A stretch of DNA of 64,000 nucleotides from Methanohalophilus sp. RSK (GTDB taxonomy: Archaea > Halobacteriota > Methanosarcinia > Methanosarcinales > Methanosarcinaceae), in the NCBI RefSeq assembly GCF_003722075.1, contig NZ_RDSK01000001.1, positions 248,001 to 312,000 of the forward strand, given 5' to 3'. The notes below the pieces were generated by a model. The model was not told where the DNA came from, did no database searches, and saw nothing but the letters and a program-made list of their open reading frames with translations. Position numbers and translations under genes: made by a program. This document shows, piece after piece, positions 1 through 64,000 of this stretch. Position 1 is the stretch's first letter; each line of letters opens with the position of its first letter.

Positions 1-1
1 T

Positions 2-217
2 GATCTCACTCCCAAAGGCCTTGCTGAGAGGAACATTGAAACCCTGCCTCCAACCCTCCTGGATGCGGCCAAACATCTGGAAAAGGATGATTTTCTCAGG
101 GATGCATTGGGAGAACATGTGCATGAGAACCTGCTGCGGATTGCCTATGCCGAGTGGGACGCCTACAAATTACAGGTGCATGACTGGGAAACCAAACGGT
201 ATCTCAATGCAGTATAA
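2..217 (+). CDS. glnA: Glutamine synthetase, C-terminal fragment
   Basis: Only the last 71 codons are inside the window; the gene enters from the left edge and stops with TAA. The reading frame gives the typical GlnA tail: a D-L-T opening, the L-P-x-x-L-x-x-A segment, a block with H-E-N-L, and an ending with W-D-x-Y, a V-H-D-W-E motif and Y-L. Glutamine synthetase makes glutamine from glutamate, ammonia and ATP in the cytoplasm. The catalytic barrel lies outside the window, so type and regulation cannot be judged. A different-frame ATG at 21 opens a longer-looking but meaningless frame. Confidence 0.87.
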   Translation, partial: DLTPKGLAERNIETLPPTLLDAAKHLEKDDFLRDALGEHVHENLLRIAYAEWDAYKLQVHDWETKRYLNAV

Positions 218-261
218 TATATAAGATAAATTAATATATTCATGATATCATAAAGCATATC

Positions 262-1533
262 ATGATCAAAAGGCTGCAGGATTTTGCCCGAAAAGATGAT
301 GCGGTCATAGAGGTATTCAGTGAAATACTGCTGATTGGCATCATTGTAATTGCAATCGCTGCAGCCGCTGCTTTTGTTTTATCTTCTCTTGACGAGCCCG
401 ATAATGTCAGGGTGGACATCGACCACTGGGTCGATAATGAAACCGACACTCTCTACTTCCGCCACAGCGGAGGGGAAACTGTTGATGTGGAAGACCTTGA
501 ACTTTTGGTCTATGTCAATGGCTCCTATGAAACCCTGAACTCTTCGCAGTTCAATTACGATTCGGATGAATGGGCTCTGGGGGATGTAATAGAGATTAAT
601 ACTTCTTCACAGTTTAATTACGATATCGACGACGATAATGTGCCTTCCAAACTTGTACACACCGCTTCCAGTCTGGTAATCTATGATGCATATGGTTCAA
701 TGGGGGATAGTGGGACTGGTGGTAATGGCGGAAGTGGAGATGATCCAAGTGCCGATTTTGCCTATTCTCCTCCAAATCCTACTACATATGAAACAGTTGA
801 TTTTACCAATCAATCTTCCGATACTGACGGAAACATTGTTGGATGGTCATGGGATTTTGGTGACGGGAATACTTCAACTGATCAAAATCCTTCCCATCAG
901 TACTCTTCTGAAGGAACTTATACAGCGACTCTTACGGTTACTGATAACGATGGTAATACAGGTAGTACTTCCAGCGTGGTAACTGTTACGGAATCACTAT
1001 TTGGTCAAGACCTCTTTTTCCAAAAACAAAATTATGGAGGATATATTCCGGAAGGAAACTACCTTGAATTAGTAGTAACTTCCGGGGCGAATCAAAACGA
1101 TTTGCAAATAAATGGACAACCCTATACAATAAACAAAAACAACATCATAAAATTTGTTATGAATGGTAACCAAGCATCAGGTGAAGCCGATATTGGGATA
1201 CAAGGAAATGATAGACAAATTACAATGTATGATTTCAATGTTGAATTTTATCGTAATGGTAATTTAATTGATACAGGACAAATTGATAATATAAATATAC
1301 ACAAAGCTGATATCATAGAATCTACATTATCATATTATTCCCCGCCAAATCTATCAGAGACACAGTTTGGGTCCGATGGAACTAATAATAATATTATTTC
1401 AGCTTGGCCCCACAACGATTCAGAAATTGTATTTTATAACATAACTCCTAATCAAGGTGAAATATTTAGATTTGAGTTTAACCCGACATATACTTTCATT
1501 AATGGATTTGATGCATATTATACTATGTTTTAA
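262..1533 (+). CDS. Type IV pilin-like secreted protein with PKD domain
   Basis: The 423-residue product begins with a short charged leader (R-K-D-D-A-V-I-E-V) followed by an uninterrupted hydrophobic helix at about residues 20-46, the layout of archaeal type III signal peptides cut by a PibD-like prepilin peptidase. A low-complexity Gly/Ser linker at about 148-163 leads into a PKD domain (about 165-250) with the W-D-F-G-D-G signature and a V-T-D-N-D-G strand. The last ~170 residues match no domain I recognise. That part is markedly richer in A/T and in Asn/Ile codons than the first half. Likely a pilin or surface adhesin; the exact partner is unknown. Confidence 0.8.
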   Translation: MIKRLQDFARKDDAVIEVFSEILLIGIIVIAIAAAAAFVLSSLDEPDNVRVDIDHWVDNETDTLYFRHSGGETVDVEDLELLVYVNGSYETLNSSQFNYDSDEWALGDVIEINTSSQFNYDIDDDNVPSKLVHTASSLVIYDAYGSMGDSGTGGNGGSGDDPSADFAYSPPNPTTYETVDFTNQSSDTDGNIVGWSWDFGDGNTSTDQNPSHQYSSEGTYTATLTVTDNDGNTGSTSSVVTVTESLFGQDLFFQKQNYGGYIPEGNYLELVVTSGANQNDLQINGQPYTINKNNIIKFVMNGNQASGEADIGIQGNDRQITMYDFNVEFYRNGNLIDTGQIDNINIHKADIIESTLSYYSPPNLSETQFGSDGTNNNIISAWPHNDSEIVFYNITPNQGEIFRFEFNPTYTFINGFDAYYTMF

Positions 1534-1611
1534 TATATTTTTAGATGTGGATTCAAACGATTTTCTCCATCACCCGTCACAATTATAATACCTGATTAAG
1601 AATCCCCAATC

Positions 1612-2175
1612 ATGACCGACATAATGCTGCTCTGGGACACTCCCATCCTTTTTGAAAAGCTGTTCAAGGAACACGGCTACGAATGCTTGCGGGTGGACGG
1701 CAACTCACTGGGCACTCCCTTTTTGCCGTCATCAAAGTGCCTGATGGTGCCCACCGGTTTTGCCAATCCGGCCTACACGAAGGTGGCGAAAGGTATTGAG
1801 AATAAGGGACGCAAGATAGCCGATTTTGTGAAAAAAGGCGGTGTACTTGTGGTATTCGGGGCCTGTATGCCGGAATATGAATATGATTGGCTGCCTTTTG
1901 AACTGTCTTATGTGGAAGAGCACATGCAATCCCCGCTGGAGGTTGTGGATGATTCTATGCCCTGTATTATTGGAGAGTCGCAGGAGCCGGTGGAATGCGA
2001 TGGTTACTTTTCACGGGCCGATGGGGAAGTGATTTTAAAAGATGAGCAAGGCCGGGCTGTGATGGTTAAGAAAGAGTTTGGTGAGGGGTTGATCATTGCC
2101 ACGACTGTCCATGAATTCCCGTCTGCGGATTTCCTGGGATGTGCGGTGGATCAGGGTAAGAATACCAGATTGTAA
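1612..2175 (+). CDS. Conserved hypothetical protein, class I amidotransferase-like fold
   Basis: The 187-residue protein has alternating strands and helices (start T-D-I-M-L-L-W-D-T, then V-L-V-V-F-G-A near residue 80). This resembles ThuA or class I glutamine amidotransferase-like proteins that report on a small cytoplasmic pocket. I see no clear Cys-His-Glu triad, so activity is not claimed. The stop abuts the stop of the opposite-strand gene at 2176 with no gap, so the two converge without an intergenic terminator. ATG at 1612 is preceded by an AT-rich stretch. Function unknown. Confidence 0.7.
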   Translation: MTDIMLLWDTPILFEKLFKEHGYECLRVDGNSLGTPFLPSSKCLMVPTGFANPAYTKVAKGIENKGRKIADFVKKGGVLVVFGACMPEYEYDWLPFELSYVEEHMQSPLEVVDDSMPCIIGESQEPVECDGYFSRADGEVILKDEQGRAVMVKKEFGEGLIIATTVHEFPSADFLGCAVDQGKNTRL

Positions 2176-2466
2176 TTACTGGTAGTTTCCCTGCCTCAAT
2201 TTCTCAATTTCTTCCTGTGCATCCTCCAGTTTGAGGACGAACAATCCCTTGCAGGGTTTGACGTACTGGAAATAAATGGAATTGCCTTTGACGCCTATGG
2301 GTATGGTCTTGCCCCCTTTGAGCATCACTCCTGCCAGGCTGTAGCCACCCGGGACGTGGTAGACCTCTTCACAGTTTTCGCGAATAAATTCCTCACTTTT
2401 CTTGACGGATGCGCCCTTTAGCAGGATCTCATAGGGAAGGTCACTGATACATGCCATGCTGATCAT
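2176..2466 (-). CDS. Conserved hypothetical protein, 96 aa, cotranscribed with purM
   Basis: A small soluble protein with no signal peptide or membrane segment. It has a Gly-rich turn (V-P-G-G-Y near 40), a K-G-G-K-T turn near 51 that is not a real P-loop, and a charged C-terminal helix. Its ATG overlaps the purM stop in an ATGA arrangement (2463-2466), so it is almost certainly translated from the purM message by coupling. I do not recognise the family; linkage to purine synthesis is by position only. Confidence 0.72.
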   Translation of the reverse strand: MISMACISDLPYEILLKGASVKKSEEFIRENCEEVYHVPGGYSLAGVMLKGGKTIPIGVKGNSIYFQYVKPCKGLFVLKLEDAQEEIEKLRQGNYQ

Positions 2467-3461
2467 TCAATAATCAGGTCTTTTACACGGATATTTTTTT
2501 CCGTAATCCTGCCCACAATTTTCCCGTCGACTATTTCTGCAACTTTTGTAGCCTCATGCGGTGGGACAATAAGCAGAAAGCCCATTCCCATATTGAAGGT
2601 GCGATACATCTCCAGTTCCTCTACATTGCCTTGTTTCTGGAGGAAACGGAATATCTCGGGCGGCTCGATGGGGTCTGTGAAATCAAATCCCAGTTCGCTG
2701 ACCCTGCGCAACTTCAGCAGTCCGCTGCCGGTAATGTGGGCCAGGCCATGTACCTCGCACTCACGGATTGCATCGAGCACTTCCATGTAAATCCGTGTGG
2801 GGGTCAGCAGTTCCTCGCCGATGGTGCGGGAGCTGTCATAGGGCAGAGGGTCATGATAGGAATATTCAGAATTCTCGATAATTTTTCTCACAAGGGTATA
2901 TCCATTGCTGTGAACTCCGCTGCTGGGTACTCCCACAAGCACGTCGCCTTCTGCGACCTTCTCTCCCGTAATAATTGCATCCTTGTCCACTTTTCCCAGG
3001 CATGTGCCTGCAAGATCGAACCCTTTTACGATTTCGGGAAGGGTTGCGGTCTCTCCGCCCAAAATGGACATCCGGGAGATCTCGGCTCCCTTTGCAAGCC
3101 CCTGGCCGATCTGGCGTGCGAATTCATCAGAGTGTTTTTCAATTGCCAGGTAATCCACAAAACTGACAGGTTCGGCACCAATGGCAATCAGGTCATTGAC
3201 ATTCATGGCAATACAGTCAATTCCCATGGTGTCCCATTTTTTCATCTCATTTGCAATCAGCACCTTGGAGCCCACGCCATCGGTGGCCATTGCCAGGGCA
3301 AAATCGCCAAAATCCATCAGGCCGGCGTAATGCCCGATGCGTGTCATAGGAGCTCCCAATCCTTCCCTGCTGTAGGTCATGCCTCCTGTGAGATTGCCTA
3401 TGGTGGATTCTTCCTGATGAATGTCAACTCCGGAATCGGCGTAGGTAAGTTTTTTGTCCAA
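2463..3461 (-). CDS. purM: Phosphoribosylformylglycinamidine cyclo-ligase (AIR synthetase)
   Basis: Closes the imidazole ring of FGAM to give AIR, with ATP, in purine synthesis. The 332-residue length is typical. Visible family marks are Y-A-D-S-G-V-D near the start, the D-F-A-L-A-M-A-T-D-G-V-G-S-K block (about 52-65), A-M-N-V-N-D-L-I-A-I-G-A, the I-L-G-G-E-T-A segment and S-S-G-V-H-S-N-G-Y. The start is TTG at 3461, five bases after a GAGGGAT ribosome-binding site; no better ATG exists. purC and purL lie far off at 37.7 and 41.1 kb, so the pathway is dispersed. Confidence 0.95.
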   Translation of the reverse strand: MDKKLTYADSGVDIHQEESTIGNLTGGMTYSREGLGAPMTRIGHYAGLMDFGDFALAMATDGVGSKVLIANEMKKWDTMGIDCIAMNVNDLIAIGAEPVSFVDYLAIEKHSDEFARQIGQGLAKGAEISRMSILGGETATLPEIVKGFDLAGTCLGKVDKDAIITGEKVAEGDVLVGVPSSGVHSNGYTLVRKIIENSEYSYHDPLPYDSSRTIGEELLTPTRIYMEVLDAIRECEVHGLAHITGSGLLKLRRVSELGFDFTDPIEPPEIFRFLQKQGNVEELEMYRTFNMGMGFLLIVPPHEATKVAEIVDGKIVGRITEKNIRVKDLIIE

Positions 3462-3476
3462 TTTTATCCCTCTGTT

Positions 3477-4871
3477 TTAATTTCCAAGTTCAAACTCATG
3501 GTTTAACAGGCGTACTGCCTCTTCGGCTTCATCGGAGCTGACAACGAATGAAATGTTGTGCTGGGAAGATCCCTGGCTGATCATGATAACATTTATTTTT
3601 TCCCTGCCCAGTGAGCTGAAGACCCTGCCTGCCACACCGGGTATACCATCCATGCCGGCACCTACAACCGCTACCACGCAGATATCCCGATCGCAGGCCA
3701 CTTCTCCTATTACATCCCGGTTCATCTCGGATTTCAGGGCAGCTACAGCATCTTCCAGATGAGCTTCATCCACAACGAATGACATGTTTGCTTCGGAGGA
3801 ACTCTGGCTTATCATTATAATGTTCACTCCAGCATTGGCGAGTGTGGAAAATACCCTGGCGGCTGTACCGATTGCACCCACCATTCCGGCGCCGGAGATG
3901 TTTATTGCGGCTACCGATCGTATCAGGGTCACAGCTTTTACCACATCCTTGCGCAGTCGCTGGTCTGAAACAATCAATGTTCCTTCAAATTCGGGATCAA
4001 ATGTATTTTTCACCCGCACGGGTATTCCATGCTTGATCGCAGGTTCAATTGTACGTGGATGGAGTACCTTTGCGCCGAAATAGGACAGTTCCATTGCTTC
4101 AATATAGGATATCTGGGGTATCGGACGTGCATCGGGGACAATTCGGGGGTCACTGGTCATTATGCCGTGAACTTCTTTCCATAACCAGATCTCATCAGCC
4201 TCTATAGCAGCCCCTATAATCGAAGCAGTGAAATCTGAGCCACTGCGTCCCAGCGTCGTAATGATTCCTTCTTCATTCTCTGCGATAAAACCGGTAACTA
4301 TAGGAACATGTGTTGCAACGACCCTTTTTAGGATGTTGCCAACATTTTCATAGGTTTTCTCGAAAGGTCTGGCACAACCATATTCACTGTTGGTTACAAT
4401 GCCTGCCTCTCCACCGGTAAATGAACAGGAATTAATTCCCTTACTTTGCACAGCTCCGCTAACAACAGGAACTGCAAGTCTTTCCCCATAGGAAGATATG
4501 TAATCGATGGAACGCGGGGAGAGTTCCCCCAGATAGCATATACCGATGAGTGCTTTTTCGAGTTCATCGATAAGAGCATCGATAGTGCGGATTGTTTCAT
4601 CGGCAATCCTAGCATCATCGATGGCAATCTCGATTGCATCATAGTGTTTTTTTGCAAGGTCTGCCATAAATTCCTTTACCCGGGAAACCTTGCCTTTATG
4701 GGACGCATCAATACCTATCTCCATCAGCCCATCGGTGACTCCACCAAGGGCCGAGGTCACTGCCACTATTTCGTGGCCCTGTTCCCTGTAGTCTTTCAGT
4801 AATTCTGCGACATAGCGAATCTTTTCCCCGTTCTCAATGGATGTCCCGCCGAATTTCATTACATATCTCAT
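3477..4871 (-). CDS. lysC: Aspartate kinase
   Basis: Phosphorylates aspartate, the first step to lysine, threonine and methionine. The N-terminus carries the K-F-G-G-T-S nucleotide-binding motif (about 6-11), later the G-R-S-G-S-D-F-T-A aspartate-binding segment (about 208-216), and W-K-E-V-H-G-I-M-T-S-D-P-R. Two ACT repeats end the protein, each with an I-M-I-S-Q-S/G-S-S core (about 354-361 and 431-438), which implies allosteric feedback by an end-product amino acid. Full length at 464 aa. It lies 15 bp upstream of purM on the same strand, so an operon with purM is likely. Confidence 0.95.
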   Translation of the reverse strand: MRYVMKFGGTSIENGEKIRYVAELLKDYREQGHEIVAVTSALGGVTDGLMEIGIDASHKGKVSRVKEFMADLAKKHYDAIEIAIDDARIADETIRTIDALIDELEKALIGICYLGELSPRSIDYISSYGERLAVPVVSGAVQSKGINSCSFTGGEAGIVTNSEYGCARPFEKTYENVGNILKRVVATHVPIVTGFIAENEEGIITTLGRSGSDFTASIIGAAIEADEIWLWKEVHGIMTSDPRIVPDARPIPQISYIEAMELSYFGAKVLHPRTIEPAIKHGIPVRVKNTFDPEFEGTLIVSDQRLRKDVVKAVTLIRSVAAINISGAGMVGAIGTAARVFSTLANAGVNIIMISQSSSEANMSFVVDEAHLEDAVAALKSEMNRDVIGEVACDRDICVVAVVGAGMDGIPGVAGRVFSSLGREKINVIMISQGSSQHNISFVVSSDEAEEAVRLLNHEFELGN

Positions 4872-4940
4872 ATTAGGATCACGTTATTGGATGATTTGTG
4901 AATTCTGGCTGTTATAGGGAAGAGGCGCATATAAATATTG

Positions 4941-6113
4941 TCACCTCTTCCTGCACCACATCCATGCTCCCAGAAGTATGAATATAGCAAAAAATGCGCC
5001 CGTTGCGGGAACTTTTTCCAGCGCAGTGGCAGTTTCGTTAATCTTATCGGCAGCATTTTCAGCAGCAGAGGTTACATTTTGTGCCTTTTCAATAATATCT
5101 TGTCCCTGCTCTCCATCCTCACTTTCTCCCGCCGTTTCCCCCACTTTTAATATGGCAGATTCAGTGACTATTGCCCCGTCGGAAGTAACTGCTTTTACTT
5201 CTATGTTGTATTCACCGGTGGATGATTCTCCGATGACTGCAGGATAGGTACCTTCACCCAGGTTCTGTCTTGTGTCAATAAGGTCTTCTTCCAGATACAC
5301 TTCCACAGTGTCTGCATCGCCATTTAGCGTGTAGTGTATGATTATTTGTTCATTCTCTGGATTCTCTGCTGGAACATCGATCTCGATTTGTATTCCTTCC
5401 CCTATGTCTGCATCGGTCCTCTGAGCCACGTTTTCCAGAAATACAACATCACGATCCTCACCTTCAAATATGCTTCCGACTTTTCCCATAAAAATTGTCA
5501 TTATCCGGTCGCCATTTGTACGGGTATAAGCAAAAACATCTCCCTCCTCCATAGTTTCCTCTTCTTCTACGATATTCCCGTTTTTCCTGAGTGTAATAGT
5601 AACGGTATTATCGTCAAGGTCGGAGGCTTCAATGGTGTAATCTTCTTTGAGATCCATCTCCGACCCGATATCCATGGAGACGGTTTTGTCCAACATCAAA
5701 TATTGATCCAGATCAATCTCCGGGTCACGATATTGTTTAATCAGGATTTCAGATGATGTTACCCCATCTTCTTCTTTGGTACCCTGCAGGCTGAAATTGA
5801 ATATCAGGTAGTCAGTTTCTTCATCGTCTTCTTCCTCTATTGTCCTCACGTACCTGAACGGATTATTCTTTTTGACAAAACCCTCCTCCACCTTTTCCCC
5901 ATCCAGGTAGAGCTTGAGCCAGAGTTCCCCATTGTCACTGTTCACATCGACAATGTCCGCTGTGTATCCCTGTTCCAATTCTATCTCATCTCCGATTGAA
6001 ACTGTGATTTCAGCATGCTGGATTTGTTCCTCCATTTCTTCTGCAGCACTGGCAAAACCACAGAAGAATGCGAATACACAAATGACGGCAATTGCAAAAC
6101 GTATATATTTCAT
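4941..6113 (-). CDS. S-layer-like secreted protein with C-terminal membrane anchor
   Basis: The 390-residue protein starts with a Sec signal peptide (hydrophobic 5-22, ending A-S-A) and ends with a P-A-T-G segment, a ~17-residue hydrophobic helix and a basic R-K-R tail. The middle contains two similar ~110-residue repeats opened by G-D-E-I-E-L-E and G-S-E-M-D-L-K, each with an N-G-x-x-V/E-E-E region, resembling methanogen S-layer domains. It is very acidic (Glu/Asp). The C-terminal tripartite layout is like archaeosortase (PGF-CTERM) sorting signals but with P-A-T-G instead of P-G-F. Probably a cell-envelope protein outside the membrane. Confidence 0.72.
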
Positions 6114-6198
6114 TAGTCCTCACCCTCGTATGCTTATATTTTTAATTGGCTTATGGATAATTGGCAGTTTTGTATTTAAAAAGATGGCAGGTGTTTGT

Positions 6199-7383
6199 AT
6201 GAAACATATTGTATTAATCGGTGACGGAATGGCAGATTATCCTATTAAGGAACTTGGAGACAAAACTGTATTAGAAGCTGCGGATACTCCTCACATGGAC
6301 CGTATGGCACTGGGGGGAATAAATGGGCTGGCTACCAATGTTCCGGATGGGATGCCCGCAGGCAGTGATGTGGCTAATATGTCCATTCTGGGTTATGACC
6401 CTGCCAGGCATTATTCGGGACGTGCTCCCCTGGAAGCGGCAAGTATGGGAATTGAACTGGATAAAAACGATGTGGCTTTTCGTTGCAACCTGATAACAAT
6501 TGAAAATGGCAATATACTGGATCACAGTGGCGGTCATATTTCCACCGAAGAAGCAAGTCAACTCATGCAGGCAATTGAGGATGAACTGGGTGGCGACATC
6601 CATTTTTATCCGGGAATCAGCTATCGCCACCTTATGGTTGCCCAATTTGGTGCGGATGCTGTCTGTACTCCTCCTCATGATGTGGTTGAGAAACCAGCTT
6701 CAGACTATATGCCCAGGGGCGATTCAGCAGAAAAACTGGAAGAATTGATAAGAGCATCCTGGAAAATTCTTTCCGAGCATCCTGTGAATAAAAAACGCAT
6801 TGAAGAAGGAAAGAGACCTGCCAATTCCATATGGTTCTGGGGGCAGGGCTATGCTCCTTCGATGCCTTCTTTTGAAGAAATGTACGGGTTAAAAGCAGCT
6901 GTAATATCTGCAGTGGACCTTATCAAGGGCCTGGGTATCTGTGAAGGAATGGATGTAATTGAAGTTCCCGGAGCTACAGGATATCTTGATACAAATTATG
7001 TGGGTAAGGCAGAATATGCTCTTGAATCCCTGAAGGATCATGACATTGTTTTTGTCCATGTGGAAGCTCCGGATGAAGCAGGACATATGGGTAGTCTGGA
7101 AACCAAAATACAGGCAGTCGAGGATTTTGATTCTAAAGTTGTGGGGGCCATCCTTGAAGGAATAGATAAAATGTCTGAAGAGTGCAATGTGCTTGTCCTT
7201 CCCGACCATCCCACACCAATTGCAGTAAGAACCCATACGCCCGATCCGGTACCCTTTGTGATCTATCCGTCCTTCAATCAGGATGCCGATATTGTTAAAA
7301 ATTACTCAGAAGATGCAGCTACAGATGGTATTCTTTCAACTGTCAGGGGTTGTGATCTGATACATACCCTGCTTTCCCTTTGA
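6199..7383 (+). CDS. apgM: 2,3-bisphosphoglycerate-independent phosphoglycerate mutase, archaeal type
   Basis: Interconverts 3- and 2-phosphoglycerate without a 2,3-BPG cofactor. The 394-residue product belongs to the alkaline-phosphatase superfamily: I-G-D-G-M-A-D at the start, G-S-D-V-A-N-M-S with the nucleophile Ser (about 57), [16 protein letters not shown] (about 297-306) and L-P-D-H-P-T-P. The start at 6199 is preceded by CAGGTG at a good distance; an in-frame ATG at 6184 is possible, and a far longer upstream frame is antisense to the S-layer-like gene. Divergent from the gene at 4941-6113. Confidence 0.95.
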
Positions 7384-7425
7384 ATAACCACAATTTTTTT
7401 ATAGACGTACTAACACATAGTATGT

Positions 7426-7451
7426 CTGTTATTTCAAAACAGAAATAACAG
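7426..7451 (+). promoter_or_regulatory. Perfect 10-bp inverted repeat in hsp20 leader
   Basis: CTGTTATTTC and its exact complement GAAATAACAG are separated by six bases and finish at the first G of the GGAG ribosome-binding site (7451-7454). A TATA-like T-rich box lies near 7393-7403, so the repeat would start about at the transcription start and fold in the 5' leader. It may be an operator or an RNA hairpin that masks the ribosome site at low temperature (inference). Confidence 0.55.
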
Positions 7452-7463
7452 GAGTGGTATAAA

Positions 7464-7928
7464 ATGAAAAGAGGATTAATACGCAGGGGAAATTCACCTT
7501 CAGTAAGCAGATGGGATCCTTTCGATGAGATAAAACAGACACAGGATTACCTAAACGACCTTTTCAGGGAATTCTTACCCTCGGTACAGTGGAAGGGTGG
7601 TGAAACTCTGGCTCCTCTTGTGGATGTTCAGGAGAAGGATGATTCAGTAGTTGTTACCACGGATCTTCCTGGAGTCGATAAGAAGGATGTGGATATCCGT
7701 GTATCCGAGGGCATGATTGAGATCAGTGCAGCATGCAAAAAGGAAGAAGAGAAAGAGGAAGAAGGTTACTTCCAGAGAGAGCGCAGGTATTCAAGTTTCT
7801 CCAGGGCAGTCTCTTTGCCGGCTTCTGTGACAGAGGAAGGTGCCACGGCCAAACTTGAGGAAGGGGTGCTGACGGTCACATTACCAAAAACCCAAGAAGC
7901 TAAAAAACCCAAGATCCCAATCGAATAA
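7464..7928 (+). CDS. hsp20: Small heat-shock protein, Hsp20/alpha-crystallin family
   Basis: An ATP-independent holdase that binds unfolding proteins. The 154-residue protein has a variable N-terminus with W-D-P-F-D-E-I, an alpha-crystallin domain (about 48-140) opening with P-L-V-D-V-Q-E, the V-V-T-T-D-L-P-G-V segment, a F-S-R-A-V-S-L-P strand and the A-K-L-E-E-G-V-L-T-V-T-L-P signature. An I-P-I end supplies the I-x-I oligomer-docking tail. Preceded by GGAG at nine bases. Single-gene unit, bounded by its own leader hairpin and the terminator at 7949. Confidence 0.95.
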   Translation: MKRGLIRRGNSPSVSRWDPFDEIKQTQDYLNDLFREFLPSVQWKGGETLAPLVDVQEKDDSVVVTTDLPGVDKKDVDIRVSEGMIEISAACKKEEEKEEEGYFQRERRYSSFSRAVSLPASVTEEGATAKLEEGVLTVTLPKTQEAKKPKIPIE

Positions 7929-7948
7929 ATTAGTTAAATGTGATATTA

Positions 7949-7983
7949 CCTCTCTGCAGGTTGCAGGGAGGTTTCATTTTTTT
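7949..7983 (+). terminator. Hairpin plus T-tract after hsp20
   Basis: CCTC-T-CTGCA (7949-7958) pairs with TGCAG-G-GAGG (7962-7971) around a three-base loop, with one T-G wobble, and is followed by TTTCATTTTTTT. Placed 20 bases after the hsp20 stop, it fits a transcription terminator. Confidence 0.65.
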
Positions 7984-8116
7984 GCGGCATCAGTTATGTT
8001 TTGTCCTCATACTTTGCTCGGTGGGGGTAACTTTCATCATTGCCGCAGGTCAATATATAGGGCTAGTATTATTTATGAGCTGCTGTATTTTCCTGTGGAG
8101 TTGAAAAAAGGTGAGA

Positions 8117-8872
8117 ATGGAAGCCTTTACTATTGATGATATGCCCCTGGTAAAACCCGGTGACGACATTGCGGCTATGATATGTGAGCGTGCCGGGCTG
8201 GAAGCTGGCGATGTGCTGGTTATTGCTTCTACAATCATTGCAAAAGCCGAAAATGAACTGTTTTCTCTTGAAGATATTACGCCCTCTGCCCGGGCAATCG
8301 GGATTGGCAAAAGGGATGATAAAGACCCACGGCTTGTACAGGCGGTACTGGATAGGTGCAGTGAGTGTTTTGTCGAATCACCTGTAATGCTTGTGCAATC
8401 CGACAGGGCACATGTATGTATCAATGCGGGAGTGGATGATTCCAATGTCGAGAACGATTTACTTGCCGATCTCCCTCAGGATGCGGATGCCAGTGCCAGA
8501 AGTATAGGTCAGAGAGTTGAAGAGATTACAGGTTGCAGGGTTGCTGTTGTGGTAACCGATACCAATGGCAGGCCTTTCAGACTGGGTCAGACAGGGGTTG
8601 CAATAGGGTTGTACCATGCTACACCCATTTATTACTGGAGAGGTACAAAGGATCTTTTCGGCTATGAAATGCAGATCAGTGAGGAAGCGGTTGCCGATGA
8701 AGTGGCAGCTGCTGCAAATCTACTGATGGGTGAAGGGAGTGGAGGTAATCCGGTAGTTGTTGTACGGGGTACATCCCTGTTCACCGGGAAAGAAACATCT
8801 GCCCGCCAGCTGTACCGGCCGGACAATATGGATATTATTAAGAAGGCCTTACGCATTTTCAAGAAGTCTTGA
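8117..8872 (+). CDS. cofE: Coenzyme F420-0:L-glutamate ligase
   Basis: Adds gamma-linked glutamates to F420-0, using GTP, to build the methanogen hydride carrier F420. Family marks in the 251-residue product are V-K-P-G-D-D-I, V-I-A-S-T-I-I-A-K-A-E (about 36-46), V-V-V-T-D-T-N-G-R-P-F-R-L-G-Q-T (about 155-170), A-I-G and a D-E-V-A-A-A-A-N-L-L-M-G-E helix. Start uncertain: ATG 8117 is chosen, but GTG 8111 in the same frame (part of AAGGTGA) is possible. Its 3' end overlaps the convergent gene by 24 bp. Confidence 0.94.
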   Translation: MEAFTIDDMPLVKPGDDIAAMICERAGLEAGDVLVIASTIIAKAENELFSLEDITPSARAIGIGKRDDKDPRLVQAVLDRCSECFVESPVMLVQSDRAHVCINAGVDDSNVENDLLADLPQDADASARSIGQRVEEITGCRVAVVVTDTNGRPFRLGQTGVAIGLYHATPIYYWRGTKDLFGYEMQISEEAVADEVAAAANLLMGEGSGGNPVVVVRGTSLFTGKETSARQLYRPDNMDIIKKALRIFKKS

Positions 8873-9319
8873 TACTGGCAGGTTTATTATCTCCACTCCT
8901 GCATCATTAAAGAAATCCAGAGCATCAGTATCCGGGTATGATGTCAGGTAAACCACCCGGTTAATCCGGGAATTGATTATCATTTTGGTACACAGGATAC
9001 AGGGTTGGTGCGTGCAGTAAAGGGTTGCCCCTTCGATTCCAGCTCCGTGCAGGGCTGCCTGGATTATGGCATTCTGTTCGGCATGCACTGCCCGGCATTT
9101 TTCATGACGTGTTCCTGACTCGATATTGTTCTTTTGCCGGATACATCCTATATCCAGGCAGTGTTCCATATTACTCGGGGCACCGTTGTAACCGGTGGAA
9201 AGGATCTGCTTATCCCGCACGATAACCGCTCCTACCCGGTTGCGAAGGCATGTGGATCTTTTGGCTATTACGGTAGCTATTTCAAGAAAATATTCGTCAA
9301 CAGATGGTCTATATGGCAT
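8849..9319 (-). CDS. dCMP deaminase family protein (ComEB-like)
   Basis: A zinc-dependent cytidine/deoxycytidylate deaminase. The 156-residue product has the H-A-E-Q-N-A-I zinc/proton-shuttle motif (about 79-85) and the H-Q-P-C-I-L-C zinc motif (about 103-109). An upstream Cys cluster (C-L-D-I-G-C and C-R-A-V-H) matches the extra zinc site of dCMP deaminases. It should supply dUMP for thymidylate synthesis. ATG at 9319; divergent from secF across a 175-bp region. Substrate is inferred from family. Confidence 0.88.
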   Translation of the reverse strand: MPYRPSVDEYFLEIATVIAKRSTCLRNRVGAVIVRDKQILSTGYNGAPSNMEHCLDIGCIRQKNNIESGTRHEKCRAVHAEQNAIIQAALHGAGIEGATLYCTHQPCILCTKMIINSRINRVVYLTSYPDTDALDFFNDAGVEIINLPVSRLLENA

Positions 9320-9422
9320 GCCTGTAAAATGGGTTATCGGCAGTATATATTAGTTATGTATAGCCCTTTTCCAAAAATCTGGCTTTGAGAAAATTCACCA
9401 AAAAGCAATAACACAAGAAAAT

Positions 9423-9432
9423 AGTATATATT
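9423..9432 (+). promoter_or_regulatory. TATA box candidate for the secF operon
   Basis: AGTATATATT with an A-rich BRE-like stretch (ACACAAGAAAAT) just before it. Start would fall near 9455, about 40 bases before the secF ATG. It is the best TATA-like match in the 175-bp divergent region. Confidence 0.5.
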
Positions 9433-9494
9433 ACCTCATAGTATGGAAAAGTGTAATTTGACTTTTGAGTCTATGTTATCGGAGCATACAATTT

Positions 9495-10391
9495 ATGGCG
9501 CTGTTTATTGATAAACTTGAAAATTTCATCAAAAGCCATAATGATAGGCAACTTGTAACTATACCGCTTGCGGTGTTCGCAATAGCCTTACTGATTATGG
9601 TATTTGTGTATTCCACATCCGGGTCCCCTGTGAACCTGGGTATGGAATTTAAGGGCGGAACAATGATTTCCTTCCAGACAGACGACCCTATAGAAAAACT
9701 GGAGGCTGATTATTCAGAATATTCTCTGGCCGATGTACGTAAAACCGGGCAAAGAGCAGTCCTCCAGTTTGGGCCTATGGACAATGACGAACAGCTGGAA
9801 CTTGAAAAGAAAATAACGTCTGCATATTCATCCGTAGAGATCCGGCAGGTAGGGGCTGTCTATGGCAAAGATTTGCAGGTACAGGCCCTCCAGGCTGTAG
9901 TTCTGTCCTTTATAGGCATGGCGATAGTAGTTTTCCTTATCTTCCGCAGCACCATACCCTCCGTAGCAGTGGTCCTTTCTGCACTTTCCGATATCGGCAT
10001 AGCCGCTGCATTCATGAATATTACAGGAATTGAACTGTCCCTTGGTACAGTTGCAGCTTTATTGATGCTTATTGGTTACTCTGTTGACAGTGATATCTTA
10101 CTCACAACCCGTGTACTCAAACGGCGCGGGTCTGCAAATGAAAAAATATCCCTTGCAATGCATACAGGTATTACGATGACCACCACTACCCTTGCGGCGC
10201 TGGTGGTAATGTATATTGTTTCCACATATTCCTATGTCCTGACCTCAACTATCTCACAGATAAACCTCTTATCTGACATTTCCATTGTGTTAATATTCGG
10301 TCTCCTTGCTGACCTGATGAACACCTGGTTGTTGAATACGGGTATCCTCAGGTGGTATGTCAAGAAGAATCCCAAGGGGGTGAAGACATGA
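9495..10391 (+). CDS. secF: Protein-export membrane protein SecF
   Basis: Partner of SecD; helps complete Sec-dependent protein translocation on the outer face of the membrane. The 298-residue protein has a first TM helix (about 24-44), an extracytoplasmic domain containing the G-M-E-F-K-G-G-T-M motif (about 53-61), and five further helices, with S-V-D-S-D-I-L-L-T-T-R in the fourth. ATG 9495 (M-A-L-F-I-D) follows GGAG; an upstream in-frame start at 9465 lacks a ribosome site. secD follows with an ATGA overlap. Confidence 0.95.
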   Translation: MALFIDKLENFIKSHNDRQLVTIPLAVFAIALLIMVFVYSTSGSPVNLGMEFKGGTMISFQTDDPIEKLEADYSEYSLADVRKTGQRAVLQFGPMDNDEQLELEKKITSAYSSVEIRQVGAVYGKDLQVQALQAVVLSFIGMAIVVFLIFRSTIPSVAVVLSALSDIGIAAAFMNITGIELSLGTVAALLMLIGYSVDSDILLTTRVLKRRGSANEKISLAMHTGITMTTTTLAALVVMYIVSTYSYVLTSTISQINLLSDISIVLIFGLLADLMNTWLLNTGILRWYVKKNPKGVKT

Positions 10392-12079
10392 GCGAAGAAA
10401 AACCAAAGAGTCTGTTGAGTGACTGGCGTGTACGTATATTCATAATAGCCATTCTCCTTTCTCTAGTTGCAATCCAGCCCTGGTATTCTGCAGATGAAGG
10501 TTTTGATACTAACCTTGATTATGGACTTGATCTTGAAGGCGGTTCCTGGTTACAGGTGAGCCTGCAGGGGGCTGTAATACAGGCCAATGTTGACTCTGGA
10601 ATGGCTGCAAGTGCTCTTGTCGAAAATATTGTTGACTCTCCGGTTGAAGTCGTGAACGTGATACAACCTGCAGAAGGCCAATCCACAACGACCATCTCCC
10701 TTAGAACACAGGCTTCAGTGACCCAATCCCGGCTCAATCAACTGGGTCTGAGTGATTCTTCGGTAAGCCGAGAAGGGAATCTCTCAGAAATTACTCTTTA
10801 CACAACAGAACAACAACTGATAGCTACATATCTCTCCGAGGAATTCAATGCCGAGGTAATTCCCTATGCAGTTCCCGGCGGTGTGGAATATGAAATCAGG
10901 ACCACAGCAGGACAGGAAACTGTTGAAAAAATATTGGCTGATGTTGGCGGTTCCCTGCTGACCGATGAAAACGGTGACAAACTCTATCGTAAGGGTGTGC
11001 GCACAGAGACAAGGGACCTTACCAAGGAGATTCTCAGTGAGAAACTCAATGCCCTTGGTCTGAAGGATATACCGGTACGTACGGTGGGCGATGAATACAT
11101 ACTGATGGACTTTGCAGGCATCGACCTTACAGCTGCCAAGGAGATTGCCCTAACACCCGGTAAATTTGAAATACGGATGCAAACCGAAGGCAATAATACC
11201 AAACGTGTGCTCTATGGTGACGATATTTCAAGTGTTGGTGTCCCCTCCCGTCATGATGGACAGTGGTACACTCCATTTAAGCTGACCCTTGACGGTGCAA
11301 ACGCTCTCCAAAAAGCTGCAATAGAGACCGGTGCGGTAAACGACCCCAACTCTCACTGGCTTTACATGTATCTTGATGATGAGGAAGTATACGGTGCTCC
11401 GCTGAGCCCTTCAGCTGCATCCCGTATAAGGACGAACCCAATTTATTCCTGGGAAGCTTCCACAGGTGCGGATAATGAAAGTAAGGCACAGGCCGAACAG
11501 CTCCAGATACACCTGCGTGCAGGAGCCCTGCCGGTCAATGTGGAACTCATGGGTTCCGGGCAGGTGGATGCTTCGCTGGGTGAACAGTTCAAGATGCAAG
11601 CGATTATTGCAGGATTGCTTTCAATGCTTGCAGTTGCCGGTGTGGTCTACAGGCGTTATGGTAAAAAACAGATTCTTGTGCCGATGGTGGCCACTTCCGT
11701 TAGTGAAGTTCTCATGATCCTTGGGTTTGCTGCAGCTGTAGGGTGGCAACTCGACCTTCCAAGTATTGCCGGTATAATAGCAGTGATAGGTACGGGTATC
11801 GATCACCTTGTGATAATTACCGACGAGGTGCTCTATGAGGGTAAATTACCCCCGACAAAGGTTTACCTTTCCAGGATTACCCGGGCTTTCAGCATAATCT
11901 TTGCAGCAGCTGCAACCACGATTATTGCAATGTCGCCTCTGGTTGTCATGGGCTTTGGAGCCCTGAAAGGTTTCGCCATAACTACCATTGTAGGTGTATT
12001 GATCGGTGTACTTATTGCCCGTCCGGTATACGGTAAGGTGATAAAGGAAGTACTTCAGGAAAACGGAGATGAGCAATGA
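10388..12079 (+). CDS. secD: Protein-export membrane protein SecD
   Basis: Works with SecF in the translocase. The 563-residue product has an N-terminal TM helix (about 15-34), the D-Y-G-L-D-L-E-G-G-S motif (about 46-55), a long extracytoplasmic P1-type region with repeated A-L-G/L-x-D segments, then C-terminal TM helices including V-I-G-T-G-I-D-H-L-V-I-I-T-D and A-I-T-T-I-V-G-V-L-I-G-V. ATG 10388 overlaps the secF stop and sits after GGGGGTGAA. Order secF before secD is usual for euryarchaea. Confidence 0.95.
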   Translation: MSEEKPKSLLSDWRVRIFIIAILLSLVAIQPWYSADEGFDTNLDYGLDLEGGSWLQVSLQGAVIQANVDSGMAASALVENIVDSPVEVVNVIQPAEGQSTTTISLRTQASVTQSRLNQLGLSDSSVSREGNLSEITLYTTEQQLIATYLSEEFNAEVIPYAVPGGVEYEIRTTAGQETVEKILADVGGSLLTDENGDKLYRKGVRTETRDLTKEILSEKLNALGLKDIPVRTVGDEYILMDFAGIDLTAAKEIALTPGKFEIRMQTEGNNTKRVLYGDDISSVGVPSRHDGQWYTPFKLTLDGANALQKAAIETGAVNDPNSHWLYMYLDDEEVYGAPLSPSAASRIRTNPIYSWEASTGADNESKAQAEQLQIHLRAGALPVNVELMGSGQVDASLGEQFKMQAIIAGLLSMLAVAGVVYRRYGKKQILVPMVATSVSEVLMILGFAAAVGWQLDLPSIAGIIAVIGTGIDHLVIITDEVLYEGKLPPTKVYLSRITRAFSIIFAAAATTIIAMSPLVVMGFGALKGFAITTIVGVLIGVLIARPVYGKVIKEVLQENGDEQ

Positions 12080-13107
12080 AAGATCTCTGGACATTGAAAT
12101 ACAGGCCACAGGATTTGGATGACTTTGTAGGCAATGAAAAGGCAATATCGGTAATGCAACACCTGGCATCTTCCGGGAAATTGCCTCATCTTGTAGTCCA
12201 CGGGCCTGCGGGAAGTGGAAAGTCCTCTGCTGTATTTGCCCTTGCAAGAGGCATCTATGGTGATAATTTTGAGAACAACTTCACCTATTTCAATGCCTCA
12301 GATTTTTTCGATCAGGGAAAACGTTATCTTGTTAGGGACAAGCGATTTGTGCGTTTTCTGGGAACAGATGATCCCAAAAAGATCAGGTCAAGTGTAATTT
12401 CGATATTTAAAGGCCTGGTAAATGAATATGCCAGTATGGGTTCAATTGATGCGGATTATAAAATTATCTTTGTCGATAGTGCGGAATCCCTCAATGAAAG
12501 CGCCCAGCATGCCCTGCGCCGGATCATGGAACGCTACAGTCGCACCTGCAGGTTCATCTTTTCCACAACCCAGCCCTCAAGACTTATCTCCCCTCTGCGC
12601 TCCCGTGGTTTGGAATTATTTTTTACCTACGTGTCAGATGATGAACTCGTAGGTTTCCTCGGTGATGTTGCTGATAGTGAGGGTCTTGCTTGTGGCCCGG
12701 AGGCTCTTGGAGGTCTTGCGCGTCATTGTAAGGGCAATGTGGACTGTGCGCTGCGGCTTCTCCAGTCTGCGGCTCTCCAGTACCCCGGTGAAAAACTATC
12801 TGCAGACATAATTTTTGAAGTAGTAATGGAAGATGTACCCGCCGGTATTTCTTCCCTTCAGGAAGCCATCTCAGCTGCGGATTTTCCCCAGGCACGTAAG
12901 GCGATTGATAAAATGCTTATTGAAGACGGGATGTCCGGAGTGGAAATTGTCAGGCATTTGTATCGGGTTGTGAGTGATGCCGGTGAGTCTCCTGCAATCC
13001 TGGCCCAGATCCTGTTGAAGCTTGCAGATGCGGACCTGGATGTCAGGAGTGCCGCTAACGACAGGATACATCTTGAACGCCTGGTCACGGAGATGGCCAA
13101 TGTCTGA
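12076..13107 (+). CDS. rfcS2: Replication factor C small subunit 2-like clamp-loader ATPase
   Basis: A AAA+ protein of the PCNA clamp loader; Methanosarcina and haloarchaea are known to carry two small RFC subunits. The 343-residue product opens with W-T-L-K-Y-R-P, has a Walker A G-P-A-G-S-G-K-S (43-50), then N-A-S-D and a ~30-residue insertion before Walker B. Walker B reads F-V-D-S-A-E (132-137), so the catalytic Glu of D-E-A-D is replaced by Ser. The usual S-R-C arginine-finger motif appears as S-R-G. These changes fit a non-catalytic, structural subunit. Overlaps secD (ATGA) and elp3. Confidence 0.88.
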   Translation: MKDLWTLKYRPQDLDDFVGNEKAISVMQHLASSGKLPHLVVHGPAGSGKSSAVFALARGIYGDNFENNFTYFNASDFFDQGKRYLVRDKRFVRFLGTDDPKKIRSSVISIFKGLVNEYASMGSIDADYKIIFVDSAESLNESAQHALRRIMERYSRTCRFIFSTTQPSRLISPLRSRGLELFFTYVSDDELVGFLGDVADSEGLACGPEALGGLARHCKGNVDCALRLLQSAALQYPGEKLSADIIFEVVMEDVPAGISSLQEAISAADFPQARKAIDKMLIEDGMSGVEIVRHLYRVVSDAGESPAILAQILLKLADADLDVRSAANDRIHLERLVTEMANV

Positions 13108-14731
13108 TGAGAGTGATTTTGCTAAAGCCTGCAGGAAACTTGTTGAGCTGGTTCTTGAAGATTTAACCTTGGATAAGGTGCAGTTCAACAGGGAAAAGTT
13201 GAACATCAGCAGGCAATATGGCCTGTCAACCCTGCCTCGTAATTCCGATGTGATAGCCGCTGCTTCTGATGATGAAAAGGAGTTTGTGCGCAGCCGGCTG
13301 CGGCGTAAACCTGTAAGAACGATATCCGGCGTGGCGGTTATAGCGGTTATGACATCTCCCGCTCCCTGTCCTCACGGTGTCTGTGTGCCCTGCCCCGGAG
13401 GACCTGCATCTGCTTTTGAGTCTCCCCAGAGTTATATGGGAAGGGAGCCTGCCGCCATGCGGGGCATACAGTATGAGTATGACCCCTACAGGATAGTGCA
13501 CGCACGCCTGAAACAGTTGCAGGATATCGGGCACGAAGTCGATAAGGCAGAACTTATAGTCATGGGAGGCACGTTTACATCCCGTAATCTGGATTACCAG
13601 GAATGGTTCACCAAACGTTGTCTTGAGGCGATGAATGATTTTAAAGGACAACAATGGCGGGATGGCGTCCACAATGTTTATGGTTATATTCCTATTGAAG
13701 ATGTACAGGAGGCCAATGAAAGTTCTGCGGTTCGCAACATAGGTATAACATATGAGACACGCCCGGACTGGACATCTCCTGTGGAGGTAGACCGGCTTCT
13801 GGATTTTGGTGCCACAAAAGTGGAAATCGGAGTGCAAAGTGTATATGATTTTGTACTTTCAAGGATGCGTCGGGGACATACAGTTGCCGACACCGCTGAG
13901 GCTAATCGAGTATTACGCGATAGTGGCCTGAAAGTTGGATTCCATATGATGCCCCGGTTGCCGGGTTCGGATAATGAGCGGGACCTGCGGGGATTCAAAA
14001 AACTGTTCAATGATTCGCGCTTCATGCCGGATTTCCTGAAGATCTATCCCACTCTTGTGACTGAAGGTACAGAGCTTGAAAAAATGTGGAGGGCAGGAAA
14101 GTACGCTCCCCTCTGTGATGATGAGGCGGTGGAATTGCTTGCCGATATAAAAGCCATCCTGCCCAAGTGGGTGCGGCTGCAACGTATCCAGCGGGATATA
14201 CCTGCACAGCAGATATTGGCCGGTGTGAAAAAGAGTAATATTCGCCAGCTTGCAGGCCAGAAACTTATGCAAAAAGGTGGTAAATGCAGGTGCATACGTT
14301 GCAGGGAAGTTGGCCATAATATCCTGAAAGAAAGGCCACCTTCCGTAGAAGATATTGAATTTATGGTGCAATCCTATTCTTCCTGTGGTGGACAGGAACA
14401 TTTCCTCTCGTTTGAGGATGTAAGTCAGGACATCCTGATTGGATTTTTGAGGTTGAGATTTCCGAACAAACCACATCGACCTGAACTTGACAATTCTGCT
14501 CTTGTACGGGAGTTACACGTTTATGGTTCAATGGTTGTCTTGGGTGGGTCTGCAAAGGATCACGACTGGCAGCACAGAGGTTACGGCCTCAGGTTGATTT
14601 CAGAGGCTGAGAAAATGGCAAAAGATTCCGGTTTTGAAAAACTCAGTATTATCAGCGGTATTGGGGTTCGGGAATATTATCGGAAACTGGGTTATGTTCT
14701 GGAAGGCCCATATATGGTAAAATATCTTTAA
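13100..14731 (+). CDS. elp3: Elp3, tRNA U34 carboxymethyltransferase (radical SAM + acetyltransferase)
   Basis: Makes cm5U at the wobble position of tRNAs using SAM and acetyl-CoA; archaeal Elp3 acts without the other Elongator subunits. The 543-residue protein carries the Cys motif C-P-H-G-V-C-V-P-C-P-G-G (about 92-103), an M-G-G-T-F-T-S strand, the G-V-Q-S-V-Y-D segment, a central C-R-C-I-R-C-R-E zinc motif (about 401-408) and a C-terminal GNAT domain with H-R-G-Y-G-L-R-L. ATG 13100 overlaps the end of rfcS2 by 8 bp, so it closes the secF-secD-rfcS2 operon. Confidence 0.95.
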   Translation: MSDESDFAKACRKLVELVLEDLTLDKVQFNREKLNISRQYGLSTLPRNSDVIAAASDDEKEFVRSRLRRKPVRTISGVAVIAVMTSPAPCPHGVCVPCPGGPASAFESPQSYMGREPAAMRGIQYEYDPYRIVHARLKQLQDIGHEVDKAELIVMGGTFTSRNLDYQEWFTKRCLEAMNDFKGQQWRDGVHNVYGYIPIEDVQEANESSAVRNIGITYETRPDWTSPVEVDRLLDFGATKVEIGVQSVYDFVLSRMRRGHTVADTAEANRVLRDSGLKVGFHMMPRLPGSDNERDLRGFKKLFNDSRFMPDFLKIYPTLVTEGTELEKMWRAGKYAPLCDDEAVELLADIKAILPKWVRLQRIQRDIPAQQILAGVKKSNIRQLAGQKLMQKGGKCRCIRCREVGHNILKERPPSVEDIEFMVQSYSSCGGQEHFLSFEDVSQDILIGFLRLRFPNKPHRPELDNSALVRELHVYGSMVVLGGSAKDHDWQHRGYGLRLISEAEKMAKDSGFEKLSIISGIGVREYYRKLGYVLEGPYMVKYL

Positions 14732-14773
14732 CTCCTTCCATGAATACTGTACTTTTTTATAGTTCTACGGGAA

Positions 14774-14788
14774 TACAGTATTACTGTA
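14774..14788. promoter_or_regulatory. Palindrome upstream of winged-helix gene
   Basis: TACAGTA-T-TACTGTA, seven-base arms around one base, ends 28 bases before the ATG at 14817. Related GAATAC half-sites recur on either side (near 14740 and 14795). Placed like an operator that could serve the regulator itself. Confidence 0.45.
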
Positions 14789-14816
14789 ATACCAGAATAC
14801 AATTTATGGTGGCCAT

Positions 14817-15158
14817 ATGGTTTCAGAAGTTGAAATGAACAATATTCTTGTAGCTTTGAATGAAATCAACGATAAGCTCGACAGGCTGTTATTCCAGCAG
14901 GATTCTTCTGCTCATGTTTCGCAGGAAGATGATTTAAATGAGCTCGATGTAATGACTCTTCTTTCCCTGCCGGATCATTTGCGCACTACAGCTACCGTTT
15001 TATTTGAAATGGGAACCGCAACTGCTGCACAGATTTCGGAAAAAACAGCTAAGGAAAGAGCAGTTGAAAGCAATTATCTCAATCAGCTTGTACGTATGGG
15101 TCATGTACATAAGCACAGAAATGGCAGGAAAGTCTTTTTTACAGTTCAATTTGGGTAA
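14817..15158 (+). CDS. Winged-helix DNA-binding regulator
   Basis: The 113-residue protein has an N-terminal helix likely to form a coiled coil (I-L-V-A-L-N-E-I-N-D-K-L-D-R-L-L), then a MarR/ArsR-like winged helix: T-A-T-V-L-F-E-M-G, T-A-A-Q-I-S-E-K-T (recognition region about 71-79), N-Y-L-N-Q-L-V-R-M-G-H-V and a wing with R-N-G-R-K-V-F-F. No ligand or metal residues stand out. The palindrome just upstream suggests self-control (inference). Target genes unknown. Confidence 0.78.
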   Translation: MVSEVEMNNILVALNEINDKLDRLLFQQDSSAHVSQEDDLNELDVMTLLSLPDHLRTTATVLFEMGTATAAQISEKTAKERAVESNYLNQLVRMGHVHKHRNGRKVFFTVQFG

Positions 15159-15286
15159 TCCATCTCTGAGTGAAGAAAAATTCATATTAATCACTATGGT
15201 TAATATTCAGCAGAACAATTAATGTATAATACGTCTTCATTTTGAAGGATAGGTCTCTATACTTAAAAACAAAAAATATTTCCATC

Positions 15287-15305
15287 AATAATTGGTGGAA
15301 TTATT
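15287..15305. promoter_or_regulatory. Inverted repeat upstream of ParA-like gene
   Basis: AATAATT-GGTGG-AATTATT, perfect seven-base arms. A TATA-like GATATATTTAA follows near 15325, then ATG 15365. The rest of the 206-bp region (15159-15364) is AT-rich and shows no other feature to me. Confidence 0.35.
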
Positions 15306-15364
15306 ACAAATTTATTATTAATGGTGATATATTTAATTAAGCAATTAATCTGTGGGCAAATCAA

Positions 15365-16108
15365 ATGAAAGATACGTTTACAATTGCAGTCCACTCTCCA
15401 CGTGGGGGGACGGGAAAAACAAGTGTTGCCATTAATCTTGCGTGTGCTTATGCAAAAGAAGGTAGGGATGTATGCTTGCTTGATATGGACCTGAAATCTC
15501 CCAGCACATTCAATGGTATGTTCCCCTACTCGGATAAGTGGGTAAATGATATCCTTGATCATAAAAAAAACATACAGGAAGTTATAGTAGACGGTTCAAA
15601 AAGTATTGGTTCAGAGGGTAGTTTCTATGTAGGTTATTCAAATCCTGACATTTCTGCTATCAGGGAATTTTCTTCAAAGGACCGGAAATGGCAATCAGAT
15701 GCACTCAAAGAATTGATTCGCTCCAAAAAAAATCTTCAAAAGGAAGGTTTTGACATTGTAATCATGGATACAAGTCCCGGTGTGGATTTCACATCAGCCA
15801 ATGTGGTGGCAGCAAGTGATTACGTCCTAATGGTAGTAAAGCCCAATGAGTACTGTCTCAAAAACATAAAACAGGCAATTGATGGAATATATACTCCCCT
15901 GGGCAAAAAATGTGGGATTGTGGAAAACATGTGTCTTAATGGGCAATCATTGCAAATGGGCGAAAAATATGGAGTGCCTGTGCTTTCTACTATTCCGTGC
16001 ATGTGTGAAGTATCCATGCAGGGCCTATCCAAAATATTTACTGTTGAAGAACCTTCTCATCCTTTCTCCAGTGCCATTGATAGATTGAAGGGCAGTATCA
16101 ATTATTAA
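15365..16108 (+). CDS. ParA/MinD-family ATPase
   Basis: A deviant Walker P-loop ATPase of 247 residues, cytoplasmic or membrane associated. The P-loop reads P-R-G-G-T-G-K-T-S (about 11-19), in which the signature Lys of K-G-G-x-G-K-T is Arg. Switch region V-C-L-L-D-M-D-L-K-S-P-S (about 38-49) and V-I-M-D-T-S-P-G-V (about 134-142) fit the MinD group. No C-terminal amphipathic MinD helix is obvious. Several Cys residues lie in the C-terminal third (about 180-220). It is alone with its own promoter; partner and cargo unknown. Not flanked by a ParB or ferredoxin gene. Confidence 0.83.
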   Translation: MKDTFTIAVHSPRGGTGKTSVAINLACAYAKEGRDVCLLDMDLKSPSTFNGMFPYSDKWVNDILDHKKNIQEVIVDGSKSIGSEGSFYVGYSNPDISAIREFSSKDRKWQSDALKELIRSKKNLQKEGFDIVIMDTSPGVDFTSANVVAASDYVLMVVKPNEYCLKNIKQAIDGIYTPLGKKCGIVENMCLNGQSLQMGEKYGVPVLSTIPCMCEVSMQGLSKIFTVEEPSHPFSSAIDRLKGSINY

Positions 16109-16109
16109 T

Positions 16110-16916
16110 TCATTTTTCTTTTTCAATTATGTCTTTTACTTCACTACTGATATAATCCATTACATCTTTGACATTGTGTTCTTCTTTTTTGTCCAGCATA
16201 CTGGCATTTGCTTTCAGCAGGTTGATCCACACAATGAAAGCGTAGAATATAAGTGCTGATATAGTCGCAATTAATATCCTTTCAAGCGGGTAAATAAATA
16301 TTACCTCTTTATACATACTGCTTCCAAGGTCGAAAATAAAGAGTGCTGACAGGCTTCCTGCAAGATGGTCAGTGGAGACCGCAAGCAGTGAACATGCAAA
16401 AAGGTACAGATATCCTTTGTTTTTGGAAAAAAAGGAAATTTTGCTTTCGATTCTGGTAAAAATAAGGAAAAATGCAATGGATAATACGTGTAACCAGGGA
16501 TAATAAAAAACCTCTCTGCCTACACCTGTTGTGAACCAGGCTGCTATTAACAGGGACGGGAGAATTATTGCTTTCTTTTTTTCCCCCGTTATTGCCAGTC
16601 CCGCTACAAGGGAGGCACTTGCAAGGAATAGCGGGCTTATGAGATAGAATGGGTTATTGAGCAACATATCAACATGTGCTATACGGTGGACTGAAATAGC
16701 TGCTAGGGATACAATGACCCCATATATCGGGCCAAGAAGCAGTCCGTTCAGTGTGCCGAAAATCAGTGTGGAACTAATTTTCACATTCTCCATTCCTAAA
16801 ACTCCCTGTATGTCAGGAAGCCAGATGGCAAAATATGTTACAACAAAAGCGAGCAACAGATGTAATTTCTGTATTTTTTTGTCGCCCGATATCATGGAAT
16901 ACGTTTTCCGCAGCAC
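16110..16916 (-). CDS. Polytopic membrane protein, possible ECF S-component-like
   Basis: The 268-residue protein has six to seven hydrophobic helices (about 18-36, 48-72, 85-108, 115-132, 136-154, 166-190, 205-232) and a charged cytoplasmic tail rich in Lys/Glu. The G-x-x-x-G-P-I-Y-G-V pattern in the second helix pair is reminiscent of ECF vitamin-uptake S components, but no ATPase or T component is next door, so substrate transport is only a suggestion. Convergent with the ParA-like gene, one base apart. Confidence 0.6.
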   Translation of the reverse strand: MLRKTYSMISGDKKIQKLHLLLAFVVTYFAIWLPDIQGVLGMENVKISSTLIFGTLNGLLLGPIYGVIVSLAAISVHRIAHVDMLLNNPFYLISPLFLASASLVAGLAITGEKKKAIILPSLLIAAWFTTGVGREVFYYPWLHVLSIAFFLIFTRIESKISFFSKNKGYLYLFACSLLAVSTDHLAGSLSALFIFDLGSSMYKEVIFIYPLERILIATISALIFYAFIVWINLLKANASMLDKKEEHNVKDVMDYISSEVKDIIEKEK

Positions 16917-16985
16917 ATATCACTATCAGTTACCTAAAAAATAAATAATTATGTATATACGGTTTGAGTTCTTTTCATCAGAAAT

Positions 16986-16995
16986 CATATATATG
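16986..16995 (+). promoter_or_regulatory. TATA box candidate for fae-hps
   Basis: CATATATATG preceded by a purine-rich AGAAAT. Predicted start near 17015, giving a very short leader before ATG 17024. Confidence 0.5.
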
Positions 16996-17023
16996 TTCAT
17001 TCCAATCTAACAGCTGATCGAGC

Positions 17024-18202
17024 ATGATGTTAATTGGAGAAGCACTTATTGGCGAGGAACCCGAACTCGCACATATTGATCTTATGATCGGTGACAAGGA
17101 AGGACCTGTTGGGCAGGCCTTTGCTACCGGTATGACTCAGTTATCCGCAGGACATACTCCCCTGCTTTCTGTGATCAGGCCGAACCTACCCACAAAACCT
17201 TCCACACTCATCGTTCCCAAGGTAACGGTAAAGAATATGGACCAGGCATCCCAGATATTTGGTCCTGCACAGGCAGCGGTTTCAAAAGCGGTCGCAGATG
17301 CCGTGGAAGAAGGAATTGTACCCAAAGAAGAAGCAGACGATCTTGTGATTGTGGCCAGCGTATTCATACACCCTCAGGCTTTGGATTACAACCGCATCTA
17401 CAGGTATAATTACGGTGCGACCAAACTTGCACTGAAAAGGGCAATGGAGAATTTCCCTGCCGTAGACACTGTACTGGATGAAAAGGACAAAGGTTCCCAT
17501 GCAGTTATGGGATTCAAGGTTTCCAGACTATGGGACCCTCCTTATCTGCAAGTGGCACTGGATAATCCGAATATTGAAGCAGTGCTCAATGTTGTAAGAC
17601 AGCTGCCCAAGAGTGACCATCTCATCCTTGAAGCAGGCACTCCTCTGATCAAACGTTATGGTGTGGATGTAATCACCAAATTGCGTGAAGTCAAACCTGA
17701 TGCTTTCATCGTGGCTGATCTGAAGACACTGGACACAGGTAACCTTGAGGCACGTATGGTGGCAGATGCCACAGCTGATGCAATTGTGGTTTCCGCCCTT
17801 GCACCGGTGCCAACCCTTGAAAAGGCAATCGCAGAGGCCCACAAGACAGGAATCTATGCGGTAATGGACACACTCAACCATCCAGATCCAATGGCTGTGC
17901 TCAAGGAACTCAATGAGCTTCCTGATGTTGTGGAACTTCACCGTGCCATAGATGTAGAGGATACCGCTTACGCCTGGGGTAGTATTGAGGCTATCAAGGA
18001 ACTGTCCCCGAAGATTCTCGTGGCAGTTGCCGGAGGTGTGCGTGTACACACAATCCCTGATGCTCTCAAGGCAGGTGCGGATGTCCTTGTTGTAGGACGT
18101 GCAATTACCAATTCCAAGGATATACGCCAGTCTGCAGAACAGTTTGTCGAAGGCTTGAACAAGCCCGAGATAGACCAGTTCAGGGTAATGACTGATTTCT
18201 GA
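17024..18202 (+). CDS. fae-hps: Bifunctional formaldehyde-activating enzyme / 3-hexulose-6-phosphate synthase
   Basis: Residues 1-160 are Fae: [23 protein letters not shown], condensing formaldehyde with tetrahydromethanopterin. Residues ~165-392 are Hps: [22 protein letters not shown] and V-A-G-G-V-R, joining formaldehyde with ribulose 5-phosphate or running in reverse. In Methanosarcinales this fusion is thought to supply pentose phosphate and handle formaldehyde. 392 residues, full length. Ten bases before tpiA, same strand, likely one message. Confidence 0.95.
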
Positions 18203-18212
18203 GGAGATTCCC

Positions 18213-18881
18213 ATGGACTCGCCCCTGATAGTTGTGAACTTCAAGACCTATTCACAGGGCACAGGTGATGCAGCAGTAAAAATTGCCGCTGCCTGCAGGG
18301 ATGTAGCCGCAGAAGCGGGAGTGACCATTGGTGTCGCTCCCCAACTTTGTGATATCTACAGGGTGTCTTCTCAGGTGGATGTGCCTGTCTATGCCCAGCA
18401 TGTGGATGGTGTTTCACCAGGTAGCAATACCGGCCATGTAATGGCTTCCTGTGTAAAACAGGCAGGGGCTGTGGGTTGTCTAATCAATCATTCCGAACGC
18501 AGGCTCAACCTGGCGGATATTGAAGCATCGGTGCGTGCAGCCCGGGCTGAAGGCCTGACCACTATTGTGTGCACCAATAATATTCCCACAACAGCAGCAG
18601 CTGCAGCCCTGGCTCCGGAATATGTTGCGGTGGAGCCTCCCGAACTCATTGGTACGGGTGTTCCGGTTTCCCAGGCTGATCCGGATGTCGTGAGGGGCTC
18701 GGTTGAGGCTGTAAAAAGAATAAATCCTGATGTTCAGGTTTTGTGTGGGGCGGGTATTTCCCGGGGAGAAGACCTCACCGCCGCAATGGATCTTGGTTCT
18801 GTAGGCGTTTTGCTTGCATCAGGTATAGTAAAGGCAGAAGATCCCAGGTCAGCCCTGGAAGATCTTGTCAGCCAGCTTTAA
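18213..18881 (+). CDS. tpiA: Triosephosphate isomerase, archaeal type
   Basis: Interconverts DHAP and GAP. The short 222-residue form is typical for archaea. Marks: N-F-K-T-Y at the start with the catalytic Lys, H-V-D-G, the catalytic His region N-H-S-E-R-R (about 90-95), the active-site E in Y-V-A-V-E-P-P-E-L-I-G (about 138-148), C-G-A-G-I-S and G-V-L-L-A-S-G. Start ATG 18213 follows GAGGAGAT. Its 3' end overlaps the convergent membrane-protein gene by four bases. Confidence 0.95.
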   Translation: MDSPLIVVNFKTYSQGTGDAAVKIAAACRDVAAEAGVTIGVAPQLCDIYRVSSQVDVPVYAQHVDGVSPGSNTGHVMASCVKQAGAVGCLINHSERRLNLADIEASVRAARAEGLTTIVCTNNIPTTAAAAALAPEYVAVEPPELIGTGVPVSQADPDVVRGSVEAVKRINPDVQVLCGAGISRGEDLTAAMDLGSVGVLLASGIVKAEDPRSALEDLVSQL

Positions 18882-19201
18882 AAACCCAGTTGCCACCATG
18901 CAATAAACATAAGCAAGGTGGCTATTCCTAATTTTAATCCCATTGAAAGTTCTATGTTGAAATGCCTGATAATCATATTTGATATCCCGATGGGCGGCGG
19001 GGATATGAGAAGGGCGGCAATAAAAAGGGCAAAGCCTGGGATATAGTTATTATCAACAATGATCAGGTATAATCCCAGGAGTCCCAGATATATGCCAAGT
19101 CCTGATATCAGGATCAGTCCCATTTTGTAAAACCTGAGATATTCGGTAATATCTTTGCCGAAAGCAGCTTTCACTCCACTTTTTTGTGTTTGTTTTTTCA
19201 A
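18878..19201 (-). CDS. Small membrane protein, 107 aa
   Basis: A basic N-terminus (K-K-Q-T-Q-K) leads into three hydrophobic helices (about 29-49, 53-70, 85-104). A P-P-P-I-G turn sits before the last helix. I recognise no family. It is convergent with tpiA (TTAA overlap of stops) and stands alone. The coding case rests on a clean frame with alternating hydrophobic segments and a plausible start. Confidence 0.62.
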   Translation of the reverse strand: MKKQTQKSGVKAAFGKDITEYLRFYKMGLILISGLGIYLGLLGLYLIIVDNNYIPGFALFIAALLISPPPIGISNMIIRHFNIELSMGLKLGIATLLMFIAWWQLGF

Positions 19202-19258
19202 CCTATCACCCTGCGCTATCTTCGGTTGGCTATGTGGCTGCTGGCATAAATAATTGCT

Positions 19259-20566
19259 TTACTTGCGCAGGCTACATCCCATGCCTTCTAATAAATCTTC
19301 CATTTCCCTGTGTATTTCGCAGGCATCCAGATCGCCGCGTATGTTCAAACGGAAAGTTGCGCTTGGGCCCCTTTTATGCAGATATGTATCGATCGTTTCG
19401 ACCTTCACTCCATCTATGCGACAATCCAGGATTTGTTGTATTGTAAATGGCCTGGCTGAATGAGGAATGAAAACAGAGATGTCGCGCAGGGTTGGTTTGA
19501 GTTTATTTTCTTTCCAGCGATTCAGTTCATCTGCAGACAGGATTCTTATGTTACCTATTTTTAGCTGCAGTTCTTTTTTTCCCTCTTCAAGGGTTACACT
19601 ATTTGAAGTAACTTTTTTAACAATTCCAACATGTATCTTTCTGGAATATATGTGCAAAAGTCCCTTTTCATGACCTGTGGAGTGTACAAGTTCCTCGAAT
19701 TCGGCTACCTTGCTGTTTATGAGTTTGTCCGATCTACGTAAGGCAGAGGGCGTGTCGCCAAAATGGAGGGCTGCTGCTTTCATTTCTTCACAGAATTGCC
19801 CTGTATCATGGGAGCGTACCATTGAGGAAAAATGTTTGCATTGCTCTATAAATATGTCATGTACGGGGATAACTTCAGGATTTTCCATCTGGATGAGGGC
19901 ATAAAGTTCGGGGTTTTGCCCCAGGATACGTCCCACAAAGTCCAGCATTATATCATATACAGGACTCATAAAACGCCGGGAGCCTTTCACATCAAAATCC
20001 AGCTTTTGCATGGTTGCGCCAATGGTAATGTAGGCAAAATGGGTAAGTCCCTGGACAATGGATACAAAGTGATCATGTTCATCGGGAGTTATGACTTCTA
20101 TACTCGCCTCTTCTTCACTTAATAGGTTGAATATATGGTCAAACCACTGCTCACACCTGTCCTCTACGGGAGTGAGGATAAAGGTCTGGCCCTGCAGGGA
20201 GGGAATAGAAGGCCCAAACATTGGATGGGTTCCCAGAAATTCTACATTTTCAGGAACATATTTTTTCATGGCCTCAACAGGTTTTTTCTTCAATGATGTC
20301 AGGTCCATGAGCAAACTTCCCTTTTTCATTTTAGGGGCAGTCTGTGCTATGATGGTAGGTGTTATGTTGATTGGTACTGAAATTATCACAATGTCACATG
20401 TAGGAATAACAGTGTCAGGATCGGCTGTAAAATGCACACCCAGCCTTTCGGCAACTTCCATTTTTCCGCTGCGGCCACTGAGCCATACTTCATAACCACG
20501 TTTTTTGAAAAAGGTTGCAAACCACTGGCCCATTTCCCCGGTACCACCGATGATGAGTATTTTCAA
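19259..20566 (-). CDS. tyrA: Prephenate dehydrogenase with C-terminal regulatory region
   Basis: Oxidises prephenate to 4-hydroxyphenylpyruvate for tyrosine. The 435-residue product opens K-I-L-I-I-G-G-T-G-E-M-G-Q-W, a Rossmann NAD(P) motif, then G-T-H-P-M-F-G-P-S (about 112-120), a TyrA active-site segment. About 150 residues after the dehydrogenase body end in an ACT-like stretch (about 395-435), so feedback control is plausible. The start is TTG 20566, which overlaps the aroE stop as TTGA; longer reading upstream runs through aroE. Last gene of the aromatic operon. Confidence 0.93.
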   Translation of the reverse strand: MKILIIGGTGEMGQWFATFFKKRGYEVWLSGRSGKMEVAERLGVHFTADPDTVIPTCDIVIISVPINITPTIIAQTAPKMKKGSLLMDLTSLKKKPVEAMKKYVPENVEFLGTHPMFGPSIPSLQGQTFILTPVEDRCEQWFDHIFNLLSEEEASIEVITPDEHDHFVSIVQGLTHFAYITIGATMQKLDFDVKGSRRFMSPVYDIMLDFVGRILGQNPELYALIQMENPEVIPVHDIFIEQCKHFSSMVRSHDTGQFCEEMKAAALHFGDTPSALRRSDKLINSKVAEFEELVHSTGHEKGLLHIYSRKIHVGIVKKVTSNSVTLEEGKKELQLKIGNIRILSADELNRWKENKLKPTLRDISVFIPHSARPFTIQQILDCRIDGVKVETIDTYLHKRGPSATFRLNIRGDLDACEIHREMEDLLEGMGCSLRK

Positions 20567-21369
20567 TCCAGCCCCTCCAGTACTGCCTTGCGCATGACTT
20601 CCACCGGTGGCTCTTGACCGGTCCATATCCTAAAAGCCTCAGCACCCTGATGGACAAGCATTGCAACCCCGCCGATCGGTTTGGCACCCGCAAGCTCTGC
20701 TTGATGCAGCAGTTTTGTCTGCAGAGGATTGTAAACTATGTCAAAAACAGCCAAATCCGGATGCATGATGTCCCGACTGGCAATGGTTGCATCAATATGA
20801 GGATGCATTCCCATGGACGTGGCATTGATCAGTATGTCACTGTCCTGCAGCAGTCCTTTTAAATTCTCCAGACCTGCATGGCGGCAACCGACATCCTCTG
20901 CAAGAGCTTCTGCCTTTTCAGGAGTGCGGTTTGTGATTGTCACACAAGCTCCTTTTTCTGCAAAATGAAAGGCAATTGCACGGGCAGCACCCCCTGCACC
21001 GATAAGAAGTACGTTAGATGACTTAATTCCCACTCCTGCTTCCCACAGAGCCATTTCAGCCCCCAGCCCATCTGTGTTGTGGCCCCGTATCCCCTCATTG
21101 AAGGATATGGTGTTGACAGCCCCTATCCTGCGTGCCAGTGTATCAGGGTTTGTAAATTCTAATGCTTTTTTTTTATGGGGCACAGTGATATTAAGGCCGC
21201 CAAAACCCATTGCTTGCGCTCCCAGGATAGCTTCTCTAAGGTTTTTTTGCCTTACCCTGAATGCATGGTATTCACAATCCATTCCCAGTTCCCTGAACGC
21301 TGCATTGTGCATTGCCGGGGAAAGGGAATGTTCGATTGGGTCTCCCATTACACCAAATACTTGTTTCAT
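20563..21369 (-). CDS. aroE: Shikimate dehydrogenase
   Basis: Reduces 3-dehydroshikimate with NADPH. The 268-residue product has G-V-M-G-D-P-I-E-H-S-L-S-P (5-17), the catalytic K in N-I-T-V-P-H-K-K (about 59-66), N-T-D-G, and the Rossmann motif G-A-G-G-A-A-R-A (about 125-132), followed by N-R-T-P-E-K. Start overlaps the aroD stop as ATGA, and its stop overlaps the tyrA TTG. All neighbours in the run act in the same pathway. Confidence 0.96.
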   Translation of the reverse strand: MKQVFGVMGDPIEHSLSPAMHNAAFRELGMDCEYHAFRVRQKNLREAILGAQAMGFGGLNITVPHKKKALEFTNPDTLARRIGAVNTISFNEGIRGHNTDGLGAEMALWEAGVGIKSSNVLLIGAGGAARAIAFHFAEKGACVTITNRTPEKAEALAEDVGCRHAGLENLKGLLQDSDILINATSMGMHPHIDATIASRDIMHPDLAVFDIVYNPLQTKLLHQAELAGAKPIGGVAMLVHQGAEAFRIWTGQEPPVEVMRKAVLEGLD

Positions 21370-22067
21370 ACGATATTCTCCAGAGCCATTTTAAGCTGGT
21401 CTATTCTGATCTGTCCCGGAGCGACCGGTTTTTCAATGCAACCGTAGGTCAGTAATGAACCGTATCTGCAGGCAACAACCCGGCTGTGACGTCCCAGCTC
21501 CCCCATAGCAATTACACAAACATTTCCCTTTGCCTGCAATGCAGCATGGAAAAGCTCCAGTATATCTTCGGGTTTTTTGGGCATGACTGCGAGTTTGGCT
21601 ATGTCGGCTCCCTTATCCGTGCATTCGTTGAGAATAGCAACCATCTCTTTTTCAGGAGGGGTACTCTCAAAGAAATGGGAGGACATTATTACCTTTGTTC
21701 CCTGGGATTTTGCTTCCTCTACCAGCCTGTTTCGCAAGCAATCGGGACTTTTGCGTTCGATATCAATCATATCCGCATAAGGAATCAGGTCTTCCAGCAG
21801 GGTGATTCTTTGCTCCTCTGATCCCTGCCAGTTGCCGCCTTCTGCATGTACACGATTGGTTGCAATACGTGGTAATTCGTCCTGCTGATCCATCAAGTCG
21901 AACAATTTCTTTGCCTGCACAGCCTCTTCTATTTCAAGCAAATCCAGCCTGATCTCCAGAATATCCGCACCAAGCACGCTGGCGATGCGTGCCTGTAAAA
22001 GAGGGTCGCTGTCAATGGATGCGACAATTTTTACATCTTTTCCGGCGACAAAATCTGTCATATTCAT
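21366..22067 (-). CDS. aroD: 3-dehydroquinate dehydratase, type I
   Basis: Dehydrates 3-dehydroquinate to 3-dehydroshikimate via a Schiff base. The 233-residue product has E-I-R-L-D-L-L (about 37-43), R-I-A-T-N-R, the active-site region I-M-S-S-H-F-F (His near 131), the Lys in D-I-A-K-L-A-V-M-P (about 154-162), and [12 protein letters not shown] 22067 overlaps the preceding stop (ATGA). Type I rather than II by length and Lys/His pair. Confidence 0.95.
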
Positions 22068-23206
22068 TTCTCTATGATTGTTTCCTGAACTTTCATCCCG
22101 AAATGCCTGCCCGTATCTTCCATATGCACCAGCACCTCGTCTCCTTCCTTCAGGGAGGCTATGGATACTGGTTTTCCCTTGGTTGAAACCAATTTTATTG
22201 TTTCTGCATTCTGGAGGATATTTTTCACTGTATTACCGTCTTTGGATTGGGCTTCCACAAGCATTAAGGGGCGACGTTCGATCTTAACCCTACCAACAAT
22301 TCCCTTGCGTTGCTGGCCTTCTGTATTTACAATAGTTACTTCGTCTCCTGCTTCCAGCTCGGATAGGTATCTTGTTTTGTCACCGATCTTAACATAAGCA
22401 TGAACTGCTCCGGCATTAACCCTGAATGGCCTGGATGCTACATAGGGACTTTCTTCGGATTCAGAATGCACAAGGAACATGCCGGCGGATTGGGAACCCA
22501 CAAGCATACCTTCCCCTCTTTCCATTAAGTTACAGGTATCCACACAAACCCTGTCGCCCATTCCGACAGGTTCTATCTTGGTGATGGTGGCAGGTACAAG
22601 ATCAATTCCCTCTACACCTGCTTCTTCTGCAAGTTTTACGGTTTTCTTCAGTGTGTCGGGATTTGCAGTATCCAGCAGGACTCCATCGGACCCATGCTCC
22701 ATGGTCTCCAGGGCAAGTTTTGCCTCCTCAGGGTCTCTGACACCGGATATTATATTCACTTCTTTGTCCTGGAGTTGCGCTATGAGGTTTTCCAGAGGGA
22801 TGACTTTCCAGTCCGTGCCGATAGCGATGAGGTAGTCACATTCAGTCCCTATTGCAGCGGCAAATTTCTCATATTTCTTGTCCTGGATTACCACCAGGGC
22901 AGCGATGCTCTTTTTCTGGCGTCTCAATGTTGCCAGTTTTTCAAAATCCCGGGAGTTGCTCATGTCCACAGGTAATGGAAGTGTCCCGTCGCCTTCTCCT
23001 CCGCGACCGATAACTATTATGTCTGCGGCAGTATCCGCATTATCGGTAAATGCAGCAATCTTGATGTCCCCGAGTTCTCTTGCTTTATCTACATCATCTG
23101 CCTCTACCAGAACACAGTCGGCACCTGATTCCAGGGCGCCTGTTATACGCTCCTTCTTGTCTTCCCAATCGCCTTCGTCGGCACGTATCCATACCTGCTT
23201 TTTCAT
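22064..23206 (-). CDS. aroB': 3-dehydroquinate synthase II
   Basis: Methanogen-type enzyme that oxidatively deaminates and cyclises 2-amino-3,7-dideoxyheptulosonate to 3-dehydroquinate with NAD, replacing AroB. The 380-residue product opens with [12 protein letters not shown], and has [21 protein letters not shown], and [13 protein letters not shown] (about 238-250), then N-A-G-A-V-H-A-Y. Nine bases after the ADH synthase gene and overlapping aroD. Confidence 0.95.
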
Positions 23207-23215
23207 TTTGTATCC

Positions 23216-24013
23216 TCACTGAAGTTGCTTGAGGGCTTCATCCACGGTTTGATTCTTGTGTGCGATCTCTGTGATCGCCCGGGTCATCCGGGTGGGGCTT
23301 GGATGCTGGAACACATTTCTGCCAATGGCAACACCACGGGCACCTGCATCCATTGCTTCACGAATCATTTCCAGGAATTCCCTGTCAGTGTTAGTCTTTG
23401 GTCCACCTGCAATTACTACGGGTACAGGGCAGCCTTCTACAACCCTGGAGAAACTTTCAATGTCTCCGGTGTAGACGGTCTTGATTACGTCAGCTCCAAG
23501 TTCAGCTCCTACACGGGCAGCATGGGCTACCATCTGTGGATCCCTCGGATTTGTGACCTTTCTGCCTCGGGGGTACATCATCGCAATCAAAGGTATGCCC
23601 CAGTAGTCACATTGCCTACCTATGTGACCCAGTATCTTAAGTTGTTCGGATTCGGTTTCCGATCCCACATTGATGTGTACGGATACGGCATCTGCTCCTA
23701 TGCGGGATGCTTCCTCTACGGTGCAGACCAGCACTTTGTCATTGGGATCAGGTCCCAGTGAAGTTGATGCACTCATATGGATTATGAGTCCTACATCATG
23801 ACCATATCCTCTATGACCGTGAAGGATCATGCCTTTTTGCATAAGTACTGCATTGGCTCCTCCTTCAGCAACGCTATTTATGGAATCTGCTATGTTAATC
23901 AATCCCTTTATTGGTCCATCTGTAATTCCATGGTCCATAGGTATGATAACCATATTCCTGCTGTCTCTGTCCATGATTCTTTCAATTCGAATTTGTTTTC
24001 CTATTTCTGGCAT
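23216..24013 (-). CDS. aroA': 2-amino-3,7-dideoxy-D-threo-hept-6-ulosonate (ADH) synthase
   Basis: First enzyme of the archaeal shikimate route that starts from aspartate semialdehyde and a deoxyketohexose phosphate rather than PEP plus erythrose 4-phosphate. A class I aldolase barrel of 265 residues: [11 protein letters not shown] (about 25-35), M-Y-P-R-G, the Schiff-base Lys in [10 protein letters not shown] (about 176-185), and [12 protein letters not shown]. First gene of the operon; promoter in the 155-bp region shared with the divergent guaA gene. Confidence 0.95.
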
Positions 24014-24169
24014 ATTATCACTCCGCAGTTATCGTGTTAGTATGTGACATGGTATCACTCAACTCTATTTATAATTTTCCCCTTTATTTTCTATAAGCGT
24101 TTGTGTATATAAAGAAAGTTAATATTTTGCCGGAATAAGCTTATATATGCAGTTCTCCTTCTGGCAGAC

Positions 24170-24745
24170 ATGGAAGAGTTGAGAATCCTTGTAATCAATA
24201 ATCACGGACAATTCTGTCACCTTATTCACAGGACCGTAAGGGATCTTGATATGGATACAAGTATTGTTCCCAACACAACCCCGGTTGAGGAGATCCTTGC
24301 CGAAAAACCGGATGGACTGATCTTTAGTGGCGGTCCTTCTCTGGAAAGAGGAGGTCTATGTGAAGAATACGCAAAAGAACTGGATATTCCTATTCTTGGC
24401 ATATGCCTGGGTCACCAGCTCATCGCACATGCCTATGGAGGGTCCACAGGAGTCGGCAGCCATGGCGGATATGCTGCCGTGGATGTAGAGGTTGTGGAGG
24501 AGGATGATATTCTCAAGGGCCTTGGTCCCCGCATTTCTACCTGGGCTTCGCACGGGGATGAGGTTACAGAACTACCGCCGGGTTTTGTGAAACTTGCCTG
24601 CTCTGATATATGCGGTATCGAAGCGATGAAACATCCAGACAAACCGCTGTACGGTGTCCAGTGGCATCCTGAGGTTGCACATACGGACAAAGGCGAGGAA
24701 TTATTCATGAATTTCTTCGATGCTTGTGCAAATTATAATAAGTAA
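24170..24745 (+). CDS. guaA: GMP synthase glutaminase subunit A
   Basis: Releases ammonia from glutamine for the separate synthetase subunit that aminates XMP. The 191-residue product is a stand-alone class I amidotransferase: I-F-S-G-G-P (about 50-55), nucleophile in G-I-C-L-G-H-Q (about 76-82) and the G-V-Q-W-H-P-E-V dyad (about 165-172). Stand-alone subunits are usual in archaea; the ATP-pyrophosphatase subunit is not in this window. Short leader; a TATA-like GCTTATATATG ends near 24149. Confidence 0.94.
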
Positions 24746-24770
24746 AGGTCCCGCCAGTTCTTTACTTATT
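24737..24770. terminator. Shared inverted repeat built from two stop codons
   Basis: AATAAGTAAAG (24737-24747) and CTTTACTTATT (24760-24770) pair perfectly over 11 bases around a 12-base loop. The arms contain the stop codons of both convergent genes. Could end transcription in both directions. Confidence 0.5.
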
Positions 24771-25589
24771 TTCATAAGTCTTCTGCAGCAGGAGGGCGTC
24801 TTCTTCCAGATTTGGACTCTCACAGATTACAAGCCCTTGCGCCCCGAAATCTTTCAGTGCCTCCATGAGTTCTGAATATTTCAGGTCTGATTCCTCAAGC
24901 ACAAGATGATTCTTTTCGCCTTTGTCTGTATACTCGATTCCCGAAATATGCATGTGCATGTTTCTCAGACCTTCCTTGCCCAGGTATTCCTCAACCTTTT
25001 GCAGCACTGCACTGAATTCTGCATAGCTGTTTTCCTCACCTTTTGAGCGGGCGTGCAAATGGGCAAAATCGATGCATGGCAGGACACCTTCAACACCTGC
25101 TGAAAGAGCGAGGGTTTCTTCCAGATTGCCAAACTGGCTGGGTTTACCAGTGGTTTCCGGACGCAAAGTCGCGTTTATTCCTTCATCTTCAAGTTGGCCT
25201 GCAAGTTCTTCCAGCAGAGTCTCTACCTTTGGAAAAACGGTGTTCCCATTTTGTTCATGGTAGTAGGCCGGATGGAACACTATTGAGCTGGCTCCACAGA
25301 TATTGCCTATGTAGGCAGAATCATAGATGCGTTTGATGCTGGCCTGGATTTTTTTTTCTTCTTTTGAATTCAGGTTTATGTAGTAGGGTGCATGTACACT
25401 CAGGGCAATCCCTGTTTTGAGGGCTGTATCTGCGATCTTTTCCGCAGTGGGTTCTTTCATGCGCACTCCCCGTACAAATTCCAGTTCCATGCAACCCAAC
25501 CCGAGCTCTTTTACCCGCCGGATGCCGCCTTCGCTTCCCCTGCCTTTAGCACTAAGGGGTGTGCCGGCAGTTCCGAAAAGGAGAGGCAA
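24762..25589 (-). CDS. Endonuclease IV / xylose isomerase-like TIM barrel protein
   Basis: The 275-residue product has the AP-endonuclease family 2 pattern: F-G-T-A-G at the start, S-V-H-A-P-Y-Y-I-N (about 64-72), I-V-F-H-P-A-Y-Y (about 101-108), R-P-E-T (about 142-145), C-I-D-F-A-H-L-H-A-R (about 171-180) and H-M-H-I-S-G (about 211-216). These His, Glu and Asp residues fit a three-metal site for cutting abasic DNA. A sugar isomerase role cannot be excluded by sequence alone. One base separates it from the small acidic gene upstream. Confidence 0.84.
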   Translation of the reverse strand: MPLLFGTAGTPLSAKGRGSEGGIRRVKELGLGCMELEFVRGVRMKEPTAEKIADTALKTGIALSVHAPYYINLNSKEEKKIQASIKRIYDSAYIGNICGASSIVFHPAYYHEQNGNTVFPKVETLLEELAGQLEDEGINATLRPETTGKPSQFGNLEETLALSAGVEGVLPCIDFAHLHARSKGEENSYAEFSAVLQKVEEYLGKEGLRNMHMHISGIEYTDKGEKNHLVLEESDLKYSELMEALKDFGAQGLVICESPNLEEDALLLQKTYENK

Positions 25590-25590
25590 T

Positions 25591-25920
25591 TCAGATCATC
25601 CCCAACTTATCCTTGAGTTCTTCCAGTTTTTCAGGTGAAAATCCCTCAAGAACACTGAAAAAAGAATCCATGTCCTCATCTTCCAGCCCCCTGACATCCT
25701 CTTTTCCCTCAATTGCAAGGTCTGCCAGGTATTCCACATCTTCCCGTTTCAGTTTTTCCAGGCGATTGCGGAAATCTTCTCCTGATTCGGCAAAACGATG
25801 GGAAATCGGCCTGAGAATAAATGGATAAGGGTGTCCCATCTGTGAAATATTGTTTTCGCCGGCTTCGGGGGCAAGTTTGTTAAAAATGTCCATGTCTCTG
25901 TCTGTAAATTCCCGTCCCAT
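25591..25920 (-). CDS. Conserved hypothetical acidic protein, 109 aa
   Basis: A soluble, strongly charged protein with no membrane segment. The N-terminus reads G-R-E-F-T-D-R-D-M-D-I-F-N-K-L-A-P-E; the middle has P-Y-P-F-I-L-R-P-I-S-H-R, and the end is an acidic helix pair with repeated L-E-D/E-L-K elements. The gene directly precedes the endonuclease IV-like gene and shares its strand, and coaD lies 24 bases upstream. I do not recognise the family; a role with the DNA-repair-like neighbour is only positional. Confidence 0.68.
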   Translation of the reverse strand: MGREFTDRDMDIFNKLAPEAGENNISQMGHPYPFILRPISHRFAESGEDFRNRLEKLKREDVEYLADLAIEGKEDVRGLEDEDMDSFFSVLEGFSPEKLEELKDKLGMI

Positions 25921-25944
25921 GCAGGAAAATAAGAGATTTTTCCT

Positions 25945-26412
25945 TTAAAACTTTCCTCTCAGGCGACCATGTATATCGATCTCTCCATTTGATATACGGG
26001 TTGATGATATGGGTTCTTCATCCTCTGCCATAACATAGTCAATTTTGACAATTTCAAGTTGCTCTTTCCCATCCTGCCTGCGGAGTTTGTTTATTTTTTC
26101 AGCAACAGCATATGTTTCCGGGGAAACCACAATATAGCGGTAGTCACCACTGACGGTGGTGCCAAAAGGATCTTCCAGTTTTTCGATCTGGTAATTTTTG
26201 TCAGGAATATCAAGGCTGGCAATATAATCTTCAAGCTGGTTGAGACGGGTGGCATAGGGGGGTATTTTCCTGTCTTTTTTCCCTGCCATCGAGTCGGATG
26301 TTAGGCCGATGTCAAGTAAATCTCCCGCCGCGATTTCAAAAGCCCTGCGAAGAAGTTTACGATGACCATCATGGAGGTATTCGAAGGTGCCTCCCACAGC
26401 AGTTTTTGGCAT
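25945..26412 (-). CDS. coaD: Phosphopantetheine adenylyltransferase, archaeal type
   Basis: Transfers AMP to 4'-phosphopantetheine in CoA synthesis. The 155-residue product is a small nucleotidyltransferase: G-G-T-F-E-Y-L-H-D-G-H-R-K-L-L (about 7-21, with the H-x-G-H motif) and the second motif I-S-S-T-R-I (about 136-141). The K-I-D-Y-V-M-A-E-D strand is typical of the archaeal form. ATG 26412 faces the divergent MarR gene across a 90-bp region with two dyads. Confidence 0.93.
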   Translation of the reverse strand: MPKTAVGGTFEYLHDGHRKLLRRAFEIAAGDLLDIGLTSDSMAGKKDRKIPPYATRLNQLEDYIASLDIPDKNYQIEKLEDPFGTTVSGDYRYIVVSPETYAVAEKINKLRRQDGKEQLEIVKIDYVMAEDEEPISSTRISNGEIDIHGRLRGKF

Positions 26413-26440
26413 AGTTTGTGTGAGGTTTTCCCGGTTGATA

Positions 26441-26456
26441 AATATTTGTAAATATT
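26441..26456. promoter_or_regulatory. AT-rich dyad in coaD/marR intergenic region
   Basis: AATATTT-GT-AAATATT, perfect seven-base arms, halfway between the divergent starts. May bind the MarR protein or be part of a promoter. Confidence 0.4.
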
Positions 26457-26457
26457 A

Positions 26458-26471
26458 GTTGCATACGCAAC
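26458..26471. promoter_or_regulatory. Second dyad, candidate MarR operator
   Basis: GTTGC-ATAC-GCAAC, perfect five-base arms, directly before the TATA-like TTATATA (26475-26481) of the marR gene. A repressor here would block BRE/TATA recognition. Confidence 0.45.
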
Positions 26472-26502
26472 AATTATATAACTCCAATTTCATCCCCCGG
26501 CT

Positions 26503-26943
26503 ATGAATCAGGACGAACATGTGCACAGTTTGGGAGCAATGATTGCCTGCCTTCACCGGCACAACCTGCGTTATCTTTCGCAGGAACTGGAAATATATGG
26601 GATAGGCGGCGGTCAATTCAGGTTTTTGCTTGCTCTGTACCATGTTGAAGGTATTCGTCCTGAGGAATTATCCCGCATGCTGATGGTCAACCGGGCCACC
26701 GCCACAAGGGCATTGAAAAGACTTGAAAAAGCGGGTTATGTGCAGCGGACCCCGGATCCAAAAGACAGGCGCGCATTGGTGATTAACCTTACAGAGGAAG
26801 GTCACCGCATGCATCGTTTTATCCGCCAGCTTTCACAAAAACGAAGTGAAAGTATGCTTGCTGGTTTTTCAGAAGAGGAAAAAACCCTCTTCAGAAATTT
26901 GCTGGAGAAGGCCATTTCCAATTGTGGGGAGGCCTGTAAGTGA
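26503..26943 (+). CDS. MarR-family transcriptional regulator
   Basis: The 146-residue winged-helix protein has a first helix with H-S-L-G-A-M-I, then G-G-G-Q-F-R-F-L-L-A-L, R-P-E-E-L-S-R-M-L-M-V-N-R-A-T-A-T-R-A (recognition helix about 62-70) and the MarR wing signature D-P-K-D-R-R-A-L-V-I-N-L-T-E-E-G (about 86-101). It overlaps the following efflux gene by a GTGA, so it most likely controls that pump and itself through the upstream dyads. A near-leaderless message is expected. The effector is unknown. Confidence 0.9.
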   Translation: MNQDEHVHSLGAMIACLHRHNLRYLSQELEIYGIGGGQFRFLLALYHVEGIRPEELSRMLMVNRATATRALKRLEKAGYVQRTPDPKDRRALVINLTEEGHRMHRFIRQLSQKRSESMLAGFSEEEKTLFRNLLEKAISNCGEACK

Positions 26944-28298
26944 AAGAGCAGAGCCGTGCCCTCGGGGAGGAAAGTATTGGCAAACTTCTTTTCAGGCTTT
27001 CAGCGCCTGCCACTGTGGGTATGGTTGTTATGGGCCTGTACAATATAGTGGATACTATTTTTGTAGGTCGTGCCCTGGGTGGGGAAAGTGTCCAGGGTAT
27101 TGGTGGTATTGCGGTCAGTTTCCCTGTAATAATGATAGCGATGGCTGTTTCCCTGGCGATCGGTCTGGGTGGCTCTTCCATAATTTCCCGCCGGTTGGGT
27201 GGCGATGATCTGGAAGGTGCGGAACGTACCTTTGGTAATATGGTCGGTCTGTCTCTTTCTCTGGGATTTCTGGTCTTTATCTTCGGCTCAATTTTTATTG
27301 TTCCCATTCTCAAAGCCTTCGGAGCAACACCGACGATATTGCCTTTTGCCAGGGATTATTTACAAATTATACTTTATGGTACTCCTTTAATCACGTTTGC
27401 CCAGGCTATCAATAATGTGGTGAGGTCTGAAGGCAATGCCAAAGTCGCTATGTATACAATGCTTATAGGAGCCGGCCTCAACATATTACTTGATCCCATC
27501 CTCATATTTGGTCTTGACATGGGTATCAGGGGGGCTGCGGCTGCAACTGTCATCTCCCAGTTTGCCACAACAATATTTCTGATACATTATTTCCTGTCGG
27601 GTAAAAGTAGCCTGCAATTCCATGCGGGTTTTATGAGACCGGATAAGGGCATAATCAGCGAAATGGTTGCAATCGGGGCATCTCCTTTTGCACGTAATTC
27701 TTCCACTAGTGCTATAGTGGTAGTTGTGAATAATATCCTGGCATTGTATGGCGGGGATGTCTCGATTGCAATTTATGGTATCTTTAACCGCATGCTTATG
27801 TTTTCCTTTATGCCGATGATAGGGCTGCTGCAGGGTATGCAACCGATAATTGGATTTAATTATGGGGCACATAAATTCGAGAGGGTAAGAGACACATTGC
27901 GTATCTCCGTGATAATCTCATCTGTGATTGCAGTGGCAGGTTTCTTAATGTTGTTCTTTTTCGCATCTTATCTTTTTTCGATTTTTACAACAGATGCAAC
28001 TCTTATAAAGGAAGGTACAGATGCTACGAAGATCATGGTCCTTGCTGTCCCTCTGCTTGGTATCCAGTTTGTGAGTGGTGGTATGTATCAGGCACTGGGT
28101 AAGGCACGGCCCTCTTTCATTCTTTCAACAGCCAGGCAGGTGTTTCTGCTTCCCCTTGTACTTGTTTTGCCCTGGTTTTTTGATACCACCGGTGTGTGGA
28201 TAGCGTTCCCGGTTTCGGACCTTCTGGCAGTTCTGCTTGCAGTGTATATGTTCATGAAAGAATACAGGTTACTTGAAAGGAGATCATCGGGTTCCTGA
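26940..28298 (+). CDS. MATE-family efflux transporter
   Basis: A 452-residue membrane protein with about 12 TM helices in two similar halves. MATE features: L-F-R-L-S-A-P-A-T-V-G-M, Y-N-I-V-D-T-I-F-V-G-R (about 36-46) and, in the second half, I-Y-G-I-F-N-R-M-L-M and G-M-Q-P-I-I-G-F-N-Y-G-A (about 301-312). It exports organic cations or drugs using a sodium or proton gradient. Start is GTG 26940, overlapping the marR stop. Substrate unknown. Confidence 0.92.
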   Translation: MKEQSRALGEESIGKLLFRLSAPATVGMVVMGLYNIVDTIFVGRALGGESVQGIGGIAVSFPVIMIAMAVSLAIGLGGSSIISRRLGGDDLEGAERTFGNMVGLSLSLGFLVFIFGSIFIVPILKAFGATPTILPFARDYLQIILYGTPLITFAQAINNVVRSEGNAKVAMYTMLIGAGLNILLDPILIFGLDMGIRGAAAATVISQFATTIFLIHYFLSGKSSLQFHAGFMRPDKGIISEMVAIGASPFARNSSTSAIVVVVNNILALYGGDVSIAIYGIFNRMLMFSFMPMIGLLQGMQPIIGFNYGAHKFERVRDTLRISVIISSVIAVAGFLMLFFFASYLFSIFTTDATLIKEGTDATKIMVLAVPLLGIQFVSGGMYQALGKARPSFILSTARQVFLLPLVLVLPWFFDTTGVWIAFPVSDLLAVLLAVYMFMKEYRLLERRSSGS

Positions 28299-28402
28299 AT
28301 ACTTTCAATTCGCTTTGACTACATATAAATACGTTCAGCAGGATAGCATCATAAGTACAGTGTACAAGAGGGAAAACCAGTGCACCTAAAGGAGTATCAG
28401 AT

Positions 28403-29380
28403 ATGAGTGAAATTTTGCTTGAAGAACTTGATCATGTAGGGCCGGCAACAGCCCAGAAATTGAATGATGCGGGGTATAACAGTGTGGAAGCAGTTGCAGT
28501 TGCTTCCCCTTCCGAACTTGTGGCAACTGCCGAGATCGGGGAATCTACCGCTGCTAAGATCATAAGTGCCGCTCGCAGCGCAGCCGATATAGGTGGCTTC
28601 GAAACAGGGGATTTTGTGATGCAAAGGCGCATGGAAGTGGGTAAACTCCGCACGGGTTGCGAAGAATTCGATGAATTGATGGGCGGAGGGATAGAAACCC
28701 AATCAATCACCGAGATGTATGGGGAATTCGGCTCCGGTAAAACCCAGATAGCCCATCAGCTGGCGGTTAATACGCAGTTGCCAAGGGAAATGGGCGGACT
28801 TGACGGTTCAGTCATAATCATAGACACAGAGAACACCTTCCGTCCTGAACGTATTGAGCAGATGGTTGCGGGTCTTTCACAAAAATTTGAACAGGATTTT
28901 GATCCTGCCGAGTTCTTGAAGAATATACATGTGGCAAGGGCTTACAATTCCAATCACCAGATCCTTTTGGTAGATGCAGCAATGGAAATGGCTAACAATC
29001 TCAAAAATACGGATAAACCAGTCAGGCTGGTTATAGTGGATTCCTTAACAGCTCACTTCAGGGCCGAGTATGTGGGCAGGGGTACACTGGCTGACAGGCA
29101 GCAGAAACTGAACAAGCATCTGCATGACCTGCAACGTTTCGGGGACCTGAATAATGCCTCTGTGATAGTTACCAATCAGGTAATGTCAAAACCGGATGCA
29201 TTCTTTGGTGATCCAACCCGTCCGATTGGAGGTCATATTCTGGGGCATACTGCCACCTTCAGGCTCTATATACGCAAATCCAAGGGGGACAAGAGGATCG
29301 TGAAACTCGTGGATTCGCCTTGCCTGCCTGATGGAGAAGCTGTTGCGTGTATTACCACAGATGGTCTCTGCGATGCCTGA
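28403..29380 (+). CDS. radA: DNA repair and recombination protein RadA
   Basis: The archaeal RecA/Rad51 recombinase. The 325-residue product begins with a helix-hairpin-helix DNA-binding domain (about 7-62, L-D-H-V-G-P-A-T-A), followed by an ATPase core: Walker A G-E-F-G-S-G-K-T (about 106-113), Walker B L-V-I-V-D-S (about 209-214), loop residues H-L-H-D-L-Q-R-F and [10 protein letters not shown]. An F-R-P-E-R segment follows D-T-E-N-T-F. TATA-like CATATAAATAC lies near 28321. No neighbour shares its operon. Confidence 0.96.
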
Positions 29381-29418
29381 GAAAAATTATATTATCAAAC
29401 GTGTCCATTTGTCCCATA

Positions 29419-30099
29419 ATGAAATTCAAAGCACTTGCAATAGATATTGACGGTACGATCACCTATAGTGATCGCCGTCTTCATTTTTTAGCAGCAGAAC
29501 ATCTGAGAAATTTGGGAATTCCGGTAATTCTTGCCACCGGAAACATTCTCTGCTATGCTGCAGCAACTTCCAAGCTTATAGGCCTTGGAGGTAAAGTTAT
29601 TTCTGAAAACGGTGGGGTAATTTCCACCGGATTTGATTCCACTCCTCATATTTCTGAAAGTATGGAGGAATGTGAAAAAGCATTTTCCTATCTTTCCAGT
29701 CGTTTTGATCTGATTCGGCTTGATGGTGACCTGAGAAAGACTGAAATCGCCCTGAGGCGCAATGTCAATGCAGATGATTTACAGACAAGTCTTGAAAGGG
29801 CAGGCTTTACTATAGAAGTTATTGACACACAGTTTGCCCTGCATATAAAAAGTAAAAAGGTCAATAAGGGTACTGGCCTTGAAAAAATAGCATCCCTTAT
29901 GGGTCTGGATGTTTCTGATTTTATTGCAATCGGCGACTCCGTAAATGACCGGGAAATGCTTGAGCTAGCAGGTTACGGAATCGCTGTAGGCAATGCGAAT
30001 CCCGGATTAAAGTTGATAGCCGATCATGTGACCTCCACGTCCTTCGGGGAAGGTACAGTGGAGGCTCTGGACATATTACGTCGAAAAAGTTTCTTTTAA
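29419..30099 (+). CDS. Phosphoglycolate phosphatase, archaeal HAD family
   Basis: A Cof-type HAD phosphatase of 226 residues; archaeal members hydrolyse phosphoglycolate. HAD motifs: D-I-D-G-T-I-T (about 8-14) with the nucleophile Asp, A-T-G-N (motif II, about 43-46), K-x-x-x-K-G-T-G (motif III region) and G-D-S-V-N-D-R-E-M-L (about 171-180). ATG 29419 is chosen because the family starts with M-K-x-K-A-L-A-I-D-I-D-G; a frame running back into radA is not needed. Its stop overlaps the convergent PRC-barrel stop (TTAA). Confidence 0.9.
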   Translation: MKFKALAIDIDGTITYSDRRLHFLAAEHLRNLGIPVILATGNILCYAAATSKLIGLGGKVISENGGVISTGFDSTPHISESMEECEKAFSYLSSRFDLIRLDGDLRKTEIALRRNVNADDLQTSLERAGFTIEVIDTQFALHIKSKKVNKGTGLEKIASLMGLDVSDFIAIGDSVNDREMLELAGYGIAVGNANPGLKLIADHVTSTSFGEGTVEALDILRRKSFF

Positions 30100-30359
30100 T
30101 CCAGACTGGTGGCTATCTGTTTATCCACCACAATATAATCCTTGATCGAACGGACGGCCTTGAAGGGGATCTTCAAAAACTGCCCGTCGGTAACATATTT
30201 AGATGTGTCAAGCCCGATATCTGGTTTGACCATCAGGTCTTCAAGTTTGCCGGTTTTGACTTCCATTACTATATTGTCGAGTATACCAATTTCTGTTCCG
30301 TCTGTTGTCATGACCTGTTTGTTGGATAGGTTTTTTGCAAATACCTTTGGCATTCTCAT
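30096..30359 (-). CDS. PRC-barrel domain protein, 87 aa
   Basis: A single PRC-barrel, a small beta-barrel found in RNA processing and photosynthetic reaction-centre proteins and common as a stand-alone gene in euryarchaea. Marks are the V-F-A-K-N-L-S-N-K strand, G-T-E-I-G-I-L-D-N-I-V-M-E (about 30-42), and L-K-I-P-F-K-A-V-R-S-I-K-D-Y-I-V. Strong GGAGGT seven bases before ATG 30359. It starts ten bases after the cdc48 stop, so the two are likely one message. Confidence 0.88.
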   Translation of the reverse strand: MRMPKVFAKNLSNKQVMTTDGTEIGILDNIVMEVKTGKLEDLMVKPDIGLDTSKYVTDGQFLKIPFKAVRSIKDYIVVDKQIATSLD

Positions 30360-30369
30360 AACCTCCTTT

Positions 30370-32601
30370 TCAAATGTATCCTGTAAATGAGCCTGCGTCT
30401 GTCTTGCGGATTGATCCGCCTTTCAATTTATCTTGAACCCGGCTGTAGAAGTCTATCATGTCCTCATTGACCGTTGGCTTTACTTTTTCCATAGCTGAAA
30501 GGAAATGTCTTTTGCTTACCTTTTCATTATCAAAATTTTCTCTCAGGGATAACATTGCTGCTTCCCTGCATATGGATTCTATATCTGATCCAACGTAGCC
30601 TTCAGTCATTGTGGCAAGTTCCTTTAGGTCAACATCACTATCCAGGGGTATACCCATTGTGTGAATGCGGAATATTCTTTCCCTGCCCTCGGCGGGTGCG
30701 GCTCCTACCATTACAAGCCTGTCAAATCTTCCTGATCGCAGTAATGCCGGATCAATAAGGTCGGGCCTGTTGGTGGCTGCAATGACAACCACTTCATTCA
30801 GGGGTTCAAGTCCATCCATCTCGGTAAGCATCTGATTGACAACCTGTTCGGAAACCCGGCTGCCTACATCACTGCCACCCTGTCTTGTCGAAGAGATAGC
30901 ATCGATTTCGTCAAAGAATATTATACAGGGTGCAACCTGTCGTGCTTTTTTGAAAGTATCACGAATTGCCTTTTCAGATTCCCCCACGTATTTGGACAAT
31001 ATCTGGGGCCCTTTGACACTGATGAAATTGGCATTAGCTTCGTTTGCCACAGCTTTGGCAAGCAGGGTTTTGCCTGTCCCCGGAGGGCCATATAAAAGTA
31101 TTCCTGTGGGAGGTTTGATACCCATCTGGCTTATTTTATCGGGCCATTTAAGCGGCCATTCGACTGCTTCGCTGATATCTTTTCTGGCCAGGTCCAGCCC
31201 GCCAACGTCGTCCCATCCCACAGACGGTATTTCAACCATGACTTCCCTCATTGCCGAGGGCTCAATTTCCTTCAGGGCTTCCTCGAAGTCATCGGGCGTG
31301 ACTTCCAGTTTATCGAGTATTTCCTGTGGAATTTCCTCTTCATCGAGATTGATGTCAGGAAGCAATCTCCTCAGTGCCCTCATGGAGGCTTCCTGTACAA
31401 GGGCTAATAGATCGGCTCCCACAAAACCCTGGGTATATTCTGCCAGGTGTTCAAAATATTCTTCATCGATATCTTCGTTCAGAGGCATTCCACGGGTGTG
31501 GATCTGAAGTATTTCGAGCCTGTCTTCACTATCGGGAACGCCGATTTCGATTTCCCTGTCAAATCTGCCCGGGCGGCGCAGGGCCGGGTCAATAGAATCA
31601 AGCCTGTTTGTGGCTGCAATTACAACTACCTGTTTACGTTCATCCATTCCATCCATCAGGGTGAGAAGCTGGGCTACAACCCTTCTTTCTACTTCTCCGG
31701 TGACGTCTTCCCTTTTTGGGGCAATGGAATCGACTTCGTCAACAAATATTATCGAGGGGGCATTCTCCGCAGCTTCATCAAATATTTTTCGTAGCCTTTC
31801 CTCACTTTCCCCGTAATATTTTCCCATTATTTCCGGACCGGCAATGTTGATGAAATGGGCGTTAGATTCACTTGCAACCGCTCTTGCTATCAGGGTTTTC
31901 CCTGTGCCGGGTGGTCCATAGAGAATAACACCCTTTGGTGGGTCTATATTTAGACGCAGGAAGAGCTCGTGATGTTTCAACGGAAGTTCTATCATTTCAC
32001 GTACCCGTTGAATTTCGGTTCTAAGCCCGCCGATATCCTCGTAATTGATACCTCTGGCAGCTCCCTCATAACCCACTACAGGTTTCTGCTGGAGTTGGAT
32101 CTCAGTATTTTCATTGATGATAAGTATGCCATCAGATGGCTCGGTTTCAACAGCTATTAGGGGAATGGCCTGACTACCCGGGGTAGTTTGCCCCATGGAA
32201 CTGATTATAGGAATAATGTCACCTTTTACAAGGGGACGTTTCAGGATATTATGTTTGATAACGGCACTTGTATTGTCACCAAACTCCATGACGATTCCCT
32301 CTGGAGGTGCAAGGAGTACTTTTTCTGCGGGTATTGGCTCTGCCTTACTAAGTGTTATCCTCTCACCAATCCCCACTTCTGCATTCTGTCGTGTATAACC
32401 ATCTATACGGGCAATTCCCTGTCCCCAATCCTGTCTGTCAGCACGCCATACCTTTGCCGTAGTTTGGCGCTTTCCTTCGATTAGGACAATGTCTCCGGGG
32501 GAAAGCTGCAGGCTCAGGAGGGTACTCGGATCAAGTCGTATTATACCCCTGCCAAAATCGATAGGATGCGCTTTCTCCACTTTTATCTGTAACTCTTCCA
32601 T
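30370..32601 (-). CDS. cdc48: Cdc48/VCP (VAT) AAA ATPase
   Basis: A homohexameric unfoldase that extracts and unfolds proteins for degradation. The 743-residue protein has the N-domain (about 1-185, double-psi barrel start [13 protein letters not shown]), then D1 and D2 AAA modules, each with G-P-P-G-T-G-K-T (about 225-232 and 498-505), Walker B I-I-F-V-D-E-V-D and I-I-F-F-D-E-I-D, and sensor/arginine-finger R-R-P-G-R-F-D-R and R-S-G-R-F-D-R. The C-terminus ends in T-G-Y-I. Followed by the PRC-barrel gene. Confidence 0.97.
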
Positions 32602-32819
32602 TTAGTTCATCCCGAAAATATGTTGTACTGATATGTCTATCTTATTAAATTCCCAAATGATATATATTTATGGTACTGCCCCTGTTTTTTCTTCTTGCAA
32701 AGGTTTGAAAGGACACAGCGTAAAACCCCTGGGTCTTTAGCCCAGGGGATATAAGCGTCAACTTACCCATGATTTAATAACTTCCTTTAACTCAGAATCG
32801 ATACCAGAAATACAGAAAA

Positions 32820-32828
32820 GTATATAAA
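32820..32828 (+). promoter_or_regulatory. TATA box of the element's internal RNA
   Basis: GTATATAAACC after an A-rich BRE (CAGAAAAG). Predicted start near 32850. The only strong TATA in the element and correctly oriented for the putative RNA. Confidence 0.6.
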
Positions 32829-32849
32829 CCTTTGAATCACATGATACTT

Positions 32850-32958
32850 ACGATGTTAAGGCACCCTCGGGACGAGGGGAAGGGCCTGTGGACTTGTGAA
32901 CGTGAGTTCAAAGGATGAAGCAGGAAGCCCCTGAGTCTTTAGCTCAGGGATAGTTCAC
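32850..32958 (+). ncRNA. Orphan omega-RNA (reRNA / sotRNA) candidate
   Basis: About 110 bases with three hairpins: CCCTCG-GGA-CGAGGG (32864-32878), TGAAC-GTGA-GTTCA with a GNRA-type tetraloop (32897-32910), and the terminal CCCTGAG/CTCAGGG stem (32929-32949). In IS200/IS605 elements the end of tnpB plus the right end is transcribed as a guide RNA for TnpB, and archaeal IS1341-type elements make sense-overlapping transcripts from this place. Here it has its own TATA and no tnpB. The guide would be the flank after 32958 (ACTAATTTGTGCC onward). Confidence 0.6.
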
Positions 32959-32995
32959 TAATTTGTGCCTTCTAGAAAGGCTAATTTAAATAAGG

Positions 32996-33211
32996 ATGTG
33001 TATTAGTTTGTTCGAACGTGTTGAATCAAGTGCTCCGGTAGAAGCTGGAGAAACCTACGATGTTGTGATTGAAGATATTGCCAAGAAAGGCGACGGAATA
33101 GCCCGTGTTGACGGTTTTGTCATTTTTGTGCCCGAAACAGAAGTGGGCGATGAACTTTCAATTAAAGTAACCAAAGTCCTTTCGAAATTCGCTTTTGGAG
33201 AAGTAGTCTGA
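32996..33211 (+). CDS. TRAM-domain protein
   Basis: The 71-residue product is almost entirely one TRAM domain, a small RNA-binding beta-barrel: Y-D-V-V-I-E-D-I-A-K-K-G-D-G-I-A-R (about 22-38), G-F-V-I-F-V-P, G-D-E-L and K-F-A-F-G-E-V. Stand-alone TRAM proteins in methanogens act as cold-responsive RNA chaperones. ATG 32996 follows the mobile element by 37 bases, so the element sits in its upstream region and may have changed its promoter; TTTAAATA before the ATG is its likely TATA remnant. Confidence 0.92.
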   Translation: MCISLFERVESSAPVEAGETYDVVIEDIAKKGDGIARVDGFVIFVPETEVGDELSIKVTKVLSKFAFGEVV

Positions 33212-33230
33212 AATTTCTATTTCACAAACC

Positions 33231-33248
33231 GACAGGCAAATGCCTGTC
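33231..33248 (+). terminator. Terminator after TRAM gene
   Basis: GACAGGCA-AA-TGCCTGTC, perfect eight-base arms with a two-base gap (four-base effective loop), followed by CATCTATTTTTTA. Confidence 0.65.
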
Positions 33249-33344
33249 ATCTATTTTTTACCTTGTCTTTATCAAAGTAATGTTTCAGGTTTTGCCTTTT
33301 TTGCAAATCAATAGAGTTGCAGGCTTGAATCCCATAAAAAAGTA

Positions 33345-33358
33345 CAGGCATTAGCCTG
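33345..33358 (-). terminator. Terminator after the 59-aa gene
   Basis: CAGGC-ATTA-GCCTG hairpin just beyond the stop of the minus-strand gene at 33367; read on the minus strand it is followed by TACTTTTTTATGG. Confidence 0.6.
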
Positions 33359-33366
33359 CTTGAAAT

Positions 33367-33546
33367 TTATTTTTCTTCCCAGACAGCTATGATCTTGTCG
33401 ATGGCTAAATGGGTGTATTTGTTGTCTTTATTTATGGTCAGCACGCCGTCTGCGCATGCTTCCACGGTTCCTTTAAAGATATCGGGGCCGCCACAATAGA
33501 TATCAAGTTCGGTTCCAAGGTAATGTTCTACTATGAAAGATTGCAT
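33367..33546 (-). CDS. Small conserved protein, 59 aa, Sm-like pattern
   Basis: The ATG at 33546 is preceded by a strong AAGGAGGGAAATTC ribosome site and the frame ends TAA. The product runs M-Q-S-F-I-V-E-H-Y-L-G-T-E-L-D-I, then F-K-G-T-V-E-A-C-A-D-G-V-L-T-I and ends A-I-D-K-I-I-A-V-W. The spacing of G-T-x-L, F-K-G-T-V, D-G-V-L-T and the final I-x-x-V-W strand resembles a short Sm/Hfq-type barrel (inference). Divergent from the PAP2 gene and bounded by its own terminator. Too short for usual gene finders, but composition and signals support it. Confidence 0.72.
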   Translation of the reverse strand: MQSFIVEHYLGTELDIYCGGPDIFKGTVEACADGVLTINKDNKYTHLAIDKIIAVWEEK

Positions 33547-33728
33547 GAATTTCCCTCCTTTTTCGATAATTGATCTATGGTTTGAATGTTAATATTTTTT
33601 ACGGGTTAACAGGTAGTTCTTCCCTAGGATCATTGTTTGTCCTGCAACCAATTGAAATATGGACTTTATGGCTATCTACCTAAAATATATATATAAGTCT
33701 CCGCATATAGAAAGCCGGTAGGTCGGAT

Positions 33729-34775
33729 ATGTATTCTTTCATTCATCTTTTGCTCTCTGAGATTATATCCAGTTTCAGTGGGCAATGGTTATCTCAATAT
33801 ATAATGACAATCGTAACGATTCCATTATTATTTCTTATGGTTACTGTTGGGTATGTTTTTTTTGTACCTGTCGAAAGCAGGCGTCCTGAATTCAGCAGCA
33901 TGAAAGGATTTTTCCATTTTGTGGTGGATGTTGCTATTTATGCCATCCCCATGCTAATAGTTTTTGCACTTGTGCATATGCAAACAACTGCTGCCACATT
34001 GCTGGGAGTTCCGGCAAACCAGAATTATGCCCGCTACATCATGATCTTGGAAGGTAATTCAGTAAGCCTGCTTCAGGAAATGGCTACCCCGCTGTTAACT
34101 TATGTAAGCGGTTTCTTTTATCTTTTAATGTTTCCTTTCTTAATGGTATTCACATTCCTGCTTCTGGTTTACCTGCAAAGGCACAAAGCCGTTCAGGAAT
34201 TTGTGGTGGCTTTCATCCTGATTTATATGCTGGCATTTCCGTTCTACGTACTGTTCCCTGTTCATGTGACCGGTTATACCCTTTCAGGTGTCAGTCCGCT
34301 TCTTTATAATTTGAGCCCCCTCATAGCCGAAGGTGTGCGTATTGTGGATCCTGAACTGAATAATAGTTTCCCGAGTCTCCATGCGGCTCTTTCTGTAATG
34401 GCTATGATTATGGTCCTGCATAATGTAAAATCCCGCAGATATCAGGCTTTTGCCGTTATTACCACAGCAACAATTCTTTTCACAATTCTCTATCTGGGGA
34501 TTCACTGGCTGAGCGACCTTATAGGGGGTACATTGCTTGCGATTGTATGTTGTATGATTGCTTTTCGCTACAGTGAGCATTTATTTGCCTTTTATCGCTG
34601 GATTGTCGTCATGGCAGCCTGGAAGTTCAAAGGTCCGGCACTACCCTGCGTGGGATGTAACAGGCGTATATATTTTGATTCGGTCATGCAATGTGATTAT
34701 TGTGGTACTGAATATAACATCAAATCCCGTGTGGGATCATTGTTAAAACGCTTCAGAAAGCGTTTCTTTTCATAA
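33729..34775 (+). CDS. PAP2-family membrane enzyme with C-terminal zinc ribbon
   Basis: The 348-residue protein has about seven TM helices and the later PAP2 phosphatase motifs: N-N-S-F-P-S-L-H-A (about 210-218) and G-I-H-W-L-S-D-L-I-G-G (about 257-267), whose His residues act on a lipid phosphate. This resembles inositol-phosphoryl lipid synthases as well as phosphatases. A soluble tail adds C-V-G-C-N and C-D-Y-C-G (about 304-307 and 321-324), a four-Cys zinc ribbon. Probably acts on isoprenoid or archaeal lipid phosphates; substrate unknown. Convergent with the flippase-like gene. Confidence 0.82.
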   Translation: MYSFIHLLLSEIISSFSGQWLSQYIMTIVTIPLLFLMVTVGYVFFVPVESRRPEFSSMKGFFHFVVDVAIYAIPMLIVFALVHMQTTAATLLGVPANQNYARYIMILEGNSVSLLQEMATPLLTYVSGFFYLLMFPFLMVFTFLLLVYLQRHKAVQEFVVAFILIYMLAFPFYVLFPVHVTGYTLSGVSPLLYNLSPLIAEGVRIVDPELNNSFPSLHAALSVMAMIMVLHNVKSRRYQAFAVITTATILFTILYLGIHWLSDLIGGTLLAIVCCMIAFRYSEHLFAFYRWIVVMAAWKFKGPALPCVGCNRRIYFDSVMQCDYCGTEYNIKSRVGSLLKRFRKRFFS

Positions 34776-34780
34776 GGGGA

Positions 34781-35842
34781 TCATTTTAGAAGTTCGTCGA
34801 CTTCAACAGTATCCTTGAGTATCTTGAAGCTCACAAACCCACCGACAAGCAGGTTCATGTAGAATGTCAGTGCCCTCCATGCCACCACAATGATTCCCAG
34901 CATATAAGTAGGCACGAAAACTGAAAACAGTGTGGTTGCCCCAATCTCCGCCACGCCGCTGGAACCTGGTGTTGCAGGTATAATTATCACAATCATCAGT
35001 AGAACCTGGGCCGCATAAACAATGATTATGGAAGGGTACTGGTTTAGGCCCATGAGAAGTACGGGCAACATGGAAAATTCAATGAACCAGAATGCAAATG
35101 TGCATAATATTCCTGCGATTAACCCCTGCCTGCCTTCTTTCAGGAAAAAGAAAATACTGTAGTGAAATTCTTCGAGTTCGGTGTCAATTTTTTCGGAGAC
35201 TTTACAGAAAAAATGTTGTTTTTCCTCTCCAAAAAAATTACTGCATTTTTTTACAGACCATTGGAGAAACCTACGTGTATAATGAGGTTTCCATATTGCA
35301 TACAAAAGCATTCCAAGTACAAAGAAAAGAAATACTTCCCCAAATAAAAGAAGGCTGTCAAGTTTGCTATTGCCCAACACTTCCCCAAAAAAGGATAGCG
35401 CAAATGGTGCGGCTGTTAATATTATTATAGCATCCAGTACCCTTTCACCAAGCACGACTGCGGTGGCACTTCCTACAGGCATCCGATCACTCTGAAGCAG
35501 ATGTATCCTCAATGGCTCTCCTCCTACAGATGAAGGGGTCATTGCTGCAAGGAACGAGCTGGATATAACAATTTCAAATGCCTTTTTGATTTCAAGGTGG
35601 TACCCCAGGGCTCCAGCCATTATTTTAGTCCGGATTCCCCACATAGCAAATCCCAGCAAATGAATACCAGCAGCTACAACAAGGTAAAGTGGGCGGATAT
35701 TGTAAAGACTCTCCGTAGTTTTAGGGTCGATTGTGTAAACGAATACCCCAATTATTGTTACAATACTGATTATTGAAGAAACAGCAAGCCATTTTGCGAA
35801 TTTATTCATCCTTTGCACCTGGTCTTTTTTGCTGGATGCCAT
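34781..35842 (-). CDS. Flippase-like membrane protein (LPG synthase TM / UPF0104)
   Basis: The 353-residue protein has about eight TM helices and the features of the lysylphosphatidylglycerol synthase transmembrane family: the P-S-S-V-G-G-E-P-L-R block (about 100-109), V-V-L-G-E-R-V-L-D (about 124-132), and the P-A-T-P-G-S-S-G-V-A-E segment (about 290-300). Such archaeal proteins are thought to flip or modify glycolipids. Basic N-terminus before the first helix. A later start at 35809 is possible. Sits beside a glycosyltransferase. Confidence 0.86.
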   Translation of the reverse strand: MASSKKDQVQRMNKFAKWLAVSSIISIVTIIGVFVYTIDPKTTESLYNIRPLYLVVAAGIHLLGFAMWGIRTKIMAGALGYHLEIKKAFEIVISSSFLAAMTPSSVGGEPLRIHLLQSDRMPVGSATAVVLGERVLDAIIILTAAPFALSFFGEVLGNSKLDSLLLFGEVFLFFVLGMLLYAIWKPHYTRRFLQWSVKKCSNFFGEEKQHFFCKVSEKIDTELEEFHYSIFFFLKEGRQGLIAGILCTFAFWFIEFSMLPVLLMGLNQYPSIIIVYAAQVLLMIVIIIPATPGSSGVAEIGATTLFSVFVPTYMLGIIVVAWRALTFYMNLLVGGFVSFKILKDTVEVDELLK

Positions 35843-35903
35843 GCTGGTAACGATTTTGCGGAATCAGCATGCAGAGGCTATTCTCTAGATGTATATCAGA
35901 CAT

Positions 35904-37040
35904 TTATATTCTTTGGTATGCTATATCTTCGAGTATCTTTCTCAGTTTTTCTGGTCCATTTATTTCACCGGCAAGTTCTTTCATTTGTTCGGTTTTATCC
36001 CTGTACTTGCCGTTTACGGCTTCTCTGACAGCTTCGAGTATTTCCGAAGCTGAAGCCTTGTAATCCATCTGTTTTCCACATCCTTTAGCTTCAAGTCCCT
36101 CTGCATTATTTTGCTGTTCGCTATGTCCCCTGTCAGGGAATGACAACATTGGCACGCCATAGGCAAGAGCCTCCATCATCGTTGTATGGCCACCAGGGGC
36201 AATTGCCAGGTCGCAGCTTTTAAGATAGGGGAACTGGTCGGGAATAAATGGTAGAAGTTCTGCATTATCAGGAAGGGGGGGTAGCTCTTCTTTATCAAGA
36301 CCGGGGCCGGAGAGCAGGGTATAGTTGATGGTGCTATCCATACTGGCAGCTTCGATTATTCTGCGGAAAATAGGTGCTCTGTAACCAAAACCACCTATGA
36401 GGGAAAGGACATGAGGTCTGGGCAGATCCTGTGCTATCACATCTCCATAATTTCTGGCGGGCAGAGGGCCCGTATACTCCACTTTTGAAATAGATTCATC
36501 CTCAAAGTTGAGATTCAGTGCACAGATTGTATTGGGTTGTGGGTAATCGGGTATGATTGTCCTATCCACGCGTTTGAAAATTCCGTTGTAGAATTCTTTC
36601 GCAATTTTTCCCAGGCCCTGAAACAAATAATTCTCCTGAAAGAATATTTCCATATTGGATTGGTTTACCATCAATGCAACAGGTATCTTTCTTCTCAGGG
36701 CCGTTATAGTTCCAAGGTAATAACTGTCCGAGAGAATTACATCCGGTTTTTCTTCGTCAACAAGGTTTTGAACATTGAAAAGGCCGGCTACCTGTCCCAA
36801 CTTAATACTCTCCTTTATGGATTTTGCCAGGTTAAGAGAGCCTTTCTCTCCCACAAGTCGAATTTCAGGAGGGATATCTCTTACATTCATTCCATGTTCT
36901 GCCAGAAACTGTGCGGAATAGCCATAAGCACCACAGGTGACTTCATGTCCTGCCCTGGATAATTCCCTGCCGGCTGCAAGGCACCTGCCTGTATGACCAA
37001 GCCCCTCCCCACAAACGAATATGAATATCTTGAGTGACAT
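35904..37040 (-). CDS. MurG-like glycosyltransferase (MJ1255 family)
   Basis: A GT-B fold sugar transferase of 378 residues: I-F-I-F-V-C-G-E-G-L-G-H-T-G-R (about 5-19, the N-terminal Gly-rich loop), D-V-I-L-S-D-S-Y (about 100-107), and the nucleotide-sugar motif I-A-P-G-G-H-T-T-M-M-E-A-L-A-Y-G-V-P (about 279-296). It probably adds a sugar to a lipid or surface carrier at the inner membrane face. Downstream on the same strand (61 bases) lies the flippase-like gene, so the two may build and move a glycolipid. Confidence 0.87.
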   Translation of the reverse strand: MSLKIFIFVCGEGLGHTGRCLAAGRELSRAGHEVTCGAYGYSAQFLAEHGMNVRDIPPEIRLVGEKGSLNLAKSIKESIKLGQVAGLFNVQNLVDEEKPDVILSDSYYLGTITALRRKIPVALMVNQSNMEIFFQENYLFQGLGKIAKEFYNGIFKRVDRTIIPDYPQPNTICALNLNFEDESISKVEYTGPLPARNYGDVIAQDLPRPHVLSLIGGFGYRAPIFRRIIEAASMDSTINYTLLSGPGLDKEELPPLPDNAELLPFIPDQFPYLKSCDLAIAPGGHTTMMEALAYGVPMLSFPDRGHSEQQNNAEGLEAKGCGKQMDYKASASEILEAVREAVNGKYRDKTEQMKELAGEINGPEKLRKILEDIAYQRI

Positions 37041-37091
37041 ATTTATGGATTATTCTTTTTTACTGATACTATGTTCAATTAATGTCATTCT

Positions 37092-37514
37092 TCACAATTT
37101 TTCTGCAGGTGGTGTTGTGTTGAGTTTGACATACTTGACACCTTTCAGGGAAATGAGATTTTCATCAAGTTTCTTTATTTTCTCCCCGTCCCCGTCAAAG
37201 ATTATGATTTCCATACAATTCTCAGGGTCAAGATGTATATGGATTGAAGTTTTAATAAGGTCTGTGTAGCCATGTTGTGCGTCTGCAATGGCATTGGACA
37301 ACCCTCTTTTTGTATGATCATAGATCAGGGTTATAGTACCAACTCTTCTGCCACTGATATCGCCCATCCATTCATGATAATTTATATAATTTCGAATAGC
37401 ATCCCTTATTCCTTCAGACCGGGATGAGTAACCACGCTGTTCTATAATGGAATCAAACTTTTCCAGCAGATTATTGGGCAGGGAAACTCCGATTCGCATA
37501 AGTTCTTGTTCCAT
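37092..37514 (-). CDS. nikR: Nickel-responsive regulator NikR
   Basis: A ribbon-helix-helix repressor of nickel uptake; nickel is needed for F430 and hydrogenases. The 140-residue product starts with the RHH domain ([16 protein letters not shown]), then an ACT-like metal domain with the ligands in Y-D-H-T, the H-I-H-L-D-P-E-N-C cluster (His near 92 and 94, Cys near 100) matching the His-His-Cys site. ATG 37514 faces purC across about 135 bp. The target nickel transporter is not in this window, so regulation is in trans. Confidence 0.93.
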
Positions 37515-37650
37515 GTTATCACCTTTATTTCAATTGTTTTGCGTATTAATAATATTTTGTGTTACTTTAAGTTGCTATATATTATACTATGTGTAAACGT
37601 TGTGATAGATTTATATTGGATTTTGTGTATCTACTATGGAAGGAGATTGC

Positions 37651-38382
37651 ATGATGTCTGATATCCAGGTCAAGGAAGAACTATACTCAGGAAAGGCCAA
37701 GACCATCTATACAACGAATGATCCGGAAGTACTTGTATCCCATTTCCGGGACAGTCTTACCGCTTTTGATGGCAAGAAGAAAAGTGAAGCTGAGAAAAAG
37801 GGATATTATAATGCCCAGATATCTCGCAAGTTGTTCGAGATGCTTGAAGATGAGGGTATAAATACCCATTATCTTGGGATGTTTGACGATGAACGGATGC
37901 TTGTGGAAAAAGTGGAAATAATTCCTATTGAGGTGATTCCACGCAACATAGCTGCAGGTTCTATCACCCGGAAATATCCCTTCAATGAAGGGGACGAATT
38001 CAAAGAACCCGTGCTTGTTATGGATTATAAGAGCGATGAATATGGGGATCCCATGCTGAACGAGGACATAGCCATTTCCCTCGGGATAGCCACAAGTGAG
38101 GATATTGCAAAGATCCGTGAACTTGCCCTGAATATCAATTCCATTCTCAAAACGTATATGGAAAACCAGGGCCTTTTACTCGTTGACTTCAAACTTGAGT
38201 TCGGTTGGGCAAACGGTGAAATTGTGCTTGCCGATGAAATATCCTGTGACACCTGTCGTTTTTGGGATGCAGGTACCCGTGAATCCCTGGATAAGGATGT
38301 ATTCAGGTTTAACAAGGGTGATGTCTCCGGAACCTATGAAAAATTGGCGCGCCGCCTTGTCCCCGAAATATTTGAAAATTGA
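37651..38382 (+). CDS. purC: SAICAR synthase
   Basis: Joins CAIR and aspartate, with ATP, in purine synthesis. The 243-residue product has Y-S-G-K-A-K-T-I-Y (about 10-18), [23 protein letters not shown] (about 94-103) and L-V-D-F-K-L-E-F-G, then [16 protein letters not shown] 37651 follows AAGGAG at six bases; an ATG at 37636 opens 15 bases earlier but is itself just before that ribosome site. Monocistronic in appearance. Confidence 0.95.
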
Positions 38383-38536
38383 ACTGTAAATATCATTGCT
38401 GGCAGGCTGTTGGCTGTATGCTTTAAGTCTGTTTGGTGTATGCGGTTGTCTTCATCAATTCTGTAAGATGTCAGGCTCCGCTACATCCCCTTTCTTTTTC
38501 TAACCATTTTTATTGCTGCATACCGGCTGTGGATAC

Positions 38537-39754
38537 TTATGACAAAAACCGTGATAGCGTTGTTTGCTCCTTTACATAAGGCAGAAGCTCTGATTTTTCT
38601 CTCCACTGGTAGAAGGGTGTATTGATGCGTCTACTCATATCCATCAGTGCTTCTTCCAGTGTTTCAAAAGAATCTGGCTTTGTTGAAAGAGCATTGCGTG
38701 CGGCTTCTCTGACAACCCATACCCCCAGGGGTGCCCAGTAATCAGGAGTAATTTCTCTGATCGCAAATACTGCAGCCTGTTTTCTTATGTTTTCAAGTTT
38801 TTCCAGAACCGGCAGACGGGCTGCATAATAGCCTCCTGCCAGGGGAGAGTATCCTTTTTTCCCTGAAGTTCCTTCCATGTCCTGCCCAATCCAGACTTTG
38901 TCTGCAGACCACACCGTACGTGCCATCCACAATTCCAGCAGCTCAAAAGAATAACTCCTGGGTATCAACAGTATTTCGAAATGGTTTCCAAGGCTACCTC
39001 CGCTGTATAGTTGTATGTCCTTTATTTCGGGGTAATCCAGTAAACCTTTTGACAGTTCTTTGCCCACCATATCATCTGTGGCGGTAATTGCCCAGCGGGT
39101 GGGGACAAGTTTTGTTTCCTGCCCGAGCAAACCGATGGAAAGAAGCCGTGTAATATGTTCACAGCCAACCTTGTGGCCATAAAGTTCCAGGGCAGCATCC
39201 GTGGCTTTTACATCGGTATCATAGGTCAGGTAGTCAACTTTACCAGGAACCTTCGGATTTTCTGCGATATCAAAACTTTCCATTTTTCCGGCCGGCCCCA
39301 TCGGTGTGAGTACACCATCGAATTTTTGGGCAGGCTTTAAGGGTTTGCTGAGCAACACTTCTGTATCCACAGGTTTGCGGGAAAGTGCCATTTCCTGGGC
39401 TTTTTCTATCAGGCGACTTTTTTCAAATTGTTTTACTTTGACAGTAGTGTTAGCCCGTACCAGCTGGCACCTTTTTTGTATGATCTCGTCGATTCCCATG
39501 CCAAGGAGTGCATGAGGGTCCTCCAGCTGTGCAGCGTCCTCACTTTCCATTAAAGGAGGTATCATGGGTCCGGCACTTACCTCGGGATAGCCATACCTAC
39601 CAACAAATACAGCAGGTGGAGATGCTCCAAAAATAGTTTTTTCCCCTTGCTTTTGAGGGGAATGTTTAGCGGTGGCCCTGAATTTTTCAAGTATGGGGCA
39701 CCGCGCTCTTCCACAAAGTCCTTTCCCTTTACATTCAATACACCGGTTTTTCAA
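38537..39754 (-). CDS. nreA: DNA repair protein NreA
   Basis: Nre proteins protect archaea against DNA damage and bind PCNA. The 405-residue product starts with a Cys-rich zinc-finger-like segment (C-I-E-C-K-G-K-G-L-C-G-R-A-R-C-P, about 4-19), then F-V-G-R-Y-G-Y-P, and ends in Q-T-T-L-S-R-F-L-S, a PCNA-interacting peptide (Q-x-x-L-x-x-F-L). The start is TTG 39754 overlapping the stop of the upstream HTH gene as TTGA. That coupling ties a small regulator to repair. Confidence 0.93.
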   Translation of the reverse strand: MKNRCIECKGKGLCGRARCPILEKFRATAKHSPQKQGEKTIFGASPPAVFVGRYGYPEVSAGPMIPPLMESEDAAQLEDPHALLGMGIDEIIQKRCQLVRANTTVKVKQFEKSRLIEKAQEMALSRKPVDTEVLLSKPLKPAQKFDGVLTPMGPAGKMESFDIAENPKVPGKVDYLTYDTDVKATDAALELYGHKVGCEHITRLLSIGLLGQETKLVPTRWAITATDDMVGKELSKGLLDYPEIKDIQLYSGGSLGNHFEILLIPRSYSFELLELWMARTVWSADKVWIGQDMEGTSGKKGYSPLAGGYYAARLPVLEKLENIRKQAAVFAIREITPDYWAPLGVWVVREAARNALSTKPDSFETLEEALMDMSRRINTPFYQWREKSELLPYVKEQTTLSRFLS

Positions 39755-40110
39755 TCATCTTCACCGCACAGGATACAATATCCTACTTCTGGTGCATTCT
39801 TGTAAAGCCAGCCGGACTTCTGGACATGTTTGCATACTTCACACATACGTTTTACTTTTTGCTTGGGGGTTAGGCCATCCGTTGCAAGACAGAAGGCAAA
39901 ATTACGGATTTCTTCATTTGTATTTTCAGAAAATCCTACTTCTGCACCTCTTTTCTCACTGACGTACTGAGATACGGCGGCTCTTGACAGGCCCAATAGG
40001 TTGGCCACCTGTTGCTGTGTGCACTTATGTTCATTCATAAGCTCACGTGCAAGTACGGCTCTTATGGCTGGCAATACCCTTTGCACCATTATTTCACAGG
40101 TAGGTTTCAT
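39751..40110 (-). CDS. HTH regulator with C-terminal Cys pairs
   Basis: The 119-residue protein has a helix-turn-helix of Cro/C1 type (about 29-53: C-T-Q-Q-Q-V-A-N-L-L-G-L-S-R-A-A-V-S-Q-Y), then a tail with C-E-V-C, and a last C-I-L-C-G-E near the end, four Cys that could hold zinc or an Fe-S cluster. The stop overlaps the nreA TTG start, so it is the first gene of a two-gene operon with a DNA-repair protein. A damage or redox sensor role is inference. Confidence 0.82.
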   Translation of the reverse strand: MKPTCEIMVQRVLPAIRAVLARELMNEHKCTQQQVANLLGLSRAAVSQYVSEKRGAEVGFSENTNEEIRNFAFCLATDGLTPKQKVKRMCEVCKHVQKSGWLYKNAPEVGYCILCGEDD

Positions 40111-40287
40111 TTAATGGTATCCTCTATGTTATTTTTATTCAGATGACACTAATCCCTCTCTTTACTGCAGGATAAGGTGCTATAAGTAACTGAAAAGGCC
40201 GGCTCAAAAAAGATTTTGTGTTTCTTCCTTTTGCCGGGACAGATGTTTTTCGGATTTCTGTCATTTAATTAGTCATTGAAAAAAGTT

Positions 40288-40596
40288 TTAATTCTTGATC
40301 TGATCGGGAGAAAACCCTTTCTGGACCAGAACGTCTTTCATCCTTCCAAGATGATTGCCCTGCAACTCCACGGCATTGCCCCGTACTGTACCACCGCAGG
40401 CGAATTTTGATTTGAGGTATGTTGAAAGTTCATGGAGGTCAATTTCATTGGCATCAAAACCTTCTACCACTGTAACTTCTTTTCCATACCTTCGCCTGTT
40501 TACCTTTACGGTTATTCTCTGTTGCTCCTTGGCCACTTCTTCGCAGATACACAATTCTTTTGGCAATCCGCAAACAGAGCACATTTCTGAACTCAT
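40288..40596 (-). CDS. Translation initiation factor SUI1/eIF1
   Basis: Archaeal aIF1 helps the ribosome select the start codon. The 102-residue product begins with a zinc-knuckle-like [13 protein letters not shown] (about 6-18), then the SUI1 fold: [31 protein letters not shown] (about 64-74) and L-Q-G-N-H. The region between it and the HTH gene (about 177 bp) holds nothing I recognise. Divergent from the DUF192 gene. Confidence 0.93.
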
Positions 40597-40673
40597 CTTC
40601 TGGTTTTTCCTCCGAAAATTTAGTATTATGTTGTCTGTATAATTTATATACAGACAAATAGAAGTTAAATGCG

Positions 40674-41033
40674 ATGCTATTAAAAGTTAATGGTAAAATG
40701 ATTGCAAGAGACGTTGACATGGCCGAAACGTTACTGAAAAGAACCAGGGGCCTGATGTTCAGGACACATATCCCGCAAGATTATGCTATGTTTTTTTCCA
40801 TAAATAAACCCTGCAAGTTTTCCATACATATGCTTTTTGTTCCCTTCTCCCTGGATGTTTTTTTCCTTGATTCGAATTATCGCATAACACAAATTGAATC
40901 ACTTCGCCCCTGGCTGGGTTTTGCCCGCGCAAAAAATGCAACCCGATATATGGTTGAAATGCCTGCAGGTTCCGTGGAGAAACATGGACTTGAGGTAGGG
41001 CAGCAGATGTCCCTGGAAAACACCCATACATAA
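40674..41033 (+). CDS. DUF192 family protein
   Basis: The 119-residue protein fits DUF192: [14 protein letters not shown] (about 19-32), the [10 protein letters not shown] block, [17 protein letters not shown] (about 51-67) and [16 protein letters not shown]. No signal peptide. Function of the family is not established. ATG 40674 faces the aIF1 gene. Followed by purL after about 60 bp. Confidence 0.86.
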
Positions 41034-41094
41034 GAAATGTTTATTTACATGCCCTATTTATGGGTACATCATTCCAATTTAATGAGGTTCTCAC

Positions 41095-43239
41095 ATGCTA
41101 CCTGAAGATGACCTGAAGATCATTGTAGAAAAAATGGGACGGCAGCCGAATAACGTGGAGCAGGGTTGTTTTCTCAATCTCTGGAGTGAACATTGCTCCT
41201 ATCGCTCCAGTGCCCCACTGCTTAAGAGTTTTACAACTACCGGTGACCGTGTAATCATAGGTCCTGGTGATGATGCTGCAATTGTGCGGTTTGGTGACGG
41301 CTGGGTACTTGCCCTGGGTATGGAAAGCCATAATCATCCGTCCTATGTCGATCCCTACAATGGCTCGGCTACAGGCGTGGGAGGCATTGTCCGTGATATC
41401 ATCTCCATGGGTGCCCGGCCAATTGCCCTTATGGATCCGCTCTATTTCGGTCCCCTGAACACTCCTAAGAACCTGTATCTGTTCGAGCATATTATCGAAG
41501 GCATCGGGGGGTATGGTAACTGTATAGGTGTGCCGGTTGTCAGGGGTGAAGCATTTTTTGATGAACGCTACAGCGGCAATCCTCTGGTGAATGTTGTATG
41601 TGTGGGGCTTGCCCGTCAAGATCAGCTTGTAACTGCCACTGCCCAAAAGGCAGGGAATAAGATAGTACTTATTGGTTCCACCACCGGACGTGATGGTCTG
41701 GGTGGTGCCTCTTTTGCTTCCAGGGATCTCTCCGAAAGCGCCGAGGCAGAGGATCGCCCCAGTATCCAGATTGGTGATCCTTTTACTGAAAAACTTCTTA
41801 TTGAATTATCTCTTGAAGCGGTTGCAGAAGGTGTCGTAAAATCCTGCCGTGACTTAGGAGCTGCCGGACTTGCAGGTGCTTCTTCAGAAATGGCCTCCAA
41901 GGGTAATCTGGGGATTCATATTATTGCGGACGAAGTACCCCAGCGGGAGGCAGGGATGAATGCCTTTGAGATTATGATAGCAGAATCCCAGGAGCGTATT
42001 CTTTTCGAGGTGGAACCTGAAAATGTGGACTATATGCTCCAGCTTGCCGAAAAATATGACCTGAACGGTGCTGTCATTGGCGAATTGACCGAGAGGCCTT
42101 ACTTTACAGTTGAGTTTGAAGATAAAACGGAGACGGATATTCCCATTCATCTATTAACAGAAGGTGCACCCACCTTTGAGCGTCCTTCCACGCCCTTTAC
42201 AGTCAAAAAAGATCCTGTGCCGGATGCAGCAGGGGACCTGAAACAGGCAGTGCTTGATGTACTTGCATCCCACAATATGGCTTCAAAAGACTGGATATAT
42301 CGCCAGTATGATCATGAAGTCCAGATACGGACAGTAGCCAAACCCGGAGGAGATTCTGCTATCCAGCGGATTATCGGTGACAGGGGTATAACTCTTTCAT
42401 GTGGTTGTAATCCCAGGCATACCTATCTCGATCCTTATGAAGGAGGAAAGGGAACCCTTGCTGAAAATGCAATGAACCTTGCTGTAAAAGGTGGGCGTGG
42501 CCTGGCACTGGTGGATTGCCTGAATTTTGGCAACCCGGAAAAACCTGATATCTACTGGCAATTCAAGTATGCCATAAATGGATTGGCTGATGCAGCACGT
42601 GACCTCTCCATTCCGGTGGTAGGGGGTAATGTTTCCCTGTACAACGAGAGTGAAGAACATCATACCGCAATCCTGCCAACTCCTGCAATAGGTGTTGTGG
42701 GAGAAGTGGAGAATGTTTCTGCGGTCCCATCCTCGGAATTTACAGGGGCAGGCCAGTCTGTCATCCTTGTGGGAACCACAAAAGCAGAACTGGGTGGTTC
42801 GGAATACTATAATCTAAGGGGTAGTCCAAATGCAGGGGATGTCCCGCAAGTGCCGGCTGATATGGCGGCAATAGTTGAGTCCCTGATCACAACTATCAGG
42901 GCTGGTAAAGTCGCTGCTTCTCACGATGTTTCACAGGGTGGACTTGCAGCTGCTCTCTGTGAGATGTGTGGGTATGTGGGTGTAAAAGTGAACCTCTCTG
43001 AGATTGCAGGGGATATGTCAGCAGAAGAACTCCTCTTTTCCGAATCCCATGGCAGGGCTCTGCTTGCAACAGATGACCCGGATGCAGTCTCTGCACAGCT
43101 TGGCAATATCCCGCACGTTGTAATCGGTACTACCGGTGGTAGCAGTCTAAGGATTACAGTAAGCAATGAGCACATTGAAGTAGATCTGGATGAGATTAAA
43201 AATGCCCGTGCTTCGCTAACCCGATTGATGATGGAATAA
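41095..43239 (+). CDS. purL: FGAM synthase large subunit
   Basis: Converts FGAR and glutamine-derived ammonia to FGAM. The 714-residue form is the small PurL type that works with separate PurS and PurQ, neither of which is in this window. Motifs: [12 protein letters not shown] (about 23-34), [16 protein letters not shown] (about 77-85), the two AIRS halves with [17 protein letters not shown] (about 603-611) and S-E-S-H-G-R. Converges with the cysteine desulfurase gene, two bases apart. Confidence 0.96.
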
Positions 43240-43241
43240 AA

Positions 43242-44420
43242 TCAGGCCAGGGTGGTTATCTGTTCAACGGTTTCCACCAGGGCATCAACTTCTTCTTCGG
43301 TGTTATACAAGGCAAAAGATGCCCGCACCGTTCCTTCCAGACCCATGAAATCAATTCCCGGCATGGCACAGTGGTAACCGCTGCGCAGGCATATCTGCCG
43401 GGTTTCATCCAGTATCATTGCCACATCATGAGGATTGAGTCCCCGGACATTGAAAGGCACGACTGCACCCCTGTTATCCGGGCCGTATACTTCCACTCCT
43501 TCTATTTGTGCAAGTCTGTATGCGGCATTTTGTGCCAGTTGTCTTTCATGTTTCTCTATGTCGCTGACACCTATTTCTTGAACATATTTCACAGCCCTTC
43601 CCAGTCCGATTCCTCCCGGGATGTTTGGTGTCCCGGCTTCAAACCTGGCTGGTGTTTCTTCCAGTTCATAGCCTGTGGTGGTAACCGATCTTACTGCTCC
43701 TCCTCCTACATTGAGGGGCTTGATTGAATCTGGTTCTTTAATGTATGCCACACCGGTTCCCTGGGGGCCCAGCAAACCTTTATGTCCAGGGGTTACGAAA
43801 AAATCGCAATCCATCTGTTTGAGGTTCACCGGCATGTGTCCTGCGGATTGGGAACCATCTATCAGGCAGAGGCTTTTGTGGTCCCGGGCAAGTTTGCACA
43901 TGCTATCCACATCCTGTATGGAGCCAAAGGAATTGGATATGTGGGTAACTGCCAAAAGACGTGTGGAAGGGCGGATGTGCTGCTCCAGGGCTTCCACGGA
44001 AATATGCCCTTCACTATCTGGCTCCATGATGGTAAGTTCGACTCCTCTTTCCCTGAGTTCCATCCAGGGGAGCAGGTCTGAGTGATGTTCAACCAGAGTG
44101 GTTACTATGTGGTCTCCTTCCTGCCAGTCTATGCCCCGGGCTATCAGATTAAGGCCTTCGGTTGCATTCTTGGTAAAAATGGTATTTTCTGCCGGGCAGT
44201 TCAGAAAGTCAGCTATTGTTTCCCTGGCATCTTCAAAATGATCAGTGGTCTGGCGGGCCAGGTGATGGGCTCCCCTGCCGTGGTTTGCCGCATACCTGAA
44301 GAAATAGTCTTCCATGGCCTTTACCGCCTGCACCGGGGTCTGGGTGGTGGCGGCATTGTCCAGATAGATGTTATCCTTTAATACGGGGAAATCTGCACGT
44401 ATCTTTTCTACGTCATACAT
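43242..44420 (-). CDS. Cysteine desulfurase-like class V aminotransferase (SufS type)
   Basis: A PLP enzyme of 392 residues that moves sulfur from cysteine. Marks: Y-L-D-N-A-A-T-T-Q-T-P near the start, H-H-S-D-L-L-P (about 113-119), the H-K in V-T-P-G-H-K-G-L-L-G-P (Schiff-base Lys near 214), and R-S-G-Y-H-C-A (about 347-353) with the reactive Cys. SufS-type by length and R-S-G-Y-H-C. No adjacent SufBC, SufU or IscU gene was seen here. Many methanogens lack such enzymes, but Methanosarcinaceae often keep one. Confidence 0.91.
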   Translation of the reverse strand: MYDVEKIRADFPVLKDNIYLDNAATTQTPVQAVKAMEDYFFRYAANHGRGAHHLARQTTDHFEDARETIADFLNCPAENTIFTKNATEGLNLIARGIDWQEGDHIVTTLVEHHSDLLPWMELRERGVELTIMEPDSEGHISVEALEQHIRPSTRLLAVTHISNSFGSIQDVDSMCKLARDHKSLCLIDGSQSAGHMPVNLKQMDCDFFVTPGHKGLLGPQGTGVAYIKEPDSIKPLNVGGGAVRSVTTTGYELEETPARFEAGTPNIPGGIGLGRAVKYVQEIGVSDIEKHERQLAQNAAYRLAQIEGVEVYGPDNRGAVVPFNVRGLNPHDVAMILDETRQICLRSGYHCAMPGIDFMGLEGTVRASFALYNTEEEVDALVETVEQITTLA

Positions 44421-44461
44421 GCAGGCAAGTTATTGATAAAGAGTAAAATAGGTTTTGCAGG

Positions 44462-44614
44462 TTATTTGGCCTGCATCCCGCCTACCATAAAATGGTAGAG
44501 TTCCTCATCATCTTCATTAAGTTTGCCTTCTGTATGTCCTCCGACTACTGAATGGCATTTTCCCTTCTTGTCTTCACATCTCAAAACATCATGTTTTTTC
44601 ATTATAGTTGTCAT
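44462..44614 (-). CDS. Small protein, 50 aa
   Basis: Found by reading the minus strand: ATG 44614 is preceded by AGGAGGT eight bases away and the frame closes with TAA. The product M-T-T-I-M-K-K-H-D-V-L has a C-E-D-K-K-G-K-C-H motif (about 13-21), then G-G-H-T-E-G-K and an acidic stretch, ending in V-G-G-M-Q-A-K. The Cys/His pattern could bind a metal. I do not recognise a family. It follows the divergent ycaO promoter region; the rest of 44615-44898 shows only TATA-like TATATATATTTAT near 44719. Confidence 0.6.
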   Translation of the reverse strand: MTTIMKKHDVLRCEDKKGKCHSVVGGHTEGKLNEDDEELYHFMVGGMQAK

Positions 44615-44898
44615 ATGGTATAACCTCCTGTCTTCTTCAATTTCAATACTCTGCTGCCATACATGACCCCTCAGGCATCAGCAGCATATCAGAATATTAA
44701 ACAACTTTATCAGTGTTCTTTCTATATATATTTATTTGTTGATTGTTTTTTGTCGGGTTAGGGAAATGCATTACATTGGTGGTATAATTCTCATTTTTCC
44801 TTACATTTACCAATAAATTATTCTTAAGTGCCATGTCATCGGCCCCTGCAATACCTGTTATCGTAAGGATTATTAGCGATGCAGGAGACTTCCCTTCC

Positions 44899-46179
44899 AT
44901 GCCTATAATAAACATTGATCCTTCTGTAAAGTATGCGGGAGATAGCCAGAGAGTGCTGGATGGTGAAGCAACCCTGGAAAAAGCCAGTGCCGGCCTGGAT
45001 ACAATTGGTGTAACCCGTATTGCCAATATTACTGACCTTGATCGGCTGGGTATCCCTGTGTTTTCAGGCATCCGGCCCACAGCTGCTGATGGTGCCATCT
45101 CGGTTTATTCCGGCAAAGGAGTGAACCCGCAGCAAGCCCGCATCTCCACGATCATGGAATGCTACGAACGCTGTCTTGCAGAGCGCAACGGGGTGAATGC
45201 GGACATTGACGAAAACGTAGCTGCTGATGAATTCATGGCCACAATGGAAGAAGCTGCCGGCCAGCACGACCTGGTCCATCCTGAAGAATTCCTGATGCCG
45301 CAACCCCTTGATTCTTCTTCATTGATCGAATGGACAGAAGGTTTTGACCTGCTTTCAGGAAAAGAGGTATATGTGCCTTCCAATGCTGTTTATCATCCCT
45401 ATGATGCTCCGGGTATGTCCGCCCATCTTTTCCGTAGCAATACCAACGGACTTGCTTCGGGTAATGTGATGGAAGAAGCCATCCTGCACGGATTGCTGGA
45501 AGTTATTGAAAGGGATGCTCTGAGTATGGCCGAGTTCAACCGCAATCCGGGAATGGAACTTGTGCTAACGGAAGAAGACGGGCAGGCTTATGAGATGCTC
45601 AAAGCCTTCAGGGACAGCGGTGTGGATATTCGTCTCTGGGTTTTGCTGCATGATACTCCTGTCACAACAGTGGTCGCTGCTACGGATGATGTACAGCTGA
45701 AAGATCCAGCCCTGCTGGTTATGGGGGCGGGTTCTCATCTAAGACCGGAGATTGCTGTTATGCGTGCTATTACTGAGGCTGCACAGTCCCGTGTTGTCCA
45801 GATCCACGGGGCACGTGAAGATACAACCCGGGAAGATCTGGTCCGCAAGATCGGTTATGAACGTATGAGAAGGATGAACGTTTACTGGTATGAGGAAGGT
45901 GTGGATAAGATATCCCTTGCAAATATGCAGGACATTTCCTCCCCGACACCCGCAGGAAACATCAATACCGTTCTGTCCCATCTGGAAAAGATTGCTCGTA
46001 ATGCTATTGTTGTGGATTTGAGCCGCAGTTCTATCAATATACCTGTAGTCAGGGTAATAATTCCCGGCTTTGAGCAATACACCCTTGATCGTGAAAGGGT
46101 TGGCAAAAGGATTCGTCTGGTAGGCAAAAGAAAAGGTCCTGAAAGGGAAAAACCCTGGAAACGCAGGCCAAAAGTATGA
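44899..46179 (+). CDS. ycaO: YcaO protein for McrA glycine thioamidation
   Basis: An ATP-dependent cyclodehydratase-type enzyme that, with TfuA, converts a glycine in methyl-CoM reductase subunit McrA to thioglycine. The 426-residue product has G-V-T-R-I-A-N-I-T-D-L-D-R-L-G-I, S-T-I-M-E-C-Y-E-R (ATP-binding Glu, about 92-100), N-T-N-G-L-A-S-G-N (about 183-191), E-A-I-L-H-G-L-L-E-V-I-E-R-D and T-E-A-A-Q-S-R. ATG 44899 is chosen (M-P-I-I-N-I-D-P-S as in the family); an ATG at 44833 adds a 22-residue unlike leader. ATGA overlap with tfuA. Confidence 0.93.
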   Translation: MPIINIDPSVKYAGDSQRVLDGEATLEKASAGLDTIGVTRIANITDLDRLGIPVFSGIRPTAADGAISVYSGKGVNPQQARISTIMECYERCLAERNGVNADIDENVAADEFMATMEEAAGQHDLVHPEEFLMPQPLDSSSLIEWTEGFDLLSGKEVYVPSNAVYHPYDAPGMSAHLFRSNTNGLASGNVMEEAILHGLLEVIERDALSMAEFNRNPGMELVLTEEDGQAYEMLKAFRDSGVDIRLWVLLHDTPVTTVVAATDDVQLKDPALLVMGAGSHLRPEIAVMRAITEAAQSRVVQIHGAREDTTREDLVRKIGYERMRRMNVYWYEEGVDKISLANMQDISSPTPAGNINTVLSHLEKIARNAIVVDLSRSSINIPVVRVIIPGFEQYTLDRERVGKRIRLVGKRKGPEREKPWKRRPKV

Positions 46180-46823
46180 AAACAATCGTTTTTGCCGGCA
46201 CCAGTATCGGCCTGGAAGAAGCAGGAAAACTCAGTGGTGCCACCATCCACGGCCCTGTTAAACGTGGAGATGTTACACAGTCTGTAAAACAGGGTTATGA
46301 CTTGATTGGTATCATTGATGGTATTTTTTTCCACAGGGCTGCGGTTGGTCACAGGGAAATACTGGAGGCCCTGCGCAAAAATGTAACAATTGTCGGTGGG
46401 TGTAGCATGGGAGCTTTGCGTGCATCCGAAATGGATCGACACGGGATGATAGGTGTGGGTAAAATCTATGAGTGGTACCGCGATGGTGTTATTGAAGATG
46501 ATGATGAAGTGGCGGTTGCCACAAACCCTGATACATATGAGTCCATCTCTGCTCCGTTTGTGAATATTCGGTGTACCTTCCTCTCAGCTAAGGATGAGGG
46601 CATTATCTCATCCCCTCAGGAAGCTTTCCTGCTGGATATTGCAAAAGCTACCCATTATTCTCTAAGGAGCTACTATGGCATAATAAAAAGTGCCCGGGAT
46701 AGAGGAATACTGGATGAAAATACAGCAGCATGTTTAATTGATTTTTGCCGTGACACTGAAGTGGATATCAAAAGAAAAGATGCCCTGACAGTCCTTTCCA
46801 GAATAAAGGAGTTAAATCTTTAA
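46176..46823 (+). CDS. tfuA: TfuA-like protein, thioglycine partner of YcaO
   Basis: The 215-residue product belongs to the TfuA family that works with YcaO in thioamide formation on McrA and ribosomal peptides. Start K-T-I-V-F-A-G-T-S-I-G, a D-G-I-F-F segment, then G-G-C-S-M-G-A-L-R-A-S-E (about 74-85) with the family Cys, and G-M-I-G-V-G-K-I-Y-E-W-Y-R-D-G. It starts inside the ycaO stop (ATGA), so the two are made from one message. mcr genes are not in the window. Confidence 0.94.
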   Translation: MKTIVFAGTSIGLEEAGKLSGATIHGPVKRGDVTQSVKQGYDLIGIIDGIFFHRAAVGHREILEALRKNVTIVGGCSMGALRASEMDRHGMIGVGKIYEWYRDGVIEDDDEVAVATNPDTYESISAPFVNIRCTFLSAKDEGIISSPQEAFLLDIAKATHYSLRSYYGIIKSARDRGILDENTAACLIDFCRDTEVDIKRKDALTVLSRIKELNL

Positions 46824-46826
46824 ATT

Positions 46827-47246
46827 TTATACGTCGCAGTGGGGGTGTTCTATTTTGCCACATACTCCCATTGTAGGATGGCCCATGGTACTGCATATGG
46901 TATCGATAGCATGCAGGGAGACAAAGCTTTCAAAACGGTTCACCTCGCTGCAGGCTTCTTCGGGTGAGAGGCCATAGTTTTTGAGCATAAGGCTCAATAT
47001 CCTGTGTCTGCGAATAAGAAAAGCAGCATAATCTTTCCCTTTTTCTGTAAGTTTCACACCACGATAAGGTACATGGTTGACATATCCCTCCTCTGCAAGT
47101 TCGTTGATTGTTTTGGTTGTTGTGGAGGGGTCTACCTGAAGGTGGGCTGAAAGTTCATTGGTGCGTACGTTTTCTTTTCTCTGGTGAATATATTTGAGAT
47201 ATTCTATTTTACGCGGGGAAAGCTCCAGACCTGTTATCTTTTCCAT
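46827..47246 (-). CDS. DtxR/MntR-like metal-dependent regulator
   Basis: The 139-residue product has an N-terminal winged helix (S-P-R-K-I-E-Y-L-K-Y-I, S-A-H-L-Q-V-D-P-S-T-T-T-K-T-I-N-E-L recognition region about 36-53) and a C-terminal metal-binding part: R-R-H-R-I-L-S (about 80-86), E-E-A-C-S-E-V-N-R-F-E and H-A-I-D (about 114-117), with a final H-P-H-C. Likely senses Fe, Mn or a similar metal. The chosen ATG 47246 matches the family start; a longer frame overlaps the MgtC-like gene. It may control that neighbour (inference). Confidence 0.87.
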   Translation of the reverse strand: MEKITGLELSPRKIEYLKYIHQRKENVRTNELSAHLQVDPSTTTKTINELAEEGYVNHVPYRGVKLTEKGKDYAAFLIRRHRILSLMLKNYGLSPEEACSEVNRFESFVSLHAIDTICSTMGHPTMGVCGKIEHPHCDV

Positions 47247-47292
47247 GATGGGAGTTAAATTTAAAATATATTTAAATCTTATGAGGTTTTGC

Positions 47293-48588
47293 TCAGAAGA
47301 TAGTTTTGACATCTGCATATATCCATATAACAAGCCCGATAATTCCCACAATAGATAACAGGACCAATGTCAACCGGGCTCTTTTTTCAAGTTCCAAAGC
47401 ACCTGCAATCCGGATGTAGGTGATTTTGTTGAGTGTGCTCACGATACCGGCAATAACTGCGGTCTCAGCAGCCACGATGTATGAAATTTCTCCCTTAACT
47501 GCAAGGCTTGCCATGGAAGCTGTCACTGCCGAGCTGCTGGCCACGCCTCCCAGAGCAGTTACATATGTGCCATATGTTCCTGCGTATTCGTTGGCAAAAG
47601 TTGCAAAAATCTGTAATACCAGAAAGATCGCTCCAAAACGCAGTGCAGGTTTCAGGGCAAAGGGCGAACCAATGTCAAGGGTCCCTTCCATTTTCTTTGT
47701 AATATTCTTGTTTTTCCAAAAAATCCCTATTACTACCAGTATCATCAATAATTGCGGAGGTAGCATGTTTAGGGTAGTCTTGCCTGAATTATCTACAATC
47801 AGGGCAATTATTAGGTTACTGATGAACATAGAAAGGTTGGATAAAAGGACACCGATGTAAAAAGCATTTACAAGCCCGGATTTTTCCTTTGCTATCGATG
47901 CCAGGGCAGCAGTGGTGGCTTCACTGCTCACAAATCCTCCTAACAGTCCGGAATAGGGTATGCCTCCCCCTGACCCGAAGCGCTTGAGGGAAATATAACT
48001 GATAAATCCGATAAACATAACAAGTACTACAATAAGGATTGTGGATTTAAGATTCACAATGCCCCATAGTTCTTCATCGGGTACCAGGGGGTACAGGATA
48101 AAAGCCACAGCAAGGAACTGGAGTCCATTGAGGATATCCTCATCGGAAAGATTCTGGGCAAAGGAATGGAGAGGACGTTTTTCTATAGTCAGGAAAGTTA
48201 TTGCAACCCCGCCTGCAATGGCAAACAGGTAATTATCGGTTGCCACCAGTATCCCCAGCAGAAAAGTACAGAAAAGGGAAAGGGCACTTGTCATGCCCAG
48301 TTTGCCACGTATTGTGTAGGTGCGGTAGATAAGGGCAATACTACAGGCTATTATCAGAAAGGCTGAGGCAATTATGATTTCGTTGCCAATAATCTTACCC
48401 ACAATAGTTGCCAGCATGCCTGTGACCGCAGCCAGGGCATATGTACGCACACCTGCAAAAACCGGATGTTCTGCTCTTCGGTGTTCTCTTTCTATCCCGA
48501 TGATAATACCTATCATCAGGGAGAGGATGAGTTTTTCCAGAAAATCAAATAAAAAAGGATCAAGCCCGATGGTGGGTATAATTTCCAT
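47293..48588 (-). CDS. MgtC/SapB-family membrane protein with DUF4010 extension
   Basis: The 431-residue protein has 11-12 TM helices. The N-terminal third is MgtC-like: I-G-I-I-I-G-I-E-R-E-H-R-R-A (about 23-36), V-R-T-Y-A-L-A-A-V (about 44-52) and the F-L-L-G-I helix; the rest is the DUF4010 type with S-G-L-L-G-G-F-V-S-S-E-A-T-T (about 208-221) and A-L-G-G-V-A-S-S-S-A-V-T. Proposed to affect magnesium or ion handling. ATG 48588 follows GGAGGTG; GTG 48591 is less well spaced. Forms a unit with the DtxR-like gene. Confidence 0.86.
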   Translation of the reverse strand: MEIIPTIGLDPFLFDFLEKLILSLMIGIIIGIEREHRRAEHPVFAGVRTYALAAVTGMLATIVGKIIGNEIIIASAFLIIACSIALIYRTYTIRGKLGMTSALSLFCTFLLGILVATDNYLFAIAGGVAITFLTIEKRPLHSFAQNLSDEDILNGLQFLAVAFILYPLVPDEELWGIVNLKSTILIVVLVMFIGFISYISLKRFGSGGGIPYSGLLGGFVSSEATTAALASIAKEKSGLVNAFYIGVLLSNLSMFISNLIIALIVDNSGKTTLNMLPPQLLMILVVIGIFWKNKNITKKMEGTLDIGSPFALKPALRFGAIFLVLQIFATFANEYAGTYGTYVTALGGVASSSAVTASMASLAVKGEISYIVAAETAVIAGIVSTLNKITYIRIAGALELEKRARLTLVLLSIVGIIGLVIWIYADVKTIF

Positions 48589-48625
48589 CACTCCACCTCC
48601 GGATTGGTAAAGTCTTTAAGTTCCT

Positions 48626-48910
48626 TTATTTAAGAACATCTTCTTCAACTTCTTTTCTACCTGCTTCCAGTTCATCTCCCTGCTCATCATCGTATTCAAG
48701 CAGCATGGTCTGGAATTCTCCCACATGGGTCTTTTCTTCCTTTGCAATGTCTAGCAGCACTGCCCGGATCTCCTCGGTGGAAGCAAGTTCGGCCATCTGT
48801 TCATAGAGGTTGATAGCATCAAGTTCGGCTATAATGCCAGCCCTCAGGATCTCCTTGTCGATGTTCTCATCCTCTACAGCATCAAGGTCAATTGGTATTT
48901 TTGATAACAT
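48626..48910 (-). CDS. Encapsulated-ferritin-like (EncFtn) protein
   Basis: The 94-residue product begins M-L-S-K-I-P-I-D-L and has the short EncFtn ferritin-like helix pair: G-I-I-A-E-L-D-A-I-N-L-Y-E-Q-M-A (about 25-40) and A-K-E-E-K-T-H-V-G-E-F (about 58-68), giving the E-x-x-Y...E-x-x-H iron site. It resembles the ferritin-like module fused to the Pyrococcus encapsulin. No encapsulin shell gene is adjacent. ATG 48910 has GGAGG six bases before; a longer frame back to 48931 is less likely. Acidic tail. Confidence 0.83.
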   Translation of the reverse strand: MLSKIPIDLDAVEDENIDKEILRAGIIAELDAINLYEQMAELASTEEIRAVLLDIAKEEKTHVGEFQTMLLEYDDEQGDELEAGRKEVEEDVLK

Positions 48911-48966
48911 ACGTATCCTCCCATCAAACATTATAGAAATCTTAGGATATATTTCTTGTCATGTTG

Positions 48967-49623
48967 TCATATGTCTATGGAATATCCCGCATAGATGTAT
49001 GCAAATCTATCCGGAAATTTGCGTTTAATTTTATCTTTGTGGGATGTACAGTGTCCGGCTGCTATGTATGAAAGTTGGCTCAATGTGCCCATGTCATTGA
49101 AATCATGTAGTCCTCCGAGTACACCTGTGATATGACCCATTTTTGCAGCGCTGTCAATTATTTCCCCCAGTCCCGGATGGGCACAACCAGTTATAATATA
49201 CAATTCATCCTCAGATTGAAGGACAAGGGATTGTTCTTTTATGTGGTTTCCCAGTTGACCTGTGGTAAAAACTCCCTTGCAGACCTGCCGGGATTTTGTG
49301 ACTTCTATAAGTTGGGCATGCCTGGCTATCTCCTTTTTGAGATTTGGGGAGAATGCCCCGGGCACATACACTTCCAGAGCATCTGAATTATGTAATATTG
49401 CAGACAGCCCTCCGATATGGTCCCAGTGCTGGTGGGATACGATAAGTATGTCTATATCAGAGGGTTTCACGCCCACCCTTTGAAGGTTTTCCAGCAGGGC
49501 GGGTCCGTTCCAACCCGTATCAAAAAGAAGCGTAGTGCCTCCCTGTCGAACCAGGCAGGCAAACCCCCATCCTGCATGAAAACCTTCGGTTGCACTATTA
49601 TCATAAACAACGGTAAGTTCCAT
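48967..49623 (-). CDS. Metallo-beta-lactamase-fold hydrolase
   Basis: The 218-residue protein has the MBL signature S-H-Q-H-W-D-H (about 62-68), L-F-D-T-G-W (about 33-38), and I-I-T-G-C-A-H-P-G (about 146-154). This pattern is close to the archaeal group acting on pterin or nucleotide phosphates, but its substrate cannot be told by eye. ATG 49623 lies just after the DUF1847 stop; a TTG at 49629 overlapping it as TTGA is possible. Last gene of the cassette that begins at 52641. Confidence 0.87.
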   Translation of the reverse strand: MELTVVYDNSATEGFHAGWGFACLVRQGGTTLLFDTGWNGPALLENLQRVGVKPSDIDILIVSHQHWDHIGGLSAILHNSDALEVYVPGAFSPNLKKEIARHAQLIEVTKSRQVCKGVFTTGQLGNHIKEQSLVLQSEDELYIITGCAHPGLGEIIDSAAKMGHITGVLGGLHDFNDMGTLSQLSYIAAGHCTSHKDKIKRKFPDRFAYIYAGYSIDI

Positions 49624-49625
49624 AT

Positions 49626-50198
49626 TCAATCTTCCATATTGAATTTTTTGCGCAGGTAATAGCCGGAATAGATTGCACCAGCGGGATTATGTGCAAGCAC
49701 CCTGTCCTTGACGATCAAGGTGGTTACCGGGGCTTCACTGTTGCGGGTAAATATAATGTCATGGCCCATGCAGAGGCCGATGATGATATTGAGCTCGGTT
49801 TGTTTTTTGGCAAGTAAGAGGGCCTGTCCCTTTGGGTTACAGGTAACCTCAAATTTTTCGGGATGGATCTTTTCAAGCTCATACTTTTCCTTCGGGATAC
49901 CACAGACCTTGCAGCAGACAGAATAAACCTCAAAATCCTTTTTCAGGATCCGGTTGATAGTTGCGGCTTCATTGGCCAGTCCGATACAAAAAGCAATTCC
50001 CAGTTTCTGGTAACCCATTTGTCTGGCAAACAGGATAAGTTCTTCCAGACGGGTTTTTTGCATATAATGTTGCCCTTCGATAGCAGCTGCAACCTGCATA
50101 CAATCGAGGTCTTCACCTGTATATTCGATATCCTCTGCAACACCGCTGCAATCTTTCCCGTTACGGCATTCCTTCTCCTGACAGGTCGCACATTTCAT
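49626..50198 (-). CDS. DUF1847 domain protein
   Basis: The 190-residue product begins with a Cys cluster, M-K-C-A-T-C-Q-E-K-E-C-R-N-G-K-D-C (C at 3, 6, 11, 17), that could bind an Fe-S cluster or zinc, followed by a conserved body with G-I-A-F-C-I-G-L-A, V-C-C-K-V-C-G-I-P (about 115-123), N-P-K-G-Q-A and G-L-C-M-G-H-D. Its ATG overlaps the stop of the MinD ATPase (ATGA). Family function is unknown; context points to Fe-S or metal cofactor handling. Confidence 0.86.
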   Translation of the reverse strand: MKCATCQEKECRNGKDCSGVAEDIEYTGEDLDCMQVAAAIEGQHYMQKTRLEELILFARQMGYQKLGIAFCIGLANEAATINRILKKDFEVYSVCCKVCGIPKEKYELEKIHPEKFEVTCNPKGQALLLAKKQTELNIIIGLCMGHDIIFTRNSEAPVTTLIVKDRVLAHNPAGAIYSGYYLRKKFNMED

Positions 50199-51058
50199 GA
50201 TCGCATCTCTTCTTTTACTTCTTCCCATACTTCTATGACACATTTTGCAAAAGAATTGTCGGTATATTCCACAATTGTTTTTTCCTCCACCATTGCCTTG
50301 GTAGGGGTTGTATCATAGGGGATCTCGCCTGCAATTTTAATCCCTTTCTGGGTGCAGAATTTTTCTATTTCTCTTCTTTTACTATCGTTTATATCGGATT
50401 TGTTTATGCAAACCAGAGAGGGTATCTCGAAGTGTTCTGTCACTTCTATCACTCTTTTAAGATCATGTGTCCCGGCGACGGTGGGTTCGGTGACTACAAG
50501 AGCAATGTCCACACCTGTAAGGGCTGCAATTACAGAGCAACCGGTACCCGGCGGTCCATCTATAATTATTGTGTCACAATTATTCTTTGGGGCTACCTCT
50601 TCTGCAATTTCCCGCACAAGGGTGACAAGTTTTCCTCCGGCTTCTTCCCCTATCCCGAGTCTGGCATGCACAAGAGGTCCGAACCGGGTTTTTGATTCAT
50701 TGGCTTCCCCGCACTTATTATATTCCATTGTCACTGCATCGGCAGGGCATACATACTCGCAGACTCCGCAACCTTCACATATGTATGGATCGATTTCGAA
50801 ACCTTCCTTTATTGCCCCGAATCGGCAATGATCAACACATATCCCGCATCCTGTACATCGTTCAGGGTGTATGATTGCGGTAGGTAATGCTGTAAAATCA
50901 TAGGTTTTTATTATTTCAGGTTGCAGCAGCAGGTGCATGTTGGCAGCATCGACATCACAGTCTGCAATGGTGGCATTTTCCGCAAGAGCTGCAAAGGAAG
51001 AAGTGAGGGTGGTTTTGCCGGTACCACCTTTGCCACTGATTACTGTGAGTTGTTTCAT
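50195..51058 (-). CDS. MinD-superfamily ATPase with inserted ferredoxin domain (1)
   Basis: The 287-residue product has a deviant Walker A S-G-K-G-G-T-G-K-T-T (about 8-17) and, inserted near residue 65, two four-Cys motifs C-T-G-C-G-I-C-V-D-H-C and C-E-G-C-G-V-C-E-Y-V-C for two 4Fe-4S clusters; later I-I-D-G-P-P-G-T-G-C (about 168-177). Such pairs are frequent in anaerobes beside NifX-like and DUF1847 genes. Likely moves or assembles an Fe-S or other metal cofactor with ATP. Overlaps both neighbours by ATGA. Confidence 0.9.
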   Translation of the reverse strand: MKQLTVISGKGGTGKTTLTSSFAALAENATIADCDVDAANMHLLLQPEIIKTYDFTALPTAIIHPERCTGCGICVDHCRFGAIKEGFEIDPYICEGCGVCEYVCPADAVTMEYNKCGEANESKTRFGPLVHARLGIGEEAGGKLVTLVREIAEEVAPKNNCDTIIIDGPPGTGCSVIAALTGVDIALVVTEPTVAGTHDLKRVIEVTEHFEIPSLVCINKSDINDSKRREIEKFCTQKGIKIAGEIPYDTTPTKAMVEEKTIVEYTDNSFAKCVIEVWEEVKEEMRS

Positions 51059-51879
51059 CTAACTGCCTCCTTGATAGTTTCAAACATCTGCAGGAATTTA
51101 TCTTTCCACTGCGGCATTGTTTCAACAAAAGGTATACCCTCTGAATAAGCTTCAGCTATTCTGCGGTCATAGGGAATTTCCATTATTATTGGTAGACCGG
51201 TTTGCTGGCAGTATTCTTCAACACCTCCATCCCCTACTCCTGCACGGTTGATCACCACTCCCGCAGGAATTTTCATTTCCCGGACAACTTCCGCTGCTAG
51301 TTTCAGGTCATTGAGTCCAAAAGGTGTGGGTTCGGTAACAAGGATGCAATAGTCAGTATCTTCAACGGTTGTGATCATAGGACATGCGGTGCCCGGGGGA
51401 GCGTCCATTATTACTGTATTTTCGCCTGCATAGTTCTTGAGTTCTTTTATCAGGGGTGATGCCATTGCTTCTCCTATATTCAGAAGTCCTGTATGGAACT
51501 GTCCTGAAAAGGATCTCTCTATGTTCCCTATGTTGCGTCCTGTTTCACTGATAGCATCATTGGGACAGACGAGGCTACAGCCTCCACAGCCATGACAGAG
51601 ATCTGAAAAGACCATCACTTTTTGTGGTAGTGCTGCAAGCGCATTGTAATTGCAAAAATCAGCACATTTGCCGCAATGTTCACATTTTTGCTCATCGATT
51701 ACAGGAACTGGTATCGTAACCTCTTTTACTTTTTCAAGGTCATTGTGTAAAAACAGATTGGAATTTGGCTCCTCCACATCACAGTCAAGGAGGCTGGTTT
51801 TTGGAACAGAAAGGAAGAAATTAACAGCAACTGTTGTTTTCCCGGTTCCTCCCTTTCCGCTTGCCACAGTTATTTTCAT
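51055..51879 (-). CDS. MinD-superfamily ATPase with inserted ferredoxin domain (2)
   Basis: A 274-residue paralogue of the next gene: S-G-K-G-G-T-G-K-T-T (about 7-16), C-E-H-C-G-K-C-A-D-F-C and C-H-G-C-G-G-C-S-L-V-C for two 4Fe-4S clusters, and I-M-D-A-P-P-G-T-A-C-P. The start is set at ATG 51879 (M-K-I-T-V-A-S-G-K-G-G); an ATG at 51903 inside the upstream stop region is an alternative. The two ATPases may form a heterodimer (inference). Confidence 0.89.
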   Translation of the reverse strand: MKITVASGKGGTGKTTVAVNFFLSVPKTSLLDCDVEEPNSNLFLHNDLEKVKEVTIPVPVIDEQKCEHCGKCADFCNYNALAALPQKVMVFSDLCHGCGGCSLVCPNDAISETGRNIGNIERSFSGQFHTGLLNIGEAMASPLIKELKNYAGENTVIMDAPPGTACPMITTVEDTDYCILVTEPTPFGLNDLKLAAEVVREMKIPAGVVINRAGVGDGGVEEYCQQTGLPIIMEIPYDRRIAEAYSEGIPFVETMPQWKDKFLQMFETIKEAVR

Positions 51880-51889
51880 GTTTGGTGTT

Positions 51890-52252
51890 TCAGTGGTGAT
51901 CATGTCTACTGCAGGAGTTGTTTGCACCAGCTTGCTCGAGCCTATCATTTTTCCAGTCTTCTAGTGCATCACTGACTTTTCCCTGTGCACCTACGAAAAC
52001 TTTGATGTCGAACTGGTCGAACATCTGGACGGCTTTCCACCCCAGGCCTCCACAGAGCATGGTTTCAACGCCTTTATTTGCGAGTAATTCGGGAGGCAAT
52101 CCAACACCGCCCATGTGCTCACTGGTATTCTCCAGAACATCTACTTTGCCGGTCTCACTATCGTATATTGTGTAATAAGGGACTTTACCAAAGTGCTGGC
52201 CTACGGGTGAATCTATTCCACTGTTCTCGGTTGCCGGTATGCATACTTTCAT
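51890..52252 (-). CDS. NifX/NifB-type cofactor-binding protein (1)
   Basis: The 120-residue product is a dinitrogenase iron-molybdenum-cofactor family domain: K-V-C-I-P-A-T, V-G-Q-H-F-G-K-V-P-Y-Y (about 17-27), V-E-T-M-L-C-G-G-L-G-W-K-A (about 60-72) and F-V-G-A-Q-G-K-V. The C-terminus carries N-N-S-C-S-R-H-D-H-H, a metal-ligand-rich tail. Its ATG overlaps the previous stop (ATGA). Stand-alone members in methanogens are thought to hold Fe-S precursors; nitrogenase genes are not present here. Confidence 0.87.
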   Translation of the reverse strand: MKVCIPATENSGIDSPVGQHFGKVPYYTIYDSETGKVDVLENTSEHMGGVGLPPELLANKGVETMLCGGLGWKAVQMFDQFDIKVFVGAQGKVSDALEDWKNDRLEQAGANNSCSRHDHH

Positions 52253-52641
52253 TTTCTCCCTCCTCTGCCCTGTCCGCGACCCATGCCAGCATGTGCTTTT
52301 GCAGTGGGCCCGGATACTTTTTCCAGAGTTCCTTTATTATACTGTTCAATTGCTTCTTTTACGGATACGCCGGAAGTGGTTACGACTTCTATGCCTGCTG
52401 TGGAAAGGACATCGTAGGCATTAGGTCCCACATTGCCGGTGATCAAAACATCGGCCTGTATTTTTGCGACTTCCTGGGCAGCCTGTATGCCGGCTCCACC
52501 AGTAGCACTTGATGCGGGGTTTTCTTTTGTTTCAAATTCTCCGGTTTCAGTATTTGCCATTATGAAATAAGGGGCCCTGCCAAAACGGGGCTCAATATCT
52601 GAATCAGATTCATTGCTTTTTGATGTTATGCAGATCTTCAT
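52249..52641 (-). CDS. NifX/NifB-type cofactor-binding protein (2)
   Basis: The 130-residue product has the same fold: K-I-C-I-T-S-K, P-R-F-G-R-A-P-Y-F-I (about 18-27), G-A-G-I-Q-A-A-Q, V-L-I-T-G-N-V-G-P-N-A (about 64-74) and a tail rich in Gly, Arg and His (G-M-G-R-G-Q-G-R-G-G-R-K). ATG 52641 follows GAGG at seven bases; an in-frame ATG at 52647 sits very close. First gene of the cassette, behind a TATA at 52684-52694. Confidence 0.87.
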   Translation of the reverse strand: MKICITSKSNESDSDIEPRFGRAPYFIMANTETGEFETKENPASSATGGAGIQAAQEVAKIQADVLITGNVGPNAYDVLSTAGIEVVTTSGVSVKEAIEQYNKGTLEKVSGPTAKAHAGMGRGQGRGGRK

Positions 52642-52683
52642 TATCATTCCTCTTTTCACTATATTTAACACATAAAGGAGGAA

Positions 52684-52694
52684 GTATATATAAC
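52684..52694 (-). promoter_or_regulatory. TATA box candidate of the NifX-MinD cassette
   Basis: Minus-strand GTTATATATAC, with predicted start near 52663 and the NifX-like ATG at 52641. The 213-bp gap up to 52854 also holds a short hairpin AAGCC-N6-GGCTT (52787-52802). Confidence 0.5.
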
Positions 52695-52854
52695 TTTCCA
52701 AAAACAATCTTGTAGAAAATCTCTTTTGCGGTATTTAATAAGCTAATGATTGCCTGTAGAATGATACAAGTATAAATACTGCAGTAAGCCCTTGTAGGCT
52801 TGTAAAAAACAAACGAATTTAGGAGTTATATAAAAAGAGATAAAAAAACTGGAC

Positions 52855-53883
52855 TTAGTATGTCCAGTTCTTTGCTGCTTCGATCATTGCCTGAAGGTTC
52901 TGGGTAGGAGTCTTGCTCACAATACCGCAACCTGGTGCGAGAAGCTGTACTCCTGCATCGAGAACTTTCTTGGATTCTTCCTTTACACCTTCGACATTGT
53001 CTTCGCCCTGGTTCCAGAGAACACTTACAGGGTCGAGGTTACCTACGATGAGGGTCTTGTCCACATTCTCAACTGCTGCTACAGGGTCGACATTCTGGTC
53101 TACACTGATTGCATCTACGCCGCAGGTTTCCATAATCGCAAGTCCGTTTGTTGTGTCTCCGCAGATGTGGAGAATGGAAGGTATACCCTTCTCGTGGAGG
53201 GCTTCAACAATCTTCTGGTGGAATGGAACTACGAAAGTCTTGTAGAAGTCAGCACCAATAAGCTGGTAGCTGGCTGTTGGATCAATGATTGCAAAGGTGT
53301 CGGCACCGTTCTCGACCTGCTTGAGGGCGTACTGTGTGCAGAACTCAGTGGTGAATTCCATGAGTTTGAGGCCAAATTCCTGGTCGGTCATGATGTTCAT
53401 GAACCAGGAGTCACCATTAAGGTGCTGTGCGAGGGAGAATGGTCCGATCATACTGCCGATGATTGGAAGTTCGTCGCCGTATTTGTCTGCGAGGATTTTG
53501 ACTGCCTGGCATACGTTTCCGATCCTGCCGTCTTCGATGTTGTAGCCTTCGAATTGCTCGACGTCTTCGATCTTGCTGACAACGTGGCTGATTACGGATG
53601 GCTGCTGTTCCTTGGTACTTGGCTTGATTCCGCATCCGAAAAATTCTGCTTCTGCTGTGATGTCGAATGGAACACGTACTGCTTCAAATCCTACAAATGT
53701 GTGTGCTGCTTCTGCCAGTGCTGCCATTTTTACAGGGTCTTCGTGAGCTTCTGGCCAGTAAGCACCTACTGCATCCATCTGTTCTACTGTTCCTGTCTGG
53801 GTGGCACAGATAGCAGGCATCCTGTCTACCTCTTTACCTGCAAATACGCGTGCTAATCTCTCTTTGGGTGTATATTCAACCAT
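52855..53883 (-). CDS. mtbA: Methylcobalamin:coenzyme M methyltransferase, MtbA/MtaA family
   Basis: Moves the methyl group from methylated corrinoid protein to CoM in methylotrophic methanogenesis. The 342-residue product is a uroporphyrinogen-decarboxylase-like barrel with zinc ligands in H-I-C-G-D (His/Cys, about 237-241) and G-C-G-I (Cys near 318); other marks are V-P-F-D-I-T-A-E-A and G-N-L-D-P-V. Sequence and place beside the pyl operon favour the methylamine-specific MtbA over methanol-specific MtaA. A TATA at 53942 precedes it. Separate promoter from pylD. Confidence 0.88.
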
Positions 53884-53941
53884 AACCTTTACTCCTTAAA
53901 ACTTATTTTTATTCTAAAAGGTAATCTGGCTACGCATTTAG

Positions 53942-53952
53942 CATATATATAT
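53942..53952 (-). promoter_or_regulatory. TATA box candidate for mtbA
   Basis: Minus-strand GATATATATATGC; predicted start near 53918 gives a leader of about 35 bases with AAGGAG upstream of ATG 53883. Confidence 0.5.
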
Positions 53953-54024
53953 CTTTTCATGTTCAATTTTTCATGAAAAAAGCGCTATCAATATGCCTGT
54001 TTTGATCATGACCCCCTCTCTACT

Positions 54025-54804
54025 TCACATTACCGCGTAAAGCATTGAAGCCACGCCAATCATCAGAGGTTCCATTACCAGATCTATTTCGTTCTTTTTC
54101 CCAATGTCTTCAGGTAAGCCACAGGGGATTCCCGGTGTGGATATGAGGCATCTTTCTGCGACCATGCCTTCAGAGATCGTATTGGGGTTTGGTGTAGCTT
54201 CCAGGACCATGGAGAACTTGTGTTCTTCTTCGGGATCATAGGGTATGATGCCCAGTTCTTTGCGGGCCTTTTCCATAGTTTTCCGGTCGGGGTCATAGGC
54301 ATACACATCGAAATCCCTTTTTACGAGATGTTGTGCCCCGGCATAACCCACTCTTCCCAGGCCGATTACAAGTATATCTTTTGAGTCGGCATATTTGTAA
54401 CGGGAGGCGATTTCAGCGTAAACCACTCCGGTGCATACATGATTGGTTGCAATTTTGCCGTTTCTCATATTATGTGCAATAAAAATGTGGTCATCTGCCA
54501 TCAGTATTATATCGGCATCACTGGAAACAGCTTCATAGTACCCGGTAACGTCAGGGTGCTCGGTTACAGCACCATCAAGGCCGAAATATTCGGTTATCGT
54601 AAGCAGGGATGACGAAAAATTGGTAATGATGCCATTGCCGGAAGTTATAGGCACAATACCTACCTTTTCTCCGTCAAGAGTTGTGCCGTATATTTGTTTG
54701 CATATGTCAGCAATGTCCATTCCGGTTGTTTTTTTGATAGTATCGTTATTGCACTCAAGGTGCTTTGTAAGTCCTTCCAGATCTTGTGGTGTAAGTAGTG
54801 CCAT
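54025..54804 (-). CDS. pylD: Pyrrolysine biosynthesis protein PylD
   Basis: Oxidises the lysine-ornithine pseudo-dipeptide to form the pyrroline ring, completing pyrrolysine with NAD. The 259-residue product has a helical N-domain and a Rossmann domain with V-I-G-L-G-R-V-G-Y-A-G (about 145-155) and Y-A-Y-D-P-D. The I-T-S-G-N-G-I-I-T-N-F-S-S block (about 53-65) matches the family. Strong GGAGGATTAAT before ATG. Last of the pyl operon; 13 bases after pylC. Confidence 0.95.
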   Translation of the reverse strand: MALLTPQDLEGLTKHLECNNDTIKKTTGMDIADICKQIYGTTLDGEKVGIVPITSGNGIITNFSSSLLTITEYFGLDGAVTEHPDVTGYYEAVSSDADIILMADDHIFIAHNMRNGKIATNHVCTGVVYAEIASRYKYADSKDILVIGLGRVGYAGAQHLVKRDFDVYAYDPDRKTMEKARKELGIIPYDPEEEHKFSMVLEATPNPNTISEGMVAERCLISTPGIPCGLPEDIGKKNEIDLVMEPLMIGVASMLYAVM

Positions 54805-54817
54805 ATTAATCCTCCTT

Positions 54818-55900
54818 TTACTGCTTCATATCGGATTTGATGAGTTGAATTGCTTTTTTTCTTTTATCGCACATCTCATGCCATGTCATGCCGCTGGATA
54901 TCAGGGTATAGATTGGTCTTTTCCCCTTACATTTGAATATTTCCAACCCCTTTGATTCATGGAATAGCCGGTAGTCATCACCGCCTGAAAGCACATGTTC
55001 TCCAACAGGGATAAATTTTCCATCAGATGCCATCAGGTGCTCATAGTTACAGTGTTTGCCAACAGGAAGAGGTTTGTTTTCCCTTATTTTTCCTGCAAAA
55101 GTTCCCATTAGCCATTCGAGCAGGTTCACACCACTACTGTGATATACTACGGTAGGTGTCTGGCTGGGGAATCGTGCATCAATCTCAATTACCCGGATTC
55201 CCTCGGGGGATAGTATTGCTTCCACATCCATGATTCCTTTAAGGGACAGATTGCTGGCCAGCCGGTGTGTGATTTCCCTGAAATTTGCGTCTGTCTCCAT
55301 CGGGGTGACCCGATGGCAATCATGTTCCTGGTCTATATGGACCTGTGTCTGCTGACCGATCATGAAATTGTTCCCGTCTCCCACCACTTCCAGTGAAACT
55401 ACAGGTCCGGGTACATATTCCTCAATGACCATGGCATCATCAATGTTTGCCAGTTCACTTTCGTTGTCAATTATGCGCGCGCCCTTACTGCTGCTCATGC
55501 ACGGGGGTTTCACAAAATAAGGAGGATTTTTGGGATTCTCCGAAGGAATGGGTATATCTATCGATTTGAAATATTTTCTTGAACGTTTTTTGTCCATGCT
55601 GGTATGATAGGCTGTAAAATCGAAAAGAAGGGGGCAATGTAGTTCTGGTCCGATTTTTTTCAAAAAGAGGAGGGTGTCAATATTTTCATTTGTCGGGATT
55701 ATAGCATCTGAGTGGCGGGATAATTCTATGAGCCTTTCTGGTCTCTCTGTGATATCAAAGCAAAAATGCTTATCCACACTATTACGTATCAGAGGCTTGT
55801 TTTTCCTGTCGATCAGATGTACCTGAATCCCGGATTTCCTGGCAAGATAGGCCACCTCGAAGCCCTGTAGCTTGCCCCCAATCAGACATATTGTTTTCAT
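54818..55900 (-). CDS. pylC: Pyrrolysine biosynthesis protein PylC
   Basis: ATP-grasp ligase that joins 3-methylornithine to lysine. The 360-residue product begins K-T-I-C-L-I-G-G-K-L-Q-G-F-E (N-terminal fold), has P-Y-F-V-K-P-P-C-M-S-S-S-K-G (ATP-grasp lid, about 132-145), V-I-E-E-Y-V-P-G-P (about 162-170), V-E-A-I-L-S-P-E-G and E-I-D-A-R-F-P-S-Q-T. ATG 55900 lies one base after the pylB TAG. An upstream run in the same frame is antisense-like and overlaps pylB. Confidence 0.94.
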   Translation of the reverse strand: MKTICLIGGKLQGFEVAYLARKSGIQVHLIDRKNKPLIRNSVDKHFCFDITERPERLIELSRHSDAIIPTNENIDTLLFLKKIGPELHCPLLFDFTAYHTSMDKKRSRKYFKSIDIPIPSENPKNPPYFVKPPCMSSSKGARIIDNESELANIDDAMVIEEYVPGPVVSLEVVGDGNNFMIGQQTQVHIDQEHDCHRVTPMETDANFREITHRLASNLSLKGIMDVEAILSPEGIRVIEIDARFPSQTPTVVYHSSGVNLLEWLMGTFAGKIRENKPLPVGKHCNYEHLMASDGKFIPVGEHVLSGGDDYRLFHESKGLEIFKCKGKRPIYTLISSGMTWHEMCDKRKKAIQLIKSDMKQ

Positions 55901-55901
55901 T

Positions 55902-58189
<2,288 letters not shown>

Positions 58190-58270
58190 CTATAGAGGCG
58201 ACTTCTGACATCTACATTTGCTGAGGCGTCTAATTTTGCAACATATCCAGACCGTCACTTTCTATTTTAC

Positions 58271-58342
58271 TGGCGGAAACCCCGGGAATCTAACCCGGCT
58301 GAATGGATCTAGAGTCCATTTGATCTACCTGATCAGGTTTCC
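58271..58342 (-). tRNA. pylT: tRNA-Pyl (CUA anticodon)
   Basis: The minus strand folds as a pyrrolysine tRNA: acceptor GGAAACC/GGTTTCC, one base (T) to the D stem GATC/GATC with a five-base loop, a six-base anticodon stem AATGGA/TCCATT, loop CTCTAGA with anticodon CTA, a three-base variable loop and T arm CCGGG/CCCGG with a loop lacking TTCG. CCA is encoded (58271-58273). Position 37 is G, where the Methanosarcina barkeri tRNA has A. Ends 96 bases before pylS. Confidence 0.96.
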
Positions 58343-58517
58343 ACATGATGATCTGCTTTATTTCTTTGAATTTGTATTTAACTTTATGGGTGTGTGATGG
58401 GGAATAACAGTTTCCTATCATAAATTATATTAATAATAAGTTCGCTGCTAAAAATTGCTTTATATAACTTCATACATCTTGAAAAACACCAATTAAAGCC
58501 CGGCAGATGATAAACAT

Positions 58518-59993
58518 ATGCTCCCTTTCAAAGAAAATATACTTGAGTTAATTCCTTCAACCCATGGCGGACTTATCCGGAAGACTTCACAGCAGTATTC
58601 CATTCCCCTGTCCGATATAGTGGATTTCAGTGCCAGTTTGAATCCTCTGGGCAGCCCTTTTGATAATCCTGAATGGGGTATGGACCTGCAGGAATTGTTT
58701 GCCACTTCCTTTGAAAGAATGGGTCAATATCCTGACAATCGCTATCTTGAATACAGAACTGCAGCTGCCTTTTTCGTAGGAGGGGGCGCAGGTGCTGTTA
58801 ACATTGTCCCTGGTAATGGTTCATCAGAAATCATCAGGCTTGTCGCCGGTTGTATTCTCAATGAAGGGGATGAGGTAATGATTCCCCAGCCCACCTTTGC
58901 TGAATATGAGCAGCAATGCAGGGTGGCAGGGGCAAAGGTTGTGTATTATCCGGTAGAATCCCTGCTTTCCATATCAGAGGATGCTCTGGGATCGACACGT
59001 ATCCTTTTTGTGTGCAATCCCAACAATCCTACAGGTAAGTTGCTGGCAAGAGAAGATATCCTGCATCTTGCAGGGCTTTGTGCAGAAACAGATACCCTGC
59101 TTTTTGTTGATGAAGCTTTTATTGAATTATCCGATATATCAAGTACCGTTGTTGATGTTGCTATCTCCCATGATCATGTTTTCGTAATGAGGTCACTTAC
59201 CAAATCATTTGCACTGCCGGGTATACGTATGGGATTTGGTGTTGCATCAGAGGCAATGGCTGAAAAATTGAATACGGCCCGCCTGCCCTGGAATATGGGC
59301 TCTCTTGCTGAAGAGGTGGGATGTGCCTTAATGGGGATGGAAGGCGGTATGGAATCAACATACCTGGATGTGTCCCGCCAGAAGATAAGTCAATACAGGG
59401 ATTATCTTATAAATCGACTGAGCGATATATACGGTTTCCATCCTCATTCAAGTTCTGTAAACTATATACTTGTGGATGTTTCCGAGCTCCTTATGGATTC
59501 TGTAGAACTCACGAAAAGGCTTGCAAGACATGGGGTGCTAATCCGGGATTGCAGTTCTTTCCCGCTGATGGAAAACGATTTTATCCGTCTTGCCGTGCGC
59601 CCTCCGGAAGAGACTGATAGAATGATTCATACTATCGGAGAGGTCCTTACAGAATCCGGTAAGGATTATGCCGAGGAAAAACTGAAGGAAACCATCAAAG
59701 GTGTCTCTTCTGGATGTTCTTCAAGCCGCAATACCTGTGAGTATTATCCCTGTCATTTCGAAGGTCAGGACTGTACTTTCTGTTTCTGCCCCTTCTACCC
59801 ATGCGAAGATACGCGCACCGGGGGTAAATGGATAGATAGTACCACAGGCAGCAGGGTATGGAGCTGTGAAGATTGTGTGCTTGTCCATAATTCGGATGTT
59901 GTACACAGGATGCTTAACATTCTCATGGAGGATGGTGGCACTGACGTCAGTCTCAAAAAAGCCTGGAATGAAGTGATAGGTGTCAGTTTATAA
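58518..59993 (+). CDS. cobD: Threonine-phosphate decarboxylase with C-terminal Cys-rich domain
   Basis: A PLP aminotransferase-fold enzyme that makes aminopropanol phosphate for the cobamide nucleotide loop; corrinoids carry methyl groups in methylotrophic methanogenesis. The 491-residue product has D-F-S-A-S-L-N-P-L-G (about 35-44), N-P-N-N-P-T-G-K (about 170-177), D-E-A-F-I-E-L, and S-L-T-K-S-F-A-L-P-G-I-R-M-G (Schiff-base Lys about 227). After residue ~385 a Cys-rich tail (C-E-Y-Y-P-C-H, C-T-F-C-F-C-P-F-Y-P-C) follows, like that of Methanosarcina CobD. Divergent from pylT. Confidence 0.92.
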   Translation: MLPFKENILELIPSTHGGLIRKTSQQYSIPLSDIVDFSASLNPLGSPFDNPEWGMDLQELFATSFERMGQYPDNRYLEYRTAAAFFVGGGAGAVNIVPGNGSSEIIRLVAGCILNEGDEVMIPQPTFAEYEQQCRVAGAKVVYYPVESLLSISEDALGSTRILFVCNPNNPTGKLLAREDILHLAGLCAETDTLLFVDEAFIELSDISSTVVDVAISHDHVFVMRSLTKSFALPGIRMGFGVASEAMAEKLNTARLPWNMGSLAEEVGCALMGMEGGMESTYLDVSRQKISQYRDYLINRLSDIYGFHPHSSSVNYILVDVSELLMDSVELTKRLARHGVLIRDCSSFPLMENDFIRLAVRPPEETDRMIHTIGEVLTESGKDYAEEKLKETIKGVSSGCSSSRNTCEYYPCHFEGQDCTFCFCPFYPCEDTRTGGKWIDSTTGSRVWSCEDCVLVHNSDVVHRMLNILMEDGGTDVSLKKAWNEVIGVSL

Positions 59994-60009
59994 CCTTTAT
60001 CACAGATTA

Positions 60010-61887
60010 TTAATTATCAGTCGGTTTATCCGGGATTGTGAAGGTAAATGTACTTCCCTTCCCAACCTCACTTTTCAGTCCGACCTGTCCGCCATGCATT
60101 TCCACGAGTTCCCTGACAAGGGAAAGTCCCAGTCCGGTGCCCTTATGTTCACTGGATTTGGCGGATTTGACCTGCTGGAAAGGTTCGAATATTTTAGCCT
60201 GGTCCTCCTCAGGCATGCCTATGCCAGTGTCCGAGACTGCAACTTTCAGTTTGTCCTTTTCCTGATTGGCAATAATTGTAATTGTTCCTTTATCAGAAGT
60301 GAACTTGGACGCATTGCTCAGCAGGTTATACATAACCTGTTTGAATTTTTTCTTGTCAGCATAAACCGTGATATCTTCAGGCGGTAAATCCATTTGCAGG
60401 TCTATCCTCTTTTTGGACGTGAGAGGTTTGATGAGTATGCTGATTTCATCCAATACTTCATGCAGGTCAAAACTACTGTATTCAAGTTGTTTTTGTCCGG
60501 CTTCTATCTTTGAAAGATCGAGAATGTCATTAATCAGACTTAGCAGGTGATTGCCGCTTTTGGCAATATTGGACACATATTTCTTCTGGGGATCATTGAG
60601 TTTGCCCTGTATTTCTTTTGACAGGATATCGGAAAATCCAATGATTGAGTTCAAAGGGGTCCTCAATTCATGACTCATGCTTGCCAGAAATTCACTCTTG
60701 GCCTGGTTTGCTTTTTCTGCAGTTCTTTTAGCTTCGATAGCATTTTCTTCGGCAGTCTTACGTTCTGAAATATCCTGAAACATTTCCAGAATGTATGTAT
60801 CTCCTTTTATGGTAATTTCCTGTGCATTTTTCAATATGGGGTTTTTTCTTCCGTTTTTGCACTTTATTGTGGTGTCCATTCCCCTGAACTCTTTCTTTCC
60901 GTCTTCCCATATGGGGCACTGATTTGAGGCTGAGCCCTTTGGGCAGACGATGTCACATAGTTGTCCGACGAGTTCTTCCCTTTTATAACCTGTAATCTCA
61001 CATGTGCGGTAGTTTACATCTTTTATGATGTAATCCTGACCTGTCATCAGGACCCCGCCGGGCATGTTTTCATATATCGTCTTTAACTTTTCTTCAGCTT
61101 CGACCCTTTGTGTAATATCATTTCCGATGGCAAGAAGGCCGGTTACTTCTCCTTCATTATCTTTTAATGCCGTGTCGTACCAATCGACAATGACTTCATT
61201 GCCTTCTTTTGTGACAATAGGGTTGACATTGCCTTCATTGGGATGGCCGGAAATCGCCTTTTTGAATACGGATTTGATTCTTTCCTTTTCTCTGTCGGGT
61301 ATGAATCTGGAAATCCAGTCTTCTCCCTTCACTTCCTTAAGTTCGTAGCCGGAGATCTTTTCCATATGGGGGTTGCAATATACGATCTTTCCCTGCCTGT
61401 CAAGAACAGCCACAATCACTCTGGCAGTGCCAATCAGGCCGGTTAAAAGGTCGATTTCTTTAACCAAACTGTCTTCATTCTGTTTTTCCTCAGTGATATC
61501 CCTTATTATTCCCAGGTATCCGTATATTCTGGATTTTTCTGTAAAAAGGGGTGATATTTTTATCTGGCAATAAAAAGTACTTCCATCCTTGCGTTTCCTG
61601 ATGTCTTCAATCTCATGAGGTTTTCCGGAATAGAGGTTTGAGAACATTTCTTTTTTCTGTTCCGAGGTCAGCTCTTGATCATGGAGGATTGTTATTGGTT
61701 CGCCTTTTATTTCAAGCAAAGTCCATCCGAACATCTCTTCTGCAGTTCGGTTCACAAAATTGATGGTAAAATCAGGATTAGTATATATTATAGCATCTGT
61801 GGACTGCTGGATCATATCTTCAAATACTTTTGATTTGTTCACGGGTGCATTAAATTCTAAAATATCCACATTAACCACATTGCACAT
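60010..61887 (-). CDS. PAS-domain sensor histidine kinase
   Basis: A soluble kinase of 625 residues with no TM helix: three PAS domains (about 20-135, 145-265, 270-385), then HisKA with S-M-S-H-E-L-R-T-P-L-N-S (phospho-His near 410) and HATPase with N-L-L-S-N-A-S-K-F (N box), D-T-G-I-G-M-P and G-T-G-L-G-L-S-L-V. PAS 3 carries C-D-I-V-C-P-K-G and a nearby C-P-I-W. No response regulator is adjacent. Likely a cytoplasmic redox or ligand sensor. Confidence 0.92.
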   Translation of the reverse strand: MCNVVNVDILEFNAPVNKSKVFEDMIQQSTDAIIYTNPDFTINFVNRTAEEMFGWTLLEIKGEPITILHDQELTSEQKKEMFSNLYSGKPHEIEDIRKRKDGSTFYCQIKISPLFTEKSRIYGYLGIIRDITEEKQNEDSLVKEIDLLTGLIGTARVIVAVLDRQGKIVYCNPHMEKISGYELKEVKGEDWISRFIPDREKERIKSVFKKAISGHPNEGNVNPIVTKEGNEVIVDWYDTALKDNEGEVTGLLAIGNDITQRVEAEEKLKTIYENMPGGVLMTGQDYIIKDVNYRTCEITGYKREELVGQLCDIVCPKGSASNQCPIWEDGKKEFRGMDTTIKCKNGRKNPILKNAQEITIKGDTYILEMFQDISERKTAEENAIEAKRTAEKANQAKSEFLASMSHELRTPLNSIIGFSDILSKEIQGKLNDPQKKYVSNIAKSGNHLLSLINDILDLSKIEAGQKQLEYSSFDLHEVLDEISILIKPLTSKKRIDLQMDLPPEDITVYADKKKFKQVMYNLLSNASKFTSDKGTITIIANQEKDKLKVAVSDTGIGMPEEDQAKIFEPFQQVKSAKSSEHKGTGLGLSLVRELVEMHGGQVGLKSEVGKGSTFTFTIPDKPTDN

Positions 61888-62026
61888 TATAGTATTTTAA
61901 ATATTTTTATAATGTTTATTTGCATAAACATGCGAGTTATGATGGGTAAGGTATCTCTTTTTATTTATTCTTTGCGTGTATTTTATTGATGTGATGGAGC
62001 AATTTACGTTGCATGTCTGTTCTCGT

Positions 62027-62710
62027 TCACAAAAGATACCAGTCATTATCGTTTTCTGAACACTCGGGATCAATTCCCACAACCCTTCTTTCAATCCCCA
62101 GTTTGTCGGTGATTGTATCAGAGAGATCCTGGAGATAGCCTTTCTGGCTCAGACTGCCGTAAATGAATCTCTTGTTGGGGCGGATGTGCTCCTCCATTGT
62201 TTTTTGCCTGGGGGCAATATCTACTTCAATATCCGTTTTTTCAAGACCCTTGAGCATTGCCTTCCTGAAGTCACCTGTGCAATAGGCTATCCTGTGGCTA
62301 TAGTTGTCACGTGTCTTTTCGAGGTATGTTGCAATTCTTCTGCTTTCCATTTTTAGAAAATCCCGTTTGATCTTTGCCACATTGCATTTTCCCATCATGA
62401 ATTTATAATCTGTAAAAGGATACTCATTATCGATTTCCCGCGGAGTTACGCCACAGGTTCCAAAAACTACTATATGAACATCTTCGGGCTTTAGCAGGTC
62501 AAAAATGATCCTGTCATACATCCTGTGGGATGGGCTCGTATGATAGGGTTTCCTCATAGAACAGGGGACGAATATGCAGAATTTGCGTGTAGGTGCCTCA
62601 TATTCATTGAGGACCCATTCATTGGCACGTATCATGTCCGGATGATAAATTAATCGCTCTGTATCAAGTGGTTCATCGGACCTTTCATTTTCTGGTATTA
62701 TTGGTGTCAC
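62027..62710 (-). CDS. DUF5591 protein, archaeosine-synthase-related
   Basis: The 227-residue product carries the P-C-S-M-R-K-P-Y-H-T-S-P-S-H block (about 49-62), resembling the P-C-x-x-x-K-P-Y-x-x-S-x-S-H motif of archaeosine synthase (ArcS/TgtA2) C-terminal parts, then V-F-G-T-C-G-V-T-P-R-E (about 81-91) and Y-C-T-G-D-F. Stand-alone DUF5591 genes are common in methanogens; a tRNA or amidotransfer role is inferred from family. Start is GTG 62710; the gap to the kinase is 139 bp. Confidence 0.76.
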   Translation of the reverse strand: MTPIIPENERSDEPLDTERLIYHPDMIRANEWVLNEYEAPTRKFCIFVPCSMRKPYHTSPSHRMYDRIIFDLLKPEDVHIVVFGTCGVTPREIDNEYPFTDYKFMMGKCNVAKIKRDFLKMESRRIATYLEKTRDNYSHRIAYCTGDFRKAMLKGLEKTDIEVDIAPRQKTMEEHIRPNKRFIYGSLSQKGYLQDLSDTITDKLGIERRVVGIDPECSENDNDWYLL

Positions 62711-62815
62711 TGGGCTACCGTTGCTGAAAAACTATATATATAATTAACGATTTGATTAGTATGGTTTTGTACAATCTGTGCAACTTTGTTTATAGGGCTT
62801 CAGGTGAGTTTTAAA

Positions 62816-63199
62816 ATGACGGGTTCAATTTCGGAAATGCTGAAAGCGAATTGTGAATGTGATGATGTTGCAAAGTGTATTCTGGGCTTAAAAGACCTGG
62901 ATCTAAAGGCCTATAAAATACTCCTTTCCAATGGCCCTCTGACAGCTGAAAAACTAGGGAAGCACCTAGACCGTGAACGCAGTACAGCTTATCGTTCTCT
63001 CCAGAACCTGATCTCCTGTGGGCTTGTTTACAGGGAAACCCATACCATTGATGTAGGTGGCTATTTTTATGAATATGTGGCCGTAAATCCTGGAGAGGTC
63101 AGGCGAATGCTCCAGGAAAGTGTTGATCAGTGGTATGCTAAAGTGAGTCTTCTTATTAATAAAATTGATAAGGAACTTGTAGGGGACGAAATGTCATAA
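62816..63199 (+). CDS. TrmB-like winged-helix regulator
   Basis: The 127-residue product has a short N-terminal Cys-containing leader (C-E-C-D-D), then a TrmB-type winged helix: L-K-A-Y-K-I-L-L-S-N-G-P-L-T-A-E-K-L-G (about 29-47), R-E-R-S-T-A-Y-R-S-L-Q-N-L (recognition helix about 52-64) and V-Y-R-E-T-H, then a helix for dimer formation. ATG 62816 follows AGGTGAGT; the longer frame to 62786 lacks such a site. It lies before the MFS transporter gene and may control it (inference). Confidence 0.83.
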   Translation: MTGSISEMLKANCECDDVAKCILGLKDLDLKAYKILLSNGPLTAEKLGKHLDRERSTAYRSLQNLISCGLVYRETHTIDVGGYFYEYVAVNPGEVRRMLQESVDQWYAKVSLLINKIDKELVGDEMS

Positions 63200-63337
63200 C
63201 CGTCTATATATGTATGGAACAATTTCCCTGTTATTTTGATTTTCTATTCCCGTGTTTTATCTGATACCTCACTCATTTATTTATACGAAGAATCATTTCG
63301 CAACTCTGGCTATTGCCTCTGATATTTGGTGTGAACG

Positions 63338-64000
63338 ATGAAATTCGGGAAAAGTCATCTGCTGCTGCTTTGTATCACTGCCTTTTTTGCCATGGCAGGA
63401 GGTGCAATTCTTGCACCGGTTTTGCCTGATATGGTGGCGCCTCTTGATACAACATCTCATGAGATAGGGCTTGTTATCTCGGTCTATACCATCTCCACCG
63501 CAATTTTCACTCTCATAATTGGCCATTTTGTGGACCGGCTGGATCGTAAAAAAGTATTGGTGCCCTGCCTTTTAATATATGGTTTAATGGGCCTGGCAAG
63601 TTTTTTTGCCAATGATTTGCAAACCCTTCTGATTTTGAGGCTTTTGCAGGGTACGGGAGTGGCCGGAATGATGTCGCTTGCAATGTTGATTATCGGAGAA
63701 GCTTATTCTGGTAGTGAACGTTTACACGCAATGGGTCGGGTCAGTACGACGATAGCTATTGGTATAATTGCCGCTCCTCTTATTGGAGGGGGCCTGGCAA
63801 TTGCCGGCTGGAATTATCCTTTCCTTTTCTATGCTCTTTCCCTGCCCTTTGCATTAATTATGTTCTTTCATCTGCCCGAAACAAGACCCCAAAATCTGGA
63901 AATCAATAAAAGAGGGTTACTGGATGCATTTGGTGCAATGCGGGATTTCCGTGTGGCCTACACAATATTTCTGGTTTTTGTGACATTTTTCCTGCTGTAT
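63338..64000 (+). CDS. Major facilitator superfamily transporter, 5' part
   Basis: Runs off the right edge after 221 codons. TM helices are evident at about 8-30, 45-66, 76-93, 97-118, 132-152 and 158-178. The cytoplasmic loop after TM2 has the MFS signature G-H-F-V-D-R-L-D-R-K-K (about 62-72), and TM4 has L-R-L-L-Q-G-T-G-V-A. Resembles drug/metabolite exporters of the 12-TM DHA1 type. The rest lies beyond the window, so substrate is unknown. Confidence 0.88.
   Translation, partial: MKFGKSHLLLLCITAFFAMAGGAILAPVLPDMVAPLDTTSHEIGLVISVYTISTAIFTLIIGHFVDRLDRKKVLVPCLLIYGLMGLASFFANDLQTLLILRLLQGTGVAGMMSLAMLIIGEAYSGSERLHAMGRVSTTIAIGIIAAPLIGGGLAIAGWNYPFLFYALSLPFALIMFFHLPETRPQNLEINKRGLLDAFGAMRDFRVAYTIFLVFVTFFLLY

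Follow-up and report, generated by a model that had tools for sequence, protein, structure and literature searches.

In the IS605-family elements of Geobacillus stearothermophilus, a bacterial system, Meers et al. in 2023 reportedly found that one TnpA moves several elements in trans; TnpB is said to keep the elements at their site, and protein-less elements may reportedly have been shown there too. TnpA recognises subterminal hairpins, and transposition should need just the two ends of an element. IS605 elements take their guide from the DNA directly following the right end (RE), and their left-end target serves as the TAM (PMC8612924). TnpB-guided retention of such elements has been proposed (PMC8612924), with a plasmid gene drive described in PMC11870625. 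Of 16,029 RAGATH-18 RNAs, 10,258 adjoin an IS607 tnpB and 36% do not (PMC11061315). Finally, Haloquadratum walsbyi carries palindrome-associated transposable elements, or PATEs (PMC3119063).

The locus of interest lies in the window, by which we mean the whole 64,000-nucleotide stretch that was analysed (G000:C1:248001-312000, from a genome of 1.97 Mb in 18 contigs). We read it as a PATE, or IS605-type MITE: a non-autonomous derivative consisting of transposon ends and a guide-RNA gene, for which TnpA and TnpB probably act in trans. We give this reading as a whole a somewhat better than even chance. Its structural part is near certain, while function in trans, judged from sequence, is about an even bet. 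The features of the locus are as follows.

32709..32958, plus strand: whole remaining element, ~249 nt (from empty sites in five congeners and alignment with copy 2 and the parent)
32710..32771, plus strand: left end (LE) with subterminal hairpin at 32726-32748, loop TCTTTAG (parent LE 89% over query 1-75; empty-site comparison)
32772..32810, plus strand: 39-nt piece of the parent's tnpA region (100% to C1:210086-210124)
32811..32859, plus strand: the parent's tnpB promoter region (TATATAAA at 32821-32828) and ATGTTA at 32853-32858 (92% to C1:210210-210258)
32860..32934, plus strand: fossil frame for a TnpB C-terminal tail, unread by the parent's TnpB
32861..32958, plus strand: omega-RNA scaffold with the RE (94% to C1:211365-211462; covariation; RAGATH-18 below threshold)
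32864-32869/32873-32878, 32885-32889/32920-32924 and 32893-32901/32906-32913, plus strand: scaffold helices (covariation)
32929-32935/32943-32949, plus strand: RE hairpin helix (covariation)
32959..32978, plus strand: guide TAATTTGTGCCTTCTAGAAA, the host DNA directly 3' of the RE (position by analogy with PMC8612924)
32996..33211, plus strand: TRAM-domain protein gene, downstream neighbour outside the element
30370..32601, minus strand: CDC48-type AAA ATPase gene, divergent neighbour outside the element

A subterminal hairpin is present at each end: CCCCTGGG-TCTTTAG-CCCAGGGG on the left (32726-32748) and CCCTGAG-TCTTTAG-CTCAGGG on the right (32929-32949). The two share strand and loop, as stated in the preliminary description of this DNA, and the TAGTTCAC end that it named is present at 32951-32958; its left edge, placed at 32726, is corrected to ~32709/32710. 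The hairpins lie inside two 43-nt direct repeats, 202 nt apart and 77% alike. Two other origins were considered and ruled out: chance hairpins, since a degenerate form of the pattern matches twice in 64 kb against 0.03 expected, and a pair of unrelated solo right ends, since the left part is the parent's LE and the middle its tnpA and promoter regions. We take the TATA at 32821-32828 to be an archaeal TATA box; a scan for sigma-70 promoters and terminators, with models not meant for archaea, found nothing.

The same genome contains a complete, tnpB-bearing IS605-type parent at C1:209750-211462. Its tnpA (minus strand, 131 aa) is full-length and scores 119 bits against Y1_Tnp, and its tnpB (plus strand, 370 aa from the start codon used) contains HTH_OrfB, OrfB_IS605 and TNB domains. 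The window element is such a parent minus three internal stretches, with both ends retained and both genes, tnpA and tnpB, missing. What is kept comprises (i) the LE (209750-209822, 89% identity), (ii) 39 nt of the tnpA region (210086-210124, 100%), (iii) 49 nt covering the tnpB promoter region and first two codons (210210-210258, 92%), and (iv) the 98 nt from after the tnpB stop codon to the RE (211365-211462, 94%). By this comparison, three internal deletions have brought the omega-RNA scaffold and RE next to the LE and the promoter of tnpB. ATGTTA (32853-32858) is the tnpB start codon with the second codon, and the TATA now lies 32 nt ahead of the scaffold. The earlier account of a deletion derivative of an IS200/IS605 element, reduced to a guide-RNA scaffold behind a TATA, is thus borne out; its idea that this promoter is the RNA's own, newly placed, is not, because the promoter sequence matches the parent's tnpB promoter region, retained in place. 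Given a full-length TnpB of the same family elsewhere in the genome, service in trans is possible.

The 24-residue frame at 32860-32934 (GTLGTRGRACGLVNVSSKDEAGSP, then a stop) had been taken for a TnpB tail. The frame is real, and it resembles genuine TnpB tails of sister subfamilies, such as GTAGRACGLMNISSGNEARS in L177. However, the direct parent's TnpB meets its stop (TAA) immediately before the scaffold region; since the protein ends ahead of the scaffold, the frame is no part of it. We have therefore ruled out this role in the parent's lineage and keep the stretch as a fossil frame. For the 93 family loci with tnpB sequence upstream of the scaffold, the end of the upstream frame was compared with the first base of the scaffold: 62 loci have it at most 3 nt away, 11 at +15, 15 at +74 to +86, and the remaining 5 at another or an unclear position. 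Six of the seven loci inspected from the +74 to +86 group have a window-like tail, the seventh (L248) being unlike it.

The same genome holds a second copy, C1:164312-164562 (minus strand, 248 nt; copy 2), whose three junctions are identical to those in the window. The derivative thus appears to have spread after forming, and the simplest account of the shared junctions is that it arose once. Between the two copies, 5 of 98 scaffold positions differ and 11 of 149 elsewhere (p 0.60); by our own reading, all five scaffold differences leave the pairs intact. The TATA of copy 2 is partly lost. Five exact empty sites show copy 2 as a 248-nt insertion after TTTAT, with no duplication. The first 20 guide bases of copy 2 agree fully with the empty sites of G001, G005 and G006, whereas G002 and G004 each show a single mismatch. 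A pattern scan of the genome contigs for the junction gave 0 matches. As we read the sequences, the insertion that gave copy 2 fell on a stop codon (TTTATGA; G000:C1:164562), and the junction TTTATAG restores an in-frame stop.

The window site itself is empty in five congeners (L089-L093), where TTTAT is followed directly by TAATTTGTGCCTTCTAG. These empty sites place the right end exactly after TTCAC (32958). In the more distant congeners G003 and G007, no scaffold match was found at the window site, and the sites are not alignable base by base. While the fit to the empty sites is exact on the right, the left side has suffered a loss of about 20 nt of flank at 32709, and the TTTAT went with it. 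With TTTAT the left cleavage site is gone, and hence the window copy is probably immobile, fixed in place.

The empty sites identify TTTAT as the target and presumptive TAM: insertion 3' of this fixed sequence, without duplication, is seen in the exact empty sites of copy 2 and of a further element, C13:26298. Among nine other elements, two of which are the same site in two species, the left-end motif is TTTAT in seven and GTTAT in two, the parent being one of the latter. In an amplified family of the genomes G081 and G096 it is mostly TTTAC or CTTAC, and in Sulfolobus islandicus elements TTTAA and TTTAT (PMC10640517). The window guide, TAATTTGTGCCTTCTAGAAA, directly follows the RE and is identical to the TTTAT-flanked empty allele in G001, G002, G005 and G006, that is, in four of the five congeners; in G004, this stretch is one base shorter. 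Searching the own genome with up to 3 mismatches gave one match to the guide, namely the element's own RE junction (a reversed control also gave one), and no other site of TAM plus 20-nt guide within 3 mismatches. A shorter guide, searched in the window only, gave 4 matches against 1.27 expected: the own junction and three at 3 mismatches.

Folded alone, the window sequence is moderately stable (z -1.80; 11 of 200 shuffles equally good). This is unexceptional, and so the case for structure rests on covariation. Four helices, with 22 pairs, were drawn by hand and assessed in an alignment of 10 of the 11 good own-genome scaffold matches (C4 omitted as a repeat of C6). In these ten scaffolds, 98.6% of cells are paired and 11 of the 22 pairs have changed on both sides; none of 500 shuffles reaches that value, and slid versions drop to 38-55%. 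Since the scaffold lies at or after the tnpB stop in most relatives, coding does not explain the covariation. The window thus contains a covarying fold that ends at the RE, as is expected of an omega-RNA. A scan of Rfam at the curated threshold gave 0 matches, and neither RF02656 nor RF02657, the haloarchaeal sotRNA/omega-RNA families, matches the scaffold; below threshold, RAGATH-18 matches with 25.6 bits (E 0.012; cut-off 44.9). A model of the scaffold has matches in 83 of 111 family genomes at E 1e-5, and the related repeats on which the preliminary description staked its case therefore exist.

The fold is also seen in scaffolds that have lost their tnpB. Pairing reaches 97.9% of cells in a set of 45 distinct tnpB-less scaffolds, where 13 pairs show two-sided changes; the values for 56 distinct tnpB-linked scaffolds are 99.7% and 16. 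Unpaired cells are more frequent in the former (21 of 986 versus 4 of 1228, p 6e-5), which suggests weaker constraint on tnpB-less scaffolds. Both sets were chosen by hand: the tnpB-linked one from 59 loci (14 belonging to the genus, plus 45 out of the family's 93), the tnpB-less one from 46 sources, with alignments fitted to the model. The latter set omits the decayed L251, L259, L278, L310, L319, L320 and L322, along with the C1:128618 group, L087, and loci that retain a longer piece of tnpB; as the most decayed copies are omitted, the true gap is probably larger.

Eight genomes of the genus yielded 34 scaffolds, 33 of which were read (all except G001:C4:45770). Directly upstream of 14 lies a tnpB, in two cases with an internal stop, and two scaffolds at contig ends (C4, C6) were left unclassified. 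The other 17 are tnpB-less, carry a tnpB remnant, or are old remnants. They are the window element and copy 2; C13:7093 and its G006 orthologue; C13:26298 and its G006 and G001 orthologues; G001:C10:49013, G004:224435 and G001:C18:211637; G002:773002, with no left end seen; G004:1062191, where by our own reading tnpA-like sequence remains; and a degenerate group of five members in five species, with similar flanks. The C13:26298 element (216 nt) occupies one site in G000, G006 and G001 that is exactly empty in G002, G004 and G005. The guide of this element (located at C13:26298-26392, L056; orthologues L079 and L080) extends into the start of a gene with the look of a KaiC/RadA-like ATPase, and the element may serve as promoter or leader of that gene.

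Several further observations were made in these genomes. In the C13:7093-type orthologues L077 and L055, a difference of ~4 nt right after the RE puts the guides out of register while the flanks are orthologous. G000, G001 and G006 each contain several copies of a dispersed repeat of ~300 nt, most of them 88-93% alike (L056 about 990-1300; L299-L302). The degenerate remnant with similar flanks in five species comprises G000:C1:128618-128708, L086, L070, L071 and L085, and the G000 member is directly preceded by another, different tnpA/tnpB pair. At G000:C1:~9352-9401 (L030) there is a terminal-only scar of ~50 nt, in which LE and RE halves are fused into one hairpin; this scar (9352-9401) resembles the terminal-only PATEs of Haloquadratum.

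Among the 150 matches listed by the family-wide model search, 128 lie outside the genus; 110 of these were examined and the 18 at contig ends were skipped. At 93 of the 110 loci tnpB sequence lies upstream, at 6 it does not, and at 11 there is too little upstream sequence. At least four of the 93 (L160, L172, L178, L187) keep only 86-118 nt of tnpB. Other tnpB-less elements outside the genus were found in G040 and in G081/G096. The latter form an amplified tnpB-less family of ~260 nt in two subfamilies: of 25 loci aligned (10 in G081, 13 in G096, 2 in G083), 24 have the scaffold, and the 3' flanks are nearly all different. The analysis of this family leaves out L311-L318 and L321, which are full-length relatives and others; in the full-length relatives in G081 and G096, LE and scaffold are ~1.3 kb apart. 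A separate observation concerns the small, fragmented genome G008: the TnpB zinc-finger domain family is matched there 84 times, many of the listed matches falling in short open frames, and many scaffolds lie at contig ends. The picture is one of IS605 elements that have massively multiplied and decayed.

The positions of the deletions bear on whether the scaffold was kept for a reason. In a hand tally, 7 of 23 deletion events end at most 8 nt from the scaffold's first base: those of the window family, C13:7093, C13:26298, G002:773002, G004:1062191, the G081 family and G040. The remaining breakpoints lie at -27 to about -914, with one at about +36; for L151, L176, L207, L219, L237 and L241, the offset is the end of the TnpB match only. 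If breakpoints are independent and uniform, the binomial probability of 7 in 23 is 4e-8 (4e-6 at a doubled rate near the end), with deeper deletions under-counted because the locus-finding model needs a near-intact scaffold. In the window, the tnpB deletion spans the second codon to the stop codon. At C13:7093 it starts at most ~13 nt upstream of the tnpB start and extends to the scaffold, so that the promoter is fused to the scaffold. Such near start-to-stop deletions suggest selection for a directly transcribed guide RNA. Elsewhere, the deletion has cut into the scaffold (G001:C18:211637) or left none of it (C1:9355).

Evidence from the sequences for selection on the scaffold after tnpB loss is mixed. 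Divergence was compared over 22 loci of the amplified family, with L309, L319 and L320 dropped. In subfamily A (15 copies), scaffold and spacer diverge at 0.058 and 0.062 (variable columns, p 0.25), and in subfamily B (7 copies) at 0.013 and 0.076 (p 0.006); over both, 11 of 418 scaffold pair cells are broken. As the scaffold does not change significantly more slowly than the rest in subfamily A or between the window and copy 2, retention of the scaffold after spread may not be general. In the core helix of C13:7093, U-A replaces C-G, a paired double change. The same U-A is found at that position in 11 of 56 tnpB-linked scaffolds, and thus the variant may be inherited and is weak evidence.

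On the reading we prefer, a guide-RNA-bearing element served in trans, the following steps are envisaged. The parent's TnpA would move the element in trans, as the two copies with identical junctions suggest, and the tnpB promoter would yield a short omega-RNA needing no excision from mRNA. The TnpB of the parent, or of the C2 or C16 elements, would bind the putative RNA and cut alleles without the insertion, upon which repair would copy the element back. Although the window copy is probably stuck, its RNA might still direct cutting to the empty allele where chromosomes are mixed or present in several copies. A bolder extension is that, in this archaeal family, guide-RNA-only elements (ends, promoter and omega-RNA, without proteins) are recurrent second-order parasites that depend on a borrowed TnpA for movement and a borrowed TnpB for the cutting of empty alleles; we advance it tentatively and think it rather unlikely. 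If true, each copy would be the smallest natural self-reprogramming drive, at ~250 nt. Selection for this drive would then account for independent deletions halting at the first base of the scaffold, and for the expansion of one family to over 20 differently guided copies across three genomes.

The element could instead be an inert fossil: a deletion derivative whose scaffold survives only through its youth and its position beside the RE needed for transposition, its RNA having no role. We regard this as a substantial possibility, though not the one we would back. Core deletions are known from the PATEs of Haloquadratum (PMC3119063). It also fits with the scaffold evolving no slower than the rest in subfamily A and between window and copy 2, with the greater number of broken pairs in tnpB-less scaffolds, and with the existence of terminal-only (C1:9355) and half-scaffold (G001:C18:211637) derivatives. 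Yet if the ends alone suffice for movement, separate derivatives had no need to keep the full scaffold with a deletion at or near its first base, and the deletions in the window and C13:7093 run nearly from start to stop codon of tnpB. The paired U-A change in the C13:7093 core helix counts against an inert RNA only weakly, 11 of 56 tnpB-linked scaffolds sharing it. The gathering of breakpoints at the hairpin foot in separate elements might also arise without selection, were the scaffold's 5' hairpin a deletion hotspot (for example, if TnpA, which recognises subterminal hairpins, mistakes it for an end); the breaks of other derivatives, anywhere from -27 to about -914, make this improbable.

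A role for the host is the least probable of the readings considered, and we think it very unlikely that promoter and scaffold now act on the TRAM gene, driving or regulating it as an adopted RNA or leader. The arrangement invites the idea: the element sits between the divergent CDC48 and TRAM genes, points at TRAM and ends 38 nt before that gene starts, and the similar tnpB-less C13:26298 lies just ahead of a gene start at one place in three species. Against it, the AT-rich TTTAAATA (32985-32992), which we take to be the TRAM promoter, is still present ahead of the gene. Moreover, the insertion is absent from all five aligning congeners, and no retention over time is evident. Adoption as a host sRNA, raised in the preliminary description, would place the element at the same site across species; with the site empty in those five and no scaffold match in G003 and G007, the idea finds no support for the window copy.

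Were the RNA of this locus to work in trans, as in the reading we prefer, the element would be kept and driven by an RNA-guided nuclease without any protein of its own. That would explain orphan omega-RNAs, such as the 36% of RAGATH-18 RNAs without an adjoining IS607 tnpB (PMC11061315), and would point to a natural route leading from TnpB elements to free-standing guide-RNA genes of the CRISPR type. Natural empty alleles with TAM and target are now named, and provide archaeal material for a direct test.

Set against described systems, the element resembles the PATEs of H. walsbyi, which are likewise short and protein-less, with near-terminal IS605-like palindromes and an origin by core deletion, and some of which have expanded at >90% identity (PMC3119063). 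Their core deletions are repeat-mediated and leave fused ends, unlike those here (PMC3119063); the 2011 paper predates omega-RNA, and its available part does not mention a kept guide RNA or promoter (PMC3119063). With ISDra2 and its TnpB and omega-RNA/reRNA, our element shares a scaffold that ends at the RE and a guide taken from the 3' flank (PMC8612924), as well as a TAM equal to the left-end target and the proposed cutting of the empty donor joint (PMC8612924). It differs from ISDra2 in having neither tnpA nor tnpB, and its RNA would start at the tnpB promoter rather than be excised from mRNA (compare PMC10278001). The haloarchaeal sotRNAs/omega-RNAs (RF02656, RF02657) are also archaeal and overlap the tnpB of IS200/IS605 elements (PMC12558985); they sit on tnpB genes, unlike the window scaffold (PMC12558985). 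RAGATH-18 has the core CCTGTGGA...GATGAAGCAGGAA in common with the scaffold (25.6 bits, below the 44.9 cut-off) but is the reRNA of IS607 TnpBs, whereas the window element belongs to IS605 (PMC11061315). Within the titles and opening abstract lines retrieved from the open-licence literature, we found nothing on tnpB-less elements that keep a guide RNA. PATEs formed by core deletion, proposed TnpB retention and archaeal omega-RNAs are already known; the present case adds that they occur combined, repeatedly and with junctions defined exactly, within one archaeal family.
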